The notes under the pieces were generated by a model. The model saw nothing but the letters and a program-made list of their open reading frames with translations, made no database searches and was not told the DNA's origin. This document shows, in pieces, positions 1-64,000 of a stretch of DNA of 64,000 nucleotides. This stretch comes from Gallionella sp. (GTDB taxonomy: Bacteria; Pseudomonadota; Gammaproteobacteria; Burkholderiales; Gallionellaceae), in the NCBI GenBank assembly GCA_028689145.1, contig JAQTWT010000010.1, positions 51,116-115,115 on the forward strand. Reading direction: 5' to 3'. The position numbers were made by a program, and so were the translations under genes. Each line of letters starts with the position of its first letter. Position 1 is the stretch's first letter.

Positions 1-378
1 GGCACGCCCCTGAACCTGTTCTGCGCCCGCCTCGGCTGCACCACGCCGCAAATCGCGCTTGCCGAGCCACGGCAAGCTTTGCATCAGCGTGTAGCGCGTA
101 CTGCCGACCTGTGACGGCAGCAGGCTGGCAGCCTTGTCCATGCCCTGGTTGGTGACATCCATCAACTCTGTGCGCAACACAGGATCGGGCAGGGCTGCAG
201 CGGGTTGTACACGTTGTGTTGCGGCCTCCGCCTCGTAGCGCATTGCCGCAAATTCTGGATTGTGTTCGCGCGCATAGCTCAGCAAACCCCGCAGATCCGT
301 ACCCAAAGTCAGTTCGGCGGCCTGTGCCGTCCAACTTGAAAAGCAGCCGAGCAACAACAATGCAATAATATTTCTCAT
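1..378 (-). CDS. Outer-membrane efflux protein, TolC/CusC family (partial)
   Basis: The 5' part (126 codons) of a gene that runs off the left edge of the window. The product starts with a signal peptide (MRNIIALLLLGCFSSWTAQA) and continues with the first helical segment typical of TolC-family outer-membrane channels (NPEFAAMRYEAEAATQRVQ, then a SLPWLGKRDLR motif). Such proteins form the outer-membrane duct of tripartite metal or drug pumps. It follows cusF-like, DUF411 and His/Met-rich genes on the same strand, which points to a CusC-type copper/silver efflux channel with the pump genes beyond the edge. The metal assignment is inference from neighbours; the family call is firm. Confidence 0.8.
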   Translation of the reverse strand, partial: MRNIIALLLLGCFSSWTAQAAELTLGTDLRGLLSYAREHNPEFAAMRYEAEAATQRVQPAAALPDPVLRTELMDVTNQGMDKAASLLPSQVGSTRYTLMQSLPWLGKRDLRRGAAEAGAEQVQGRA

Positions 379-446
379 GATTTAATTCCTTTGTGATTAG
401 AGATGCGCCGAGCTTTGCTCAACGTATCCTGCTACCCACTTCTGAA

Positions 447-824
447 TTACTTGGCCATTTCAATATGCGTCACGATGTAATCGTCATTCACCCTATCCAT
501 TGCAAAGCGCACTTTATCCCCCGCGTGTATGGATTTCAGTTGTTGCGCCTGTTTGATGCGATAGCTCATGGTCATGGCTGGCATCTTGACATTGGCAATC
601 TCGCCATGTGCCAAGGTGATTTTTCCATTTTGCACGTCGACCTTCTTGACAACGCCATCGCTCAACGGCATGGTTTGTCCGTCGTCGTGCATCGCCTTCA
701 TGCTTTCTGGATTCATTTGTGACATGCCATCGTTGCCCATGCCGTGATCATGTTGCTCCGCCGCAAATGCGCCGGTATTGACCAGAAAGGCTAAAAACAA
801 GCTGCCCGTTAATATTTTTTGCAT
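447..824 (-). CDS. CusF-like periplasmic copper-binding protein
   Basis: A 125-residue protein with a signal peptide (cleavage near FAA-EQHD), a short His/Met-rich linker, and a C-terminal CusF-type OB-fold domain. CusF carries Cu(I)/Ag(I) in the periplasm and hands it to the CusB/CusA pump. The metal ligands of CusF are recognisable: the His in KITLAH and both Met residues of MPAMTM. The tryptophan that caps Cu(I) in E. coli CusF (WPEMTM) is a methionine here. A GGAG ribosome site lies about 7 bases before the ATG. It sits between the DUF411 gene and the CusC-like gene on the same strand, so it is probably part of one copper-resistance operon. Confidence 0.85.
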   Translation of the reverse strand: MQKILTGSLFLAFLVNTGAFAAEQHDHGMGNDGMSQMNPESMKAMHDDGQTMPLSDGVVKKVDVQNGKITLAHGEIANVKMPAMTMSYRIKQAQQLKSIHAGDKVRFAMDRVNDDYIVTHIEMAK

Positions 825-867
825 GATTTACTCCATAAAAATGTGTGTGCTTTGTGCTCGCGCCGAT

Positions 868-1374
868 TCAATGACGCGCGAAAACTTTGGCATTGCCATC
901 CTCCTTAACCAGCAAGGTGTCGTACGGAACACTGCGTTCGCCTTCCATGCCGGGCGATCCGGGTGGCATCGAAGGCACGGCCAGACCGAGGGCCTTGGGA
1001 TGTTGTTTTAGCAAGCGCTTGATGTCCGCCGCAGGCACATGCCCCTCAACCAGATATTTCCCGACCTTGGCGGTGTGACAGGCGCCGAACCGGCTGGGCA
1101 TGCCGAGTTTCTTGCGCGCCGCAGGCACATCGTCCACATCGTGCAGGCTCACCGTAAAACCGTTCTTCTGCAGATGCTCTGCCCAGGCTTTGCAACAACC
1201 GCACTGCGGGCTTTTGTACAGCTCCACCACGGGCAGCGCCTGTCCTGAGTCTGTACCTATGGGCTGCGCCATGACCGGACTGGCCGCAGCCAGCACGGCA
1301 TACAGCGCCAGATTGCGCAACATGGCACAGTCCCTAAAGGATGCTTTAGTGAAATTTGATTTGCTCGTATTCAT
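868..1374 (-). CDS. DUF411 (CopG-like) metal-binding protein
   Basis: A periplasmic DUF411 protein of 168 codons at the longest. It shows the CGCC cysteine motif in a thioredoxin-like setting (SPQCGCCKAW) and the GxPSRFGACHTAKVG segment typical of the family, which is found in copper and silver resistance operons and whose biochemistry is poorly defined. Two starts are credible: the ATG at 1374 (AAGGA upstream) and the ATG at 1323, which would begin directly with the signal peptide MLRNLALYAVLAAASPVMA and has AGGGA upstream. The shorter form, 151 residues, is close to the family's usual length. Neighbours are the CusF-like and His/Met-rich genes. Confidence 0.8.
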   Translation of the reverse strand: MNTSKSNFTKASFRDCAMLRNLALYAVLAAASPVMAQPIGTDSGQALPVVELYKSPQCGCCKAWAEHLQKNGFTVSLHDVDDVPAARKKLGMPSRFGACHTAKVGKYLVEGHVPAADIKRLLKQHPKALGLAVPSMPPGSPGMEGERSVPYDTLLVKEDGNAKVFARH

Positions 1375-1494
1375 GATCCGAATCCTTGAATAGGTGGCGA
1401 ACAGGCGGTCGCAAGCGACTGCCTATCGATTCGGGACGAGAGCTGTTATGCCGGAAAAATCGGCGTGAAAACTGTGGAAGCGGCTCGCCCCGTG

Positions 1495-1914
1495 TCAGGA
1501 GCGGGCGAGGGGAGGCGGGTCGAACAGCGGCAGGGTAAGCGTGTAGAGTGTTACCAGATAAGGGGTAAAGGCGTGATCCGGCTGTTGTTCGGCAAGCGGC
1601 ATCGCTACCGAATTGGCCATGTACCCGCAGCATGCCAGATGGCAGATCGCATGGTTGTTGCAGGAGGAGTTCGACTGGTCATGCTGACCGGAAGGCATCT
1701 CGTGATGCGCGGCAAGCTGCTCGTGCTGCGCGTGATCGATCATGGTGGTGTTCTGGGTATGCTGCGAGTGGTGTTCGTTTTGCTGCATCGCCGCCGCATG
1801 GCAGTCACCGCCCATCGACTGCATGGCAACCACCCCGGCCAGCGCATTGCCGCTAAACAACGGCAACCAGACGGCCAAAAACAATGCGATAAATTTTCTG
1901 ATGGGACGTGACAT
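1495..1914 (-). CDS. Small His/Met-rich exported protein of the copper locus
   Basis: I do not recognise a named family. From the ATG at 1914 the product is about 139 residues: a basic start and hydrophobic signal (RKFIALFLAVWLPLFSGNALA), then a segment crowded with His, Met, Gln and Cys (HHSQHTQ, HAQHEQLAAHHEM, CNNHAICHLACC). This composition suits binding of soft metals in the periplasm. It resembles the small proteins of the DUF2946 type often placed first in cus/cop operons, but I cannot confirm that. An in-frame TTG at 1950 would lengthen it by 12 residues; it has no ribosome site, so the ATG is preferred. Confidence 0.6.
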   Translation of the reverse strand: MSRPIRKFIALFLAVWLPLFSGNALAGVVAMQSMGGDCHAAAMQQNEHHSQHTQNTTMIDHAQHEQLAAHHEMPSGQHDQSNSSCNNHAICHLACCGYMANSVAMPLAEQQPDHAFTPYLVTLYTLTLPLFDPPPLARS

Positions 1915-2046
1915 GTGCGTCAGCTTGGCAAAACTTGGGAGCGATGTCAATAGTTAGCATATATAAAACCGGACTGATGTGGCGAAGCTCGGCTAACGGC
2001 CATTCATAAAATTCCGAGCATGCACTCAGCCCAAATTCGTGCGTGA

Positions 2047-2063
2047 GGCACTATTCTTGTGCA
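2047..2063 (+). promoter_or_regulatory. NtrC-like binding site upstream of nasT
   Basis: GGCACTATTCTTGTGCA is a near dyad with the GCAC-N7-GTGC geometry of enterobacterial NtrC sites (for example TGCACTAAAATGGTGCA at glnA). It is centred about 86 bases before the predicted sigma-54 start site at about 2141, a usual place for an enhancer. Seen in sequence; binding is inference. Confidence 0.5.
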
Positions 2064-2114
2064 TTGCTCCGATATGGTCATCAAGTTGGCCCATATCCAT
2101 GGGGGATTTTGATG

Positions 2115-2130
2115 TGGCTCGCTTATTGCA
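2115..2130 (+). promoter_or_regulatory. Sigma-54 (RpoN) promoter of nasT
   Basis: TGGCTCGCTTATTGCA matches the -24/-12 consensus TGGCAC-N5-TTGCA with one change, and GG and GC have the required 12-base offset. The predicted start is near 2141, about 20 bases before the TTG start codon. Together with the NtrC-like dyad upstream it suggests induction by nitrogen limitation. Confidence 0.6.
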
Positions 2131-2160
2131 GCGTCATATTGAAAAATGCAAGGAGCCAAA

Positions 2161-2736
2161 TTGAAACGAATTCTGATAATTGATGATGTGAGAGATCGTG
2201 CGGTCTGGCTGAAGGCCAGTCTCGAGCTTGCCGAATTCGATGTCGTCGGGGTGCTTGCTTGGGAGCAGGTGGATGAGCGCTCGATACAGGCCGCCTTGGC
2301 GGACGTGATCATTGTCGATGCGAATGCGCCCGGCCGGGATACGCTGGAGCAGATCAGCCTGATGTCCTCGACGCTGGAAAAGCCTGTCGTTGTGCTGGGC
2401 GGGCAGAAGGACCAGCACAGCATCCAGGAAGCCATGCGCGCGGGAGTCAGTGCTTATGTGGCGCATACGATACAGGGCGAGGATCTGAGCGGCATCATTC
2501 AGGTGGCTGCCGCCCGTTTTTCCGAGCACAAGCGGTTGCGCGACGAGTTGAAGGAGGCGAAGGATCAGCTGGCGGAACGCAAGCTTGTGGATCGCGCCAA
2601 GGGCATATTGATGACGGATCACGGCTATAACGAGGCGGATGCCTACAAGCGGATGCGCAGCATGGCGATGAGCAAGGGCAAGCGGATGGCGGAAATCGCC
2701 GAAGCCCTCATTCTGGCCAAGGAGCTTAGCGCATGA
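2161..2736 (+). CDS. nasT: NasT-type response regulator with ANTAR RNA-binding domain
   Basis: A 191-residue protein: a receiver-like domain at the N-terminus (acidic pair in LIIDD, aspartate in VIIVDANAP) and a C-terminal ANTAR domain (ERKLVDRAKGILM followed by EADAYKRMRSMAM). ANTAR proteins bind paired hexaloop hairpins in leader RNAs and block intrinsic terminators; NasT does this for nitrate assimilation genes. The TTG at 2161 is chosen because AAGGAG lies 5 bases before it; the ATG at 2146 would place this Shine-Dalgarno inside the coding region. The switch lysine of normal receivers is absent (AYVAHT instead of a KP pair), as in other atypical NasT receivers. No nasS sensor gene is adjacent. 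A leader with hexaloop and terminator follows the gene. Confidence 0.85.
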   Translation: MKRILIIDDVRDRAVWLKASLELAEFDVVGVLAWEQVDERSIQAALADVIIVDANAPGRDTLEQISLMSSTLEKPVVVLGGQKDQHSIQEAMRAGVSAYVAHTIQGEDLSGIIQVAAARFSEHKRLRDELKEAKDQLAERKLVDRAKGILMTDHGYNEADAYKRMRSMAMSKGKRMAEIAEALILAKELSA

Positions 2737-2760
2737 ACATGCATGAATTTGTACGGGCGC

Positions 2761-2777
2761 TGCACCAAAGTCGCACA
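2761..2777 (+). promoter_or_regulatory. Weak NtrC-like site upstream of nrtA promoter
   Basis: TGCACCAAAGTCGCACA has a perfect left NtrC half-site (TGCACCA) and a degenerate right half (3 of 5 matches). It is centred about 117 bases before the predicted sigma-54 start at about 2886, a normal enhancer distance. Half-site only, so tentative. Confidence 0.3.
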
Positions 2778-2859
2778 GGGATGAGACTGAATCGCCCATT
2801 CGATGCGACAAGATTGTGTAATAGTATGATTATTAATTGATATATTTATAATTTTATTC

Positions 2860-2875
2860 TGGCATGACTGTTGCT
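2860..2875 (+). promoter_or_regulatory. Sigma-54 (RpoN) promoter of the nrt-nir-nas operon
   Basis: TGGCATGACTGTTGCT agrees with the RpoN consensus TGGCAC-N5-TTGCW at all but one of the strong positions, with GG at 2861-2862 and GC at 2873-2874. The predicted start, near 2886, lies just before the hexaloop hairpin, giving a leader of about 145 bases before the nrtA start codon. The same arrangement (RpoN promoter followed by antitermination leader) is known for Klebsiella nasF. Confidence 0.65.
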
Positions 2876-2891
2876 TTGTAATAACCATCAA

Positions 2892-2926
2892 CGAGCCAAC
2901 GGCGGTTCGGAGAAGCTTAAGTAAGC
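2892..2926 (+). ncRNA. ANTAR-type hexaloop leader RNA element
   Basis: The first hairpin has stem CGAGCC/GGTTCG (one G-U pair) closing the six-base loop AACGGC, which has A at loop position 1 and G at position 4, the conserved bases in ANTAR targets. After a 5-base linker, GCT-TAAGTA-AGC can form a second, weaker six-base loop with G at position 4 but U at position 1. The element starts a few bases after the predicted transcription start and is followed by a strong terminator, so it is probably the binding site of the nasT product. The second loop is the weak point. Confidence 0.55.
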
Positions 2927-2939
2927 GGCAATAAAGGAC

Positions 2940-2983
2940 AAAGGCGTCCCACTGCGCAAAAGCGCAGTCGGACGCCTTTTTTA
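2940..2983 (+). terminator. Intrinsic terminator (attenuator) in the nrtA leader
   Basis: A 10-bp stem (AAAGGCGTCC with GGACGCCTTT) and a 6-7 bp upper stem (ACTGCGC with GCGCAGT) around an AAAA loop, with one C-C mismatch between them, ending in a run of six T. It lies 47 bases before the nrtA ATG, after the RpoN promoter and hexaloop. As the end of nasT it would be ordinary; its position after the nrtA promoter makes it an attenuator. Confidence 0.85.
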
Positions 2984-3030
2984 TTTTGCAGATTCAATTC
3001 GCGGAACTGTTACGTAAAGGAGAGCAGGAA

Positions 3031-4338
3031 ATGGAAAATATTAAAGTAGAAATCACCGGCACTGAAAAATCCGCTGCAGTGGAAAACAGTGCTCCAGAAC
3101 AAACCAGCCGGAGGGACTTTATGAAACTGATGGGAGCAAGTTTGGGGGCTGCCGGGATTATGTCCATGGTGCCGATGGGAACGCGTGCGTCTGCCTGGGC
3201 AGGCGGTTCGGATGCACCGGAGCTCAAGGAGGTCAAGGTGGGCTTCATTCCGCTGACTGATTGCGCCTCGGTAGTGATTGCCTCGGTGATGAAGTTCGAC
3301 GAGAAATACGGCATCAAGATCATCCCATCCAAGGAAGCATCCTGGGCGGCGGTGCGCGACAAGATGGTCAACGGCGAGCTTCACGCGGCTCATGTGCTAT
3401 ATGGACTCGTTTACGGCGTACACCTCGGCATAGGCGGGCAGAAGAAAGACATGTCGGTGCTGATGACGTTGAACAACAACGGTCAGGCTATCACGCTTTC
3501 CAACCAGCTCAGGGACAAGGGGGTGACTACCGGTGCTGCCCTGAAGAAGCTGGTGGACACCGAGAAGCGCGACTATACCTTCGCCCAGACTTTCCCCACC
3601 GGCACCCATGCCATGTGGCTGTATTACTGGCTGGCAAGCAACGGCATCAACCCGCTGAGCGACGTCAAGACCATCACCGTGCCGCCGCCGCAAATGGTGG
3701 CCAATATGCGGGTCGGCAACATGGACGGTTTCTGCGTCGGCGAGCCCTGGAATAACCGCGCCATCTACGACAAGATCGGTTTCACTACGGCGACTACGCA
3801 AGATATCTGGAAGGATCATCCCGAAAAAGTGCTGGGCTGCACCGCGGAGTTCGCGCAGCGATATCCTAATACCGCACGCGCATTAATCATGGCGGTGCTG
3901 GAGGCATCGAAGTTTATCGACGAAATGTCGAACCGTCGCAAGGTCGCTGAGATCATCGCCGACAAGTCCTATGTGAACTGCCCGGTCGATGTGATCGATC
4001 AGCGTCTGGAAGGCAAGTATGAAGACGGCCTGGGCAAGAAGTGGAACGACCCGAACTACATGAAGTTCTGCAACGACGGCGCGGTGAACTTTCCCTACCT
4101 CTCGGACGGCATGTGGTTCCTTACCCAGCATAAACGCTGGGGCTTGCTTAAGACTGATCCGGACTATCTGGGGGTCGCCAAGCAGATCAACCGGATCGAC
4201 CTCTATAAGCAGGCGGCGTCGCAGGTCAAGGTGCCCGTACCCAAGGATGCGATGCGCAGTTCCAAGCTGATAGACGGCAAGGTGTGGGACGGCAAGGATC
4301 CCAAGGGCTATGCAGCCAGCTTCAAGGTGCGGGCATGA
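3031..4338 (+). CDS. nrtA: Nitrate ABC transporter, substrate-binding protein (NrtA-like)
   Basis: A 435-residue periplasmic binding protein of the NrtA/CmpA family that captures nitrate for import. Residues 26-32 are the twin-arginine signal SRRDFMK, followed by the hydrophobic stretch LMGASLGAAGIMSM, so export by Tat is expected. The body carries family segments such as KVGFIPLTDCASVVIA and NMDGFCVGEPWNNRAI. The ATG at 3031 is chosen because AAGGAG lies 8 bases before it; the upstream in-frame TTG would start inside the T run of the terminator. The stop overlaps the nrtB start (ATGA). First gene of nrtA-nrtB-nrtD-nirB-nirD-nasA. NasS nitrate sensors are homologous but lack a signal, so this is the transporter subunit. 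Confidence 0.9.
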   Translation: MENIKVEITGTEKSAAVENSAPEQTSRRDFMKLMGASLGAAGIMSMVPMGTRASAWAGGSDAPELKEVKVGFIPLTDCASVVIASVMKFDEKYGIKIIPSKEASWAAVRDKMVNGELHAAHVLYGLVYGVHLGIGGQKKDMSVLMTLNNNGQAITLSNQLRDKGVTTGAALKKLVDTEKRDYTFAQTFPTGTHAMWLYYWLASNGINPLSDVKTITVPPPQMVANMRVGNMDGFCVGEPWNNRAIYDKIGFTTATTQDIWKDHPEKVLGCTAEFAQRYPNTARALIMAVLEASKFIDEMSNRRKVAEIIADKSYVNCPVDVIDQRLEGKYEDGLGKKWNDPNYMKFCNDGAVNFPYLSDGMWFLTQHKRWGLLKTDPDYLGVAKQINRIDLYKQAASQVKVPVPKDAMRSSKLIDGKVWDGKDPKGYAASFKVRA

Positions 4339-5108
4339 TAAAAGCCAGGAAATTCTTCGGGGAGCACATTCTTCCGCCGCTGCTGGGGTTGGGGATGTTC
4401 GTCCTGGTCTGGGGGCTGATATCGCAGACCAGCGAGAGTCTGCCGGGTCCGCTCAAAACTTGGAACTCGGCGGTGATCCTGTTCACCGATCCGTTTTACC
4501 AGAACGGGCCGAACGATCAGGGTATAGGCTGGAACGTGATGTACTCCCTGGGTCGGGTCGGCATCGGTTTCGGCCTCGCCGCGCTGATCGGCATCCCGCT
4601 CGGCTTCATGATCGGCCGCTTCGACTTTCTCAACAAGATGGCGGCACCTATCGTGAGCATGCTCAGGCCGGTATCGCCGCTGGCCTGGCTGCCCATCGGC
4701 CTGCTGGTATTCAATGCATCGAATCCGGCGGCCATCTGGGTGATCTTCATCTCCAGCATCTGGCCGATGATCATCAACACCGCGGTGGGCGTGCGCCAGC
4801 TGCCGCAGGATTACCTCAACGTGGCGCGGGTGCTTAACCTGTCCGAGTGGAAGATATTCACCAGGATATTGTTTCCCGCCACGCTGCCCTACATGCTGAC
4901 CGGCATACGCCTCGCCATCGGCACGGCATGGCTGGTGATCGTCGCGGCGGAAATGCTGACCGGCGGAGTTGGCATCGGGTTCTGGGTCTGGGACGAATGG
5001 AATAACCTCAATGTCGAGCACATCATCATCGCAATTTTCATCGTCGGCATCGTCGGGCTGCTGCTGGAAATGATGCTGGTCAGGCTTGCCAAACGCTTCA
5101 GCTATTGA
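4335..5108 (+). CDS. nrtB: Nitrate ABC transporter, permease (NrtB-like)
   Basis: A 257-residue inner-membrane permease of the NrtB/SsuC/TauC group. It has about six hydrophobic segments (ILPPLLGLGMFVLVWGLI near the start, EHIIIAIFIVGIVGLLLEMM near the end) and the cytoplasmic coupling motif around NVARVLNLSEWKIFTRILFP. The ATG at 4335 overlaps the nrtA stop by 4 bases, indicating translational coupling. With the binding protein before it and the ATPase after it, it forms a complete nitrate importer. Bicarbonate or sulfonate transport is possible for the family, but the nitrite and nitrate reductase genes downstream make nitrate the clear choice. Confidence 0.9.
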   Translation: MIKARKFFGEHILPPLLGLGMFVLVWGLISQTSESLPGPLKTWNSAVILFTDPFYQNGPNDQGIGWNVMYSLGRVGIGFGLAALIGIPLGFMIGRFDFLNKMAAPIVSMLRPVSPLAWLPIGLLVFNASNPAAIWVIFISSIWPMIINTAVGVRQLPQDYLNVARVLNLSEWKIFTRILFPATLPYMLTGIRLAIGTAWLVIVAAEMLTGGVGIGFWVWDEWNNLNVEHIIIAIFIVGIVGLLLEMMLVRLAKRFSY

Positions 5109-5119
5109 TCGGAAATGCC

Positions 5120-5911
5120 ATGAAAAGTTATGTACAAATCGAAAGCGTGCAAATGTCGTTCTCAACCAGGCAGGGTGAGTTTGTCGCACTCAGGGATATC
5201 GATCTGAAGATTGAGCGCGGCGAGTTCATCACGCTGATCGGTCACTCGGGTTGCGGCAAATCCACCCTGCTCAACCTGATAGCCGGACTGCTGCTGCCGA
5301 CCGCAGGTGTGATGCTCTGCGCGGATCGGGAGATCGCTGGACCCGGCCCGGACCGCGGCGTGGTGTTCCAGAACCACTCACTGCTGCCCTGGCTGACCTG
5401 TTTTGACAACGTCTATCTCGCGGTCGAGCGGGTGTTCAGTGCGACGGAAGACAAGGCGCTACTCCAGCAGCGCACCCGGGAAGCGCTGGCGCTGGTGCAC
5501 CTGACTCATGCGGAACACAAATATCCGCATGAAATTTCCGGCGGTATGAAGCAGCGCGTCGGCATCGCCCGTGCTCTCTCCATGCAACCCAAGGTACTGT
5601 TGATGGACGAGCCGTTCGGTGCGCTGGATGCGCTGACCCGAGCGCATCTGCAGGACGAACTGATGAAAATCGTTGCGGCAACGAACAGCACGGTGGTGAT
5701 GGTCACGCATGATGTGGACGAGGCGGTATTGCTGTCCGACCGCATCGTGATGATGACCAACGGCCCGGCAGCGACCATAGGCGAGATACTGACGGTCGAC
5801 CTGCCCAAGCCGCGCAATCGACTGGCGCTGACGAACGATGCGCGTTACCACGCCCTGCGCGGCGGGGTGCTGGAGTTCCTGTACCAGAAGCAGGCCAAGG
5901 AAGCGGCTTAG
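5120..5911 (+). CDS. nrtD: Nitrate ABC transporter, ATP-binding protein (NrtD-like)
   Basis: A 263-residue ABC ATPase that powers the nitrate importer. All nucleotide-binding motifs are present: Walker A GHSGCGKST at residues 41-49, Q-loop (VVFQNHSLLPW), signature SGGMKQRVGIARA, Walker B LLMDEPFGALD, and H-loop VTHDVDEA. The ATG at 5120 is preferred over an in-frame TTG at 5105. Only this single-domain ATPase is present; the NrtC type with a fused regulatory NrtA-like domain, known from cyanobacteria, is absent. The gene starts 11 bases after the nrtB stop and is followed by a 237-base gap before nirB. Confidence 0.9.
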   Translation: MKSYVQIESVQMSFSTRQGEFVALRDIDLKIERGEFITLIGHSGCGKSTLLNLIAGLLLPTAGVMLCADREIAGPGPDRGVVFQNHSLLPWLTCFDNVYLAVERVFSATEDKALLQQRTREALALVHLTHAEHKYPHEISGGMKQRVGIARALSMQPKVLLMDEPFGALDALTRAHLQDELMKIVAATNSTVVMVTHDVDEAVLLSDRIVMMTNGPAATIGEILTVDLPKPRNRLALTNDARYHALRGGVLEFLYQKQAKEAA

Positions 5912-5978
5912 CGCCATGGGAAAGCCGTTCGCTGCAATGTTTCAGGCCTAGCTCAAGCGCAGACACGAGGTTGCGATC

Positions 5979-6083
5979 ATGTATTTCGGCCGAACCAGCG
6001 AGTTTCTGGTGACGATATCGGACCGCATCGAGGCCGGCAGCGAGGTGGAGGCTTCTTCGCGCAAGTCCGTATTCGAGGCGTGA
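5979..6083 (+). CDS. Possible small ORF (34 codons) before nirB
   Basis: An ATG-started frame of 34 codons (MYFGRTSEFLVTISDRIEAG, then EVEASSRKSVFEA) in the gap between nrtD and nirB. No clear ribosome site and no family that I recognise. It could be a short leader peptide, a gene remnant, or chance; the rest of the gap (5912-6148) shows no promoter I can support. Confidence 0.2.
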   Translation: MYFGRTSEFLVTISDRIEAGSEVEASSRKSVFEA

Positions 6084-6148
6084 GCGGCTTCTGACCGAGT
6101 CGTGTTTTTCGTGGATGGAATGAAGGTTTTTAGGATTTTGAGGAATAT

Positions 6149-8614
6149 ATGATGACGAAAAATAAAATGCGGCTGGTCGTGGTGGGCAACGGCATGGCCG
6201 GGATAAGGGCGGTTGAAGAGCTGTTGAAGCTTTCCCCCGATCTCTATGACATCACGGTTTTCGGTGCAGAGCCGCATCCGAATTACAACCGCATTCTGCT
6301 GTCTCCGGTGCTGGCCGGGGAGATGACGATACAGGATATCATCCTGAATCCGCTCGACTGGTATCGCGATAACGGCATTACATTGCACCTTGGAAAGCGT
6401 ATCGAGCGCATTGATCGCGCAAGACGCAAAGTGATCGCCGCCGACGGCTTCGAGGCCGACTACGACCGCTTGCTGCTGGCAACGGGATCGACGCCGTTCA
6501 TCCCGCCGATTCCGGGCAACGACCTGCCTGGGGTGATCGGTTATCGCGACATTCGCGACACCGATGAAATGATCGCAGCGGCACGCGAACATCGCCATGC
6601 GGTGGTGATCGGCGGCGGCTTGCTGGGGCTGGAGGCCGCCAACGGCCTGCGCCAGCGCGGTATGGCTGTGACGGTCGTACACCTGATGCCCTGGCTGATG
6701 GAGCGCCAGCTCGACAAGGCAGCAGCCGATATGCTGAAGACCTCGCTCGAAGCGCGCGGTCTCAAGTTCCTGCTGGAGAAGCAGACCGAGGCACTGATAC
6801 GCGGCGAGTCGGGCCGTGTGGCCGCGTTGCGTTTCAAGGATGGCCTGGAGATTCCCGCCGACCTCGTGGTGGTAGCCGCCGGCATCCGCCCCAGCATGGC
6901 GCTGGCCGAATCCGCCGGTCTGTACTGCAATCGCGGCATTGTGGTGAACGATACGATGCAGACCTACGATCCCCGCATCTACGCCGTCGGCGAATGCGTG
7001 TCGCACCGCGGCATCGCCTATGGGCTGGTCGCGCCGCTGTTCGATCAGGCCAGGGTCTGCGCCAATCATCTGGCGCACTACGGCATCGCGCGTTACACGG
7101 GTTCTGTGACCTCGACCAAGCTCAAGGTGACCGGTATCGACCTGTTTTCCGCAGGCGACTTCATGGGCGGCGAGGGCACCGAAGAGATCGTCCTGCATGA
7201 TCCGGCTGGCAATGTGTACAAGAAGCTGGTGGTGAAGAACGACATCCTGGTCGGCGCCGTGCTGTACGGCGACACGGCGGACGGGGCCTGGTATTTCCAG
7301 CTGGTCAAGGACGGGCAAAACATCCACGAGATACGCGACCATCTGATGTTCGGCCAGAACCATATCGGCGACGTCGGCCATGCCGGCCAGTCCAAGGCGT
7401 CCGGCATGCCGGACGAGGCCGAGGTGTGCGGCTGCAATGGCGTGTGCAAGGGCGACATCGTCAAGGCGATCAAGAGCCACGGCCTGTTCACGCTGGATGA
7501 CGTGCGCAAGCACACCAAGGCATCCTCTTCGTGCGGATCGTGCACCGGTCTGGTCGAGCAGATTCTCGCCTCGACGGTGGGCGGGGCTTACACGCCGTCG
7601 CAATCGAAGGACAAGGCGGTGTGCTGCTGCACCGACCATTCCCATGGCGTGGTGCGCGAGGCGATCCGCAGCCAGCACCTGATCGCGATCCCCGACGTGA
7701 TGAAGGCGCTGGAGTGGAAGACACCCAACGGCTGCGCATCCTGCCGTCCGGCGTTGAACTACTACTTGATCTCGACCTGGCCGGGCGAGGCGAAGGACGA
7801 CCCGCAGTCGCGCTTCATCAACGAGCGCGCGCACGCCAACATCCAGAGGGACGGCACCTATAGCGTGGTGCCGCGCATGTGGGGTGGGTTGACCACGCCT
7901 GCCGAGCTGCGCGCGATTGCCGATGTGGCGGAGAAATATCGCGTGCCGACGGTGAAGATGACAGGCGGCGCGCGTGTCGATCTGCTCGGCATCAAGAAGG
8001 AAGACCTGCCGAAAATCTGGGCCGAACTCGGCGCAGCCGGCATGGTTTCCGGCCATGCCTACGGCAAGAGCATACGCACGGTGAAGACCTGCGTCGGCGC
8101 CGAGCATTGCCGTTTCGGCACCCAGCGTTCGATGGACATGGGCGTCAAGCTGGAGAAGATGCTGTTCGGCATGTGGAGCCCGCACAAGGTCAAGCTCGCG
8201 GTTTCCGGTTGCCCGCGCAATTGTGCCGAGGCCGGCATCAAGGACATCGGCATCATCGGCGTCGATTCCGGTTACGAGCTGTATGTCGCCGGCAATGGCG
8301 GCATCAAGACCGAGGTGGCCGAATTCCTGTGCAAGGTGAAGAGCGACGATGATGTCATGGAGTATTCCGGCGCTTTCCTGCAGCTCTATCGCGAGCAGGG
8401 CTACTACATGGAGCGCACCTGCCATTACGTCGCCCGCGTCGGACTCGACCATGTCAAGGCGGCGGTGGTGAACGATGCGCCGGAACGCCGGGCGCTCTAC
8501 GAACGCCTGCTGTTTGCCCTGCAGGATTACGAAGACCCCTGGCAGCAGGCGGTGCAGCAGCCGGCGGTGCGGCGCGAATACGAAGTCATTCAAATTAAGG
8601 GAGTAACGGCATGA
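6149..8614 (+). CDS. nirB: Assimilatory nitrite reductase, large subunit
   Basis: An 821-residue NirB that reduces nitrite to ammonium with NAD(P)H. In order: FAD/NAD(P)H oxidoreductase domain (VVVGNGMAGIRAVEEL at the start, second dinucleotide fold VVIGGGLLGLEAANGL), two BFD-like [2Fe-2S] segments (CGCNGVCKGD, then CCCTDHSHG to CASCRPALN), the ferredoxin-like half-domain, and the sirohaem/[4Fe-4S] domain with Cys 648 and 654 (CVGAEHC) and 688 and 692 (CPRNC). Length and domain order are normal. GAGG precedes the ATG by 6 bases. It overlaps nirD by 4 bases. Its cofactor synthesis gene (cysG) is not in the window. Confidence 0.95.
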   Translation: MMTKNKMRLVVVGNGMAGIRAVEELLKLSPDLYDITVFGAEPHPNYNRILLSPVLAGEMTIQDIILNPLDWYRDNGITLHLGKRIERIDRARRKVIAADGFEADYDRLLLATGSTPFIPPIPGNDLPGVIGYRDIRDTDEMIAAAREHRHAVVIGGGLLGLEAANGLRQRGMAVTVVHLMPWLMERQLDKAAADMLKTSLEARGLKFLLEKQTEALIRGESGRVAALRFKDGLEIPADLVVVAAGIRPSMALAESAGLYCNRGIVVNDTMQTYDPRIYAVGECVSHRGIAYGLVAPLFDQARVCANHLAHYGIARYTGSVTSTKLKVTGIDLFSAGDFMGGEGTEEIVLHDPAGNVYKKLVVKNDILVGAVLYGDTADGAWYFQLVKDGQNIHEIRDHLMFGQNHIGDVGHAGQSKASGMPDEAEVCGCNGVCKGDIVKAIKSHGLFTLDDVRKHTKASSSCGSCTGLVEQILASTVGGAYTPSQSKDKAVCCCTDHSHGVVREAIRSQHLIAIPDVMKALEWKTPNGCASCRPALNYYLISTWPGEAKDDPQSRFINERAHANIQRDGTYSVVPRMWGGLTTPAELRAIADVAEKYRVPTVKMTGGARVDLLGIKKEDLPKIWAELGAAGMVSGHAYGKSIRTVKTCVGAEHCRFGTQRSMDMGVKLEKMLFGMWSPHKVKLAVSGCPRNCAEAGIKDIGIIGVDSGYELYVAGNGGIKTEVAEFLCKVKSDDDVMEYSGAFLQLYREQGYYMERTCHYVARVGLDHVKAAVVNDAPERRALYERLLFALQDYEDPWQQAVQQPAVRREYEVIQIKGVTA

Positions 8615-8925
8615 GCGGCTGGATCGGGGTCTGCGCGCTGGAAGATATCGCCCCGCAGGGCAGCCGCGTCGTGGTGTCGGAACAGGGCGACATCGCGCTG
8701 TTCCGCACCGCGGATGATCGGATATTCGCAATGCACGACAAATGCCCGCACCGGGGCGGGCCGCTGTCGCAGGGCATCGTTCACGGCGAGACCGTCACCT
8801 GCCCATTGCATGGCTGGAAGATCGGCCTGAAGGATGGCGAGGCGGCGGCGCCGGACCAGGGCTGTGCCAGGAGCTTCGAAGCCAGACTGGATGGCGGCCT
8901 GGTCTGGCTGAAGTTCGAGCGATGA
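8611..8925 (+). CDS. nirD: Nitrite reductase small subunit (Rieske type)
   Basis: A 104-residue NirD with a complete Rieske-type [2Fe-2S] motif: CPHRGGPLSQG followed by TCPLHGWKI, both with the Cys-x-His ligand pairs. NirD partners NirB in the cytoplasm. Many NirD proteins lack the ligands, so this is a cluster-bearing version. Its ATG overlaps the nirB stop (ATGA), which implies coupled translation. It is followed by a 271-base non-coding stretch bounded by inverted repeats. Confidence 0.9.
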   Translation: MSGWIGVCALEDIAPQGSRVVVSEQGDIALFRTADDRIFAMHDKCPHRGGPLSQGIVHGETVTCPLHGWKIGLKDGEAAAPDQGCARSFEARLDGGLVWLKFER

Positions 8926-8955
8926 GTGTGAGTCTGCCATGCAAGCAGGCCGGGA

Positions 8956-9202
8956 CATGATCCTAGAAACCTCAGTTGACCGCTCCACTTGGTACGCATG
9001 ATCTTGAACAGAAAAATGTTTTCTGGTTTATCCACGCTCACCGTTTGGGTGAGTCGCTACAGCACGTATTGCACGTCCCTCCCGGCGCATGGCGGCGTTG
9101 CTTCTCCTCGGAATGGAACGACCATTCCTCGTCGTCGCGCCTTGCCCTGCACCGCGATGAACGCACACTACATGCCGTCCAACGGAGGATTCTAGGATGA
9201 TG
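8956..9202 (+). repeat. 247-bp segment bounded by 23-bp imperfect inverted repeats
   Basis: Bases 8956-8978 and the reverse complement of 9180-9202 agree at 20 of 23 positions (core ATCCTAGAA). The right arm contains the GGAGG and the ATG of nasA. Inside lies a perfect 7-bp hairpin at 9110-9128 (GGAATGG/CCATTCC). No convincing gene is present between the arms. The shape resembles a small non-autonomous transposable element or a degraded insertion sequence; I cannot name the family and see no clear target duplication. Confidence 0.4.
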
Positions 9203-11917
9203 GAAACGAAATCGACCTGTCCATACTGCGGCATCGGCTGCGGCGTCATTATCGAGCACGATGGTGCAAGGATTAGCGGCGTGCGCGGCGATCCGGACCA
9301 TCCGGCCAACTTTGGACGGCTCTGCACCAAGGGAGGTTCGCTGCACCTGACCATGACGGCGCAGGCGATGTCGGTCAGGTTGCGCTATCCGGAGTTGCGC
9401 GCCACGCGTGCCGCGCCGCGCCAGCGCGTGAGCTGGGAAGCAGCACTCGAACAGGCGACGGAGCGCTTCGCCGAGGCCATCGCGGAGCATGGCCCGAATA
9501 GCGTTGCCTTCTACATCAGCGGCCAGTTGCTGACCGAGGACTATTACGTTTTCAACAAACTGGCGAAGGGGCTGATAGGCACCAACAATATCGACACCAA
9601 CTCGCGCCTGTGCATGAGTTCGGCAGTGGCGGGCTACAAGGCAACACTGGGTTCGGATGCGCCGCCTTGCTGCTACGAGGACATCGATCATGCCGATTGC
9701 CTGCTGGTCGCCGGTTCCAACACCGCGTGGGCGCATCCGGTGCTGTTTCGCCGCATCGAGGATGCGAGAGCGGCGCGTCCGCAGATGAAAATGATCGTCG
9801 TCGATCCGCGCCGCACCGACACTGCCGAGGCCGCCGATCTGCATCTGGCCATACTGCCCGGCACGGACATCGCGCTCTACAACGCGATGCTTCATGTGCT
9901 GCTGTGGGAAGACTTGATAGATGACGATTACATCCGCGACCATACCGAGGGATTCGATGCGCTGAAGCGCAAGGTGCGCGAATACACGCCGGAAATGGCT
10001 GCGGCGATATGCGGGGTGAAGGCCGAGGATATCGTCACCGCCGCGCGCTGGTTCGGCGAAGCCGGAACCTCGCTTTCCCTGTACTGCCAGGGGCTGAACC
10101 AGTCGAGTCACGGCACGGACAACAACGCGGCGCTGATCCATTTGCATCTCGCCACCGGCAAGATCGGCAAGCCCGGTTGCGGGCCGTTCTCGCTGACGGG
10201 GCAACCCAATGCGATGGGCGGGCGCGAGGTCGGCGGCATGGCGAATCTGCTCTCCGCGCATCGCGACATGAACAACGCCAAACATCGGGCCGAGGTGGCT
10301 CGGCTCTGGGATGTGGTCGATGTGCCGGACAAGCCGGGGCTGACCGCGGTGGAACTTTTCGATGCGATGCATCGCGGCGAAATTAAGGCGCTCTGGATCG
10401 CCTGCACCAACCCGGCGCAATCGTTGCCCGATCTGAATCATGTGCATGAAGCGCTGGCGGCCTGTCCCTTTGTGGTGGTGCAGGAGGTGACACCACATAC
10501 CGATACGGCCGCCTATGCTGATCTGCTGCTGCCTGCCGCAGGCTGGGGCGAGAAGGACGGGACGGTCACCAACTCGGAGCGGCGCATCTCGCGCGTGCAA
10601 GCCGCCGTGCCGCCGCCCGGCGAGGCCAGAGCCGACTGGAGCATTGCCGCGGACTTCGCGCGGCGATTGGAGCTGCGCATAGCCGGACGAGGCGCTATCG
10701 GCGGTGCGACATTGTTTACTTATCGTTCCGCCGAGGAAATCTTCAACGAACATCGCGCCACGACGGCGGGCCGCGATTTGGATATCAGCGGCCTGTCCTA
10801 TGCGCTGCTGGAGGCAGTCGGCCCGCAGCAATGGCCTTTCCCTGTAGATGCTGCGCAGGGATGCCCGCGCCTGTATGCGGACGGCCGGTTTCAGACCGCC
10901 AGCGGCCGAGCCCGATTCGGCGCAGTCGAGCATCGTCCGACCGCCGAGGCCACCGACGCACGTTATCCGCTGCATCTCAACAGTGGCCGCCTGCGCGACC
11001 AGTGGCATGGCATGAGCCGTACCGGTGTGGTGCCGCGTCTCTATGCCCATGCACCCGATCCGGTCATCGAAATGAGTGCGCGCGACATGGAGCGGCGCGG
11101 GATAGTCGACGGCGACCTGGTGTGCGTCAAAAGCAGGCGAGGCACGTTGATTTTGCGCGCGACGCAATCGACCACCTTGCGTCCTGCGCAAAGCCATATT
11201 CCGATGCACTGGGGAGGCCGCTTCATGCGCGGCCTAGGCGTCAATGCGCTGACATCCGCCAGTGTCGATCCGGCCTCATTCCAGCCCGAACTTAAGCATG
11301 CCGCAGTCCAGGTCGAGAAATTTGCAACGGCCTGGCAACTGGTTGTCATGCGGCGAGACGATCAGGGAGGGCTGCGCGAGTCGTTGCAACCCTGGCTGGC
11401 CCGTTTTGATTATGCGACGCTGACTTCGACGGGGCGCGATGAAGATATCGTTCTCATGCATGCATGGGGGCAATCGGAGGGCACGTTGCCCTCAGCCGAT
11501 ATATTGAACGAATTGAGTGCAGACATGGGGTTGGATGATCCGGCGATACTGATGTTCAGCGATACGCGCCGCGGCATTGCCAAACGCGCCTTGATCCGGG
11601 ACGGTCGTTTGGTCGGAGCCCTGCTGTGCCATGAAACCCGATCTGCCGACTGGCTGATCGACATCATCGTGCGAGGCAGCGATACTCAGGCGCTACGCAA
11701 ATGGCTGCTGGCACCACTGAGCAGTCCGCCAAGCTCCGCTCCGGCTCGGGGGCGGGTGGTATGCAACTGCTTCGACGTTTCGGAAAACGAAATCGCTGCC
11801 GACCTCGCAGCCGGCCTCGATCTGGCCGCGCTGCAAAGCAAGCGGAAATGCGGAACCTCTTGCGGCTCTTGTCTGCCAGAGTTGCGGCGCATGACTATTC
11901 AATGCAATGGCGCATGA
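9197..11917 (+). CDS. nasA: Assimilatory nitrate reductase, catalytic subunit
   Basis: A 906-residue molybdopterin (bis-MGD) enzyme reducing nitrate to nitrite in the cytoplasm. The N-terminus has the [4Fe-4S] motif CPYCGIGC, with a fourth Cys in RLCTKGG; the middle is the molybdopterin oxidoreductase domain (CQGLNQSSHGTDNNAAL, GQPNAMGGREVGGM); a molydopterin-binding domain follows near residues 590-710; the C-terminus is a BFD-like [2Fe-2S] domain (VVCNCFDVSENEI, then KCGTSCGSC). GGAGG lies 8 bases before the ATG. No NasB flavoprotein is adjacent, so its electron donor is encoded elsewhere or is ferredoxin. Last gene of the nitrate operon. Confidence 0.95.
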   Translation: MMETKSTCPYCGIGCGVIIEHDGARISGVRGDPDHPANFGRLCTKGGSLHLTMTAQAMSVRLRYPELRATRAAPRQRVSWEAALEQATERFAEAIAEHGPNSVAFYISGQLLTEDYYVFNKLAKGLIGTNNIDTNSRLCMSSAVAGYKATLGSDAPPCCYEDIDHADCLLVAGSNTAWAHPVLFRRIEDARAARPQMKMIVVDPRRTDTAEAADLHLAILPGTDIALYNAMLHVLLWEDLIDDDYIRDHTEGFDALKRKVREYTPEMAAAICGVKAEDIVTAARWFGEAGTSLSLYCQGLNQSSHGTDNNAALIHLHLATGKIGKPGCGPFSLTGQPNAMGGREVGGMANLLSAHRDMNNAKHRAEVARLWDVVDVPDKPGLTAVELFDAMHRGEIKALWIACTNPAQSLPDLNHVHEALAACPFVVVQEVTPHTDTAAYADLLLPAAGWGEKDGTVTNSERRISRVQAAVPPPGEARADWSIAADFARRLELRIAGRGAIGGATLFTYRSAEEIFNEHRATTAGRDLDISGLSYALLEAVGPQQWPFPVDAAQGCPRLYADGRFQTASGRARFGAVEHRPTAEATDARYPLHLNSGRLRDQWHGMSRTGVVPRLYAHAPDPVIEMSARDMERRGIVDGDLVCVKSRRGTLILRATQSTTLRPAQSHIPMHWGGRFMRGLGVNALTSASVDPASFQPELKHAAVQVEKFATAWQLVVMRRDDQGGLRESLQPWLARFDYATLTSTGRDEDIVLMHAWGQSEGTLPSADILNELSADMGLDDPAILMFSDTRRGIAKRALIRDGRLVGALLCHETRSADWLIDIIVRGSDTQALRKWLLAPLSSPPSSAPARGRVVCNCFDVSENEIAADLAAGLDLAALQSKRKCGTSCGSCLPELRRMTIQCNGA

Positions 11918-11949
11918 AATTCAACCCCGGGACATGGTGGGGATTTCAT
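11914..11949 (+). other. Inverted repeat at the end of nasA
   Basis: ATGAAAT-TCAA-CCCC pairs with GGGG-ATTTCAT to give an 11-bp stem with a 4-base bulge, starting inside the nasA stop. There is no T run, so it may be an RNA-stabilising or Rho-linked hairpin rather than an intrinsic terminator. Confidence 0.3.
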
Positions 11950-12132
11950 GTGTCGCTATTAGACGAGAGTCCGATTTTGACCTTGGATTCAAAATTTGAA
12001 CTGGGAATGTAACTTTTATCACAGACTATATGACGAATAGTTCTTAATATTGCAAACTGCGGTATTTACCATAATGAGTTAAATAGATATTTTTCAATAC
12101 CGTTCCACCACCATATTTTTGAAGGAGTTTTT

Positions 12133-12696
12133 GTGAAGACATTATTGATAGCTGCAGCAGCTTTTATAACTCCATTTATTAGCACACTGGCCAATGCTGG
12201 TGATGACGCGTTGCTGGGCGAGGCACGCAATGTGGCAACAACATTGCCCCCAAAACTGCTTGCTTCTTTGCAAGAAGAAATCAAAAAATCAGGCTTGGAA
12301 GGAGCAATTCCCGTCTGTAAAGATATGGCACCAAAGATGGCTGGCGAGATATCCAAACAGACCGGCTGGAAAATAAAGCGTGTTAGCCTCAAAGTACGCA
12401 ATGATGCGCGCGCGATCCCGGATGAATGGGAAAAATCAGCTCTCGAAGACTTTGACAAGCGGGCTGCTGCCGGCGAATCACCCGCACAAATGGAAAAGGG
12501 CGAGAAAGTTGGCTCTGAATATCGCTACGTGAAAGCACTGCCGGTGCAGCAGCTTTGCCTCAATTGTCATGGCCCCGCAGATCAGCTTAGCCCTGCTGTC
12601 AAATCCGTTCTTGGCCAACACTACCCAAACGATCACGCAACCGGTTACTCGGTAGGCCAGATTCGGGGCGCAATCAGTGTGCGTAAACCACTCTAA
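12133..12696 (+). CDS. DUF3365 haem-binding exported protein
   Basis: A 187-residue protein with a signal peptide (MKTLLIAAAAFITPFISTLANA) and a DUF3365/Tll0287-like domain containing a single c-type haem motif CLNCH (LCLNCHGPAD). Proteins of this family are periplasmic haem proteins, often coupled to sensor domains; here the domain stands alone. It starts with GTG, with AAGGAG 5 bases before it. It lies 215 bases after nasA, and an A/T-rich upstream region suggests its own promoter. Redox sensing or small electron carrier are both possible; the sequence does not decide. Confidence 0.7.
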   Translation: MKTLLIAAAAFITPFISTLANAGDDALLGEARNVATTLPPKLLASLQEEIKKSGLEGAIPVCKDMAPKMAGEISKQTGWKIKRVSLKVRNDARAIPDEWEKSALEDFDKRAAAGESPAQMEKGEKVGSEYRYVKALPVQQLCLNCHGPADQLSPAVKSVLGQHYPNDHATGYSVGQIRGAISVRKPL

Positions 12697-12760
12697 GCGC
12701 AAAGTAACACTAAAACCACCAGGGACGAGGTGCGCTCCAAGGGGGACTTCGCTGCTTGGA

Positions 12761-13171
12761 TTATTCCTTGCCGCAAGCTGTTTTCCACAGCGTTTCCGCA
12801 ATGCTTAGGGGCTGGACTGGCTCCCAATTCTCGATTTTATAATCCGAGCCTACTTTTTTACCTCTACCCATATTTCCAGAATGGGTAGAGGCGAAAAGCA
12901 TGCGCACTTTCCCTCCCTCGCAGTCGTATTCATGCTGTGCTTTTACCGACATGAAAGTTTTGCCACCTCTTGATAAAGGGGTGACATGATCGATCAGCGA
13001 CAACATTTGCACCTTGTGTTTTGCTCTGATAAGTGAGGTGGGGTCAACATAGACAACGAAGTAATCCGAGAGAATGTTTATTTTGACCCACTCTTCCGCT
13101 TTTGCCCATCCCGCGGCAAATGCATTACTGCAAACAGCATACAGTAATGCCATCAAAATAATTTTATACAT
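12761..13171 (-). CDS. Surface-adhesin-E-like exported protein (copy 1)
   Basis: A 136-residue exported protein with signal peptide MYKIILMALLYAVCSNAFA and a domain resembling the surface-adhesin protein E family: a WVKI strand, a YVDPTSL segment, a central YDC and a C-terminal Cys (KTAC) that could form a disulfide. Members are frequent in Betaproteobacteria and mostly uncharacterised. It shares order and pattern with the gene at 13199-13588 immediately upstream, so the two look like an old tandem duplication. No lipobox is seen, so it is probably periplasmic. Confidence 0.55.
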   Translation of the reverse strand: MYKIILMALLYAVCSNAFAAGWAKAEEWVKINILSDYFVVYVDPTSLIRAKHKVQMLSLIDHVTPLSRGGKTFMSVKAQHEYDCEGGKVRMLFASTHSGNMGRGKKVGSDYKIENWEPVQPLSIAETLWKTACGKE

Positions 13172-13198
13172 TGCGATCTGATTATTCGGTTCGGGTAT

Positions 13199-13588
13199 TT
13201 ATCTGTTCTTGCAAGCGAAATTCAACATTTCTTGATTTTCTGTGCCGGGTAAGACTGCTTCCCATTGACCAGGCTCGGCGATGTTCATAAATATGCCGCC
13301 TTTGCCCATACTTCCGAAGTAGTAGGTGGCTTGCAGTTGTCGGGCTTGTTTTTTTGTGCAGTCATATTCGACACGCTTTTTAGAAGAAGTATTGGACGAA
13401 TTGGGCAGTCTGGAATCATGCATTTCCCACATTTTTACCCTGTGGCTATACTTTGGAACAATGTTGGGGTCGGCGTACACGGTTATGCCTCCGCTGATAC
13501 CAACGTTGGATGCCGTAACCTTAACCCATTCTGCCACCGCGTTACCGCTCACTGCTGCCAGAAGCAGTATCAAAACAATTTTATTCAT
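13199..13588 (-). CDS. Surface-adhesin-E-like exported protein (copy 2)
   Basis: A 129-residue exported protein, signal peptide MNKIVLILLLAAVSGNAVA, followed by WVKV, a VYADPNIV segment, a central VEYDCTKKQAR and a C-terminal NFACKNR. The pattern matches the neighbour at 12761-13171 segment by segment, with low identity between them. It is the upstream gene of the pair, 27 bases apart on the same strand, so co-transcription is likely. Function unknown. Confidence 0.55.
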   Translation of the reverse strand: MNKIVLILLLAAVSGNAVAEWVKVTASNVGISGGITVYADPNIVPKYSHRVKMWEMHDSRLPNSSNTSSKKRVEYDCTKKQARQLQATYYFGSMGKGGIFMNIAEPGQWEAVLPGTENQEMLNFACKNR

Positions 13589-13691
13589 GCTTCCTCATTT
13601 GTTCATCCGTCAGGACAAGAGTCGCGGCTGTTGCTTATGCGGCCAAAATACCCTGTTGCGGTTTGACACTTGTGTCCCGGAGCGGGGCTCT

Positions 13692-13892
13692 TTAAAGCAG
13701 AATTCTCCAGCCGACGAGTATGTACCGCTCCAGCACGAACAGCAGTGCGAAAATAGCCAATAACAGCGCCGTAAAACGTAGTAGTCGCCACGAGAATGTG
13801 AGATAGCGCCGGTTGCGTGTGAAGATATACATCCCGCCGCTCAATGCCAACAGCAGCACAATCAACACCAGAAGCAGGCGCATTATCAACAT
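13692..13892 (-). CDS. Small membrane protein, two predicted helices
   Basis: From the ATG at 13892 a 66-residue protein with two hydrophobic segments (LLLVLIVLLLALSGGMYIF and ALLLAIFALLFVLERYIL) split by a short basic loop RNRRYLTFSWRLLR. No ribosome site is strong at any of the possible starts (13940, 13892, 13883). No named family recognised. The open frame and clean membrane topology favour a real gene. Confidence 0.45.
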   Translation of the reverse strand: MLIMRLLLVLIVLLLALSGGMYIFTRNRRYLTFSWRLLRFTALLLAIFALLFVLERYILVGWRILL

Positions 13893-14100
13893 ATGTTCGC
13901 CATTTTTACTGTTTGTTGTAAAAATATCTGCAATCCGCAATTTACGACTGCAGTTAGACAGTTATGGATACTTTCTCTATTCATGTCATGTTCCCATTGG
14001 ATTTAATACAAATTTACATGAAATTGATTGGTATATTTAATTCGCTCTCCAACTAGGCGAATTGTAAACTTCTTATTAATATCCTCATATGGAGGTTAAC

Positions 14101-14128
14101 AAAAAACAGGGCGGAGGTTTCCGCCCTG
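14101..14128 (-). terminator. Intrinsic terminator of hppA
   Basis: A perfect 9-bp stem CAGGGCGGA/TCCGCCCTG with a 4-base loop, followed on the minus strand by a run of six T. It lies 43 bases after the hppA stop. Confidence 0.85.
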
Positions 14129-14170
14129 CTGATTGTTTCAGGTAGGGGCGGGTCTGTGACCCACCCGGTT

Positions 14171-16192
14171 TTATAAAAGCGGCACGATCATCAGTGCGAC
14201 GATATTGATGATCTTAATCAGCGGGTTCACGGCCGGGCCCGCTGTGTCCTTGTACGGATCGCCGACGGTATCGCCGGTGACGGCGGCTTTGTGCGCCTCC
14301 GAGCCTTTGCCGCCGTAGTTGCCTTCTTCGATGTATTTCTTCGCGTTATCCCATGCGCCGCCGCCGGTGGTCATCGAGATCGCGACGAAGATGCCGGTGA
14401 TGATGGTGCCGACCAGCACGCCGCCGAGCGCCTGCGCGCCGAGGGTTAGGCCGACGATCACGGGCACGGCGATGGGTAGCAGCGATGGGACGATCATTTC
14501 CCTGATCGCGGCCTTGGTCAGCATGTCCACGCAGGTGCCGTATTCCGGTTTGCCGGTTCCTTCCATGATGCCGGGGATTTCTTTGAACTGGCGGCGAACT
14601 TCCACCACCACCGAACCGGCTGCTCGGCCAACCGCTTCCATACCCATCGCGGCGAACAGGTAGGGCACCATGCCGCCTATGAACAGGCCGATGATGACCA
14701 TGTGATTCGATAGGTCGAAGGTGGTGGTTACGCCCAGTTTGGCTTCCAGCGCGTGGGTGTAGTCGGCGAAGAGAACTAAAGCTGCTAGCCCTGCCGAGCC
14801 GATGGCGTAGCCTTTGGTGACGGCCTTGGTGGTGTTGCCCACCGCGTCCAGCGCATCGGTGATGACCCGCACGTCTGGCGGCAGGTGAGCCATTTCGGCG
14901 ATGCCGCCGGCGTTGTCGGTGATCGGGCCGTAGGCATCCAGTGCCACGATGATACCGGCCATCGACAGCATCGAGGTCGCGGCGATGGCGATGCCGTACA
15001 ACCCTGCCAGCTCGTAAGCGCCCCAGATCGCGATACAGACGGTGATGACCGGCGCTGCAGTGGCTTTCATCGAGACACCCAGTCCGGCGATGATGTTGGT
15101 GCCGTGTCCGGTGGTGGATGCTTCGGCAATGTGGCGCACCGGCGCGAATTCAGTTGCGGTGTAATACTCGGTGATCCACACCATGGCTGCGGTCAGCAGC
15201 AGGCCGATGATGGTGGAGCCGTACAGTGCACCCACGCTGTAGGTGCCGTTGTCGCCCATGATCCAGCTGGTGATCGGGTAGAACGCGATCAGCGCCAGTC
15301 CGGCGGCAACTGCCAGTCCGCGATACAGCGCATTCATGATCTTGCCGCCCTCTCGTGCTTTGACGAAGAACGTACCTATGATGGAAGCAATGATAGAGAA
15401 TCCGCCCAGCACCAGCGGGTAGATCACCGCATTTGGCCCGGCATCCGCCATCAGCAGGCCGCCCAGTAGCATGGTGGCGATGATGGTTACCGCATAAGTC
15501 TCGAACAGGTCGGCCGCCATACCGGCGCAGTCGCCGACGTTGTCGCCGACGTTGTCGGCGATCACTGCCGGGTTGCGCGGGTCGTCCTCGGGAATGCCCG
15601 CTTCGACTTTACCTACCAGATCGGCACCGACATCCGCACCTTTGGTGAAAATGCCGCCGCCGAGACGGGCGAAGATGGAGATCAGCGAACCGCCGAAGGC
15701 CAGCCCGACCAGTGCGTGCGTCGCTTCGGAAGAGCTGGCACCGGTAGAGGTCAGGAAAACGTAATAGCCTGCCACGCCCAGCAGTCCCAGACCCACCACC
15801 AGCATGCCGGTGATTGCGCCGCCCTTGAAGGAGACATTTAGTGCCGCGTTCAGGCTTTCCTTGGCCGCTTCGGCGGTGCGCACATTGGCGCGTACCGATA
15901 CATGCATGCCGATGAAACCCGCCGCGCCGGAGAGCACTGCGCCGATCGCGAAACCGATCGCGGTTTGCCAGCCCAGCGTGATCAGGATAACAACGAACAA
16001 CGCCGCGCCGACGATGGCGATGGTGGTGTATTGACGGTTCAGGTAGGCGGAAGCGCCTTCCTGCACCGCGGCGGCGATTTCCTGCATTCGTGCGCTGCCG
16101 GTTGATTTACCCAGAATCCATTTGATTGAAAAAGCACCGTACAAGAGTGCCGCTATTGCACATAACAACGCAAATCCCAAGCCACCTGACAT
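14171..16192 (-). CDS. hppA: Membrane-bound proton-pumping pyrophosphatase
   Basis: A polytopic pyrophosphatase of about 673 residues that couples hydrolysis of PPi to proton export. It has the substrate motif [11 protein letters not shown] preceded by GGGIFTKGA, the acidic [19 protein letters not shown] segment, and a C-terminal [18 protein letters not shown] segment. The GNTTKA motif has lysine where potassium-dependent enzymes have alanine, which places it among the K+-independent, H+-pumping enzymes (established family rule). The ATG at 16192 is chosen for the AAGGAGG about 6 bases before it; a longer frame to 16234 would have no such site. It is a single-gene unit with its own terminator. 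Confidence 0.95.
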
Positions 16193-16371
16193 GATCGCCC
16201 TCCTTAAAGATAAATCAACCAACTGCCCTGACATTTGGATGCATGTTCAGGACTTCCTGTACCTGATTGCAGAGGCTAGGATACTTGGTATTTTGCGAGA
16301 ATGACACGGTTTTTTTGAAATGCCGCTGCGCCTGCGATGTGCAGTCGCAGGCGGATTGCGGAAGCAGGGGG

Positions 16372-18884
<2,513 letters not shown>

Positions 18885-18932
18885 GTTTGTCCTTTCTCCC
18901 GCAGGGTTGAAGATTGCTTTTCTCGTTTGCTT

Positions 18933-18954
18933 CCTCTCCCGCAAGCGGGAGAGG
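18933..18954 (+). repeat. Short perfect palindrome upstream of mnmA
   Basis: CCTCTCCCGC-AA-GCGGGAGAGG, a 10-bp stem with a 2-base centre, in the gap between the Nudix gene and mnmA. This is a common REP-like sequence in proteobacteria. Confidence 0.5.
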
Positions 18955-19010
18955 ATTGAGGAGAGGGTTCTCCTCGGGGGAAAGTTAGATAGGGGGAACG
19001 AGCTTGCTCG

Positions 19011-19457
19011 TTACTCATAGTGAACCAGTAATTCCAGCGGATAGCGTTTCCCCGCCAGATAATCTTCGACGCAGCGCAGGATCAGCGGGCTGCGATGCCG
19101 TTCCTGCACGGCACGGATATCGTCGGGAGCCAGCCATACGGCTTGCAGGATGCCTGTGTCCAGTTGGCGGTCCGGTTCATGCCCGGTGATCTCGCCGGTA
19201 AAGGCGAAACGCAGGTAGGTGGTATCCGATTCGGACGAGTGCCAGCGATAGATGCCGAGCAGATGCTGCGGGGTGAAAGAATAGGCCGACTCTTCCAGCA
19301 CTTCGCGCGCCACTGCCGCCAGCAGCGATTCATCGGCTTCCAGATGTCCGGCGGGCTGGTTGAAGCGTATCCCATGTGAGGTTTCTTCCTCGACCAGCAG
19401 AAATTTTCCATCGCGCTCCATGACAGCAGCGACGGTGACGTTGGGTTTCCAGATCAT
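19011..19457 (-). CDS. Nudix hydrolase, NudJ-like
   Basis: A 148-residue Nudix enzyme. The Nudix box runs from G at GHLEADESL to REVLEESAY, with all conserved Gly, Glu and Arg residues in place (G-x5-E-x7-REVxEE). The N-terminus MIWKPNVTVAAVMERDGKFL and the position next to mnmA recall E. coli NudJ, which hydrolyses thiamine pyrophosphate precursors and nucleoside di- and triphosphates. Start taken at the ATG at 19457; a TTG at 19478 is possible but lies in the terminator of the tRNA gene upstream. Confidence 0.8.
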   Translation of the reverse strand: MIWKPNVTVAAVMERDGKFLLVEEETSHGIRFNQPAGHLEADESLLAAVAREVLEESAYSFTPQHLLGIYRWHSSESDTTYLRFAFTGEITGHEPDRQLDTGILQAVWLAPDDIRAVQERHRSPLILRCVEDYLAGKRYPLELLVHYE

Positions 19458-19478
19458 GTTTTGCTCTACAAAAAACAA

Positions 19479-19504
19479 AAAAGGCAGGGTAATCCCTGCC
19501 TTTT
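19479..19504 (-). terminator. Intrinsic terminator after tRNA-Leu
   Basis: A perfect 11-bp stem AAAAGGCAGGG/CCCTGCCTTTT with a 4-base loop. On the minus strand it is followed by a T-rich tail, ending transcripts from the tRNA gene just before the Nudix gene. Confidence 0.8.
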
Positions 19505-19573
19505 ACAAGTGTACGCAAGCATAAACGCGCTGCGCATTCGTTTGGTTGGCACCACAAACTACCACTAGTTATG

Positions 19574-19658
19574 TGGTGCCGGGGGGGGGACTCGAACCCC
19601 CACGCCTTGCGGCACCGGATTTTGAGTCCGGCACGTCTACCAGTTCCATCACCCCGGC
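19574..19658 (-). tRNA. tRNA-Leu (anticodon CAA)
   Basis: Read on the minus strand the gene begins GCCGGGGTGATGGAACTGGT and ends with an encoded CCA. The acceptor arms GCCGGGG/CCCCGGC pair fully, the anticodon stem CCGGA/TCCGG closes the loop CTCAAAA (anticodon CAA, reads UUG), a long variable arm (TGCCGCAAGGCG) marks it as a class II tRNA, and the T-arm is GGGGGTTCGAGTCCCCC. A run of nine C joins the T-stem and acceptor stem. Confidence 0.95.
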
Positions 19659-19785
19659 CAAGCGGCGCGCATTATCCATTAATTAACGTGTCACATCAAA
19701 TGTTTGTTGTATCAAGTTTTTGGTTGTTGCGTATACAGGCGATTTCCTGTTCTGACGGTGCTGCAAAGATGTATATTGGCTGCCT

Positions 19786-19815
19786 TTGCGTTAGAGGTAA
19801 AATATGCATTATAAT
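19786..19815 (+). promoter_or_regulatory. Likely sigma-70 promoter of the rhodanese-tusA pair
   Basis: A perfect TATAAT at 19810-19815 with TTGCGT 18 bases upstream, 36 bases before the first gene of the pair. The -10 is strong and the -35 is poor. Confidence 0.45.
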
Positions 19816-19850
19816 TAAACACTTGTTAATCACGATAAAACAGATGAAGT

Positions 19851-20168
19851 ATGCAGAATTTCAAAAATATTGATGTAATGGAATTAGAAGTCTGGTTGCA
19901 AAAAGGTGGTTTGCGACTGGTGGATGTGCGCACCGATGCGGAAATCGCGCGCGGAAAGATTCCGCAGGGCGATTCTTTGCCATTGCATCTGATTCCGCTA
20001 CGGCTCAATGAACTGGATAAGGCCAAACCGACAGTTTTCTATTGTCAGATGGGTGGACGTTCGGCTCAGGCTGCCGCATTTGCGGTAGCGAATGGTTTTT
20101 CCGATGTGTATAACCTGCAGGGCGGCATCACGGCATGGGCACACGCCGGGTTGCCGGTAGCTGCGTAA
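19851..20168 (+). CDS. Single-domain rhodanese
   Basis: A 105-residue rhodanese-like sulfurtransferase, cytoplasmic (no signal). The active-site loop CQMGGRS has the persulfide-carrying Cys at residue 65 and the usual Arg. The start of the domain (LRLVDVRTDAEIARGKIPQG) is canonical. Its stop TAA shares one base with the ATG of the TusA-like gene, so the two are translated as a pair and probably act in the same sulfur relay. The exact donor and acceptor cannot be read from sequence. Confidence 0.85.
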   Translation: MQNFKNIDVMELEVWLQKGGLRLVDVRTDAEIARGKIPQGDSLPLHLIPLRLNELDKAKPTVFYCQMGGRSAQAAAFAVANGFSDVYNLQGGITAWAHAGLPVAA

Positions 20169-20395
20169 TGAATTTCGATGTCGAACTGGATGTGCGTCAG
20201 TTGGAGTGTCCGCTGCCGATTCTGCGCGCCAAAAAATCTTTATCTGTTATGAGCAGCGGGCAGGTGCTGAAGATCACGGCTACCGACAAGAAATCTCCGG
20301 ATGACTTTGTAGATTTCTGCAGCAAGACCGGCAACGAGCTGTTGTCGTCGACGGAGCAGGGCGGCGAATTCGTGTTTTTGATCCGCCGTCGCTAA
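20168..20395 (+). CDS. TusA-family sulfur carrier protein
   Basis: A 75-residue TusA-fold protein with the family motif ECPLPILRAKKSL; the sulfur-carrying Cys is residue 14. TusA-like proteins take persulfide sulfur from IscS or rhodaneses and pass it on, for example to tRNA thiolation (MnmA, encoded nearby) or to sulfur oxidation proteins. The ATG at 20168 overlaps the rhodanese stop by one base and puts the CPxP motif at the expected place; the longer frame from 20135 is not supported. Coupled to the rhodanese gene. Confidence 0.85.
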   Translation: MNFDVELDVRQLECPLPILRAKKSLSVMSSGQVLKITATDKKSPDDFVDFCSKTGNELLSSTEQGGEFVFLIRRR

Positions 20396-20408
20396 CGATA
20401 TTTGGCAT

Positions 20409-20480
20409 GTAGGGGCGTGATTTATCGCGCCCTGAGCTATTCGTGCAGTTGAAGAAGGGCGCGATGAATCACGCCCCTAC
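20409..20480 (+). repeat. Long palindromic repeat between tusA-like gene and valS
   Basis: Two 24-bp arms, starting GTAGGGGCGTGATTTATCGC and ending GAATCACGCCCCTAC, with one mismatch and a 24-base centre. It fills the convergent gap and ends 3 bases from the valS stop. Same family as the GTAGG repeats at 34404, 56564 and 61970. It could act as a two-way terminator, but has no T run. Confidence 0.75.
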
Positions 20481-20483
20481 AAC

Positions 20484-23297
20484 TCATCCCAGTTTGTTGC
20501 GCTGTGCCTGTAATTGCACCAGCGTCGCCCCGAAGTCGTCCAGCCGTTTCTTTTCCTGTTCTACCACCGCAGCCGGGGCGCGGGCGACGAAACTTTCGTT
20601 GCCGAGCTTGGCTTGTGCTTTGGCAATCTCGCCGGTCATGCGCGTGATCTCCTTGTCCAGCCGTTCGCGTTCTGCCGCTACGTCGATCTCCACCTTCAGC
20701 ATCAGTTTGAAGTTGCCGACGATGGCAACAGCCGCATCGCCTTCCGGTAACTCGGCGGTTATTTGCACTTCGCTGAGTTTTGCGAGGCTGCTGATGTACG
20801 GCGCGAGTTCATTTAGTGTTGCAGCATCGCCTGCGGCAATGAGCGGTACGCGCGCGGCGGGCGAAAGGTTCATCTCGCTGCGCAGGCTGCGGCAGGCGGT
20901 GATGATCTCCTGCAACAAAGCGACTTGTGCGATGGCGGCATTGTCGATCTTGCTCGCATCCGATTTTGGATAAGTTTGCAGCATGATGCTGTCACCGGAT
21001 TTTCCCGCCAGCGCAGCGACACCCTGCCAAAGCTCCTCGGTGATGAACGGGATGATCGGGTGGGCGAGGCGCAGAATGGTCTCCAGCACCCGCACCAGCG
21101 TGCGACGGGTGGCGCGTTGCTGCGCAGGGTTGCCGGTGGCGATCTGCACCTTGGCCAGTTCGACATACCAGTCGCAGTAGGTATTCCACACCAGCTCGTA
21201 CACGGTGCGCGCCGCCATGTCGAAACGGTAGTCGGCAAAGTGCGCCGCCATTTCCGTCTCGGCCTGTTGCAGTACGCTGATTACCCATTTATCGGCAGCG
21301 GAAAATTCCAGCGGCAACGATTCGTCCAGCCCGACATCCTGTCCGTCGCAATTCATCAGCATGAAACGCGTGGCGTTCCACAGCTTGTTGCAGAAGTTGC
21401 GGTAGCCTTCGCAACGCTGCATGTCGAATTTGATGTCGCGTCCGGGCGAGGCGAGCGAGGCGAAGGTGAAGCGCAGCGCATCGGTACCGAACGCCGGGAT
21501 GCCCTCGGGGAATTCCTTGCGGGTGCGCTTCTCGATCTGTTCGGCCTGCTTCGGGTTCATCAGTCCGGTGGTGCGTTTTTTTACCAGTTCGTCTAGGGCG
21601 ATGCCGTCGATCAGATCGATCGGGTCGAGCACGTTGCCCTTGGACTTGGACATCTTCTGGCCTTCCGCGTCGCGGATCAGGCCGTGCACGTACACGTCTT
21701 TAAACGGGATTTTTCCGGTGATGTGCTTGGTCATCATCACCATGCGCGCCACCCAGAAGAAGATGATGTCGAAGCCGGTGACCAGCACCGACGATGGCAG
21801 GTATTGCTTCACAAATTCGTTTTGCGCGTCGAACGGTTTGCCTTCTTCCCAATCCAGCGTGGAGAACGGCCACAGCGCGGACGAGAACCAGGTGTCCAGC
21901 ACGTCGTTGTCGCGGTCGAGTTGGCCGGCGTAGCCCGCTTTGTCGGCGAGCTTGCGCGCTTCCGTTTCATCGTGCGCGACGAACACTTCGCCGTTCACGC
22001 CGTACCAAGCCGGAATCTGATGCCCCCACCACAGCTGACGCGAAATGCACCAGTCCTGGATGTTGTTCAGCCACTGGTTGTAGGTGTTCACCCAGTTTTC
22101 CGGGTGGAACTTGATCTCGCCGGAAGCCACGCATTCCAGCGCCTGCTCGGTGATGCTTTTACCTTCAGGGCCAGCTTTGCTCATCGCGACGAACCACTGG
22201 TCGGTCAGCATCGGCTCGATCACCACGCCGGTGCGGTCGCCGCGCGGCACCTTGAGCTTGTGCTTGTCGGCTTTGACGAACAGACCGGCGGCTTCCAGAT
22301 CGGCGACGATAGCTTTGCGCGCATCGAAGCGGTCGAGACCGCGATACTTTTCCGGCGCGTGGTCGTTGATCTTTGCATTCAAGGTCAGAATGGAGATCAT
22401 CTCCAGTTTGTGGCGCTGGCCTACTGCATAGTCGTTGAAGTCATGGGCCGGCGTAACTTTCACCACGCCGGTACCGAATTCCTTGTCCACGTATTCGTCG
22501 GCAATGATCGGGATGGCGCGCTCACACAGCGGTAGTTTTACTGCCTTGCCGATCAGATGCTTGTAGCGCTCATCTTCCGGATGCACCATCACCGCCACGT
22601 CGCCCAGCATGGTCTCGGGGCGGGTAGTAGCGACGGTCAGATGGGTCAAGCCATGCACGGAATCCGGCTCGGCGAGCGGATAACGGATATGCCACATGAA
22701 GCCGTCTTCTTCTTCCTGCACCACTTCGAGGTCGGACACGGCGGTGTGCAATTTCGGATCCCAGTTAACCAGACGCTTGCCGCGATAGATCAGGCCTTCG
22801 TTGAACAGGCGCACGAAAGTCTCGGTGACCGAACGCGACAGGCCCTCGTCCATGGTGAAGCGTTCGCGCGACCAGTCGGGCGAGGTGCCGAGGCGGCGCA
22901 TTTGCTTGGTGATGGTATTGCCGGAATATTCTTTCCACTCCCAGACTTTTTCGATGAACTTCTCGCGGCCCAAGTCGTGACGCGAAATGCCCTGCGCGTC
23001 GAGTTGGCGCTCGACCACGATCTGGGTGGCGATGCCCGCGTGGTCGGTGCCCGGTTGCCACAGCGTGTTGTCGCCGCGCATGCGGTGGTAGCGCGTTAGC
23101 GCATCCATCAGCGTCTGGTTGAAACCGTGCCCCATGTGCAGCGTGCCGGTGACGTTGGGCGGCGGCAGCTGGATGCAAAAATTCTCTTGTTTGCCGGCAT
23201 CGAGTCCGGCCTTGAAGTGGCCGGCGTTTTCCCATGCGGGATACCAGCGTGCCTCGATGTCTTTCGGGTCAAAACTTTTTGCGAGTTCCATATTCAT
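20484..23297 (-). CDS. valS: Valine--tRNA ligase
   Basis: A 937-residue class I aminoacyl-tRNA synthetase. The HIGH motif is HMGH at residues 54-57 ([14 protein letters not shown]), the KMSKS motif lies near residue 547 ([12 protein letters not shown]), an editing domain lies between, and the C-terminus is the valyl-specific coiled coil (roughly residues 870-935). Length is normal for the bacterial enzyme. Two starts two codons apart (23297, 23291) are possible and neither has a strong ribosome site. The gene upstream on the same strand is a low-complexity protein, then holC and pepA, the usual proteobacterial pepA-holC-valS order. Confidence 0.97.
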
Positions 23298-23447
23298 GCT
23301 TTTCTGTTCAATAGGGGGCTGCTGAAAAGCCTGCCCTGAGTATGTCGAAGGGGCGCGATTATAACGGATTGCAGAGGCAATATTGGCAGGCTCGATTGAT
23401 TTGAAGCGCGGACCGTATAGCGCTTATCACGCCTAAGTGATAGTAGC

Positions 23448-23945
23448 CTATTGGACTTTTGAATCGAGATGCGCGTCCAGTGCGGCGCGCAGTTTCTCGA
23501 AATGCAGGCTGAACTTGCTTGCCAGCATGGTATCGAGGTGCGTTTCGAGATGATGCAATATTTGCTGCAATTCCTCATCGCTCAGTGCACGTGGCTGAGC
23601 AGCAGGGATATCCGTGATGCCAGATTCCACTGCAACCGGTTTCTCAGCAGCGGGTTCCGCAGCAACATGTTCAGTAACAGGTTCTTCCACGGGTTCAGCA
23701 GCAGGCTCAGCAGCAGGTTTCTCGGTAATAAGCTCCTCCGCACCGGGTTCCGCAGCAACAGTTATATTTTCAGCTGCGGCAAAGATAGCCGTTTGCATTT
23801 CCTCGGCATCGGTTGCGACATTGAGGCTGTCGGCGACGATCTCGGTCAGCGTGGGCAAGTCGTCGGGTATATCCGTTGCCACCACTTGCGTCAGCAAGGG
23901 CAAATTATCTGGCAGGTCGCTGTCGGGTGACGTGATCGAGGTCAT
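23448..23945 (-). CDS. Ala/Glu/Pro-rich hypothetical protein between holC and valS
   Basis: A 165-residue protein with no named family that I recognise. Residues 1-55 are acidic with two similar phrases (PDNLPLLTQVV and PDDLPTLTEIV), residues 65-110 are a run of AEP/AEKP/VEEPV units, and residues 118-165 form a likely amphipathic helix pair (SDEELQQILHHLETHLDTML). No signal or membrane segment. Betaproteobacteria often carry a poorly conserved protein here, between holC and valS. The repeat tract is prone to length change between strains. Confidence 0.6.
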   Translation of the reverse strand: MTSITSPDSDLPDNLPLLTQVVATDIPDDLPTLTEIVADSLNVATDAEEMQTAIFAAAENITVAAEPGAEELITEKPAAEPAAEPVEEPVTEHVAAEPAAEKPVAVESGITDIPAAQPRALSDEELQQILHHLETHLDTMLASKFSLHFEKLRAALDAHLDSKVQ

Positions 23946-23967
23946 TTGTCTGAATATACCGGCGGAC

Positions 23968-24405
23968 TTAATTATGGGGCTGATCGGTATTGGCCAGATC
24001 TATATGACGCAGTTCATAGCCGCGGTCGCGGTAGAACTTGAAGCGTTCGCGTCCCAGACGGCTGTCCTCCGCATCCTCGCCGATGATTTCGATGACACGC
24101 TCAAAGCGGCTGAAGAACGGCACGCATTCGCTGTGCAGACTGATTAGCAGGTCATGATGCGGGAATCTGTCGCTGCCATGGCTGAGTACGACAGGGGTTT
24201 TCTCGGCTTCGTCGGCATCGCTGCGGCAGTGCGGGATAAAGGCGGTGGCGGGATAGTGCCACAGCAGCTTGTCCAGCGCCTCGGCGGTCGCAATATCGTG
24301 CGTGCTGATGACCGTGCGCACCCCGTTCTGCATCGCTTTGTGGCTCAACTGGCAGGCGGTGCGCAGCTTGTCTTTTGAGCCGGTGTAGAAATCTACCTTG
24401 GTCAC
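23968..24405 (-). CDS. holC: DNA polymerase III chi subunit
   Basis: A 145-residue HolC, the clamp-loader subunit that contacts single-strand binding protein. It starts TKVDFYTGSKDKLRTACQLS after the initiator and keeps the family features (LSHKAMQNGVRTVI, DKLLWHYPATAFIPH). The GTG at 24405 is chosen because it overlaps the pepA stop (GTGA) and gives the usual length; the longer frame upstream is out-of-frame pepA. Genes pepA-holC are coupled by this overlap. Confidence 0.9.
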   Translation of the reverse strand: MTKVDFYTGSKDKLRTACQLSHKAMQNGVRTVISTHDIATAEALDKLLWHYPATAFIPHCRSDADEAEKTPVVLSHGSDRFPHHDLLISLHSECVPFFSRFERVIEIIGEDAEDSRLGRERFKFYRDRGYELRHIDLANTDQPHN

Positions 24406-25889
24406 TTCGATGCCGCGCGGTTGACAAGGTACTGGGTGAGTAGCGGCACCGGACGCCCGGTTGCCCCTTTGTCTTTGCTGGATTTGTTTGCGGTACCCGC
24501 GATATCCAGATGTGCCCAGCGGTAGTCCTTGGTGAAGCGTGCCAGAAAGCAGGCGGCGGTGATGGTACCGCCGGCGCGACCGCCGATGTTCGCCATGTCG
24601 GCGAAGTTGCTGTCCAGCAGCGACTGATAGTCGTCCCACAGCGGCAGTTGCCACACGCGGTCATGTGACTGTTCGCCCGCTGCCAGCAATTCTTGGGCGA
24701 GCCGGTCTTCGTTGGCGAACAGGCCGCTGACGACGTTGCCAAGCGCAATCACGCAGGCACCGGTGAGCGTGGCGATGTCGATCACCGTGTCCGGGTTGAA
24801 CTTGGCGGAGTAGGTCAGTGCATCGCACAGGATCAGGCGGCCTTCGGCATCGGTGTTGAGGATCTCGATGGTCTGGCCGGACATTGAGGTGACGATGTCG
24901 CCGGGACGCGTGGCCTTGCCGGAAGGCATGTTCTCGCAGGTCGGAATCACGCCGACCACGTTGAGCTTGAGTCCCATTTCGGCGATGGCCTGCAGCGTGC
25001 CTAGCACGCTGCCCGCACCGCTCATGTCGTATTTCATCTCGTCCATGTCGCCGCCAGGCTTCAACGAGATGCCGCCGGTGTCGAAGGTGATGCCCTTGCC
25101 GACCAGCACGATGGGCTTCTGTTTCTTATCGCCGCCGGAATATTCCAGCGTGATCAGCTTGGCCGGATGTTCGCTGCCGCGCGTGACGGAAAGGAAAGAA
25201 CCCATGCCCAGCTTCTGCATGTCCTTCTCTTCCAGCACGGTGGTTTTGATGCTTTTGTGCGCTTTGCCCAGCGCCAGAGCCTTGGCAGCCAGGTAGGTGG
25301 GAGTACAGATATTGCCGGGCAGGTTGCCCAGCGTCTTGGTGAGCTCCATGCCGTGCGCGGTTGCAACGGCCTGATCGAGCGCGGGTTTCAACGCGGCAAC
25401 GGGCTTCGCCAGCGTGGCGAAGGTGACGCTCTTCAGTATGGCAGCCTTGGACGGTTTGCTCTTCATGCCATCGCAGCGGAAAGCCTGCTCGGCGGCGGCG
25501 AACACCGCCTGTTTTATGATCCAGGCCGCATCCTTGCCGACACCTTCATCGAGGATGTATAACGCGGCATCCTTGGTAGCGGTGGCGTTCAAAGCAACAA
25601 AGGTTGCGCGCAATATCTCCACGCTGGTCTTATTGTTCAGTTCGCCGGCTTTACCCAGACCGACCAGCAATACGCGATCTGCGGTGATGCCGGGCAATTT
25701 GTGCAGCAGCAGGGTGGATGCAGTCTTGCCGCTGATGTCGCCGCGCGCGATCAGGGCGCTCAACTGCTTCGCTGCTGCCTTGTCGAGCAGTTGTGCCGCT
25801 GGCGACAGTTTGCCGTCTTCATACACGCCAACCACCACACAACCGCTGCGCTGTTTTTCCGGACTGCTTTGTTTTATGCTAAATTCCAC
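24402..25889 (-). CDS. pepA: Leucyl aminopeptidase (cytosol aminopeptidase, M17)
   Basis: A 495-residue M17 zinc/manganese aminopeptidase. The family signature NTDAEGRL lies at about residues 345-352, and the metal/catalytic region GKGITFDTGGISLKPGGDMD lies about 75 residues before it. In E. coli PepA also binds DNA and aids plasmid dimer resolution. It is divergent from lptF; the same pepA/lptF arrangement is common in Proteobacteria. Downstream it overlaps holC by 4 bases. Confidence 0.96.
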   Translation of the reverse strand: MEFSIKQSSPEKQRSGCVVVGVYEDGKLSPAAQLLDKAAAKQLSALIARGDISGKTASTLLLHKLPGITADRVLLVGLGKAGELNNKTSVEILRATFVALNATATKDAALYILDEGVGKDAAWIIKQAVFAAAEQAFRCDGMKSKPSKAAILKSVTFATLAKPVAALKPALDQAVATAHGMELTKTLGNLPGNICTPTYLAAKALALGKAHKSIKTTVLEEKDMQKLGMGSFLSVTRGSEHPAKLITLEYSGGDKKQKPIVLVGKGITFDTGGISLKPGGDMDEMKYDMSGAGSVLGTLQAIAEMGLKLNVVGVIPTCENMPSGKATRPGDIVTSMSGQTIEILNTDAEGRLILCDALTYSAKFNPDTVIDIATLTGACVIALGNVVSGLFANEDRLAQELLAAGEQSHDRVWQLPLWDDYQSLLDSNFADMANIGGRAGGTITAACFLARFTKDYRWAHLDIAGTANKSSKDKGATGRPVPLLTQYLVNRAASK

Positions 25890-25969
25890 GCGTTGCTCCT
25901 TTTAGAAAAATCTACTGTTCAATGCCCGATTATCCGCAAACTCACCGCATAAAGTCAAAGCCGTTGCGC

Positions 25970-27085
25970 ATGGGCATCTTTCATCGCGCGTTGGTAGCGG
26001 AATTTGTCAGCAACGGATTGCTGGTATTTGCGGTGTTGATCGGCATCGTGGTGGTCAGCCAATTGATACGCCTGTTAAGCGATGCGGTAGGCGGCAAGAT
26101 CGCGGTGGACGGAGTGGTGGCACTGCTCGGTTTCAGCGCGGTAAATTATCTGCCGGTGCTGCTTTCCATTAGCCTGTTTATCTCCATCCTGTTGACTTTG
26201 TCGCGTTGCTATCGTGACAGCGAGATGGCGGTGTGGTTTTGTGCCGGGGTCGGGCTGACGCGCTGGATACGCCCGGTGTTGTGGTATGCGATGCCGGTTG
26301 TGGCGTTGGTCGCGCTGCTCAGTCTGGTGCTTTCACCCTGGGCACTGCTGAAAGCCGACGAATTCAAGAAAAAACTGGAAAGCCGCGATGATGTCGCTTC
26401 CGCTACGCCCGGTACGTTCCGCGAGTCGAAGCAGGCTGACCGGGTATATTTCATCGAGAACGTCAACGTGGGCTCCAACCGTGTCGGAAACATTTTTGTG
26501 CAATCGGAGCAAAACGGCAAACTTGGCACGATGGTTGCGCGGCAGGGGTTGCAGGAAACTTTGCCGAACGGGGATCGTTTTTTGGTATTGCTGAACGGCA
26601 CGCGTTATGAGGGTACTCCAGGGCAACTCGATTACCGCATCGTAGAGTTCGAGCGCTATGCGATCCGTATCGACAGCGTGCCGATCAAACAGGCGCAGCC
26701 CTGGGCGCGCACCATGTCAACGTCCGAGTTGTGGCGTAACCATACGACGTGGCATCTGGCCGAGCTGGAATGGCGGCTGGGATTGCCGATCAGCGCGGCA
26801 TTGCTCGCCTTGCTGGCGATCCCGTTGAGTTACGTCAATCCGCGTGCCGGACGTTCGCTTAACCTGGTTCTGGCGATCGTGTTGTACATGCTTTATAGCA
26901 ATATGATCAGCGTGACCAATGCATGGGTCGGTCAGGGCAAGCTGTCACCCGGTATCGGGCTGTGGGGCATCCATGCGGCGATGTTGGCGATCATACTGCT
27001 GATGTTTTACCGTCGTATGGCGTTGTTCTCGTTGCGCAGGCTGCTAGCGGCACGGCGCCCTCATATTGATGCGCCTGCGCCATGA
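25970..27085 (+). CDS. lptF: LPS export permease LptF
   Basis: A 371-residue inner-membrane component of the LptBFG complex that extracts lipopolysaccharide from the inner membrane. It shows three N-terminal hydrophobic segments, a periplasmic beta-jellyroll (about residues 120-250, with DRVYFIENVNVG), and three C-terminal segments (LSYVNPRAGRSLNLVLAIVL). The ATG at 25970 (MGIFHRALVAEF) matches the family's usual start; a frame from 25922 adds 16 hydrophilic residues and cannot be excluded. Its end overlaps lptG by 4 bases. Confidence 0.93.
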   Translation: MGIFHRALVAEFVSNGLLVFAVLIGIVVVSQLIRLLSDAVGGKIAVDGVVALLGFSAVNYLPVLLSISLFISILLTLSRCYRDSEMAVWFCAGVGLTRWIRPVLWYAMPVVALVALLSLVLSPWALLKADEFKKKLESRDDVASATPGTFRESKQADRVYFIENVNVGSNRVGNIFVQSEQNGKLGTMVARQGLQETLPNGDRFLVLLNGTRYEGTPGQLDYRIVEFERYAIRIDSVPIKQAQPWARTMSTSELWRNHTTWHLAELEWRLGLPISAALLALLAIPLSYVNPRAGRSLNLVLAIVLYMLYSNMISVTNAWVGQGKLSPGIGLWGIHAAMLAIILLMFYRRMALFSLRRLLAARRPHIDAPAP

Positions 27086-28158
27086 ATCTCCTGACGCGCT
27101 ATCTCGGACGTGAAATATATCTCAGCATTGCGCTGGTATTCGCCGCGCTGATCATGCTGTTTGCCTTTCTGGACCTAATCCATGAGCTGAATGTGATGGG
27201 GCAGGACAAATATCATATGGGCTATGTCTTGCTGTTCGTGGCACTGACTATCCCCGGCCATATTTATGAACTGTTTCCGGTGGCGGCGCTGGTGGGTACC
27301 ATTTTCGCGTTGGTGCAGATGGCCGCCAGCTCCGAATTGACCATTTACCGTTCATCCGGCGCATCGTTATGGCAAATGATCGGCGCGCTGTTCAAGATTG
27401 CGCTGCCACTGGTGATACTGAGCTTCGTGTTTAGCGAGTTTATCGCCCCGCCCAGCGAAAAGATGGCCCAAAAACTGCGCCTGAAAGCCCAGAATGCGCA
27501 AGTCTCGCTCAAGGAGTTTCGCTCGGGGGTGTGGGTCAAGGATGAACACAGTTTTGTGAATGTGAAGAATGTGCTGCCGGACACCAGTTTGCTGAATATC
27601 GACATTTACCAATTCGATGAAACCTATCATTTGCAGGCGATTACCAATGCCAAACGGGCGAATTTTGTCGAGCAGGGGCTTTGGCAGCTGGAAGAGGTGT
27701 CGGAGACGCGCTTTGATAAACAGGGTACCAGCGTCAATACCGCCCAGAGTCAGGAATGGCGCTCGGCCCTGAATCCGGGGTTGCTGAACGTGCTGTTGGT
27801 AGTGCCGGAGCAAATGTCCGCCTATGACTTGTATTTGTATACCCGACATTTGCAGGATAACCGCCAACAGAGTGCGCGCTATGAGATTGCTATGTGGAAC
27901 AAACTGGTTTATCCGTTTGCTTTAATGGTGATGATGTTGCTGGCGCTGCCGTTCGCGTCTTACCATCGGCGTGCGGGCGGAGTCGGAGCGATGATATTTT
28001 TAGGTATCGTGCTGGGTTTGGTATTTCACTTTGTCGGGCGGCTGTTCTCCAGTCTGGGGGCGCTCAACGACTGGCAGCCGTTTTTCAGCGCGTCGGCGAT
28101 GACGGCACTGTTCCTGCTATTGGGGGTGCTGATGCTGTGGTGGACCGAACGGCGTTGA
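27082..28158 (+). CDS. lptG: LPS export permease LptG
   Basis: A 358-residue partner of LptF with the same fold: N-terminal membrane segments (YLSIALVFAALIMLFAFLDL), a periplasmic jellyroll in the middle, and a C-terminal helix group (FALMVMMLLALPFASYHRRA). The ATG overlaps the lptF stop. Convergent with the DUF3106 gene 48 bases downstream; a modest inverted repeat (AGGCAGT at 28174 and ACTGCCT at 28193) lies in the gap. Confidence 0.95.
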   Translation: MNLLTRYLGREIYLSIALVFAALIMLFAFLDLIHELNVMGQDKYHMGYVLLFVALTIPGHIYELFPVAALVGTIFALVQMAASSELTIYRSSGASLWQMIGALFKIALPLVILSFVFSEFIAPPSEKMAQKLRLKAQNAQVSLKEFRSGVWVKDEHSFVNVKNVLPDTSLLNIDIYQFDETYHLQAITNAKRANFVEQGLWQLEEVSETRFDKQGTSVNTAQSQEWRSALNPGLLNVLLVVPEQMSAYDLYLYTRHLQDNRQQSARYEIAMWNKLVYPFALMVMMLLALPFASYHRRAGGVGAMIFLGIVLGLVFHFVGRLFSSLGALNDWQPFFSASAMTALFLLLGVLMLWWTERR

Positions 28159-28206
28159 CTCGCAAGTTACGGGAGGCAGTAAAGTGAAGAACACTGCCTG
28201 AAATAT

Positions 28207-28626
28207 CTACTTTCTCACGCTCTCTGGAATACCGTCGGCAGCTTGTTGGGCTTTCATGGTCTGTTCTCTCCGCGCCTGTTCCTGTTTGACCATCTGTTTT
28301 ACCTGCTCCTGCTTTTCCGTGGGTACATTTTTGAAGGCACGATATTTTTCGCGGGCGGCTTTGCGTTGCGTCGGGGTGAGCTTGCTCCATGTTTCCAGGC
28401 GGCTATGGAATCGCAGCTTCTGTTCCGGGGTGAGATGTGGGAAGCGGCTGGCGGTGTTGAGCAGGTCGTGCTGCTCCAGTTCGGGTAGTTTGTCCCACTG
28501 TTGCGACAGAGGGGCAAGAGCTTCCTGCTGCACGGGTGTGAGTGAATGCCAGGATTTCTCGGCGGCGATGGCGGATGAGCCGGTTACGCACAGCAATAAA
28601 AAAACGGCGATTATGGTCGTTCGCAT
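28207..28626 (-). CDS. DUF3106 exported protein
   Basis: A 139-residue exported protein (signal MRTTIIAVFLLLCVTGSSAIA) with the DUF3106 pattern of repeated W-x-L-x-P helices: SWHSLTPVQQEAL, QWDKLPELEQ, TWSKLTPTQRKAAREKY. The family resembles periplasmic helical stress proteins in layout and is typical of Betaproteobacteria. It forms a unit with the DUF3619 and sigma-factor genes upstream, so it may be under control of that sigma factor. Function not known. Confidence 0.75.
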   Translation of the reverse strand: MRTTIIAVFLLLCVTGSSAIAAEKSWHSLTPVQQEALAPLSQQWDKLPELEQHDLLNTASRFPHLTPEQKLRFHSRLETWSKLTPTQRKAAREKYRAFKNVPTEKQEQVKQMVKQEQARREQTMKAQQAADGIPESVRK

Positions 28627-28647
28627 TGATTGGGACGGGTGTAGTAA

Positions 28648-29007
28648 TTAATCGACAAACACTTCCAAAGGCAGATCGTCAGCCAGAATCTCTGCATCCA
28701 GATGTCCCAGCTCGTGTTCCTGAGTATGTTGCCAGTAGTTTACTCCGCTAAAAAGTATTGTCACAAGCAAAATGGCCGCGGCTACCCATTGGTGGGTGGA
28801 ATGCGGTATCAGTCCGCGCACGCCGTGCCCGGTGTGTAGCACAAGAACCGGCTTCTTCTGTAATTGTCTTTCCAGTGCGACATCGCGAGCGCGCTGCAAT
28901 GCGGTTACTGTTTCGCTATCAAGCTGTTGTGTGGCGCGCGTAAGCAGGTTGGCAACGGCTTCCGGGTTGATACCTCGCCGGTTATTGTCGGTGGTATTGG
29001 TGCTCAT
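28648..29007 (-). CDS. DUF3619 membrane protein, possible anti-sigma factor
   Basis: A 119-residue protein with a cytoplasmic N-terminal helix (about residues 1-70), one membrane segment (WVAAAILLVTILFSGVNYW) and a short periplasmic tail. This layout and the 4-base overlap with the sigma-factor gene suggest a membrane anti-sigma factor; the DUF3619 family itself is uncharacterised, so the role is inference. Same strand and unit as the DUF3106 gene. Confidence 0.7.
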   Translation of the reverse strand: MSTNTTDNNRRGINPEAVANLLTRATQQLDSETVTALQRARDVALERQLQKKPVLVLHTGHGVRGLIPHSTHQWVAAAILLVTILFSGVNYWQHTQEHELGHLDAEILADDLPLEVFVD

Positions 29008-29573
29008 AATTTATCTACTCCTTTGGCTTTAAGGAATTCGGCAAGAGCTTGTGTCGCGCGCGAACAATGGACTTTTACGCTTCCCTCGGTACATCCCATC
29101 GCTGCGGCTGTTTCAGCCGTATCCATACCTTCCCAATAACGCAGCAGGAAGGCTTCGCGTTGACGGGATGATAATCTGGTAAGTCCTTGTTCGATCAGGG
29201 CGATGATTTGCTGCTGCTGCATGGACGCTTCGGGTGTGGCCGGTACGCTCTGATTATCATCATCTTTCAGGTTCTCGAGCGGGTCGTAATCCTCGGTTTC
29301 ATGCTGGGGCATCAATGACGAGAATAAGGTTGACCAAGCGTTCCTGACCTTTTGCCTGCGGTGGTAGTCGCGGATAGTGTTTTGCAGGATTCGCTGGAAC
29401 AACAGCGGAAATTCTGCAGCCGGTTTATCCCCGTATTTCCCGGCAAGCTTGATCATAGCGTCCTGCACTATATCCAGTGCCGAGTGCTCATTGCGCACGG
29501 CATACAATGCCTGCTTGTAGGCACGGCGTTCCACGCTACTGAGAAAGTTGGATAATTCGGTAGGATTAGACAA
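29004..29573 (-). CDS. ECF-type RNA polymerase sigma factor
   Basis: A 189-residue sigma-70 family factor. Region 2 is visible in ALYAVRNEHSALDIVQDAM and QRILQNTIRDYHRRQKV, and region 4 in LSSRQREAFLLRYWEGM and GCTEGSVKVHCSRATQAL. The TTG at 29573 is chosen because GAGGAG lies 8 bases before it and the protein then begins SNPTELSNFLSSVERRAY, the usual start of this betaproteobacterial group; the longer frame to 29729 overlaps the divergent rlmJ. Followed by its likely membrane partner (DUF3619) and a DUF3106 protein. Confidence 0.85.
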   Translation of the reverse strand: MSNPTELSNFLSSVERRAYKQALYAVRNEHSALDIVQDAMIKLAGKYGDKPAAEFPLLFQRILQNTIRDYHRRQKVRNAWSTLFSSLMPQHETEDYDPLENLKDDDNQSVPATPEASMQQQQIIALIEQGLTRLSSRQREAFLLRYWEGMDTAETAAAMGCTEGSVKVHCSRATQALAEFLKAKGVDKL

Positions 29574-29727
29574 TCCGGTTGCTCCTCGCACGAATGTGCA
29601 TGGTAACAAATTGCCGGCAATGCTGTGTTTGAGAAAATTTCGTGATAGCCGGGCAGTGTTGCCGTGTGGCGCAATCTTCGGCTGGCGTGGCACAATCGCG
29701 TTCTGTAAACATCCATATTCAACATTC

Positions 29728-30573
29728 ATGCTGAGTTACCGTCACGCCTTTCATGCAGGCAACCATGCCGATGTGCTGAAGCACTTTGTCGAGGTGCAGC
29801 TGCTGCGTTATTTGGCGCAGAAAGACAAACCGTTCTGGTACATCGACACCCATGCCGGGGCGGGTTGCTATGCGCTGGATAGCGGTTATGCCACGCAGAA
29901 TGCGGAATATGAAAGCGGCATCGCGCGGCTGGCGCAGCGCGACGATTTGCCCGCGCCGCTGGCGGAATATGTCGATCTGGTGAAGCGTCTCAACCCGGAC
30001 GGGCAATTGAAGCTTTATCCTGGCTCGCCGCTGGTCGCGCTGGAGTTATTGCGCGAGCAGGACCGGATGCGGCTGTTCGAGTTGCACCCCAGCGACAGCG
30101 AAATATTGCAGGAGAACTTTGCCGGGCACGGTGCACGGGTGCTGATACAGACTGCCGACGGTTTCGGCGCGATGAAAGCCTTGCTGCCGCCTCCGCCTCG
30201 CCGTGCGCTGGTGCTGATCGACCCGCCGTATGAGGATAAGCAGGATTACCGGCGTGTGGTTGCCGCATTGAACGAAGGACTGAAGCGTTTTACCGGAGGT
30301 GTGTATGCAGTGTGGTACCCGCAGTTGCAGCGCGCCGATGCTCAGCAGTTACCCGGGCAGCTCAAGCAATTGCCGGTGAAGAGCTGGCTGCATGCCGCGC
30401 TCAGCGTACAGGCTCCCGGCGCGGACGGTTTCGGTATGCACGGCAGCGGTATGTTCATACTCAACCCGCCTTGGGTGTTGCACGGTATGTTGCAGGAGGT
30501 GATGCCCTATCTGGTCAGGCATCTGGGACAGGATGAGCAGGCGGCGTTTACGCTGGAATATCGGGCAAATTAG
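29728..30573 (+). CDS. rlmJ: 23S rRNA (adenine2030-N6)-methyltransferase
   Basis: A 281-residue RlmJ that methylates A2030 of 23S rRNA. The N-terminus MLSYRHAFHAGNHADVLKH is nearly invariant in the family, and the catalytic motif DPPYE is at residues 165-169. The frame extends upstream to 29548, but that part is antisense to the sigma-factor gene and lacks family features. A divergent promoter region of about 150 bases separates the two. Confidence 0.95.
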   Translation: MLSYRHAFHAGNHADVLKHFVEVQLLRYLAQKDKPFWYIDTHAGAGCYALDSGYATQNAEYESGIARLAQRDDLPAPLAEYVDLVKRLNPDGQLKLYPGSPLVALELLREQDRMRLFELHPSDSEILQENFAGHGARVLIQTADGFGAMKALLPPPPRRALVLIDPPYEDKQDYRRVVAALNEGLKRFTGGVYAVWYPQLQRADAQQLPGQLKQLPVKSWLHAALSVQAPGADGFGMHGSGMFILNPPWVLHGMLQEVMPYLVRHLGQDEQAAFTLEYRAN

Positions 30574-30590
30574 TCGCTAGTAACGCAAAC

Positions 30591-30649
30591 GTAGCGTGCG
30601 CTATGCGCACGAATCCAAATTGTCGGGTCGTGCAAGTAGCGCACGCTAC
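30591..30649 (+). repeat. Inverted repeat GTAGCGTGCGC type
   Basis: 13-bp perfect arms GTAGCGTGCGCTA (30591-30603) and TAGCGCACGCTAC (30637-30649) in the convergent gap between rlmJ and ubiT. Similar in form to the GTAGG repeats of the window but with a different core. Confidence 0.6.
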
Positions 30650-30668
30650 TTGCCGGGTGTTGTGGCAG

Positions 30669-31139
30669 TTAGTGGCGGAATCTTGTTCTGAGCTCGGCGA
30701 GGATTCTGGGGGGAGATAGCGATCTCAGATTGAAGGGCGGCAACTCCATTGCATCCAGCGTGTTTTTGACCAGCAGACCGAGCTCGGTGTCGCCTTCCAT
30801 ACACAGTCGGCGGCTGAAAAACAGCGTATCCGGGTCTTCCTTGCGCAATGCGAGCATCAGAAAATCATGGGCGCTGGCACTGATGGTCAGCTCCGGTTCG
30901 CGGTTGCGCCGACAGGCAACCAGACCGTTTGGACCGAGGTAAAAATAGAACGCTACACCGGCATCGGTCACGCGGATGCTGATGAGCTTGTTGTGCAGTG
31001 GTTGCATCACTTCCGAGCGCAGGGTATCGCCCAGCGTCAAGTTCAATGCCTGGACAAACAGCAGGGTTTTCGGATACCCCGGCAGGATGGACAGGACATT
31101 GCCGACCTGTTTGGGAAGCATGAAAGGCTGTTTATTCAT
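30669..31139 (-). CDS. ubiT: SCP2-domain protein UbiT
   Basis: A 156-residue SCP2 (sterol carrier 2-like) lipid-binding protein. It begins with a short lead (PKQVGNVLSILPGYPKTLLF) and continues with the SCP2 fold (SIRVTDAGVAFYFYLGPNGL, then DTLFFSRRLCMEGDTELGLLVKN cut short here), as in E. coli UbiT (YhbT). UbiT with UbiU and UbiV supports oxygen-independent ubiquinone synthesis. The ubiU/ubiV genes are not adjacent, so they must lie elsewhere if the pathway is complete. Confidence 0.75.
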   Translation of the reverse strand: MNKQPFMLPKQVGNVLSILPGYPKTLLFVQALNLTLGDTLRSEVMQPLHNKLISIRVTDAGVAFYFYLGPNGLVACRRNREPELTISASAHDFLMLALRKEDPDTLFFSRRLCMEGDTELGLLVKNTLDAMELPPFNLRSLSPPRILAELRTRFRH

Positions 31140-31268
31140 AATCGGTTACTGTGAAAAAGCGTCATTATTATCCGGCGGATTACGCGGCTATTCTCGCATA
31201 TTTTTCTTGCTGTCCATAACAAAAACGGGTAGGGTTGCCGCTATAGCCTTTAATTGGGGAGCAAAATT

Positions 31269-31550
31269 ATGGAAGTCAGCAATGTTGTTAATGCCACCTC
31301 AGTCGGTGCGATTGTCAACAGCCCGCAACCGCAACCTCCTGCGCCGCAAAATGACAAGCAGTCGGAGAAACAGCAAAATTCCTCAGTGGTGGTAAAACTG
31401 TCCGCGCAGGCGCAGCAAATGAGCCGCACAGAAACCCAGAACATCAATACCGAGCGTGCAGAAACCAGACCGCAGGAAACTGCGGAGCCTTCCGGCATCC
31501 AGTTTATGGAAGGCGAAAACAAAGGCGGACGCATCAACACCTTTGCCTGA
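31269..31550 (+). CDS. Small hydrophilic hypothetical protein
   Basis: A 93-residue protein, ATG at 31269 with GGGGAG 7 bases before it. It is rich in Gln, Pro, Asn and Glu, probably disordered, with a short conserved-looking segment VVVKLSAQAQQMSR. No signal or membrane part. I do not recognise a family; the KLSxQAQ phrase appears in several small proteobacterial proteins of unknown role. It stands alone between ubiT (divergent) and ygfZ. Confidence 0.55.
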   Translation: MEVSNVVNATSVGAIVNSPQPQPPAPQNDKQSEKQQNSSVVVKLSAQAQQMSRTETQNINTERAETRPQETAEPSGIQFMEGENKGGRINTFA

Positions 31551-31619
31551 AACCCGAACAATCACCTCAATCGCGCCGCGCCGGTAATGTACCGGGACAG
31601 CGCGCCTCAGTAAATCGCT

Positions 31620-32657
31620 ATGAACCCAGACTGGCAACAATTCCTTGCGCAACAGGGCGCGATCTTTGATGCAGGCGTGCTGCAGCATTTCGGCGACGCT
31701 GCCGCCGAGCTTGATGCCACGGCGCGTCGCACCGTGCTGTGCGATCTGAACCAGTTCGGCACGCTGCGCGTTTCCGGAGAGGAAGCGCAATCTTTCCTGC
31801 AAAATATGCTGAGCAGCGACATTCGAGAAGCCGATGCTCGTCGCGCGCAATTCAGCAGCCTGAACAGCCCGAAGGGTCGCATGCTGGCGACCATGCTGAT
31901 CTGGCGCAGCGGTGACGACTATCTGCTGCAATTGCCGCGTGCATTGTGTGAGCCCACGCGCAAGAAACTCGGCATGTACGTGCTGCGCGCCAAGGTAAAA
32001 ATCTCCGATGCCAGCGACGAGATCGTTTCACTCGGTCTGTCGGGCGAAAATGCGCAGGAGATACTGAGCCGGCAATTCGGCGAACTGCCGCAGCAGCCGT
32101 TTGGTTGCATCGAAACAGGGCAGGCGAACGTATTGAAATTCAGCGACACGCGTTTTCAGATTAATACTCATGCGCAGCATGCTCCAACGCTATGGCAAGC
32201 CCTCGGTCAGTACGCGCAACCGGTTGGCAGCGTATGCTGGGACTGGCTGAATATTCGCGCCGGTATCCCTGTCATTCTGCCGCAGACGCAGGAACAGTTC
32301 GTGCCGCAAATGGCGAATTTGGAGCTGCTTGGTGGTGTCAATTTCAAGAAGGGCTGTTATCCCGGTCAGGAAATCGTGGCGCGCATGCAATATCTCGGTA
32401 AGCTGAAACGGCGCATGTATCCGGCTCATCTGGACAGTAGCGCAGCCCCCCAGCCGGGCGATGAATTATTCAGTGCGGACATGGAAGGGCAGGCTTGCGG
32501 CATGATTGCCAACGTCTCGCATGCACCGGGCGGAGGCTACGATGCGCTCGCAGTGGTGCAGATTGCCAGTCGTGAATCGCAAACGGTGCATTGGAAATCC
32601 CCGCAGGGCGAGACCTTGCAATTTTTTGCGTTGCCTTATTCGTTGCCGCAAAATTGA
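31620..32657 (+). CDS. ygfZ: Folate-binding protein YgfZ
   Basis: A 345-residue YgfZ, a tetrahydrofolate-dependent protein related to the glycine-cleavage T-protein that supports repair or assembly of some Fe-S clusters. The hallmark motif KGCYPGQEIVAR is present, with the redox-sensitive Cys, and the N-terminal LNSPKGRMLATMLIW segment fits. The large number of Fe-S enzymes nearby (NirB, NasA) gives it context but no operon link. A hairpin (AACTGCT-GCAGTG-AGCAGTT, 32687-32706) lies 30 bases after its stop. Confidence 0.92.
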   Translation: MNPDWQQFLAQQGAIFDAGVLQHFGDAAAELDATARRTVLCDLNQFGTLRVSGEEAQSFLQNMLSSDIREADARRAQFSSLNSPKGRMLATMLIWRSGDDYLLQLPRALCEPTRKKLGMYVLRAKVKISDASDEIVSLGLSGENAQEILSRQFGELPQQPFGCIETGQANVLKFSDTRFQINTHAQHAPTLWQALGQYAQPVGSVCWDWLNIRAGIPVILPQTQEQFVPQMANLELLGGVNFKKGCYPGQEIVARMQYLGKLKRRMYPAHLDSSAAPQPGDELFSADMEGQACGMIANVSHAPGGGYDALAVVQIASRESQTVHWKSPQGETLQFFALPYSLPQN

Positions 32658-32803
32658 CGGGAAACGCTGAATTAAGACCTTATTTGAACTGCTGCAGTGA
32701 GCAGTTTCTTCAGTTAGTGGCAATTCCCATCACTTGAAGTGCTTGTTTACCGGGTTCCTGCTTACACAAAAATGACAGAATCGAAATTTTTAGAGGTTTC
32801 AGG

Positions 32804-33664
32804 GTGCTAGATTACGACCTGCATTGCCATTCCAGCATTTCCGACGGTACGCTCGCTCCGGCGGAAGTCGTGGCGCGCGCCGCCGGACGCGGTGTGAAAG
32901 TGCTGGCGTTGACCGACCACGACGATACGGACGGGCTGGATGAGGCGCGCGCCGCTGCCATGCGGCACGGCATGACTTTCATCAACGGCGTGGAAGTTTC
33001 CGTGTCATGGCGCAGCCATACTTTGCATGTGGTTGGTCTGGGTATCGACCCGGCGTATCCGCCGCTGGCTGAAGGATTGCGCGGTGTGCGCAGCGGGCGC
33101 GGCGAGCGTGCCCGGAAAATGGCCGATGCGCTGGCAAAGGCCGGTATCGGCGGGACGTTGCAAGGCGCATACCAGTATGCGGGCAACCCGAACATGATCG
33201 GACGCGCGCACTTTGCCCGCTATCTGGTCGAGGCCGGACATTGCAAGGACGTGAAGAGCGTGTTTAACCGTTATCTTGCGAGGGACAAACCGGGTTATGT
33301 GCCGCACAAATGGGCGGCTTTACCGGATGCCATCGGCTGGATACGCGGCAGCGGTGGTGTGGCGGTGCTGGCGCATCCCGGTCGCTACATGAGCGGGCGC
33401 AGCAGCATGGGCAAGAAGACCATGCACGAATTATTGACCGAGTTCGTCGAATGCGGTGGGCAGGCGCTCGAAGTAGTGAGCGGCAGCCATACGCCGGAAC
33501 AGTATGCCGAATTCGCGCGCTATGCCGCTGAATTCAATTTGTTGTGTTCATGCGGTTCGGATTTTCACGGCCCGGACGAGAGCTACCGGGATATGGGGAG
33601 GCTGCCGGATTTTCCGCTGGGTTGCAGGCCGGTGTGGGAGGCTTGGGAAAAAAATAAAATGTAG
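32804..33664 (+). CDS. PHP-domain phosphoesterase, RNase AM (YciV) like
   Basis: A 286-residue PHP-family metal phosphoesterase. The metal-binding motifs are in order: DLHCHSSISDG at the start, LTDHDDTDGL, an HPGRYM segment near residue 190, and CGSDFHGP near the end. The closest characterised relative is E. coli YciV (RNase AM), a 5'-3' exonuclease that matures rRNA 5' ends. Starts with GTG, GAGG about 8 bases before it. Unusually, its TAG stop is formed by the first bases of the palindromic repeat at 33661. First gene of the yciV-yciO-M50-trpS-scpA-scpB run typical of Betaproteobacteria. Confidence 0.88.
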   Translation: MLDYDLHCHSSISDGTLAPAEVVARAAGRGVKVLALTDHDDTDGLDEARAAAMRHGMTFINGVEVSVSWRSHTLHVVGLGIDPAYPPLAEGLRGVRSGRGERARKMADALAKAGIGGTLQGAYQYAGNPNMIGRAHFARYLVEAGHCKDVKSVFNRYLARDKPGYVPHKWAALPDAIGWIRGSGGVAVLAHPGRYMSGRSSMGKKTMHELLTEFVECGGQALEVVSGSHTPEQYAEFARYAAEFNLLCSCGSDFHGPDESYRDMGRLPDFPLGCRPVWEAWEKNKM

Positions 33665-33748
33665 GTTGGGTGGAGCGTTTTTTGCGTAACCCAACATGGC
33701 ATACGTTGCATGTTGGGTTACGCGATGAAGCCGCTCCACCCAACCTAC
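33661..33748 (+). repeat. Nested palindromic repeat GTAGGTTGGG
   Basis: Outer arms of 17 bp (33661-33677 and 33732-33748, GTAGGTTGGGTGGAGCG) enclose inner arms of 15 bp (33684-33698 and 33709-33723, GCGTAACCCAACATG), all perfect. Its TAG at 33662-33664 is the stop codon of the PHP-domain gene. This repeat type is widespread in proteobacterial chromosomes. Confidence 0.85.
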
Positions 33749-33774
33749 GGGATAAAATTTAATAACAAATAAAC

Positions 33775-34407
33775 ATGGCACAATTTTTTACCATACACCC
33801 GGATAACCCCAACCCGCGCCTGATCCGTCAGGCGGCTGAAGTGCTGCGCGATGGCGGTATCCTGGTCTATCCCACCGATTCCTGCTATGCACTGGGCTGT
33901 CATCTGGACGACAAGGATGCCGTGACGCGCATCCGCCAGATCCGTCAACTGGACGAACAGCATCACCTCACGCTGATGTGCCGCGACCTGTCGGAAATCT
34001 CGCGCTATGCGCGGGTTGACAACAGCAAATTCCGTTTGCTCAAGGCCAATACGCCGGGAAGTTACACCTTTATTCTGGAGGCAACCAAGGAAGTGCCGAA
34101 ACGTTTGCAGCACCCCAAGCGCAGCACCATCGGCATCCGCATTCCCGATCATCCGGTGGCGCTGGCGCTGCTCGAAGAGCTGGGCGAGCCGATGTCGAGT
34201 TCCACGCTGATCCTGCCGGACGAGGAATGGCCGCTGAACGATGCCGAACACATCCGCGAATTGCTGGAAAAGAAAGTCGAGCTGGTGATCGATGGCGGCG
34301 CGGTGGGCGCGGATTTCACCACGGTGATCGATTTGACCGGCGATGCGCCGGTGTTGCTGCGCCGCGGCATGGGCGATGTCGCGCCTTTTGGAATTGAAGA
34401 ATCGTAG
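33775..34407 (+). CDS. YciO/YrdC/Sua5-family protein
   Basis: A 210-residue member of the Sua5/YrdC/YciO superfamily, which in the TsaC branch makes threonylcarbamoyl-AMP for tRNA t6A. The fold start LRDGGILVYPTDSCYALGC and the nucleotide-binding region (KRSTIGIRIPDHPVA, then SSSTLILP) are seen. Its neighbours (PHP protein before, M50 protease after) match the YciO type rather than the essential TsaC. YciO activity is much weaker, so the physiological role is uncertain. The TAG stop is inside the palindromic repeat that begins at 34404. Confidence 0.85.
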   Translation: MAQFFTIHPDNPNPRLIRQAAEVLRDGGILVYPTDSCYALGCHLDDKDAVTRIRQIRQLDEQHHLTLMCRDLSEISRYARVDNSKFRLLKANTPGSYTFILEATKEVPKRLQHPKRSTIGIRIPDHPVALALLEELGEPMSSSTLILPDEEWPLNDAEHIRELLEKKVELVIDGGAVGADFTTVIDLTGDAPVLLRRGMGDVAPFGIEES

Positions 34408-34491
34408 GGGCGATTCATGATAACCAGCGACTTGGTTGGCGTTGTTTGACAACCTAGTCGAATGGCTAGTAGTTTCATCAATCGCCCCTAC
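34404..34491 (+). repeat. Palindromic repeat GTAGGGGCGATT
   Basis: 17-bp arms (34404-34420 and 34475-34491) with one mismatch, GTAGGGGCGATTCATGA against its complement. The TAG at 34405-34407 is the stop codon of the YciO-like gene. Centre of 54 bases shows no gene. Confidence 0.8.
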
Positions 34492-34519
34492 CAACCAGCC
34501 TGCAAAATTAGGTAATTAA

Positions 34520-35167
34520 ATGCAACCAGACCAGCTAATTCAAACCATTGCCATTGCGGCAATCCCGATCCTGTTCGCGATCACGCTGCATGAAGCGGCG
34601 CATGGTTATGTGGCACGCCATTTCGGCGATATGACCGCCTACCAGCAGGGGCGCATCAGCCTGAACCCGTTGCGTCATATCGATCCGGTCGGCACAATCC
34701 TGTTTCCGCTGCTGACCTTGTGGCTGGGCGGTATCCTGTTCGGCTGGGCCAAGCCGGTGCCGGTAAACTTCGCCGCGTTGCGCCGTCCCAAGCAGGATAT
34801 GCTGTGGGTGGCAATTGCTGGGCCGCTGTCGAATTTATTCATGGCGCTGGGTTGGGCATTTCTCTATAAAATGGCGTGGTTTTTCCCGGATAATTATTTT
34901 GCCGAGCCGCTGATGGGCATGGCCGAATGGGGGATCAGAATCAACGTGGTGCTGATGGTGCTGAATATGCTGCCGCTACCGCCGCTGGATGGCGGGCGCG
35001 TCGCGGTCAGCCTGTTGCCGCATCGTCAGGCGTTCCAGTTGGCTAAAATAGAGCCTTACGGCATGTTCATCCTGATTTTTATGGCGATCACGCCGGTGCT
35101 AAGCTTGATACTCTCGCCGCTGGCGAATCTGATGTTTAAATTGATTTCATTGTTGTTTGGAATTTGA
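34520..35167 (+). CDS. Site-2 protease family (M50B) membrane protein
   Basis: A 215-residue intramembrane metalloprotease. The zinc motif HEAAH lies at residues 24-28 in the first membrane segment and the second ligand is in NMLPLPPLDGGRV near residue 155. It lacks PDZ domains, unlike RseP in the same window. This small M50 type is a constant neighbour of trpS and scpA in Betaproteobacteria; its substrate is not known. Starts 28 bases after the palindromic repeat and ends 7 bases before trpS. Confidence 0.88.
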   Translation: MQPDQLIQTIAIAAIPILFAITLHEAAHGYVARHFGDMTAYQQGRISLNPLRHIDPVGTILFPLLTLWLGGILFGWAKPVPVNFAALRRPKQDMLWVAIAGPLSNLFMALGWAFLYKMAWFFPDNYFAEPLMGMAEWGIRINVVLMVLNMLPLPPLDGGRVAVSLLPHRQAFQLAKIEPYGMFILIFMAITPVLSLILSPLANLMFKLISLLFGI

Positions 35168-35174
35168 GGGAAAA

Positions 35175-36377
35175 ATGTTTGCTGATCGTGTCTTATCGGG
35201 AATGCGCCCCACCGGAAGTTTGCATCTGGGGCATTACCACGGGGTGCTGAAAAACTGGGTGCAGATGCAGCACGAATACGAATGCCTGTTCTTCGTGGCC
35301 GACTGGCACGCGCTGACCACGCATTACGATACGCCGCAGATCATCGAGCAGAGCGTCTGGGATATGGTGGTGGACTGGCTGGCGGCGGGGGTTGATCCGG
35401 CTCACGCCACGCTGTTCATCCAGTCGCGCGTGCCGGAACACGCCGAGTTGCATTTGCTGCTGTCGATGATTACCCCGCTGGGTTGGCTTGAGCGCATGCC
35501 GACCTACAAGGATCAGCAGGAAAAACTGAGCGGAAAAGATCTCTCTACTTACGGATTTCTCGGTTATCCGCTGTTGCAAAGCGCGGACATCCTGATTTAC
35601 CGTGCCACGCAAGTGCCGGTGGGCGAGGATCAGGTGCCGCATATCGAATTCACCCGCGAGATCGCGCGCCGCTTTAACCACATCTACGGGCGCGAGCCGG
35701 GTTTCGAGGAAAAAGCCGGGGCGGCGGTTAAAAAACTCGGCAGCAAAAAAGCCAAGCTGTATGCCGAGCTGCGCACCCGTTATCAGGAGCAGGGCGACGA
35801 CGAAGCGTTGCAGTCCGGGAAAGCGTTGTTGGATGAGCAGCAGAGCCTGAGCCACGGTGACCGTGAGCGCCTGTTCGGCTATCTTGAAGGCAGTGGCAAG
35901 ATGATTCTGTCCGAGCCGCAAGCGATGCTCACCGCCGCATCGAAAATGCCCGGGTTGGATGGTCAAAAGATGTCCAAGTCCTACGAAAACACCATCACGT
36001 TGCGCGAAGACGAGGCCAGCGTTGGCAAGAAAATCCGCACCATGCCGACCGACCCGGCGCGCATCCGCCGCACCGATGCAGGCGATCCAGCCAAATGCCC
36101 GGTGTGGCAGTTGCATCATGTGTATTCCAACGAACAGACCAAGCAATGGGTGCAGCAGGGGTGCCGCAGTGCGGGTATCGGTTGCATCGAATGCAAACAG
36201 CCGGTGATCGACGCGGTGCTCGAAGAACAGCGCCCGATGCGCGAACGCGCGCAACTGTATCTGGACGACCCGGCACTGGTGCGCAACATCATCGCCGACG
36301 GCTGCGAAAAGGCGCGCAAACTGGCCACCGAGACCATGCGCGATGTGCGCGAGGCGATGGGCTTGAGCTACGGCTGA
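35175..36377 (+). CDS. trpS: Tryptophan--tRNA ligase
   Basis: A 400-residue class I synthetase. HIGH motif is HLGH at residues 17-20 (SGMRPTGSLHLGHYHG) and KMSKS is at residues 265-269 (GQKMSKSYENT). It is about 65 residues longer than the E. coli enzyme; the extra length is mainly an insertion around residues 185-240 (KKLGSKKAKLYAELRTRY region), usual in betaproteobacterial TrpS. Start chosen at the ATG at 35175, with GAGGG before it. Followed directly by scpA. Confidence 0.95.
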   Translation: MFADRVLSGMRPTGSLHLGHYHGVLKNWVQMQHEYECLFFVADWHALTTHYDTPQIIEQSVWDMVVDWLAAGVDPAHATLFIQSRVPEHAELHLLLSMITPLGWLERMPTYKDQQEKLSGKDLSTYGFLGYPLLQSADILIYRATQVPVGEDQVPHIEFTREIARRFNHIYGREPGFEEKAGAAVKKLGSKKAKLYAELRTRYQEQGDDEALQSGKALLDEQQSLSHGDRERLFGYLEGSGKMILSEPQAMLTAASKMPGLDGQKMSKSYENTITLREDEASVGKKIRTMPTDPARIRRTDAGDPAKCPVWQLHHVYSNEQTKQWVQQGCRSAGIGCIECKQPVIDAVLEEQRPMRERAQLYLDDPALVRNIIADGCEKARKLATETMRDVREAMGLSYG

Positions 36378-36382
36378 TAGCG

Positions 36383-37189
36383 ATGAACGACCCGCAACTC
36401 CAACTGATTCCTTTTGCGCATGTCCACGGCGAGCCGATGATGGCTTTGCCGCAGGATTTGTATATTCCGCCGGATGCGCTGGAGCTGGTGCTGGTGAACT
36501 TTCAGGGGCCGCTGGATCTGTTGCTGTACCTGATCCGCAAACACAACCTTGATGTGCTGGATATCCCGATGGCGGAGTTGACCCGGCAATACATGGGTTA
36601 CATCGAAATGATGCAGCAGCACCGGCTGGAGCTGGCGGCGGAATATTTGCTGATGGCGGCGGTGCTGATCGAAATCAAATCGCGCATGCTGTTGCCGCGT
36701 ATACCCAAGGTCAGCGAAGAGAGCGGCGAAGACCCGCGTGCCGAGCTGATGCGCCGTTTGCTGGAATATGAACAAATGAAACAGGCCGCGCAAAAGCTTA
36801 ACGAATTGCCGCAGGCCGGGCGTGATTTCGAAATAGTGCAGGTGCTGATTGAGCGCACTGTGAAAGAACGTCTGCCGGAAGTCAGCGTGGAAGACTTGCG
36901 CCAGACTTGGCTGGGATTGCTGGCGCGAGCCAAACTCAACAAACACCACAAGGTGCGCCGCGAGCAACTTTCGGTGCGCGAGCAGATGACGCATGTGTTG
37001 CGCTGCCTGCAGGGCGGGGAATACGTTGCATTTGAGCAGTTGTTTGATCTGGAGAGCGGTGTGCCAAAACTGGTGGTGACCTTTATTGCCATCCTTGAAT
37101 TAGCCAAAGAATATTTAGTCGAAATCCAGCAAAGCGAAATATTTGGGAGTATCTATGTCAGAACCAGTCGAGCTATTACAGCAGAGTGA
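36383..37189 (+). CDS. scpA: Segregation and condensation protein A
   Basis: A 268-residue kleisin subunit of the SMC-ScpAB chromosome condensation complex. The N-terminal motif [20 protein letters not shown] is canonical, and the C-terminal winged helix covers about the last 60 residues ([20 protein letters not shown]). ATG at 36383, 5 bases after the trpS stop. Its 3' end overlaps scpB by 35 bases, which suggests coupled production of the two partners. Confidence 0.95.
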
Positions 37190-37805
37190 CGTGATTGAAC
37201 TGGAGGTTGCAGCGCCGGACGAGCCTGTCCGGACGGACAATTTGCCCGCGTTGCCTTTGGATACCCAGCAATACAAGCGTGTGCTGGAAACCGCACTGCT
37301 GACCAGTGCCGAACCTTTGCCGCTGAGTGAGCTTAAAAAACTCGGCGACACGGCGCTGGACTATAACCAGATCGAGACCTTGCTCGGCGAAATCGCGCAG
37401 GACTGGCAGGACAGCGGTGTCGAATTGAGCCGCGTGGCGAGCGGTTGGCGGTTCCGCGCCAAGCCGGAAATGCAGGTGTACCTGGACAGGTTGAACCCGC
37501 AGAAGCCGCCGCGCTACTCGCGCGCGGTGCTGGAAACGCTCGCCATCGTTGCCTACCACCAGCCTGTTACACGCGGCGACATCGAGGAAATACGCGGCGT
37601 AGCGGTGTCCTCGCAGATATTGAAAACATTGGAGGCGCGCGGCTGGATCGAAGCCGTCGGCACCCGCGACACACCGGGCAAACCGGAATTATTCGCCACC
37701 ACTAAACAGATGCTCGACGACCTGAATCTGCGCGTGTTGAGCGATCTGCCGTCGCTGGACGAAATCGGCGCGTTGCTGGAGCAGGAAGCAACCAAAACGG
37801 AATGA
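37155..37805 (+). CDS. scpB: Segregation and condensation protein B
   Basis: A 216-residue ScpB, a tandem winged-helix protein that dimerises and binds ScpA. The family core is [20 protein letters not shown] and [20 protein letters not shown]. Start taken at the ATG at 37155 (SEPVEL), GGGAG 6 bases upstream. It overlaps the scpA end by 35 bases in another frame. No rsuA/rluB-type pseudouridine synthase follows, although such a gene often does. Confidence 0.95.
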
Positions 37806-37846
37806 TGCCGGTTCCTGTATGAAAATTCAGGTTTGAAAATCCGGCC

Positions 37847-38623
37847 ATGAAAAAAATCCAATCCCGCGATAATCCTTTTTTCAAGGAACTTCTCAAACTT
37901 ACCAGTTCGGCGCGGCAACGCGGCAAAGCGCACCAGACCCTGCTGGACGGTGCGCATTTGCTGGCTTCCTATCTGGATGTCGGAATGCTGCCGCAGCATA
38001 TTTTGCTGAACGCCGCCGCGTTGCACGACGCGGAAATATCGGCATTGATCGAACGTGCCGCATGTGTGCCGGTCACGCAACTGGATGACAAGTTATTCGC
38101 GGAACTCAGCGAGCTGAAAACACCGACCGGCCTGCTCGCAATGATCGACTTGCCGCAACCGTCAGGAATGTTAGCCGAGAGCCGCTTCGCGTTGCTGCTG
38201 GAGGATATTCAAGACCCCGGCAATCTCGGCTCGATGTTGCGTTCGGCGGCAGCGGCGGGGTGCGATGCGGTGTTTCTGTCCGCGGGCTGCGCCGATGCAT
38301 GGTCGCCCAAAGTGTTGCGTGCCGCGATGGGCGGGCATTTTGCGCTGGATATTCACGAGCGGCAGGATTTGCCGGGCATAGCCAAGGCATTCCCCGGAAC
38401 GCTGCTGGCGACCAGCTTGCACGCCACGCGCAGCCTGTATGACTGCGATTTGCGCGGCAGCGTGGCATTTTTGATCGGCAACGAAGGGGCGGGGTTGTCT
38501 GATGAGCTATTGAGTTTGTCCACCCGGCAAATCTTTATCCCGATGCCGGGCAAGGTCGAGTCGCTAAACGCCGCGGCGGCAACCGCAATCTGTTTGTTTG
38601 AAACCGTGCGGCAACGGTTGTAG
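37847..38623 (+). CDS. SpoU/TrmH-family RNA 2'-O-methyltransferase
   Basis: A 258-residue SPOUT methyltransferase of the TrmH/RlmB group: an N-terminal substrate-binding part (residues 1-100), then the knotted SAM-binding domain with motifs ILQDIQDPGNLGS-like (LLLEDIQDPGNLGSMLRSA), FLIGNEGAGLSDE and the C-terminal PMPGKVESLNAAAA. It modifies 2'-OH of rRNA or tRNA; the exact target cannot be read. Located 41 bases after scpB and before the rpsB promoter. Confidence 0.87.
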   Translation: MKKIQSRDNPFFKELLKLTSSARQRGKAHQTLLDGAHLLASYLDVGMLPQHILLNAAALHDAEISALIERAACVPVTQLDDKLFAELSELKTPTGLLAMIDLPQPSGMLAESRFALLLEDIQDPGNLGSMLRSAAAAGCDAVFLSAGCADAWSPKVLRAAMGGHFALDIHERQDLPGIAKAFPGTLLATSLHATRSLYDCDLRGSVAFLIGNEGAGLSDELLSLSTRQIFIPMPGKVESLNAAAATAICLFETVRQRL

Positions 38624-38650
38624 CCGGGATGCAATTTGTGAGGATTGAGG

Positions 38651-38679
38651 TTGAGGGAAGTGCGGCTTAGTGCTAGAAT
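38651..38679 (+). promoter_or_regulatory. Sigma-70 promoter of rpsB-tsf
   Basis: TTGAGG (38651) and TAGAAT (38674) with a 17-base spacer. The predicted start near 38686 leaves a leader of about 105 bases before rpsB, long enough for the S2 autoregulatory structure known from other Proteobacteria; I do not claim a specific fold. Confidence 0.6.
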
Positions 38680-38790
38680 GCGCGCCGCTTCGGAATAGTC
38701 CGGAGCTAATTTCCCGCTCGCGCAAGTTGGGGTGCTCGTAAGAGTCAGGCTGGCGAGTGGTAGTTTATAACCCTCACATTAGGAGTTTTC

Positions 38791-39522
38791 ATGGCTGTAA
38801 CTATGCGTCAAATGCTGGAGGCCGGTGTTCATTTCGGCCATCAAACACGTTTCTGGAATCCCAAGATGGCACCGTTCATCTTCGGTCACCGCAACAAGAT
38901 TCACATCATCAACCTGGAAAAAACCGTCACGCTGTTTGCCGAAGCCGAGGCTTTCGTGCGCAAACTGTCGGCCAAAAAGGGCACAATTTTGTTTGTCGCG
39001 ACCAAGCGTCAGGCGCGCGATATTCTGCAGGAAGAAGCGGTTCGCGCCGGTTCGCCGTTCGTTAACCACCGCTGGTTGGGCGGTATGCTGACCAACTACA
39101 AGACTGTGCAACTGTCCATCAAGCGCCTGCGCGAGTTGGAGCAGATGACTGCCGACGGCACGAATGAGAAGGTTTCCAAGAAAGAAGCGCTGATGATGAA
39201 GCGCGAACTGGAAAAGCTGGATCGCAGTCTGGGCGGTATCAAGGATATGCCGGGTTTGCCGGCCGCGCTGTTCGTGATCGACGTTGGTTACCAGAAGGGT
39301 GCCATTGTTGAAGCGCAAAAACTGGGCATCCCGGTGATCGGTATTGTTGATACCAATAATTCCCCGCTTGGCGTGGATTACATCATTCCTGGTAACGACG
39401 ATTCCACTCAGGCAATTCGTTTGTACGCACGCGGTATCGCCGATGCAGTGCTGGAAGGCCGCGCTCAAGCCATGAACGAACTGGTTGAGCAAGTGGCAGA
39501 TGCAGCAGAACAGGCGGCTTAA
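38791..39522 (+). CDS. rpsB: 30S ribosomal protein S2
   Basis: A 243-residue S2 with the usual N-terminus ([20 protein letters not shown]) and the [20 protein letters not shown] and [16 protein letters not shown] segments. S2 is a late-binding small-subunit protein needed for S1 attachment. TAGGAG precedes the ATG. It heads the translation/envelope super-cluster and is separated from tsf by a hairpin terminator. Confidence 0.98.
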
Positions 39523-39540
39523 GTTTCAGCAAGGCGCATA

Positions 39541-39563
39541 AAGGGGCGCGAGCCCCTTTTTTT
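39541..39563 (+). terminator. Intrinsic terminator/attenuator between rpsB and tsf
   Basis: AAGGGGC-GCGA-GCCCCTT, a 7-bp stem with a GNRA-type loop, then a run of seven T in total. As in E. coli it probably ends part of the rpsB transcripts while some read through to tsf. Confidence 0.8.
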
Positions 39564-39586
39564 ATAAGTATTTTACGGAGTTGAAG

Positions 39587-40486
39587 ATGGCAGAAATTAC
39601 TGCAAGTATGGTTAAAGAACTGCGCGAGATGACCGGTCTCGGCATGATGGAATGCAAAAAAGCGCTGGTTGAGGCTGGCGGCAATTTGAAAGCTGCTGAA
39701 GAACAATTGCGTATCAAGAGCGGTGCCAAGGCCAGCAAAGCGGCCAGCCGTGTGACTGCCGAAGGTGTGGTTACTACCTTTATTTCGAATGACGGCAAGA
39801 CCGGCGCGGTGGTGGAAGTGAATTGCGAGACAGACTTTGTCGCCAAGAACGATGACTTCGTGGCATTCGCCAAAAACGCCGCCGAGACTGTGGCGAAAGG
39901 CAATCCAGCTGATATGGATGCGCTGTCCGGTATGGCACTGGTCAACGGTTCTGGCAGCGTGGATGAAGTGCGCAAGGCGCTGGTGATGAAGCTGGGCGAG
40001 AACGTTACTATCCGCCGTTTCGAGCGTTATGCGACTAGCACCGGCAAGTTGTCGAGCTATCTGCACGGCAGCAAAATCGGCGTGCTGCTGGATTTCACCG
40101 GCGGCGACGAAACACTGGGCCGCGACCTTGCTATGCATATTGCCGCAAGCAAGCCGAAATCGATTGATGCTTCCGGTGTGAATCCGGTCGATATCGAGAC
40201 CGAACGCCGTATCGCTATCGAGAAGGCGCGTGAAGGCGGCAAGCCGGAAGCGATGCTGGAAAAAATTGCCGATGGCACGGTGCAGAAATTCCTCAAAGAA
40301 GTTACGCTGCTGGGGCAGGTGTTTGTCAAGGCCGAAGACGGCAAGCAGACTATCGAGCAGTTGCTGAAGAGCAAAGGCGCATCGGTGACCGCGTTCCAAA
40401 TGTTTGTAGTGGGAGAGGGCATCGAGAAGAAGGTCGAAGACTACGCGGCTGAAGTGGCTGCTGCCGCTGCTGCCGCATTGGGTTAA
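39587..40486 (+). CDS. tsf: Elongation factor Ts
   Basis: A 299-residue EF-Ts, the nucleotide exchange factor of EF-Tu. The N-terminal motif [20 protein letters not shown] and the core [15 protein letters not shown] are canonical. The ATG at 39587 is chosen because CGGAG lies 6 bases before it, rather than the in-frame TTG at 39581. Follows rpsB across an intrinsic terminator and is followed by pyrH 7 bases later. Confidence 0.98.
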
Positions 40487-40493
40487 TCGCATC

Positions 40494-41213
<720 letters not shown>

Positions 41214-41227
41214 AGCAGGAGCAAGGC

Positions 41228-41785
41228 ATGATTACTGACATCAAGAAAACTACCGAACAAAAAATGCAAAAGTCGCTGGATGCACTGAAAGCCGACTTGG
41301 GTAAGGTACGCACCGGACGTGCACACACCGGTCTGCTGGATCATGTGACAGTGGATTACTACGGCAATCCGACGCTGATCACGCAAGTCGCCAATGTCAC
41401 ACTGATCGACTCGCGTACCATCGGCGTGCAACCTTGGGAAAAGAATATGGTCGGCCCGGTCGAGCGCGCGATTCGCGATGCGGATCTGGGATTGAATCCG
41501 GCGACTAATGGCGATCTGATTCGCGTGCCGATGCCGATGCTGACCGAAGAGCGGCGCCGCGATCTGATCAAGGTGATCAAGTCCGAAGGCGAGACTGCCA
41601 AGGTGGCGGTACGCAATATCCGTCGCGATGCAAACCATACACTCAAGGAAGCACTCAAGAATAAAGAGATTGCCGAAGACGTGGAGCGGCGTTTGCAGGA
41701 TGAAGTACAGAAGTTAACCGATCGTTTTGTCATTGAAATCGACAAAGCATTGGCTGCCAAAGAAACCGATCTGATGGCCGTTTAG
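41228..41785 (+). CDS. frr: Ribosome recycling factor
   Basis: A 185-residue RRF, exactly the common length when started at the ATG at 41228 (AGGAG 6 bases before). It contains the conserved [15 protein letters not shown] and [15 protein letters not shown] segments and the C-terminal helix [12 protein letters not shown]. With EF-G it splits post-termination ribosomes. A longer frame from 41210 overlaps pyrH and is not preferred. Confidence 0.97.
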
Positions 41786-41805
41786 TTCCAACGGAACTTG
41801 GAATA

Positions 41806-42570
41806 ATGGCCAATCTCCTACCGAGTTCCACCTGCACTATCCCAGACATAGCCAGTGTTCCGCGCCATATTGCCGTTATTATGGACGGCAATGGTCGCTG
41901 GGCCAAACAGCGTTTTATGCCGCGTGTGGCCGGGCATCAGCGCGGGGTGGAATCGTTGCGCGAAGTGGTGGTTGCCTGCCGTGATCTGGGTGTCGAGTAT
42001 CTGACGGTATTCGCCTTCAGCAGCGAAAACTGGCGGCGTCCCGCCGATGAAGTGTCTTTTTTGATGACGCTGTTCCTGAAAATGTTGGAGCGCGAAGTTA
42101 CCAAGCTGCACAAAAACAATATACGCCTGAAAATCATCGGGGACCGCAGCCGTTTCGATGACAAGCTACGGCAGACCATGCAGGATGCCGAGCAGCTGAC
42201 CGCCGCCAATACCGCATTGACACTGACGATCGCCGCCAATTACGGCGGTCGCTGGGATGTGATGCATGCGGTGCAAACCATGCTCAAAGAGCATCCTGAT
42301 CTTGCGCAAACCTTTACCGAAACAGACCTCCAACCCTACCTGTCGATGAGCGATGCACCCGAGCCGGACTTGTTTATCCGTACCGGCGGCGAGCAACGCA
42401 TCAGCAACTTCATGTTGTGGCAACTGGCTTATACCGAACTGTATTTCACCGATATCCTGTGGCCTGCCTTTGGTCGCAAGGAACTGGAAACGGCGATCGG
42501 CTCCTATAAAAAGCGTGAACGGCGCTTTGGTCGTACCAGCGAACAATTAAAGGGTGAGAACAGTGCTTAA
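41806..42570 (+). CDS. uppS: Isoprenyl transferase (undecaprenyl diphosphate synthase)
   Basis: A 254-residue cis-prenyltransferase making the C55 lipid carrier for peptidoglycan and LPS. The substrate motif VIMDGNGRWAKQR carries the catalytic Asp at residue 27; the C-terminal signature DLFIRTGGEQRISNFMLWQ is complete. It starts 20 bases after frr and its end overlaps cdsA by 8 bases. Confidence 0.96.
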   Translation: MANLLPSSTCTIPDIASVPRHIAVIMDGNGRWAKQRFMPRVAGHQRGVESLREVVVACRDLGVEYLTVFAFSSENWRRPADEVSFLMTLFLKMLEREVTKLHKNNIRLKIIGDRSRFDDKLRQTMQDAEQLTAANTALTLTIAANYGGRWDVMHAVQTMLKEHPDLAQTFTETDLQPYLSMSDAPEPDLFIRTGGEQRISNFMLWQLAYTELYFTDILWPAFGRKELETAIGSYKKRERRFGRTSEQLKGENSA

Positions 42571-43393
42571 GTTACGCGTAATTACCGCTATCGTTTTGCT
42601 TGGACTGTTGTTGGCAGCGCTGTTTTTATTACCGTCTGCCGTGTGGGCGGTGTTGGTAGTCGTGATGGTATGGCAAGGTGCGGTGGAATGGGCGCGGCTA
42701 TCTGGATTTGTCGGCCGTAAGGCCACGCTCTACTGGTTATTGACTCTGTCATGGATGCTGGCCCTGTTGTGGCTGGATGCCGATGCAGGCGCGGCACAGC
42801 AGGTCTATGTACATCTGGCTGTGTATCTGGTGGCTGCTTTATTGTGGTTGGTGATCGTGCCTAGCTGGCTGATCACAGGCTGGAAAGTCAAACAGCCTTT
42901 GCTGATGGCGCTGGTGGGTTGGGCGGTATTAATTCCCACCGGCTTGGCTCTGCTGGATTTGCGTGCGGCTGATCCAAGTCCGTGGATGTTGCTGTTCGTG
43001 ATGTGTCTGGTGTGGGTTGCAGACATCTCTGCATACTTTGCCGGGCGGCGTTTTGGCAAGAACAAACTCGCGCCCGAAATCAGTCCGGGCAAGACTTGGG
43101 AAGGTGTAGCGGGCGCGGTATTCGGCGTGTCTCTGTATGTGGTGTTGGTATGGAGTTTCAGCCCGCATTTCTCTCATCGCGAAATATTGCCGCCGTTGCT
43201 GCTGGCCGCTTGGTGGTGGGTTGTGCTGGCGGTGATCGGCGACTTGTTCGAATCGGCGGTTAAGCGGCAGGCCGGAGTAAAGGATAGCGGTGCGTTGCTG
43301 CCGGGGCACGGTGGATTGCTGGATCGTATTGATGCGCTGACTTCAACTCTGCCACTTGCTGCGCTGGCGTTGCTGATGCAGCAGCTCGGTTAG
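42563..43393 (+). CDS. cdsA: Phosphatidate cytidylyltransferase
   Basis: A 276-residue membrane enzyme forming CDP-diacylglycerol for phospholipid synthesis. Several hydrophobic helices are followed by the signature region: FAGRRFGKNKLAPEISPGKT and, near the C-terminus, KRQAGVKDSGALLPGHGGLLDR. GTG at 42563 is chosen, with AAGGG about 8 bases before it; another GTG at 42554 lacks a site. It overlaps the uppS end. Confidence 0.94.
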   Translation: MLKLRVITAIVLLGLLLAALFLLPSAVWAVLVVVMVWQGAVEWARLSGFVGRKATLYWLLTLSWMLALLWLDADAGAAQQVYVHLAVYLVAALLWLVIVPSWLITGWKVKQPLLMALVGWAVLIPTGLALLDLRAADPSPWMLLFVMCLVWVADISAYFAGRRFGKNKLAPEISPGKTWEGVAGAVFGVSLYVVLVWSFSPHFSHREILPPLLLAAWWWVVLAVIGDLFESAVKRQAGVKDSGALLPGHGGLLDRIDALTSTLPLAALALLMQQLG

Positions 43394-43396
43394 CAC

Positions 43397-44572
43397 ATGC
43401 AAAACTTAACCATCCTCGGCGCTACCGGCAGTATCGGCACCAGCACGCTGGATGTGGTGGCACGCCATCCCGGTAAATTCAATATCATCGCCTTGACAGC
43501 AAACCGCCAAGCCGATTTACTATTCCGGCAATGTCGGCAATTCAAGCCGCAATATGCGGTGCTGCTGGATGAAGCCGCCGCCGCACAATTGCGTCTATGG
43601 GTGCGTGAAGCCGGTTTGAACACCGAGGTATTGAGCGGTGCCGGAGCTTTGGAACAAGTTTCCGTGCTGTCGGAAGTCGATACGGTGATGGCTGCCATTG
43701 TCGGTGCGGCAGGCCTGCAGCCGACGCTGGCAGCGGCGCGTGCCGGCAAGAAAATCCTGCTGGCGAACAAGGAAACGCTGGTGATGGCGGGTAACGTGTT
43801 CATGGATGCGGTGCGTGCCAGCGGTTCGGTATTGCTGCCGATCGACAGCGAACACAACGCGATCTTCCAGGCGCTGCCGCGCGACTACAACGGAGATATG
43901 GCAAGCAACGGCGTGCGCCGTATTCTGCTGACTGCCTCGGGCGGACCGTTTCGCAACACGCCGTTTGCCGAGTTGCAGCATGTCACACCGGAGCAAGCCT
44001 GCGCGCACCCCAACTGGGTGATGGGGCGCAAGATTTCGGTGGATTCGGCGAGCATGATGAACAAGGGTCTGGAGGTCATCGAGGCGCACTGGTTGTTCAA
44101 TGCGGGTGCCGATGATATTCAGGTGGTGGTGCATCCGCAGAGCGTCATCCATTCGCTGGTCGAATATGTGGACGGCTCGGTATTGGCCCAACTCGGCAAT
44201 CCAGACATGCGCATCCCGATTGCTTACGGTCTGGCTTATCCAGAGCGTATTGATGCAGGGGTCGCAGCGCTCGATCTGTTCAAAGTGGCGACGATGAATT
44301 TCTCCGCGCCCGATTTCGAGCGTTTCCCCTGTTTGGCGCTGGCCTATCAGGCCTTGCGTGCGGCGGGTACCGCGCCGGCAATCTTGAACGCCGCGAACGA
44401 GGTGGCCGTGGCAGCTTTTCTCGATAAGCAGATTTCTTTCCTGTCGATACCGCGTGTCATTGAGGATGTGTTGAATGCACTGACGGCTAATGCGGTCCGC
44501 AGTCTGGACGATGTGCTGGGCGCGGATGCCGAAGCGCGCCGTGTCGCGCGGCAGCGAATCAGTTCATCATGA
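43397..44572 (+). CDS. dxr: 1-deoxy-D-xylulose 5-phosphate reductoisomerase
   Basis: A 391-residue enzyme of the non-mevalonate isoprenoid pathway that converts DXP to MEP. The NADPH-binding motif [13 protein letters not shown] is at residues 7-19; [10 protein letters not shown] and the metal/substrate segment [13 protein letters not shown] are intact. It feeds precursor supply for the uppS product encoded two genes upstream. Overlaps rseP by 4 bases (ATGA). Confidence 0.97.
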
Positions 44573-45924
44573 TTACCTTGCTCGCATTTATCGGCGCGAT
44601 CGCGCTACTGGTGGTGTTCCACGAACTGGGGCATTATTGGGCGGCACGCCGCTGTGGGGTGAAAGTGCTGCGTTTCTCAATAGGTTTTGGTAAGGTGCTT
44701 TACCAGAAACGCTTTGCCGGCAGTGATACCGAGTGGGTGATTTCCGCCATTCCGCTGGGCGGTTACGTCAAGATGCTGGATGAGCGCGAAGGCGAAGTGG
44801 TCGCGCAAGATTTGAAATACGCTTTCAACAGACAGCCGGTGTTGCAACGCATGGCGATCGTGGCGGCAGGGCCGCTGGCGAATTTTTTGCTGGCTATCGT
44901 GTTGTACTGGGCGCTGTTTGTGTACGGCGTACCGGGGTTGAAACCGGTGTTGGGTGAGGTGCCGCAGGGTTCTCCAGCTTCCATCGCGCAGATGCAGGCG
45001 GGCGAAACCATTCTCGGCATCAACGGCGAGGCGATCCCAAGCTGGCAGGAACTGCGCTGGACGCTGCTGGAGTTGGCCCTTCGACAAGGCGAGGTCAAGA
45101 TAGAAGCGCGTAGCGCGCAGGACGAACAACTTTTTCATCTGCTCGACATTAGCAGCTTGGAAGCCAAAGATCTGGATGGTGAATTTCTCGACAAGCTTGG
45201 GTTGTCGCTTTATCGGCCAATCGTCCTGCCTGTGATCGGGCAAATTGCCGAAAACAGTGTGGCGCAAATTGCCGGTTTGCAAGAGGGCGATCACATCTTG
45301 CTGTCCAATGGAGTGGCGATGCAACGCTGGAATGAGGTGGTGGAGGTCGTGCGCGCATCGCCCGGAAAAACAGTGCAGCTTGGTATTTTGCGCGGGGAGC
45401 AGACCTTGAGTATAGCGGTCGTGCCGCAAGCCGTTTCCGAATCCGGTCAAACAGTCGGCAAGATTGGAGCTGCCCCGCAAGTAGATGAAGCGGCATGGCA
45501 AGCGATGTTTACCGAGGTGAGTTATACACCCCTTGATGCGCTTACCCGGTCTTTGCGCAAAACTTGGGAAACTTCTGTCATCAGCCTGAAAATGCTGGGA
45601 AAAATGGTGGTTGGCGAGATTTCGATGAAGAATTTGAGCGGCCCGATCACCATCGCTGATTACGCCGGCCAGTCCGCTGGAATGGGGATGGCGGCTTATT
45701 TGGGATTTCTGGCATTGATCAGTGTTAGCCTTGGCGTACTGAATTTATTGCCTATCCCCTTATTGGACGGGGGACACTTGTTGTATTATGCTGCCGAATT
45801 AGTTAAGGGGAGTCCGGTTCCCGAGCAGATTTGGGAAATCGGTCAGAAAATTGGCATCGCGCTGCTCGGTACGTTGATGATTTTCGCTATATATAACGAC
45901 ATTAATCGCCTAATCTCTGGTTAA
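44569..45924 (+). CDS. rseP: Zinc metalloprotease RseP (site-2 protease)
   Basis: A 451-residue intramembrane protease that releases envelope-stress sigma factor from its anti-sigma and clears signal peptides. HELGH is at residues 18-22, two PDZ domains lie about residues 110-310 ([20 protein letters not shown] and [14 protein letters not shown]), and the second active-site motif is [16 protein letters not shown]. The start overlaps the dxr stop. Followed 3 bases later by bamA. Confidence 0.96.
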
Positions 45925-45927
45925 AAC

Positions 45928-48201
45928 ATGAAACTAAAAAAACTAGCGGGACTGATTTCACTACTCTGTTTATCTCCCGCTTGGGCAATAGAACCGTTTA
46001 CCGTCAAGGATATTCGCGTCGAGGGGATACAACGTACCGAAGCCGGCACGGTGTTTAATTATCTGCCTATCAAGGTTGGCGATAAGATGGACGATCAGCA
46101 GGCCGCAGCGGCGATTCGGGCCTTATATGCCACCGGCTTCTTCAAGGATGTGAGTCTGGAAGTGGAACAGGGCGTATTGATCGTACTGGTGCGCGAGCGA
46201 CCTTCTATAGCCAGTATCGAAGTCAACGGCGTGAAGGATTTTTCCAAGGATCAATTGAAGGATAATATGAAGTATGCGGGTTTGGCCGAAGCGCGCATAT
46301 TCGATAAAGGCGCGCTGGATAAGGCCACCCAGGAGTTGAAGCGCCAGTATGTGGCGCGCGGAAAATATGCCGTGAGCGTGACATCCACTGTCACTGAATT
46401 GGAGCGCAATCGCGTTGGCATTGTGTTTAATGTGGTGGAAGGCGAAGTATCGAAAATCAAGCAAATTAATCTGGTTGGCAACCAAGCCTATCAGGAAGAT
46501 GAGTTGCTGGATATGATGAAACTTAGTACGCCGGACTGGATGAGCTGGTTCAATAAAAACGACCAATACTCCAAGCAAAAGCTATCCGCCGATATGGAGG
46601 TTATGCGTTCGTTCTACATGGATAGCGGTTATCTGGAATTCAATATCGATTCCACACAGGTATCCATTACCCCGGACAAGAAAGACATTTACATCACAAT
46701 CAATGTCACCGAGGGGGCAAAATATACTATTTCCAAGGTGGGAGTGGCCGGTAATACCCTGATCCCCAAGGATGAGTTTGAAAAACTTATTCAGGTTAAA
46801 GCGGGCGATACTTTTTCGCGCAAAGCGCTGACCGAAACCAGCAAGAAAGTCGGCGAGCGTTTGGGGCAGGAAGGGTATGCTTTCGCCAACGTGAATGCGG
46901 TGCCGGAAATTGACAAGGTGAAGCATCAGGTAGCATTTAATTTTGTCGTTGATCCCGGGCAGCGCGTGTATGTACGCCGTATCAATATTGTCGGAAACGA
47001 CAAGACGCGCGATGAAGTTATTCGCCGAGAGTTCCGACAAGTGGAAGGTGCATGGTTCGACTCGGAAAAAATCAAGAAATCCAAGCAACGTGTGGACAAG
47101 CTGGACTTTTTCTCTGAAGTTGATGTGGAGACACCTCCGGTGCAGGGCACGACAGATCAGATGGATGTGACTATATCCGTTAAGGAAAAATCCACGGGCA
47201 ATTTTTCGGTGGGCGCGGGTTTTTCCCAGGGTGAAGGGTTGACCTTCAGTGGCGGTATTACACAGGCCAACCTGTTTGGTAGCGGTAACCATATTTCGAC
47301 ACAAATTAATACCAGCAAGGTTAATCAGATTTATTCACTTTCTTATACCAACCCCTATTTCACCGATGACGGCGTAAGTCGGGGTTTCGATTTCTACAAA
47401 CGCGATACCAATTCGAGCAGTACGGCGGTCAGCCAATACTCATCTAAAACCATGGGTGGTGGCATGCGTTTCGGCGTGCCGATAGGTGAGGATGAATCGA
47501 TTAGCTATGGTTTGGCATTTGAAAATACCGAGTTGGGGTTGCTGACCAACCCTTCTGCGCGCTTGGTACAGTATGTCAATACTTTCGGCACAACCAACAG
47601 CAATTTGCTGGGAACTGTCGGCTGGAGCAGGGATAGCCGGGACAGTGCGATTTACACCACCGAGGGTACCGTGCAGCATGCTTTTGCCGAGCTAGCGATG
47701 CCGGTGTTCGATATGCGCTATTACAAACTGAATTATCAGCATCAGTGGTTTAATCCACTGAGCAGCGATATCACTTTATTATTAAACGGCGAGGTTGGTG
47801 TCGGGGGCGGTTATGGCGGAAAACCCATGCCGTTTTTCAAGAACTTTTATGCCGGTGGCACGGGTTCGGTGCGGGGATACGATGCCAGTTCGCTGGGCCC
47901 GCGTGATCTCAATAATCAGGTGCTGGGTGGCACAAGACGCGTGGTCGGTAATGCAGAATTATTGCTGCCGTTTCCGGGTGTCAAGGAAAAATCGGTGCGC
48001 TTGAGTGGTTTTGTCGATGCGGGCGCGGTTTATGGCCCGGGTGATCTGCCGGGAAGTGCAGGATTGCGCTATTCTACCGGTATGGCTGTCGCCTGGTTTT
48101 CCCCGATGGGGCCGCTTAAATTAAGTTATGGCGTGCCGCTTAACAAGCAGCCGGAAGACAAGCTGCAGAGATTCCAGTTTAGCTTGGGGTCGATGTTCTG
48201 A
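45928..48201 (+). CDS. bamA: Outer membrane protein assembly factor BamA
   Basis: A 757-residue Omp85 protein that inserts beta-barrel proteins into the outer membrane. Signal peptide MKLKKLAGLISLLCLSPAWA, then five POTRA domains (about residues 22-420, opening FTVKDIRVEGIQRTE), then a 16-strand barrel ending in a C-terminal phenylalanine (FSLGSMF). The barrel has the VRGY motif (GSVRGYDASSLGPRD) of loop 6. Length is slightly below the E. coli protein. In the order rseP-bamA-skp-lpxD. Confidence 0.97.
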   Translation: MKLKKLAGLISLLCLSPAWAIEPFTVKDIRVEGIQRTEAGTVFNYLPIKVGDKMDDQQAAAAIRALYATGFFKDVSLEVEQGVLIVLVRERPSIASIEVNGVKDFSKDQLKDNMKYAGLAEARIFDKGALDKATQELKRQYVARGKYAVSVTSTVTELERNRVGIVFNVVEGEVSKIKQINLVGNQAYQEDELLDMMKLSTPDWMSWFNKNDQYSKQKLSADMEVMRSFYMDSGYLEFNIDSTQVSITPDKKDIYITINVTEGAKYTISKVGVAGNTLIPKDEFEKLIQVKAGDTFSRKALTETSKKVGERLGQEGYAFANVNAVPEIDKVKHQVAFNFVVDPGQRVYVRRINIVGNDKTRDEVIRREFRQVEGAWFDSEKIKKSKQRVDKLDFFSEVDVETPPVQGTTDQMDVTISVKEKSTGNFSVGAGFSQGEGLTFSGGITQANLFGSGNHISTQINTSKVNQIYSLSYTNPYFTDDGVSRGFDFYKRDTNSSSTAVSQYSSKTMGGGMRFGVPIGEDESISYGLAFENTELGLLTNPSARLVQYVNTFGTTNSNLLGTVGWSRDSRDSAIYTTEGTVQHAFAELAMPVFDMRYYKLNYQHQWFNPLSSDITLLLNGEVGVGGGYGGKPMPFFKNFYAGGTGSVRGYDASSLGPRDLNNQVLGGTRRVVGNAELLLPFPGVKEKSVRLSGFVDAGAVYGPGDLPGSAGLRYSTGMAVAWFSPMGPLKLSYGVPLNKQPEDKLQRFQFSLGSMF

Positions 48202-48362
48202 TAGAACAACTAGCCATTCCACTAGGTCACCAAAAGACGGCGGCCAAGTGGCTGGTTATGATGAAGCGGTTGGTCGTTTAGCTATTACTTGAAATAAAAA
48301 ATTGACTTGGCTAGTAAGCTGATACTGGCTGGGTTGCCGGTTATGATGTGAAGGAGCAGGTA

Positions 48363-48890
48363 ATGAAAAAGATGGTAAAAGCGTATGTGTTGGCTATGTT
48401 GCTTGGGGCGGGAGCTGCACAGGCTGCAGATTTCAGGGTCGGTGTGGTGGATACCGAGCGTGTGCTGCGCGAATCCGTTCCCGCGATGAAGGCGGAAAAA
48501 AAGATTGAAAAAGAATTTTCCGGGCGCGACCAGGAAATCAAGAAACTGATGAAGCAGGCTAAAGATTTGCAAACCTTGCTGGAAAAGGACAGCGGTACGC
48601 TTTCCGATGCCGATCATCGCAACAAGGAACGCGAATTGACCGCTCTGAACGTGAATTTGCAACGTATGCAGCGCGAGTTTCGCGAAGATTTGAATTTGCG
48701 CAAGAATGAGGAATTGGCTGTTGTGCTGGAACATGCCAACAAGGCAATTCAGTCGATTGCCGAAACTGAAAAATTCGATTTGATCCTGCAAGAAGCGGTG
48801 TACCGCAATCCGAAAATTGACATAACCGATAAGGTTATCAAACATCTCTCCAGTAGCGATAAGGCCGACAGCAGCAAGGATAGTAAATAA
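48363..48890 (+). CDS. skp: Periplasmic chaperone Skp (OmpH family)
   Basis: A 175-residue chaperone that holds unfolded outer-membrane proteins for BamA. Signal peptide KKMVKAYVLAMLLGAGAAQA, short strand FRVGVVDTERVLRES, then a long charged coiled coil (roughly residues 45-135), the tentacles of the trimer. AAGGAG lies 6 bases before the ATG at 48363. The 161-base gap after bamA may hold its own promoter; I see no clear one. Confidence 0.92.
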   Translation: MKKMVKAYVLAMLLGAGAAQAADFRVGVVDTERVLRESVPAMKAEKKIEKEFSGRDQEIKKLMKQAKDLQTLLEKDSGTLSDADHRNKERELTALNVNLQRMQREFREDLNLRKNEELAVVLEHANKAIQSIAETEKFDLILQEAVYRNPKIDITDKVIKHLSSSDKADSSKDSK

Positions 48891-48902
48891 GCGCCAAGCA
48901 GT

Positions 48903-49940
48903 ATGAATATCACCTATCGGTTGGCCGACATAGCGGCCCGGTTTGGCGGGCAAGTGCTCGGAGATACCGGAGTGCATATCTGCCAAATCGCAACGCTTGA
49001 GAACGCACAGCCAAACCAAATCAGTTTTCTCACCAACAGTAAATATCGCACACAATTGGCCGATACTCGCGCAGGTGCGGTGATTCTCGGCGAAACAGAT
49101 GCGGATGCGACCGACTTGCCGCGCATTGTTTCGGATAACCCCTATGCATATTTCGCCAAGGTTTCAGCGTTGCTCAATCCTTTGCCGGAAGCCAAAGTCG
49201 GTGTACACCCCAGTGCGGTGGTCGGCGCGCATGCGCAGGTAGACCCGACGGCCAGCATTGCGGCGATGGCGGTTATCGGGGAGGGGGCGACGATAGGGGC
49301 ACACAGCGTAATCGGGGAGGGTTGCTGCATCGGTGCGAATACGGTCATTGGAAGCAATGCCAGGCTGTATCCGCGCGTGGTGGTTTATCACGACTGCGTG
49401 ATAGGCGATAACCTGATCGCGCATTCCGGCGCGGTGATTGGCTCTGACGGTTTCGGTATCGCGATGGATGAGGGAGTCTGGATCAAGATTCCGCAAATCG
49501 GACGTGTGGTAATCGGCAACGATGTCGAGATCGGAGCGAATACCACGATAGATCGCGGCGCACTGGATGATACGGTGATCGAAGACGGAGTAAAGCTGGA
49601 TAATCAGATTCAGGTTGCGCATAACGTGCGCATCGGTGCGCACACAGCCATTGCCGGGTGTGCAGGAATTGCCGGTAGCGCGGTGATCGGGCGCTATTGC
49701 CTGATCGGTGGCGGCGCGCGGATATTGGGGCATCTGCAACTGGCCGATCATGTCGAGATCGCAGCCCATACGCTGGTTGGGAAATCGATCCGCGAAGCCG
49801 GTTCCTATGCGGCCATCTTTCCGTTCAGCACGACAGGGGACTGGCGCAAGAATGCGGTGCACCTGCGCCATTTGGACGATCTGGCGAAGCGTATTAAAAC
49901 ACTGGAGCAAGAGCTTAAATTGTTAAAAGGACAAAACTGA
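48903..49940 (+). CDS. lpxD: UDP-3-O-acylglucosamine N-acyltransferase
   Basis: A 345-residue left-handed beta-helix enzyme of lipid A synthesis that adds the N-linked acyl chain. An N-terminal uridine-binding domain (about residues 1-100) is followed by hexapeptide repeats ([29 protein letters not shown]) and a C-terminal helix. The catalytic His lies in the [13 protein letters not shown] segment. Stop overlaps fabZ by one base. Confidence 0.96.
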
Positions 49941-50389
49941 TGAGCACGCAAATGGACATTCACGCAATTCTCGAACACTTGCCGCACCGCTATCCGTTTC
50001 TGCTGGTGGATCGGGTGTTGTCGGTCGAACCGGGCAAAGATATTGTGGCACTGAAAAATGTCACTATCAACGAGCCATTCTTCCCGGGCCATTACCCGCA
50101 CCACCCTGTGATGCCCGGTGTGCTGATCATCGAGGCGATGGCACAGGTCGCCGCGCTGCTGTCGTTCAAATCCATGGACAGCAAACCCGACGACAAGTCT
50201 GTATATTATTTTGCCGGCATTGACGGTGCGCGTTTCAAACGTCCGGTTAGCCCCGGCGATCAACTGATTATCAAGGTATCGCTGACACGCAGCATGCGCG
50301 GCGTATTCAAGTTCAGTGCCAGAGCAGAAGTGGACGGGCAACTGGCTGCCGAAGCGGAATTGATGTGCACGGTCAAATCGGTGGCGTAG
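49940..50389 (+). CDS. fabZ: 3-hydroxyacyl-ACP dehydratase FabZ
   Basis: A 149-residue hot-dog fold dehydratase of fatty acid synthesis. The active-site stretch [20 protein letters not shown] has the catalytic His and Glu. It competes with lpxA for 3-hydroxyacyl-ACP, which explains its place between lpxD and lpxA. Its ATG shares a base with the lpxD stop. Confidence 0.96.
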
Positions 50390-50414
50390 CCTTGCATTTA
50401 AAAAAGAGATATCT

Positions 50415-51185
50415 ATGATTCATCCGACCGCCATTATTCATCCGGATGCAAAGCTCGCCGACGATGTCGAGGTGGGCGCGTATTCCATAATCGGCGAGCA
50501 CGTCGAGATCGGTGCGGGTACGGTTATAGGGCCGCATGTGGTGATTAACGGCCATACCCGAATCGGCCAGCACAACCGCATTTTTCAGTTCTGTTCGCTG
50601 GGTGAAGTTCCGCAGGATAAAAAGTATGCGAATGAGCCGACGCGTCTGGAAATCGGCGATCACAACACCATCCGCGAATTCTGCACATTCAATCTGGGTA
50701 CCGCGCAGGATATCGGAGTGACGCGTGTTGGCAGCCACAACTGGATCATGGCCTATGTGCATCTTGCGCACGATTGCCAAGTGGGCAACCACACCATATT
50801 CGCCAACAACGCGCAATTGGCCGGACACGTCGAAGTCGGCGATTACGCGATCCTCGGTGGTTTTACCGTGGTGCACCAGTTCGTCAAGATTGGCGCGCAT
50901 ATTATCACCGGCATGGGTACGATCCTGTTGCAGGATGTGCCGCCCTACGTGCTGGCATCAGGCAATCCCTCCGCACCGCATGGTATCAATGCCGAAGGCT
51001 TGAAGAGACGCGGGTTTACCAGTTCGTCTATCATGGCAATCAAGCGTGCCTACAAGGCTTTGTATAAATCCGGCCTGGGTTTCGAGGAGGCTAAAGCTGC
51101 TATTCAATCGCAATTGGCCGAACATGCAGAGTTGCAGCCGCTGGTAGATTTTCTCGCCGCCACTCAACGCGGCATCATTCGCTGA
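50415..51185 (+). CDS. lpxA: UDP-N-acetylglucosamine O-acyltransferase
   Basis: A 256-residue first enzyme of lipid A synthesis. The protein is mostly hexapeptide repeats ([20 protein letters not shown]), with the catalytic His in [14 protein letters not shown] and the C-terminal helical domain after residue 190. The segment NVIREFCT-like ([14 protein letters not shown]) is as in the family. AAAGAG precedes the ATG. Confidence 0.96.
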
Positions 51186-51197
51186 TAGGTCGTTTTC

Positions 51198-52349
51198 ATG
51201 TTGCAGCAAAAAATCGTAATAGGTATCGTCGCGGGCGAAGCATCCGGCGATCTGCTCGGCAGTCTTTTGATGGCAGCCTTGAAAGAAGCACATACGGGTG
51301 TGCAATTCGTCGGCATTGGCGGCCCAAAGATGCAATCAGCCGGTATGCAAGTGCTGTTTCCGATGGAAAAACTGGCGGTGCGCGGCTACGTCGAAGTGCT
51401 GCGCCACTATCGAGAAATAGTCGGAATTCGTAGTAAGCTGAAAAATTACTTTTTAGCCAATCGTCCCGATTTATTTATCGCGGTGGATGCACCGGATTTT
51501 AATCTTGATTTGGAGCGGGTGCTCAAGCAGAATGGTATCGCTACTATCCATTATGTCAGCCCGTCAATCTGGGCATGGCGCGGAGAGCGCATCAATAAAA
51601 TCAAACGGGCCGTGTCGCATATGCTTGCCTTGTTTCCTCACGAGCCGGTACTGTATCAGCAGGCCGGTATCCCGGTCGATTTCGTCGGCCATCCGCTTGC
51701 CGATATATTGCCGGATCATCCTAAACGCAACGAGATGCGCGAGACAATGCGCATCCCGTTGCAGGCAAAAGTATTTGCTTTCCTGCCGGGTAGCCGCCAG
51801 AGTGAAGTCAAACATCTGGCGCGCACTTATATTGAAACAGCCAAACTTGTGCTGCAGCATCTGCCTGACGCGCGCTTTCTGGTGCCGCTGGTGAGCCGCG
51901 AAACGCGCGGGATTTTTGAGCAGGCACTCTACGATTGCGACGCGCAGCAACTGCCGATCACGCTGTTGTTCGGTCATGCACAGGACGCGATGATTGCAGC
52001 GGATATCGTGCTGGTCGCCTCCGGTACGGCGACGCTGGAGTGTGCCTTGCTCAAGCGCCCGATGGTTATTACCTACAAGATGCCGTCATTGTCGTGGTGG
52101 ATGATCAAGCGCAAACGCTATCAGCCTTACTTCGGTTTACCCAATATTTTGTGCGGACGCTTTGTCGTGCCGGAACTGATACAGGAAGATTCCACACCGG
52201 AAAACCTGACCCAGGCGTTGCTCAATCTGGTCAATGACAAAAATGCAGTGGCACAACTCGAGGAGACTTTTTCAGCATTGCATCACACTCTGCGCCAGAA
52301 TACCGCACAGAAAGCCGCAGCGGCCATCCTGCCTTATTTGCCGGCATGA
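51198..52349 (+). CDS. lpxB: Lipid-A-disaccharide synthase
   Basis: A 383-residue GT19 glycosyltransferase joining the two lipid A sugars at the inner membrane. The N-terminus [16 protein letters not shown] and the segments [18 protein letters not shown] and LLPGSR-like [13 protein letters not shown] are canonical. Overlaps rnhB by 4 bases. Confidence 0.96.
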
Positions 52350-52915
52350 CCGGTATTATCCTTGTCTGCGGTGTGGATGAAGCCGGACGCGGCCCGCTGG
52401 CCGGGCCGGTCAGCGCGGCAGCAGTAATTCTTGATGAAAATAATCCCGTCGAAGGTTTGGCTGATTCAAAAAAGCTTTCAGAACGGCAACGCGACCAACT
52501 TGCCCCCATTATTCGTGAACGGGCACTGGCATGGGCGGTGGCCTATGCAGAAGTCGATGAAATAGACCGGCTCAATATCCTGCAGGCAACGCTGTTGGCA
52601 ATGCGTCGTGCCGTGCTGGCCCTGCCTGTCCAGCCGCAACAGGTATTGGTGGATGGGTTATATTGCCCTCAGACCGGTATCCCCAGTCAGGCAATCGTGA
52701 AGGGAGACAGCAAGGTCGCGGCAATTTCGGCCGCGTCAATCCTGGCAAAGACTGCGCGCGATGCACTGATGTTGGGGTTGCACGAAAAATATCCGCAATA
52801 TGGTTTTGCCGAACACAAAGGTTATCCAACCGCCGCGCATCTGGCCGCATTGCGCGCATATGGTGTGTCTGATGTTCATCGCAAGAGTTTCAGGCCGGTG
52901 CGCGAGCTGCTATAG
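52346..52915 (+). CDS. rnhB: Ribonuclease HII
   Basis: A 189-residue RNase HII that removes ribonucleotides from DNA. The catalytic motif [13 protein letters not shown] lies at residues 10-22, and the further acidic residues are in [21 protein letters not shown]. Coupled to lpxB by an ATGA overlap, and the last gene of the envelope super-cluster. The dnaE or trmH gene often found next is absent; a signalling gene follows after 240 bases. Confidence 0.95.
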
Positions 52916-53155
52916 CCTCTCACCACGGTGTCACTGCGTTTCAGTGCGTCTGCTATATCTAGCTGAAACGTCTGGATGTGGCCAATTTCCGTATTTCGAG
53001 CCTGTTGGGCAGGGATGTGCCAAATTGAATATGTCTTACATTCGCGGTTCAGCGGCTCAAGTTATAATAAGCGCCTGATAAATTATCCGGCATCTGAAAT
53101 TTACCTAAACTGGCCACATGCAACCCGGATGGACCAACTGTAAGGAGGCAATGAC

Positions 53156-54295
53156 GTGATTCTTTCCCCAGATATCTTTAAAGTTCTGGAAACAGCCCCG
53201 TTATTTCAGGGTGTTCCCAGTAAATTGTTTGCCCACAATATTAGCGAGTCCAATTTTCGCACCTTGAGTGCCGGCCAAATATTATTGTCTCCCGGTGAAG
53301 TCAACCGTGCGATTTACGTCATTATTTCCGGACGCCTGAATATCCAATTAAACCCGAATGACGAGCCGGTTGCAGTACTTGGAAATGGGGAATGTGCCGG
53401 TGAAATGTCCGTTCTGGGCGATGCACATGATTTTACCTACGTCGTTGCCGCAACAGATTGCGAACTGCTTGTTATTGAACACGACATCCTGTGGGAATTG
53501 ATTGATATTTCGCATCAGGCTGCACATAACATGCTCAACGTGTTGAGCACACGTATCCGTCCCGACAACAGCTCCATGGCGGAGAACCTTGAACAGCACC
53601 ACGGTTTCGCAAGTGTTGCGGTGGTTGACGAACTGACAGGTCTGTATAACCGCCAATGGATGGAAGAAAAATTCGGCCGCCATTTGAACCGTGATATTTC
53701 AAACAAGAAATCAAGCTGCATCATGCTGTTGGGAATCGATAAATTCAAGGAATTTAGCGATAAGTACGGGCAACTTGGCAGCGAGCAAGCGCTGCGTGAT
53801 ACCGCGCATACCATGCTGGCCTGTCTGCGTCCCGATGATCAGGCCGGGCGCTTTGTAGGTGATCAATTTGCCGTTTTTATGACCAACACCTCGCTGGCCG
53901 ACGGCTGTATCGCTGCTGAAAGGTTGAGGACGGCTGTCAGCGGATCAATGATCGTGTTGCCCAGTGGCGATGCGCTGCCACCGGTTACCATATCGTCGGG
54001 TGTGAGTATGGCAAATCCGGACGATACATTGGCGAGCCTGCTTGCACGTGCTGATGAGGCGTTTCATGAAGCAGTGAAAAGTGGCGGCAATTGCGTAAAG
54101 TGGTATGAGGCGGACCAGACTCAATCATTGGCAACAGCGGACACGCTGGCGAACGACTCAATATCGGCAATTACAGACGCTTTGGCTAGTTCCGATACAG
54201 ATGCAAGCGAAAATACTGCTTTGCCGCCCAAGCCCTTTATGTCACTTTGGTCTGATGCGCATGCCAATAAAAATGGCAACAAGTCGCGGGTATAA
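53156..54295 (+). CDS. Cyclic-nucleotide-binding domain fused to degenerate GGDEF domain
   Basis: A 379-residue cytoplasmic protein. Residues about 10-130 form a cNMP-binding (CAP-effector) fold (ILLSPGEVNRAIYVIISGRL, NGECAGEMSVLGDAHD); residues about 160-320 form a GGDEF domain (VDELTGLYNRQWMEEKFGRH). The catalytic GG(D/E)EF is changed to VGDQF, so cyclase activity is doubtful, yet an RxxD inhibitory-site motif (RPDD) sits exactly five residues before it. The last 50 residues are low-complexity Ser/Asp/Ala-rich. GTG start with a strong TAAGGAGG 7 bases before it. It may be a c-di-GMP receptor rather than a producer. Confidence 0.85.
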   Translation: MILSPDIFKVLETAPLFQGVPSKLFAHNISESNFRTLSAGQILLSPGEVNRAIYVIISGRLNIQLNPNDEPVAVLGNGECAGEMSVLGDAHDFTYVVAATDCELLVIEHDILWELIDISHQAAHNMLNVLSTRIRPDNSSMAENLEQHHGFASVAVVDELTGLYNRQWMEEKFGRHLNRDISNKKSSCIMLLGIDKFKEFSDKYGQLGSEQALRDTAHTMLACLRPDDQAGRFVGDQFAVFMTNTSLADGCIAAERLRTAVSGSMIVLPSGDALPPVTISSGVSMANPDDTLASLLARADEAFHEAVKSGGNCVKWYEADQTQSLATADTLANDSISAITDALASSDTDASENTALPPKPFMSLWSDAHANKNGNKSRV

Positions 54296-54438
54296 TTTGC
54301 ACGAAGCAGTAATAGTTGGAGTCTCTTCATAAGCCAGATCCGCACGCTTGTTCAGATGCATTCCCCCCGCGCTTTGTCAGGCGAACACCGATTAGAAATC
54401 TTCAGATGCAAGACCATCAGACAGCTCAAAATAAGTAA

Positions 54439-56433
54439 ATGTTGAACAAGCTCAATGCAGTACAGCGCGAAGCCGTAACCTATCTGGACGGCCCTTTACT
54501 GGTGCTGGCCGGTGCTGGCAGCGGCAAGACGCGGGTGATCACCCAGAAGATCGTCTATCTGGTGGAAAAGTGCGGATATGCGGCGCGTAATATTGCCGCG
54601 ATCACCTTTACCAACAAGGCTGCCAACGAGATGCGCGAACGCGTCGGCACACTGTTGCAGGGCAAGGATGCCAAGGGGTTGGTGGTGAGTACCTTCCACT
54701 CGCTGGGTATGAACATATTGCGTGCCGAAGCAAAGTTGCTGGGCTATAAGCCGCAGTTTTCAATCTTCGACAGCGGCGACACCTGGAAAATCATCAGCGA
54801 ACTGACCAATTCCGGCGACAAGCAGGAGATCCGCGATATTCAGACGCAGATTTCCAACTGGAAATCTGCTTTCATCGCGCCGGACCAGGCGGGGCAGGGG
54901 GCCGGGAACGAAGAGGAAAAAGTCCGGGCACGGGTATATTCGCGCTATCAGGAAACATTGCGCGCTTATCAGGCGGTGGATTTCGACGACCTGATCCATC
55001 TGCCGGTGGTGCTGTTCAAAGAACATCCGGAAGCCTTGTTGCGCTGGCAAAACCGTTTGCACTATCTGCTGGTTGACGAATATCAGGACACTAACGATTG
55101 CCAGTATCAATTGACCAAGCTGCTGGCGGGAACCCGCGCCGCATTTACCGCGGTGGGCGACGACGATCAGGCGATTTATGCCTGGCGCGGGGCAAGCATC
55201 GAAAATCTGCACAACTTGCGCAACGATTATGCCAATCTGCATGTCATCAAGCTGGAGCAGAATTACCGCTCCTCGCAACGTGTCCTAAAGGTGGCCAATC
55301 ACCTGATCAACCACAATACTAAAGTATTCGAAAAGAACCTGTGGAGCGATCACGGCATCGGCGATCCGGTGCGTATCTATGCGGCGCGCGACGACGAACA
55401 CGAGGCGGAGAGTGTGGTGATGAAGCTGATGGCGCACAAGTTCGAGCACCGCACCAAGTATTCAGATTATGCCATTCTGTATCGCAGCAACCACCTGTCG
55501 AGGGTATTTGAAGAACAATTGCGCGCCCAGCGTGTGCCTTATACCGTGAGCGGCGGCACGTCGTTTTTCGAGCGAGCCGAGATCAAGGACATCACCTCGT
55601 ATTTGCGCCTGATCGCCAATTCAGATGACGATCCCGCATTCATCCGCGCGATTACTACACCGAAGCGCGGTATCGGCAATACCACGCTGGAAAAGCTAGG
55701 CAGCTACGCCGGAACACGCCAAATCAGCCTGTTTGAAGCGGCTTTTGAAGCGCAGGTGGAGCAGCAATTGCTGCCACGCCAATACGATGAGCTGATGCTG
55801 TTCTGCAATTTTATCAACCGCATTCAGGAGCGTGCCGACAAAGATCCCTGCGGCGAATTGCTCGACGAGTTGCTGCGTGCCATCAATTACGAAACCTGGT
55901 TATACGACTCGCATGAACCGCGTCAGGCCGATACCAAATGGGAAAATGTGCAGGGGTTTGTCGCGTGGCTCAAGCGCAAAGCCGAAGCCGACGAAAAATC
56001 GCTGATCGCCATGGTGCAGACTATCGCGCTGATCAATATGCTGGAAGGAAAAGATCAGGAGCAGGATGCCGTTGCGCTATCCACGCTGCACGCCGCAAAA
56101 GGGTTGGAGTTTCCTCATGTGTTCATCGTCGGCGCGGAGGAGGAAATCCTGCCGTTCCGCGACAGCGACGAGAAGCAAATCGAGGAAGAACGCCGCCTGA
56201 TGTATGTCGGTATCACGCGTGCCGAACGCAGTCTGCAGATCAGTTATTGCAACCGCCGCAAACGTGGCAAGGACTGGCATGCCTGCGAGCCGAGCCGTTT
56301 TTTGGAAGAAATGCCGGAAGGGGAGCTTGTCTATGCGGGAGGACATAAAGAAGCTGCACCCACTGTCAGCAAAGACGAGGGCATGGATAAGCTGGCAAGG
56401 TTAAAGGCTATGCTGAATAAGGAACCCGGCTGA
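54439..56433 (+). CDS. rep: ATP-dependent DNA helicase Rep
   Basis: A 664-residue superfamily 1A helicase. Walker A AGAGSGKT at residues 24-31, motif Ia TFTNKAANEMRERV, motif II VDEYQDTN, motif III GDDDQAIYAWRGA, motif IV region EQNYRSSQR, motif V LSTLHAAKGLEFPHVF and motif VI LMYVGITRAERSL are all present. Its length and the 2B-domain sequence fit Rep better than UvrD. Rep removes proteins ahead of replication forks. Followed by a 262-base gap holding a palindromic repeat. Confidence 0.93.
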   Translation: MLNKLNAVQREAVTYLDGPLLVLAGAGSGKTRVITQKIVYLVEKCGYAARNIAAITFTNKAANEMRERVGTLLQGKDAKGLVVSTFHSLGMNILRAEAKLLGYKPQFSIFDSGDTWKIISELTNSGDKQEIRDIQTQISNWKSAFIAPDQAGQGAGNEEEKVRARVYSRYQETLRAYQAVDFDDLIHLPVVLFKEHPEALLRWQNRLHYLLVDEYQDTNDCQYQLTKLLAGTRAAFTAVGDDDQAIYAWRGASIENLHNLRNDYANLHVIKLEQNYRSSQRVLKVANHLINHNTKVFEKNLWSDHGIGDPVRIYAARDDEHEAESVVMKLMAHKFEHRTKYSDYAILYRSNHLSRVFEEQLRAQRVPYTVSGGTSFFERAEIKDITSYLRLIANSDDDPAFIRAITTPKRGIGNTTLEKLGSYAGTRQISLFEAAFEAQVEQQLLPRQYDELMLFCNFINRIQERADKDPCGELLDELLRAINYETWLYDSHEPRQADTKWENVQGFVAWLKRKAEADEKSLIAMVQTIALINMLEGKDQEQDAVALSTLHAAKGLEFPHVFIVGAEEEILPFRDSDEKQIEEERRLMYVGITRAERSLQISYCNRRKRGKDWHACEPSRFLEEMPEGELVYAGGHKEAAPTVSKDEGMDKLARLKAMLNKEPG

Positions 56434-56563
56434 TTATTGAGCTTTACATAATTCATGACGATTACGTGATTTACCGTAGGGCGTAGCCCGACCTTGAGAT
56501 ACGGAGACCATATCTTCAATTATGAAATCCTCAATAATCCTAAAAACAGCTGTTGAGGTGTGT

Positions 56564-56621
56564 GTAGGGGCGAATTTATTCGCCCGAACAATGGGCTGCA
56601 TGCGAATGAATTCGCACCTAC
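56564..56621 (+). repeat. Palindromic repeat GTAGGGGCGAATTTATTCGC
   Basis: The left unit (GTAGGGGCGAATTTATTCGC) and the right unit (TGCGAATGAATTCGCACCTAC) pair with each other and each can also fold alone. It lies in the convergent gap between rep and the receiver-PP2C gene. Same family as 20409, 34404 and 61970. Confidence 0.75.
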
Positions 56622-56695
56622 AAGAGCAGTTCAACATATTGAAACAGCATGATATTTCGCGCTAACTGCTTTTTCTAGGATAACGGACTACAAGT

Positions 56696-57874
56696 TTAAT
56701 GCCCGCATGTTTCCGACATGACACAGTCAACCATTAGCAAGGTCATGTCATCGAATGCGCGCTGTTCACCGAGGAAGTCATGCACTGCGCTAGTTAGTGC
56801 GTCGAAACGTTGCGCGGACGGTGTTTCCTTGATGATGCGTTTGATATTGTGTTCACCCCAGGCAACCCCGTTTATATTTTCCGCTTCTACAACCCCGTCC
56901 GAATAAATCACCAATTGACTGGGGAAACCCCATTGAAATATCTCCGTCTGGGCGGTGAATGTCCTGTCCAGTATTCCCAGAGGCAGATTATTGGACGCAA
57001 TCGGGTAGTAAATTTCGCCTGCCGGATTGATCAGTATTGCCGAAGGCATACCGCCGTTCCATGTTTCCAGTACATGATTATGCGTATCGATGCAGGCTAC
57101 AAATGCCGCCACAAAGCGGTCTGAGGGAGATTGGGCTTTGACCGCAGCGTTCATTTCCTCGACGATTTGTGCAACCGGAAGAGATTTTTCCGCCATGCTG
57201 TAGAAGATATGATTGACCGTAAGCAGGTTCAACGCAGCCGGTAAACCGTGGCCGGTTGAATCGGCCAGCATGACGTACAGGCGATCATTGCGCGCACGGT
57301 GGAAGGAAACCAGATCGCCGCTGACCCTATCTGTCGGTTCGAGCCAGAATTTTACCAATCGATCCACCATGAGTTCGGGTTGCATCATGCGCATCATTAA
57401 TTCGGATACCAGTTCGCGTTCCGCTTCTGCCGCATCGTGATATTTTTCCAGTTGCGCACGGCTAATCTCCAGTGCGCGGGTTTTTATTAGCAGTTCCGCG
57501 CTTTTCAACATGGCGGCATGGAGCTTCCCCAGATCGATTGGTTTGAGCACATAATTATCCACGCCGAGATCGATGGCACGATGGAGATAAGTTGCATCAT
57601 TAAAGGCAGTCACCAGAATGACCGGCATGGACGGGTCGCGTTGCTTGATGATTTCGGCGAACTCCAGACCGTTCATTTCAGGCATCATGATGTCGCTGAT
57701 GACCATGTCGGGGCGCTGCTCGGCGTAGAGCTCCAATGCCTCCAGGCCGTTGCCTGCCAACCGCACACCGCCGCATTTTTTGCGCAGAAAGTGAGCTACC
57801 TGATCGCGTGCGGTTTCATCGTCTTCGGCGTAAAGTACCGTCAATCCTTTCAAGTCAATGGCAGTCATTTTCAC
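56696..57874 (-). CDS. Response regulator with PP2C (SpoIIE/RsbU) phosphatase domain
   Basis: A 392-residue protein: receiver domain (residues 10-130) with acidic pair AEDDE, phospho-acceptor Asp 61 in MVISDIMMPEMNG, and switch Lys in VLKPID; a helical linker (residues 135-185); and a PP2C-type Ser/Thr phosphatase (residues about 190-385) with SGDLV, ADSTGHGLPAALN and FDDMTLLMVD metal-binding segments. Such RsbU/HsbR-like proteins dephosphorylate STAS anti-anti-sigma factors when activated, and a STAS gene lies in the same cluster. It overlaps the kinase gene upstream by 20 bases, so the kinase is probably its phospho-donor. ATG at 57868 is an alternative start. Confidence 0.9.
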   Translation of the reverse strand: MKMTAIDLKGLTVLYAEDDETARDQVAHFLRKKCGGVRLAGNGLEALELYAEQRPDMVISDIMMPEMNGLEFAEIIKQRDPSMPVILVTAFNDATYLHRAIDLGVDNYVLKPIDLGKLHAAMLKSAELLIKTRALEISRAQLEKYHDAAEAERELVSELMMRMMQPELMVDRLVKFWLEPTDRVSGDLVSFHRARNDRLYVMLADSTGHGLPAALNLLTVNHIFYSMAEKSLPVAQIVEEMNAAVKAQSPSDRFVAAFVACIDTHNHVLETWNGGMPSAILINPAGEIYYPIASNNLPLGILDRTFTAQTEIFQWGFPSQLVIYSDGVVEAENINGVAWGEHNIKRIIKETPSAQRFDALTSAVHDFLGEQRAFDDMTLLMVDCVMSETCGH

Positions 57875-60632
57875 CCTCGCTATATTCTGAAATCACACAA
57901 TCCGATCCCAGCGGAATGGTAATGATAAATTCCGCACCTTCCGCTGTGTTGCGGCAAGTAATACTGCCTCCCATGTGATTTTCAACAATTATTTTAGTTA
58001 TGTATAAGCCGATCCCGGTGCCGTTCGGTTTGGTGGTGAAGTAAGGGTCGAATATTTTTTCCATCACATCATTTTTCATGCCTCCCGCATTGTCCCGTAT
58101 GTATACTATTCCCCATTTATCGTGTGCCGTCAGTTCAATATCTATGCGGCCTTGCGATACTTTCCTTTCCACCAGCGCATCCTTCGCATTGGTTATGAAG
58201 TTGAGTATGACCTGTGAGAATTCGTTGGGATGTCCAAGCGTCTTGAGTTTTTGGTCACCGGTCAGCCGTACTGCGATGCCGTTGTTCTTCATCATTGCGT
58301 CCAGTAACTGCATGGTTTCATGAATGGACTGGCAGATCGAAAAACATTCCCTGACCCGGTTTGGCCTGAAAAAGTCGCGAAAATCATCGATTGTGCACGA
58401 CATTCGCTGGATCGCCTGTTTGGCTGTTGCCACATATTTTTCCAGAGAGCTGTCGTCCAGTGTTTTCTCCTGATAATCCGCATGGATATTTTGCACCACC
58501 AGTCCGAGCGTACTCAGGGGTTGGCGCCACTGATGGGCGATGTTGCCGATCATCTCTCCCATTGCCGCGGTGCGGCCTTGCTGGATAAGCAATCGTTCCT
58601 TTTCCAGCGATTTCCGCGTTTCGTCATCCACGCGTGAAGCGAGTGTTTCATTCAATGCCTTCAGATGGTTCTCGGTATTCTTCAAACGGTCGATGTCCAG
58701 CATGATCCAGATACTGCCCTTGTCGGGATACTCGCTATCGATGGCGATGCCGCGTTGGTGGCACCAGAATACTTCACCGGTGGATTTTTTCATCGGGCGC
58801 TCGTTCTCGACCACGCCTTTGGTCAACAAATCATGCATCTCACCGCCTGAACTATTCTGCAAATTTTCGTCGTTTGCATAAATTGCCTCCATCGGCTTGC
58901 CGATCAATTCACCAACGGTATAACCGAACATTTGCTCCATGTGTTTATTTATCCAGGAAAATTCGTTTTGCCGCAGATAAGCCACGCCGATCTGGGCGTT
59001 ATCCAGTATGGTGCGCAGCTCCAGCAATGTGTCGTCCAGCAACTTTTGTGTGAATTTTTGTTCGGTGATGTCGTGAAATGCCACTACCGCGCCGGCAAAT
59101 TGCTCGTTGCGGAATATCGGAGTGGCAATATAAGACACCTGGAATCGCGAACCATCCTGGTGTTTGAAGAACTCATTGTCGCTGCGCAGGGCTTTGTGTT
59201 GATGCAAGATATTGGCCAGCCAGCGGTCCCCGATATTCTTTGCAAGATATGCAGGCGGGCGGGTGTCGTTTTCTGTGCGTATGCTACTCCTCGGGTCATT
59301 GAATATATTGCGGCAACTTATACCGAGCAGATTTTTAACGCTTTGCCCGAGCAATTTTGCTGCTGTCGGATTGACAAAGGTGATGTCACCTTCTGTATTG
59401 ATCACAAATATCCCTTCCCCGATGGAGTTGGTGACCTCGTGCAGACGCGCCTCGCTTTCGGTCAGAGCATCCTCTATTTTTCTCCGTCCAGTGACATCAT
59501 CACCGATGGCAAGGAAATGGGAAATCATTCCATGCTCATCAAAAATCGGCGAAATAAAAGTGAGTTGCCAGGAGATTACGCCACTCTTGGACCGGTTCGA
59601 CAGTTCACCGCGCCAACTTCGCCCGCTCAAAATGGCTTCCCATATCTCTGGGTAAATACTCTGCGGCATGAGTCCGGATTTCAACAGGCGCGGATTTTGC
59701 CCCAATACCTCGTGTTCTTCGTAGCCATAAGTATTCTGGAAAGCCGGATTGACATATTCGATGCTGCCGTCCACATCGGTAATGACAATGCTATTCGAGC
59801 TTTGCTCCACCGCACGCTTGAATTTATGTAATGTCATCTCACTCTTTTTGAGTGCGCTGACATCCTCGTAGCTGATCAGCAGTCCGTAAATATCACCACC
59901 CTCATCCCGTAGCGGCACTTTGGTGACATCCAGCCAGGTATCGCTTTCACGGGCAGACACTTCGGTATGATAGGAAGCCTCCCCGGAGTTCATCACCTGT
60001 TCATCGTGGAGACGCAGATAATCGGCCTCCTCGTGATTGGCATAAAAATCATAATCGCTCTTGCCGACGATCTCGCCGGTTTGCGCAAGATTCAGTGCAT
60101 GTGCGCCGTTCAGGTTGCAACCGCGGAACACAGAATTGCGATCTTTCCAGAATAGCCGCTGCGGCAGGCTATCCAGCACGGACAGATAGAAATGTTCGCG
60201 GGCACTTTGTTCTTTCAAATGATTTGAAAATTCCGCCGCGTATTTTTTAGCCGCACTGATGTCGTGCAGACAACCGGCCAGATAGCCACTGTCGTCGCCT
60301 GCATCGCGTTTGAAGGTCACTTCATTGCTGACCCAGCGAAAATTGTTCTGGTCGTCGCGAAAACGGAATTCCTGATAACAACAAATGCCGGCCGCAAGCC
60401 CGGCAAGCTCACCAAGCACATGAACTGCATCTTCAGCGTCAATCCGTGCGCGCCAGAATCCAACCGTTCCAATACATGTTTCCGGTAGCACGCCTAACAC
60501 CCGCCCGATATTGCGGCTTACATAATTCAGGTCAAAGTCACCTTCCGCTGCGGCGGTATAAAACACCGCCGAGGTTTCGCCAAACATCTTATCCAGAATG
60601 TCTAGCCTGGCTGTTGGCGTGTCGCTTGTCAT
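57855..60632 (-). CDS. Histidine kinase with five PAS domains
   Basis: A 925-residue soluble sensor kinase, without signal or membrane segments. Five PAS/PAC units follow each other (about residues 10-135, 145-265, 270-390, 395-530, 535-655; PAC ends such as LAGCLHDISAAK and LAIGDDVTGRRK), then HisKA-like dimerisation (GEMIGNIAHQWRQPLSTLGL, His in HQWRQP) and HATPase (N-box FITNAKDAL, G1 IRDNAGGM, F/G2 FTTKPNGTGIGLYI). The HQWRQP type H-box often goes with redox or energy sensing kinases; no haem or flavin motif can be proved here. It overlaps the HD-GYP gene by 4 bases and the receiver-PP2C gene by 20. Confidence 0.9.
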   Translation of the reverse strand: MTSDTPTARLDILDKMFGETSAVFYTAAAEGDFDLNYVSRNIGRVLGVLPETCIGTVGFWRARIDAEDAVHVLGELAGLAAGICCYQEFRFRDDQNNFRWVSNEVTFKRDAGDDSGYLAGCLHDISAAKKYAAEFSNHLKEQSAREHFYLSVLDSLPQRLFWKDRNSVFRGCNLNGAHALNLAQTGEIVGKSDYDFYANHEEADYLRLHDEQVMNSGEASYHTEVSARESDTWLDVTKVPLRDEGGDIYGLLISYEDVSALKKSEMTLHKFKRAVEQSSNSIVITDVDGSIEYVNPAFQNTYGYEEHEVLGQNPRLLKSGLMPQSIYPEIWEAILSGRSWRGELSNRSKSGVISWQLTFISPIFDEHGMISHFLAIGDDVTGRRKIEDALTESEARLHEVTNSIGEGIFVINTEGDITFVNPTAAKLLGQSVKNLLGISCRNIFNDPRSSIRTENDTRPPAYLAKNIGDRWLANILHQHKALRSDNEFFKHQDGSRFQVSYIATPIFRNEQFAGAVVAFHDITEQKFTQKLLDDTLLELRTILDNAQIGVAYLRQNEFSWINKHMEQMFGYTVGELIGKPMEAIYANDENLQNSSGGEMHDLLTKGVVENERPMKKSTGEVFWCHQRGIAIDSEYPDKGSIWIMLDIDRLKNTENHLKALNETLASRVDDETRKSLEKERLLIQQGRTAAMGEMIGNIAHQWRQPLSTLGLVVQNIHADYQEKTLDDSSLEKYVATAKQAIQRMSCTIDDFRDFFRPNRVRECFSICQSIHETMQLLDAMMKNNGIAVRLTGDQKLKTLGHPNEFSQVILNFITNAKDALVERKVSQGRIDIELTAHDKWGIVYIRDNAGGMKNDVMEKIFDPYFTTKPNGTGIGLYITKIIVENHMGGSITCRNTAEGAEFIITIPLGSDCVISEYSEGENDCH

Positions 60633-61906
60633 CGCATCGCTTCCGCCATTTCAAATGGACTGGACTGATAATTTTCATTCTGCGGCACGGCAGCCAATCC
60701 GCTCCACAGTTCCTGAATGTCGTGGATATTCCAGTGTGCCGGGTCTTCGTGCGAGACGATTCCATCCTGACAGGACGGAATCGACAAATCCAGCATCTCG
60801 GGTGTTATCCGGCTATTTTTTTCGATGGAAAAAAACACCATCAAAATTGGTGTGAGCAGCGAATGATCGGATTGTTCCACGACCACCCCCAGACGAAATG
60901 ACTTGAGCCGGACCAGTGTGCCGATCGGATAGATGCCGATACTTTTAACGAAAGCGTGAAAAATTCGCTGGTCGAAATGACCGGAACTCCACTCGGCCAT
61001 TTTGCGTATGGCTTCCGCCGGTTCCCAGCCGTTTTTATAAGGCCGTATTGAAGTGATCGCATCGTAGACATCGCATAATGCGCCCATCTTGGCATACAGG
61101 TTGATCTGTGTATGGGCGAGCCTGTCCGGGTAGCCGCTGCCATCCACTTTTTCATGGTGGTGCATGCAAACGTGCAGCGCAATATCGCTGATACCGTTGC
61201 TGTCCCGCAATATTTTGTATCCTTCGGTGGGGTGGTTTTTTACCATCTGAAATTCTTCATCAGTCAGTTTGCCGGGTTTGTTGATGATCTCCAGCGGAAC
61301 CATGGTTTTGCCGATGTCGTGCAGCAAGCCCGCCAGACCTGCTTCATGAATCTGCTTGTTATCAAACCCCAACTGTCGTGCCAGCGATACCATTAATGCG
61401 CATACCGCGACCGAATGCATGTAGGTGTAATTGTCCTTGTCTTTCAGGCGTGCAAGGCTGATCAGCGCGCCGGAGTTGCGCATCACCGAGCCGGTGATTT
61501 CGTCAACGACAGGAAGTGCGTCGCTGGCATTCAGTGCTTTACCCATACGCGCTTCCTGAAACATGGATGCGACCGCTAGCCTGGATTGTGTGCACATATT
61601 GATGGCGCGCTCGGCCTCCTGCGTAATGCCGACATGACGCGTAATCTTGTTAACGGTATTGGCCTGCGCAAGCGTTTGGTCAATTTCCGAGGCGATTGCC
61701 TTCGCGCTTTTGCCGCCCTCGACATCCAGACCTTTGCTGGTATCTATCCATATTTCCCTGATGCCTGTAGCCCGTATCTCACTCAAGTCTTCGGGTTTAT
61801 CCAGCAAGAAGGTATTACGCCAGAACGGATGCTCGTACCACGAGCCGCAAAACTCATGAATGTACATACCGACACAGAGTTGTTCGATTGGGATGCGTTT
61901 TAACAT
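60629..61906 (-). CDS. DUF3391/HD-GYP domain c-di-GMP phosphodiesterase
   Basis: A 425-residue protein: N-terminal DUF3391 domain (residues 1-110, KRIPIEQLCVGMYIHE), then an HD-GYP domain (about residues 150-340) with HDIGK, HPTEGYKIL, and HHEKVDGSGYP intact, and a C-terminal extension. HD-GYP proteins hydrolyse c-di-GMP to GMP through pGpG, and the full motif set suggests an active enzyme. It is the first gene of a three-gene overlapping run (HD-GYP, kinase, receiver-PP2C), 154 bases after the STAS gene. Confidence 0.92.
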   Translation of the reverse strand: MLKRIPIEQLCVGMYIHEFCGSWYEHPFWRNTFLLDKPEDLSEIRATGIREIWIDTSKGLDVEGGKSAKAIASEIDQTLAQANTVNKITRHVGITQEAERAINMCTQSRLAVASMFQEARMGKALNASDALPVVDEITGSVMRNSGALISLARLKDKDNYTYMHSVAVCALMVSLARQLGFDNKQIHEAGLAGLLHDIGKTMVPLEIINKPGKLTDEEFQMVKNHPTEGYKILRDSNGISDIALHVCMHHHEKVDGSGYPDRLAHTQINLYAKMGALCDVYDAITSIRPYKNGWEPAEAIRKMAEWSSGHFDQRIFHAFVKSIGIYPIGTLVRLKSFRLGVVVEQSDHSLLTPILMVFFSIEKNSRITPEMLDLSIPSCQDGIVSHEDPAHWNIHDIQELWSGLAAVPQNENYQSSPFEMAEAMR

Positions 61907-61969
61907 GGCTAGTCCAATCTACATTTACAGATAGTTCTTGCTAATAATCCTAGAAAACGCATTTGGTTT

Positions 61970-61995
61970 GTAGGTGCGAATTCATTCGCACCTAC
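61970..61995 (-). repeat. Perfect hairpin GTAGGTGCGAA-TTCA-TTCGCACCTAC
   Basis: An 11-bp perfect stem with a 4-base loop in the gap between STAS and HD-GYP genes, a single half-unit of the GTAGG repeat family. Without a T run it is not a clear terminator. Confidence 0.7.
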
Positions 61996-62060
61996 GAAAG
62001 CGGCATACTCCATTGAAATGTCAGAATGTCCTTCGTTAACTGCGGTTTTTTGGATAATGG

Positions 62061-62369
62061 CTAGTGTTTAAAGTTAAAAACCTTATTGAAATTGGCGACT
62101 TCCAGCAACTTTGAAACTGCACCGGTCGTATTGAGCAAAGAGACGTTTTTATTAAGTGCTGAGGCACGTTCATGCAGCAGTAACAACATGCCCAGCGCGG
62201 AGCTGTCCATATACTCCACGTTGCCCATATCAACCTCGATTTCATGTACTGCGGCATTGTCGAGCAAATGTATATACGCCTCCTTGAAATCGCGATGCAC
62301 TTTAAAATCAAACCGGCCTGACATGGAAATACGTGCCGAAGGATCGTAAATTCGTGTGCTAATAGACAT
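62061..62369 (-). CDS. STAS-domain anti-anti-sigma factor-like protein
   Basis: A 102-residue STAS protein. The regulatory motif YMDSSALGMLLL has the Asp-Ser-Ser (residues 55-57) where anti-anti-sigma factors are phosphorylated by an anti-sigma kinase. The protein begins SISTRIYDPSARISMSGRFD, an immediate STAS start. It is read in the same direction as the HD-GYP, kinase and receiver-PP2C genes; the PP2C protein is its likely phosphatase. No HATPase anti-sigma kinase (RsbW/HsbA-type) is seen in this window. Confidence 0.88.
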   Translation of the reverse strand: MSISTRIYDPSARISMSGRFDFKVHRDFKEAYIHLLDNAAVHEIEVDMGNVEYMDSSALGMLLLLHERASALNKNVSLLNTTGAVSKLLEVANFNKVFNFKH

Positions 62370-62491
62370 GATCGCTCCTTTTTTACACTGGCTAAGTTTT
62401 GCAGTTTGGCTATGCCGTTCTTACACAACCTGCTGCACCGGTTAAATATCACGCGATAACTGTTGACTGGTTACGCGGGATATTTACTAAT

Positions 62492-62537
62492 AAAAACCCG
62501 CCGGCTAAAACGGGGGAGGAGAAAATTGGCCGGCGGG
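62492..62537 (-). terminator. Intrinsic terminator of the chemotaxis receptor gene
   Basis: 9-bp stem GCCGGCGGG/CCCGCCGGC (62529-62537 with 62497-62505) and then a run of five T on the minus strand, 18 bases after the receptor stop. The loop is long (23 bases). Confidence 0.6.
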
Positions 62538-62554
62538 GGAGGGGAGCTTGCCCC

Positions 62555-63875
62555 TCAAAACTCTGCCCATTCGCCATCTTCGCCCTGTATTTGCGGCTTG
62601 GCTGGCTTGGTTACTACTGCCTGTCCATCCCCTCCGGCTTTGACTGCCGCAGGATGTGCGGGCTTGCCTGTTCCCTTGCGTGCCGAAGCCGCGTGTTGCG
62701 CGGGCGCGCGTCCGGAGTGAACTGGCGCGCGGGAAACGAGCGCTGTGCTGCCGGAGTGGCTGTCCATCTTGAACGTCCCGACCGATACCGACAGGTTCTG
62801 CGCCTGCTCTTCCAGCGATTCGGCTGCCGCCGCGGCTTCTTCCACCAGCGCGGCATTCTGCTGGGTTACTTCGTCCATCTGGGTGATGGCAGTGTTGACC
62901 TGCTCGATACCCTGGCTTTGTTCTTGGGATGCAGCAGTAATCTCGGACATGATGTCGGTCACCCGCTTGATGCTGGTGACAATCTCTTCCATGGTCTGTC
63001 CGGCTTGTGCCACCAACTTGCTGCCTTCCTCTACCTTACCCACCGAATCCCCGATCAGAGTCTTGATTTCTTTGGCTGCTGCGGCGGAGCGTTGCGCGAG
63101 GTTGCGCACTTCTCCGGCGACCACCGCAAAACCGCGCCCCTGTTCGCCTGCACGAGCCGCTTCAACCGCGGCATTCAGCGCAAGAATATTGGTCTGGAAC
63201 GCGATGCCGTCGATTACCGAGATGATGTCCACGATCTTGCGCGACGATTCGTTGATCGAATCCATGGTGGTGACCACTTCGCCGACCACCGCACCGCCTT
63301 TGCCCGCCACGTCCGAGGCACCGATCGCCAGCTGGTTGGCCTGTTTGGCATTTTCGGCATTTTGCTTCACCGTGGAGGTCAGCTCTTCCATGCTGGAGGC
63401 GGTCTCTTCCAGACTGGAGGCCTGTTCCTCGGTGCGTTGCGACAGGTCGCTGTTGCCCGCGGCGATCTCCTTGGAGGCGGTGTTGATGGTGTCGGTGGCA
63501 TCCTTGATTTCACCGACCAACTGTTTGAGGTTGTCTACCGTGCCGTTCAGGTTTTGTTTGACTTCGTTAAAAGCGCCCTGATAGTCGCGGCTGACGGTCT
63601 GGGTGAGATCGCCCTTCGATAGTGCCTGTGCCACATGGATGGTGTCTTGAAACGCTGTATCGACGGTGTTGCTCAACAAGTTGAGCAACTCGGAAAGGGT
63701 CTTGGTGTAGCCCTGCTTGTCGGTCATGTCCATCTTGATGCTGAACTCGCCTTTGGTGGCTGCTTCAACGATCTGCTGGATTTCACCGACAATCTTGGTG
63801 AGGGAGTCGGCGGTGGTGTTGATGCTGACCTTGACCTGATTGTAGGCACCGGCGTATTCCTTGGTGACCTTCTGG
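62555..63875 (-). pseudogene. Methyl-accepting chemotaxis protein, 5'-truncated
   Basis: The C-terminal part of a chemoreceptor: HAMP-like/linker ([20 protein letters not shown]), then the signalling helices with the invariant hairpin tip ([10 protein letters not shown] and [20 protein letters not shown]) and methylation regions. A C-terminal tail ends DGEWAEF, a CheR-binding pentapeptide-like end. Upstream the frame stays open but has no start codon before 63733, and at about 63876 receptor homology ends in sequence that looks like an insertion sequence terminus. Transmembrane and sensor parts are therefore missing. An internal start at 63733 would give 392 residues without a membrane anchor. 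Confidence 0.7.
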
Positions 63876-64000
63876 TGTTGAATTGCGTTTAAATCTGACC
63901 CAGCAATTGCATTGAATTTTGACCCACCCTAAGTTTATATCTTAACGGTTCAGGTTGTGGATAGTTTTCTGTTTTTGGCCTCCTTTCCGGATTGAGTTGA
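63876..64000 (-). mobile_element. End of an IS21-like insertion sequence (partial)
   Basis: Starts TGTTGAATTGCGTTTAAATC and holds two copies of a TGACCCA-ended unit (63891-63899 and 63918-63926 region), a form known for IS21-family ends. On the minus strand, a frame open from the edge (63950-64000) ends in STQSGKEAKNRKLSTT and a stop, a possible transposase or helper C-terminus. The element interrupts the chemoreceptor gene. Family assignment rests on pattern only. Confidence 0.45.

Follow-up and report, generated by a model that had tools for sequence, protein, structure and literature searches.

The window analysed here, a stretch of 64,000 nt from a Gallionella sp. genome assembly (2.74 Mb, 96.7% complete, 23 contigs), carries a nitrate-assimilation operon preceded by a gene for an ANTAR protein and by a leader of about 145 nt. 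The features relevant to this work are the following:

2115-2130, forward strand: sigma-54-like site TGGCTCGCTTATTGCA upstream of nasT, a loose match with the -24 box off consensus
2161-2736, forward strand: nasT-like gene (receiver-like and ANTAR domains, by Pfam), 191 aa from the TTG at 2161 or 196 aa from the ATG at 2146
2860-2875, forward strand: -24/-12 (sigma-54) promoter TGGCATGACTGTTGCT, from the sequence and from a like element where relatives' leaders begin
2892-2909, forward strand: P1 hairpin, CGAGCC-AACGGC-GGUUCG (GGTTCG in DNA), 6 bp, from sequence, fold and covariation
2910-2935, forward strand: P1-P2 linker, 26 nt, containing a weak, non-conserved hairpin (2915-2926)
2936-2949, forward strand: P2 hairpin, GGAC-AAAGGC-GUCC, 4 bp, from sequence and covariation, overlapping the 5' arm of the terminator
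2940-2982, forward strand: predicted intrinsic terminator, stem 2940-2979 (10 + 7 bp) with a T run to 2982, from the fold
3016-3022, forward strand: Shine-Dalgarno sequence AAAGGAG, 8 nt before the ATG at 3031
3031-4338, forward strand: nrtA, nitrate-binding-type protein (PF13379) with a Tat motif, SRRDFMKLMG..ASAWA, read by eye
4335-5108, forward strand: nrtB permease (TIGR01183, above cut-off)
5120-5911, forward strand: nrtC/D ATPase (TIGR01184, above cut-off)
6149-8614, forward strand: nirB, nitrite reductase large subunit (TIGR02374, above cut-off)
9197-11917, forward strand: molybdopterin oxidoreductase with a C-terminal BFD-like domain (NasA/NasC models match below their curated cut-offs)

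The initial annotation of this DNA had taken the gene upstream of the leader to encode an ANTAR protein, and this was borne out: the product of 2161-2733 combines a receiver-like domain (PF00072, 9.4e-9) with an ANTAR domain (PF03861, 3.3e-18), the latter being the sole ANTAR match of the genome. The best solved relative of the window NrtA is the NrtA structure 2g29, and the oxidoreductase at 9197-11917 is likely, from its sequence, to be an assimilatory nitrate reductase of the nasA/nasC type. A small nirD-like gene, recognized by a Rieske-type motif read by eye, follows nirB. Elsewhere in the window, three small genes at 447-1950 on the reverse strand, with His/Met- or Cys-rich stretches, look metal (copper)-related, and a tRNA-Leu (CAA) at 19574-19658, also on the reverse strand, is the only tRNA and the only match above an Rfam gathering cut-off.

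A scan of both strands of the window with the pattern TGGCA[CT]N5TTGC[AT] rendered a single match, at 2860-2875, in which the GG of the -24 box and the GC of the -12 box stand at the correct spacing, so that the good -24/-12 promoter proposed earlier is present and unique by this pattern. With position 2874 taken as the C of the -12 box, transcription is predicted to start at ca. 2886. The strong ribosome-binding site that had also been claimed is there, in the form of the AAAGGAG preceding nrtA. The best NtrC-like site of the window (2761-2777) agrees at 9 of 12 positions, a score equalled or exceeded in 55 of 392 control stretches; NtrC-like sites with at least 10 of 12 bases were found upstream of 35 of 100 leaders of the order, as compared with 7 of 392 controls. 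The element TGGCTCGCTTATTGCA at 2115-2130, one of five loose matches in a pattern scan of both strands of the window, is a sigma-54-like site, and since it lies just upstream of nasT, NasT itself may be under nitrogen regulation.

The 6-bp hairpin noticed at first at 2892-2909 corresponds to P1, whose hexaloop AACGGC (2898-2903) has A at loop position 1 (2898) and G at position 4 (2901). P2 has the hexaloop AAAGGC (2940-2945), again with A1 (2940) and G4 (2943). The very strong terminator, first delimited as 2940-2983, was confirmed as a stem followed by a T run, and the folding energy of 2886-3035 is -52.8 kcal/mol (z -4.3), a value reached by none of 200 shuffled sequences. Because the terminator opens with ten bases that are also the loop and the 3' arm of P2, the two structures are mutually exclusive. 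Hairpins with an A1/G4 hexaloop are common by themselves, 104 of them being found on both strands of the window, and the one whose loop starts at 2940 is the only one that combines an overlapping terminator-like repeat with a second hexaloop 12-70 nt upstream. The locus has three features of a dual-hexaloop antiterminator, two A1/G4 hexaloop hairpins, the second of them overlapping and excluding a terminator, together with an ANTAR protein encoded in the genome.

The initial annotation had placed the second NasT element at 2915-2926, a weaker hairpin with U at loop position 1, and had suggested on this basis that NasT might obey a divergent recognition rule. This stretch is indeed able to fold as a 4-bp hairpin, closed in our analysis by a tetraloop. 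In the nearest relative (L211), with the same spacing, two of its four pairs are broken without any change in P1, in P2 or in the terminator 5' arm; the 82-nt leaders do without the stretch altogether, and the stability of the linker ranks at 0.145 among its shuffles, not clearly above them. Since 2915-2926 is not conserved and a normal A1/G4 hairpin, the canonical P2, begins ten bases further on and runs into the terminator arm, a divergent rule finds no support; we regard it as hardly credible and already close to refuted. The loss of P1 and of its A1/G4 loop in relatives' leaders, which had been named as an observation that would speak against the whole assignment, was looked for, and the outcome did not refute it. 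A role for 2915-2926 as a spacer bringing P1 and P2 close together was suggested by the strong folding of several long linkers elsewhere; it is not claimed here, its stability being unclear against shuffles and its pairs being broken in L211. Strong non-hexaloop hairpins, possibly spacers, are found in the long P1-P2 linkers of L111, L117, L122, L124, L133, L166 and L174.

The distribution of the leader was studied in 250 genomes of the order and 369 genomes of the class. The Rfam model RF03032 (E <= 0.001) matched in 29 of the 250 order genomes, three of the matches being above the cut-off, and in 26 of these 29 loci, the window included, each of the two A1/G4 hairpins has four or more unbroken pairs; two others (L007 and L021) have an interrupted stem. 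The remaining locus, L031 (genome G195), is without P2 and is a likely false match; the protein downstream of it starts like a type IV pilin. All 28 leaders other than L031 start with a sigma-54-type site, two of which (L011 and L023) miss the promoter pattern and were placed by position. A covariance model of promoter, P1 and P2 (R1) was built from 17 of the 28 leaders. The window itself was left out, as were L031 and the leaders whose linker is long, whose promoter is distant or which have three hairpins. R1 recognized the window leader with 65.8 bits (E 2.1e-13), as the sole match at E <= 0.001 in its genome. In a MAFFT alignment of the R1 leaders, 97.2% of the cells of P1 and P2 are paired and 8 of the 11 pairs have changed on both sides, with a covariation of 0.572 as compared with 0.194 in shuffled alignments (0 of 500 as high) and at most 0.162 when the partners were slid.

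R1 matches were found in 83 of the 250 order genomes, one of them being the doubtful L031 site, and in 49 of the 369 class genomes. An ANTAR gene is present in 81 of the 83 leader-positive and in 44 of the 167 leader-negative order genomes (Fisher p 3.5e-30, relatedness ignored); the two leader-positive genomes where none was detected are G140 and G161, the latter being 67% complete. A canonical P2 is present in 95 of 101 order leaders; in 90 of these 95 an overlapping terminator starts inside it, versus 18 of 395 control positions; the parse of the 101 counted five leaders without a canonical P2 and seven without P1. In 79 of the 101, the start of a nitrate-assimilation gene, nrtA (61), nirB (16) or nasA (2), is no more than 450 nt behind P2. 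Leaders of the order are similar in size to that of the window, whose compactness, regarded at first as a peculiarity, is therefore ordinary, and linkers longer than 17 nt occur in 22 of 89 parsed order leaders. An extra hexaloop hairpin is present in 23 of these 89, some probably by chance, and a third A1/G4 hexaloop hairpin lies upstream of P1 and P2 in L110, L127-L131, L137, L139, L140, L157 and L184, from other families of the order.

The NasT of the window shares 80-90% identity with six proteins of its own type and 35-38% with six from the other type. When public genomes were scanned for this clade, 47 loci were obtained, 27 of them in assemblies titled Gallionella, Gallionellaceae, Gallionellales or Sideroxydans and the rest under broader or other names; six of the 47 assemblies also belong to the order sample. 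The nearest locus is from a Gallionellales assembly, at 96%, and the NasT of L211 is 97% identical to that of the window over 191 columns. Among the 45 strong leaders (E <= 1e-5) obtained from the 47 loci and the window, none has lost P2 or the terminator, and 40 retain P1 with four or more unbroken pairs. Across 61 distinct clade rows, three of the four P2 pairs show compensatory changes and 99.1% of the P2 cells are paired, in an alignment that was fitted to the model and includes weak matches up to E 1. Within the operon of the window, no second NasT leader was found in the gap between nrtC/D and nirB, the next-best R1 score in 1900-12000 being 5.6 bits. Several relatives, unlike the window, have a weaker second match before nirB (L212:14065, L214:14052, L221:14096, L222:13773, L227:9931, L229:14053 and L234:14068).

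Two Rfam families resemble this leader. The consensus of the narK RNA (RF03032) comprises a -24/-12 promoter, a CCAACGGCGG hairpin and GACAAAGACGUC, which equals P2, although Rfam pairs only the first hairpin; the window scores 35.1 bits against it, below the gathering cut-off of 43.2. The P11 family (RF00625) corresponds to the Pseudomonas leader upstream of nirBD that is bound by NasT and called NalA (PMC3973561 and PMC12830290), if, as we infer, P11 is NalA. It shares with the window a sigma-54 promoter, a hexaloop hairpin and GGACAAAGGCGUCC running into a terminator, whereas the leader of the window precedes nrtA, in a genome where NasS was not found, and reaches 31.7 bits as compared with a gathering cut-off of 70. 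In both sub-threshold matches, the aligned parts of the window include its promoter, its hexaloop hairpin and GGACAAAGGCGUCC. The five above-cut-off narK matches that were inspected (L003-L005, L064 and L065) all lie at R1 leaders, and a comparison of 20 class loci, from 30 retrieved, with Rfam (E <= 0.001) gave four narK matches, two above the cut-off, one of the four being also a sub-cut-off P11 match. No mention of "narK RNA", "narK motif" or RF03032 was found in the literature searched, which covered few subscription journals.

Among experimentally studied systems, the dual-hexaloop antiterminator of EutV and eutP (Ramesh et al. 2012, where nasF and amiE are also included) is supported by experiment (PMC3369931). 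It has in common with the window two short A1/G4 hexaloop hairpins, of which the second lies at the terminator's 5' base. The window differs in its sigma-54 promoter, its NasT-type regulator, the NasS that was not found and its linker of 26 nt; the linkers of the E. faecalis eut leaders are of 5-12 nt, and one of 14 nt impaired eutP, with the spacing being variable in the published model (same source). The Klebsiella NasR-nasF system is likewise a nitrate-assimilation operon with hexaloop-dependent attenuation, but NasR has a nitrate-sensing domain of its own, whereas the protein of the window has a receiver-like domain. With the NasS-NasT systems of Paracoccus, Azotobacter and Bradyrhizobium, the window shares a NasT-type ANTAR regulator beside assimilatory nitrate genes. 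Two leader hairpins are described in Paracoccus (PMC5424462), and NasT hairpins are predicted in Bradyrhizobium leaders, that of narK included (PMC6759348).

Taken from sequence comparison, the nrtA leader (ca. 2886-3030) is very probably a NasT-controlled antiterminator with two A1/G4 hexaloop hairpins, of which P2 overlaps the terminator. Since the second hairpin overlaps the stop signal, NasT would likely decide whether the nitrate-uptake genes are read. The sigma-54 RNA polymerase would start near 2886, with NtrC as its probable activator when nitrogen is limiting. NasT, encoded by the adjacent gene, would bind the loops of P1 and P2 as other ANTAR proteins do, and the bound loops would hold the antiterminator form so that the polymerase could pass; without active NasT the terminator would form by default and the nrt-nir-nas genes would stay off. 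In its essentials this is the reading of the initial annotation, NasT/ANTAR antitermination behind a sigma-54 promoter, now well supported by the conserved P1, P2 and terminator, the covariation and the co-occurrence with ANTAR genes; its observations on the promoter, P1, the terminator, the ribosome-binding site and the ANTAR gene in front of the leader stood, and the second hairpin and the divergent rule built on it fell.

The mechanism itself is known, and the new part is that no NasS was found beside a NasT leader. According to PMC3795266, NasS is an NrtA relative that lacks an export signal, and the NasS-NasT complex dissociates on nitrate. No PF13379 protein lacking a signal was found in the genome of the window, its single PF13379 match being the Tat-type NrtA, so that a receiver-like and ANTAR NasT was found and a cytoplasmic NasS was not. 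Because no NasS homologue was found, the nitrate input to NasT comes into question. Exactly one PF13379 match was found in 18 of the 83 leader-positive order genomes; it bears a Tat motif in 14 (once with KR instead of RR) and is without one in four. Thirteen of those 14 genomes have an ANTAR gene, the remaining one being the 67% complete assembly. Genomes with NasT, leader, terminator and only a Tat-type NrtA occur in several betaproteobacterial families. An indirect literature search that covered few subscription journals turned up no account of a NasS-less NasT or of an NrtA that serves as its sensor.

In the whole assemblies of the 48 genomes of the window NasT clade, with NrtA and NasS counted at PF13379 matches above 150 bits and Tat or signal-less state judged by eye, 27 have only the Tat-type NrtA, 18 only a signal-less NasS (in G659 read from two contigs), none both and three neither (L213, L215 and L242). 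L215 (genome G619), with a window-type NasT, a different NrtA and no NasS found, is an exception to the either-or pattern, and some NasS-only genomes of the clade carry a different, distantly related NrtA. The Tat-only genomes contain 29 weak PF13379 matches: 28 of them belong to unrelated binding proteins, most with no score and the others with 27 bits or fewer against six reference NrtA/NasS sequences, and one is an unclassified NrtA-type fragment in G648. The exclusion is strong when descent is ignored (Fisher 1.8e-10). About seven changes of state (bootstrap 6-8) are needed on the NasT tree, where well-supported branches force only two, and a pairwise test limited to supported branches had two pairs (median p 0.5), a number with which significance is unreachable. 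The NrtA/NasS tree requires four changes of the NasS label, of which at least three fall on supported branches. These changes appear to run from Tat-type NrtA to NasS, given the Tat outgroups and the NasS proteins with traces of a Tat cleavage region before GGSDAPE. The NasS N-termini of L251 and L248 have such remnants of the NrtA Tat cleavage region, with no twin arginine. A signal-less NasS made from an internal translation start of nrtA was also considered in 22 Tat-type nrtA genes of relatives: the best Shine-Dalgarno energies of the upstream starts are -5.4 to -9.3 (L233 unscored), and most internal starts have weaker ones, between about -2 and -6.7, with -8.4 to -8.9 being reached in L211, L230 and L235. 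No conserved feature was found, and such a start is possible in these three.

The leading candidate for the nitrate sensor of NasT is possibly the cytoplasmic precursor of the Tat-type NrtA. We put forward tentatively that NrtA is bifunctional, its folded, nitrate-free precursor holding NasT in the cytoplasm before export and nitrate freeing NasT to antiterminate the operon of NrtA itself, and that the NasS proteins of the clade are NrtA copies minus the export signal, in lineages that abandoned this NrtA as a part of the transporter. The either-or distribution of NrtA and NasS and the repeated switches suggest such a double role of the precursor without proving it. It may well be, on the other hand, that NasT in the NasS-less genomes does not sense nitrate, being always competent for binding, with the operon set by sigma-54 and NtrC, by the amount of NasT, or by a ligand such as c-di-GMP; a NasT ungated by nitrate, or gated by c-di-GMP, is about as likely as a sensing NrtA precursor. 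The sigma-54-like site before nasT agrees with it, as do the loss of nasS in Paracoccus, which gives nitrate-independent yet ammonium-repressed expression (PMC5424462), and the binding of c-di-GMP to NasT reported in a review (PMC12830290). An ungated NasT accords less well with the mutual exclusion of the NasS-only and Tat-NrtA-only states, with the conservation of P2 and terminator in 25 of 25 strong leaders of the NasS-less clade group, and with the receiver-like domain of NasT, which is equally constrained in NasS-less and NasS-bearing genomes (median dN/dS 0.062 and 0.071, respectively, in groups that exclude L254, with a Tat-type NrtA, and L255 and L257, with NasS).

It can also be the case that a sensor exists and was missed, either a NasS hidden by a gap in the assembly (23 contigs, 96.7% complete) or a protein of another fold, as the search for a sensor rested on PF13379. 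This seems unlikely, since NasS is likewise not found in 26 of the 47 further genomes of the NasT clade, and an ANTAR gene is combined with a Tat-type NrtA in 13 of the 18 leader-positive genomes of the order that have a single PF13379 match; three genomes (G000, G024 and G115) belong to both counts. Far less probable is that the leader serves mainly to yield a short terminated RNA acting in trans, as the Rfam sRNA label of P11 would have it: the window does match P11 below threshold, but PMC12830290 (see also PMC3973561) describes Pseudomonas NalA as an antitermination leader, and the 79 order leaders with nrtA, nirB or nasA close behind P2 speak against it as well.

The results indicate that the A1/G4 rule holds at the leader of the window, and that the Rfam narK RNA and the sRNA-labelled P11 both carry the dual-hexaloop pattern of NasT targets. 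The wider question is how the nitrate signal reaches NasT when NasS is missing. If NrtA has the double role proposed, the binding protein of a transporter would regulate its own operon from the cytoplasm before being exported, which is feasible because the Tat system transports folded proteins, and NasS would gain a visible evolutionary origin.
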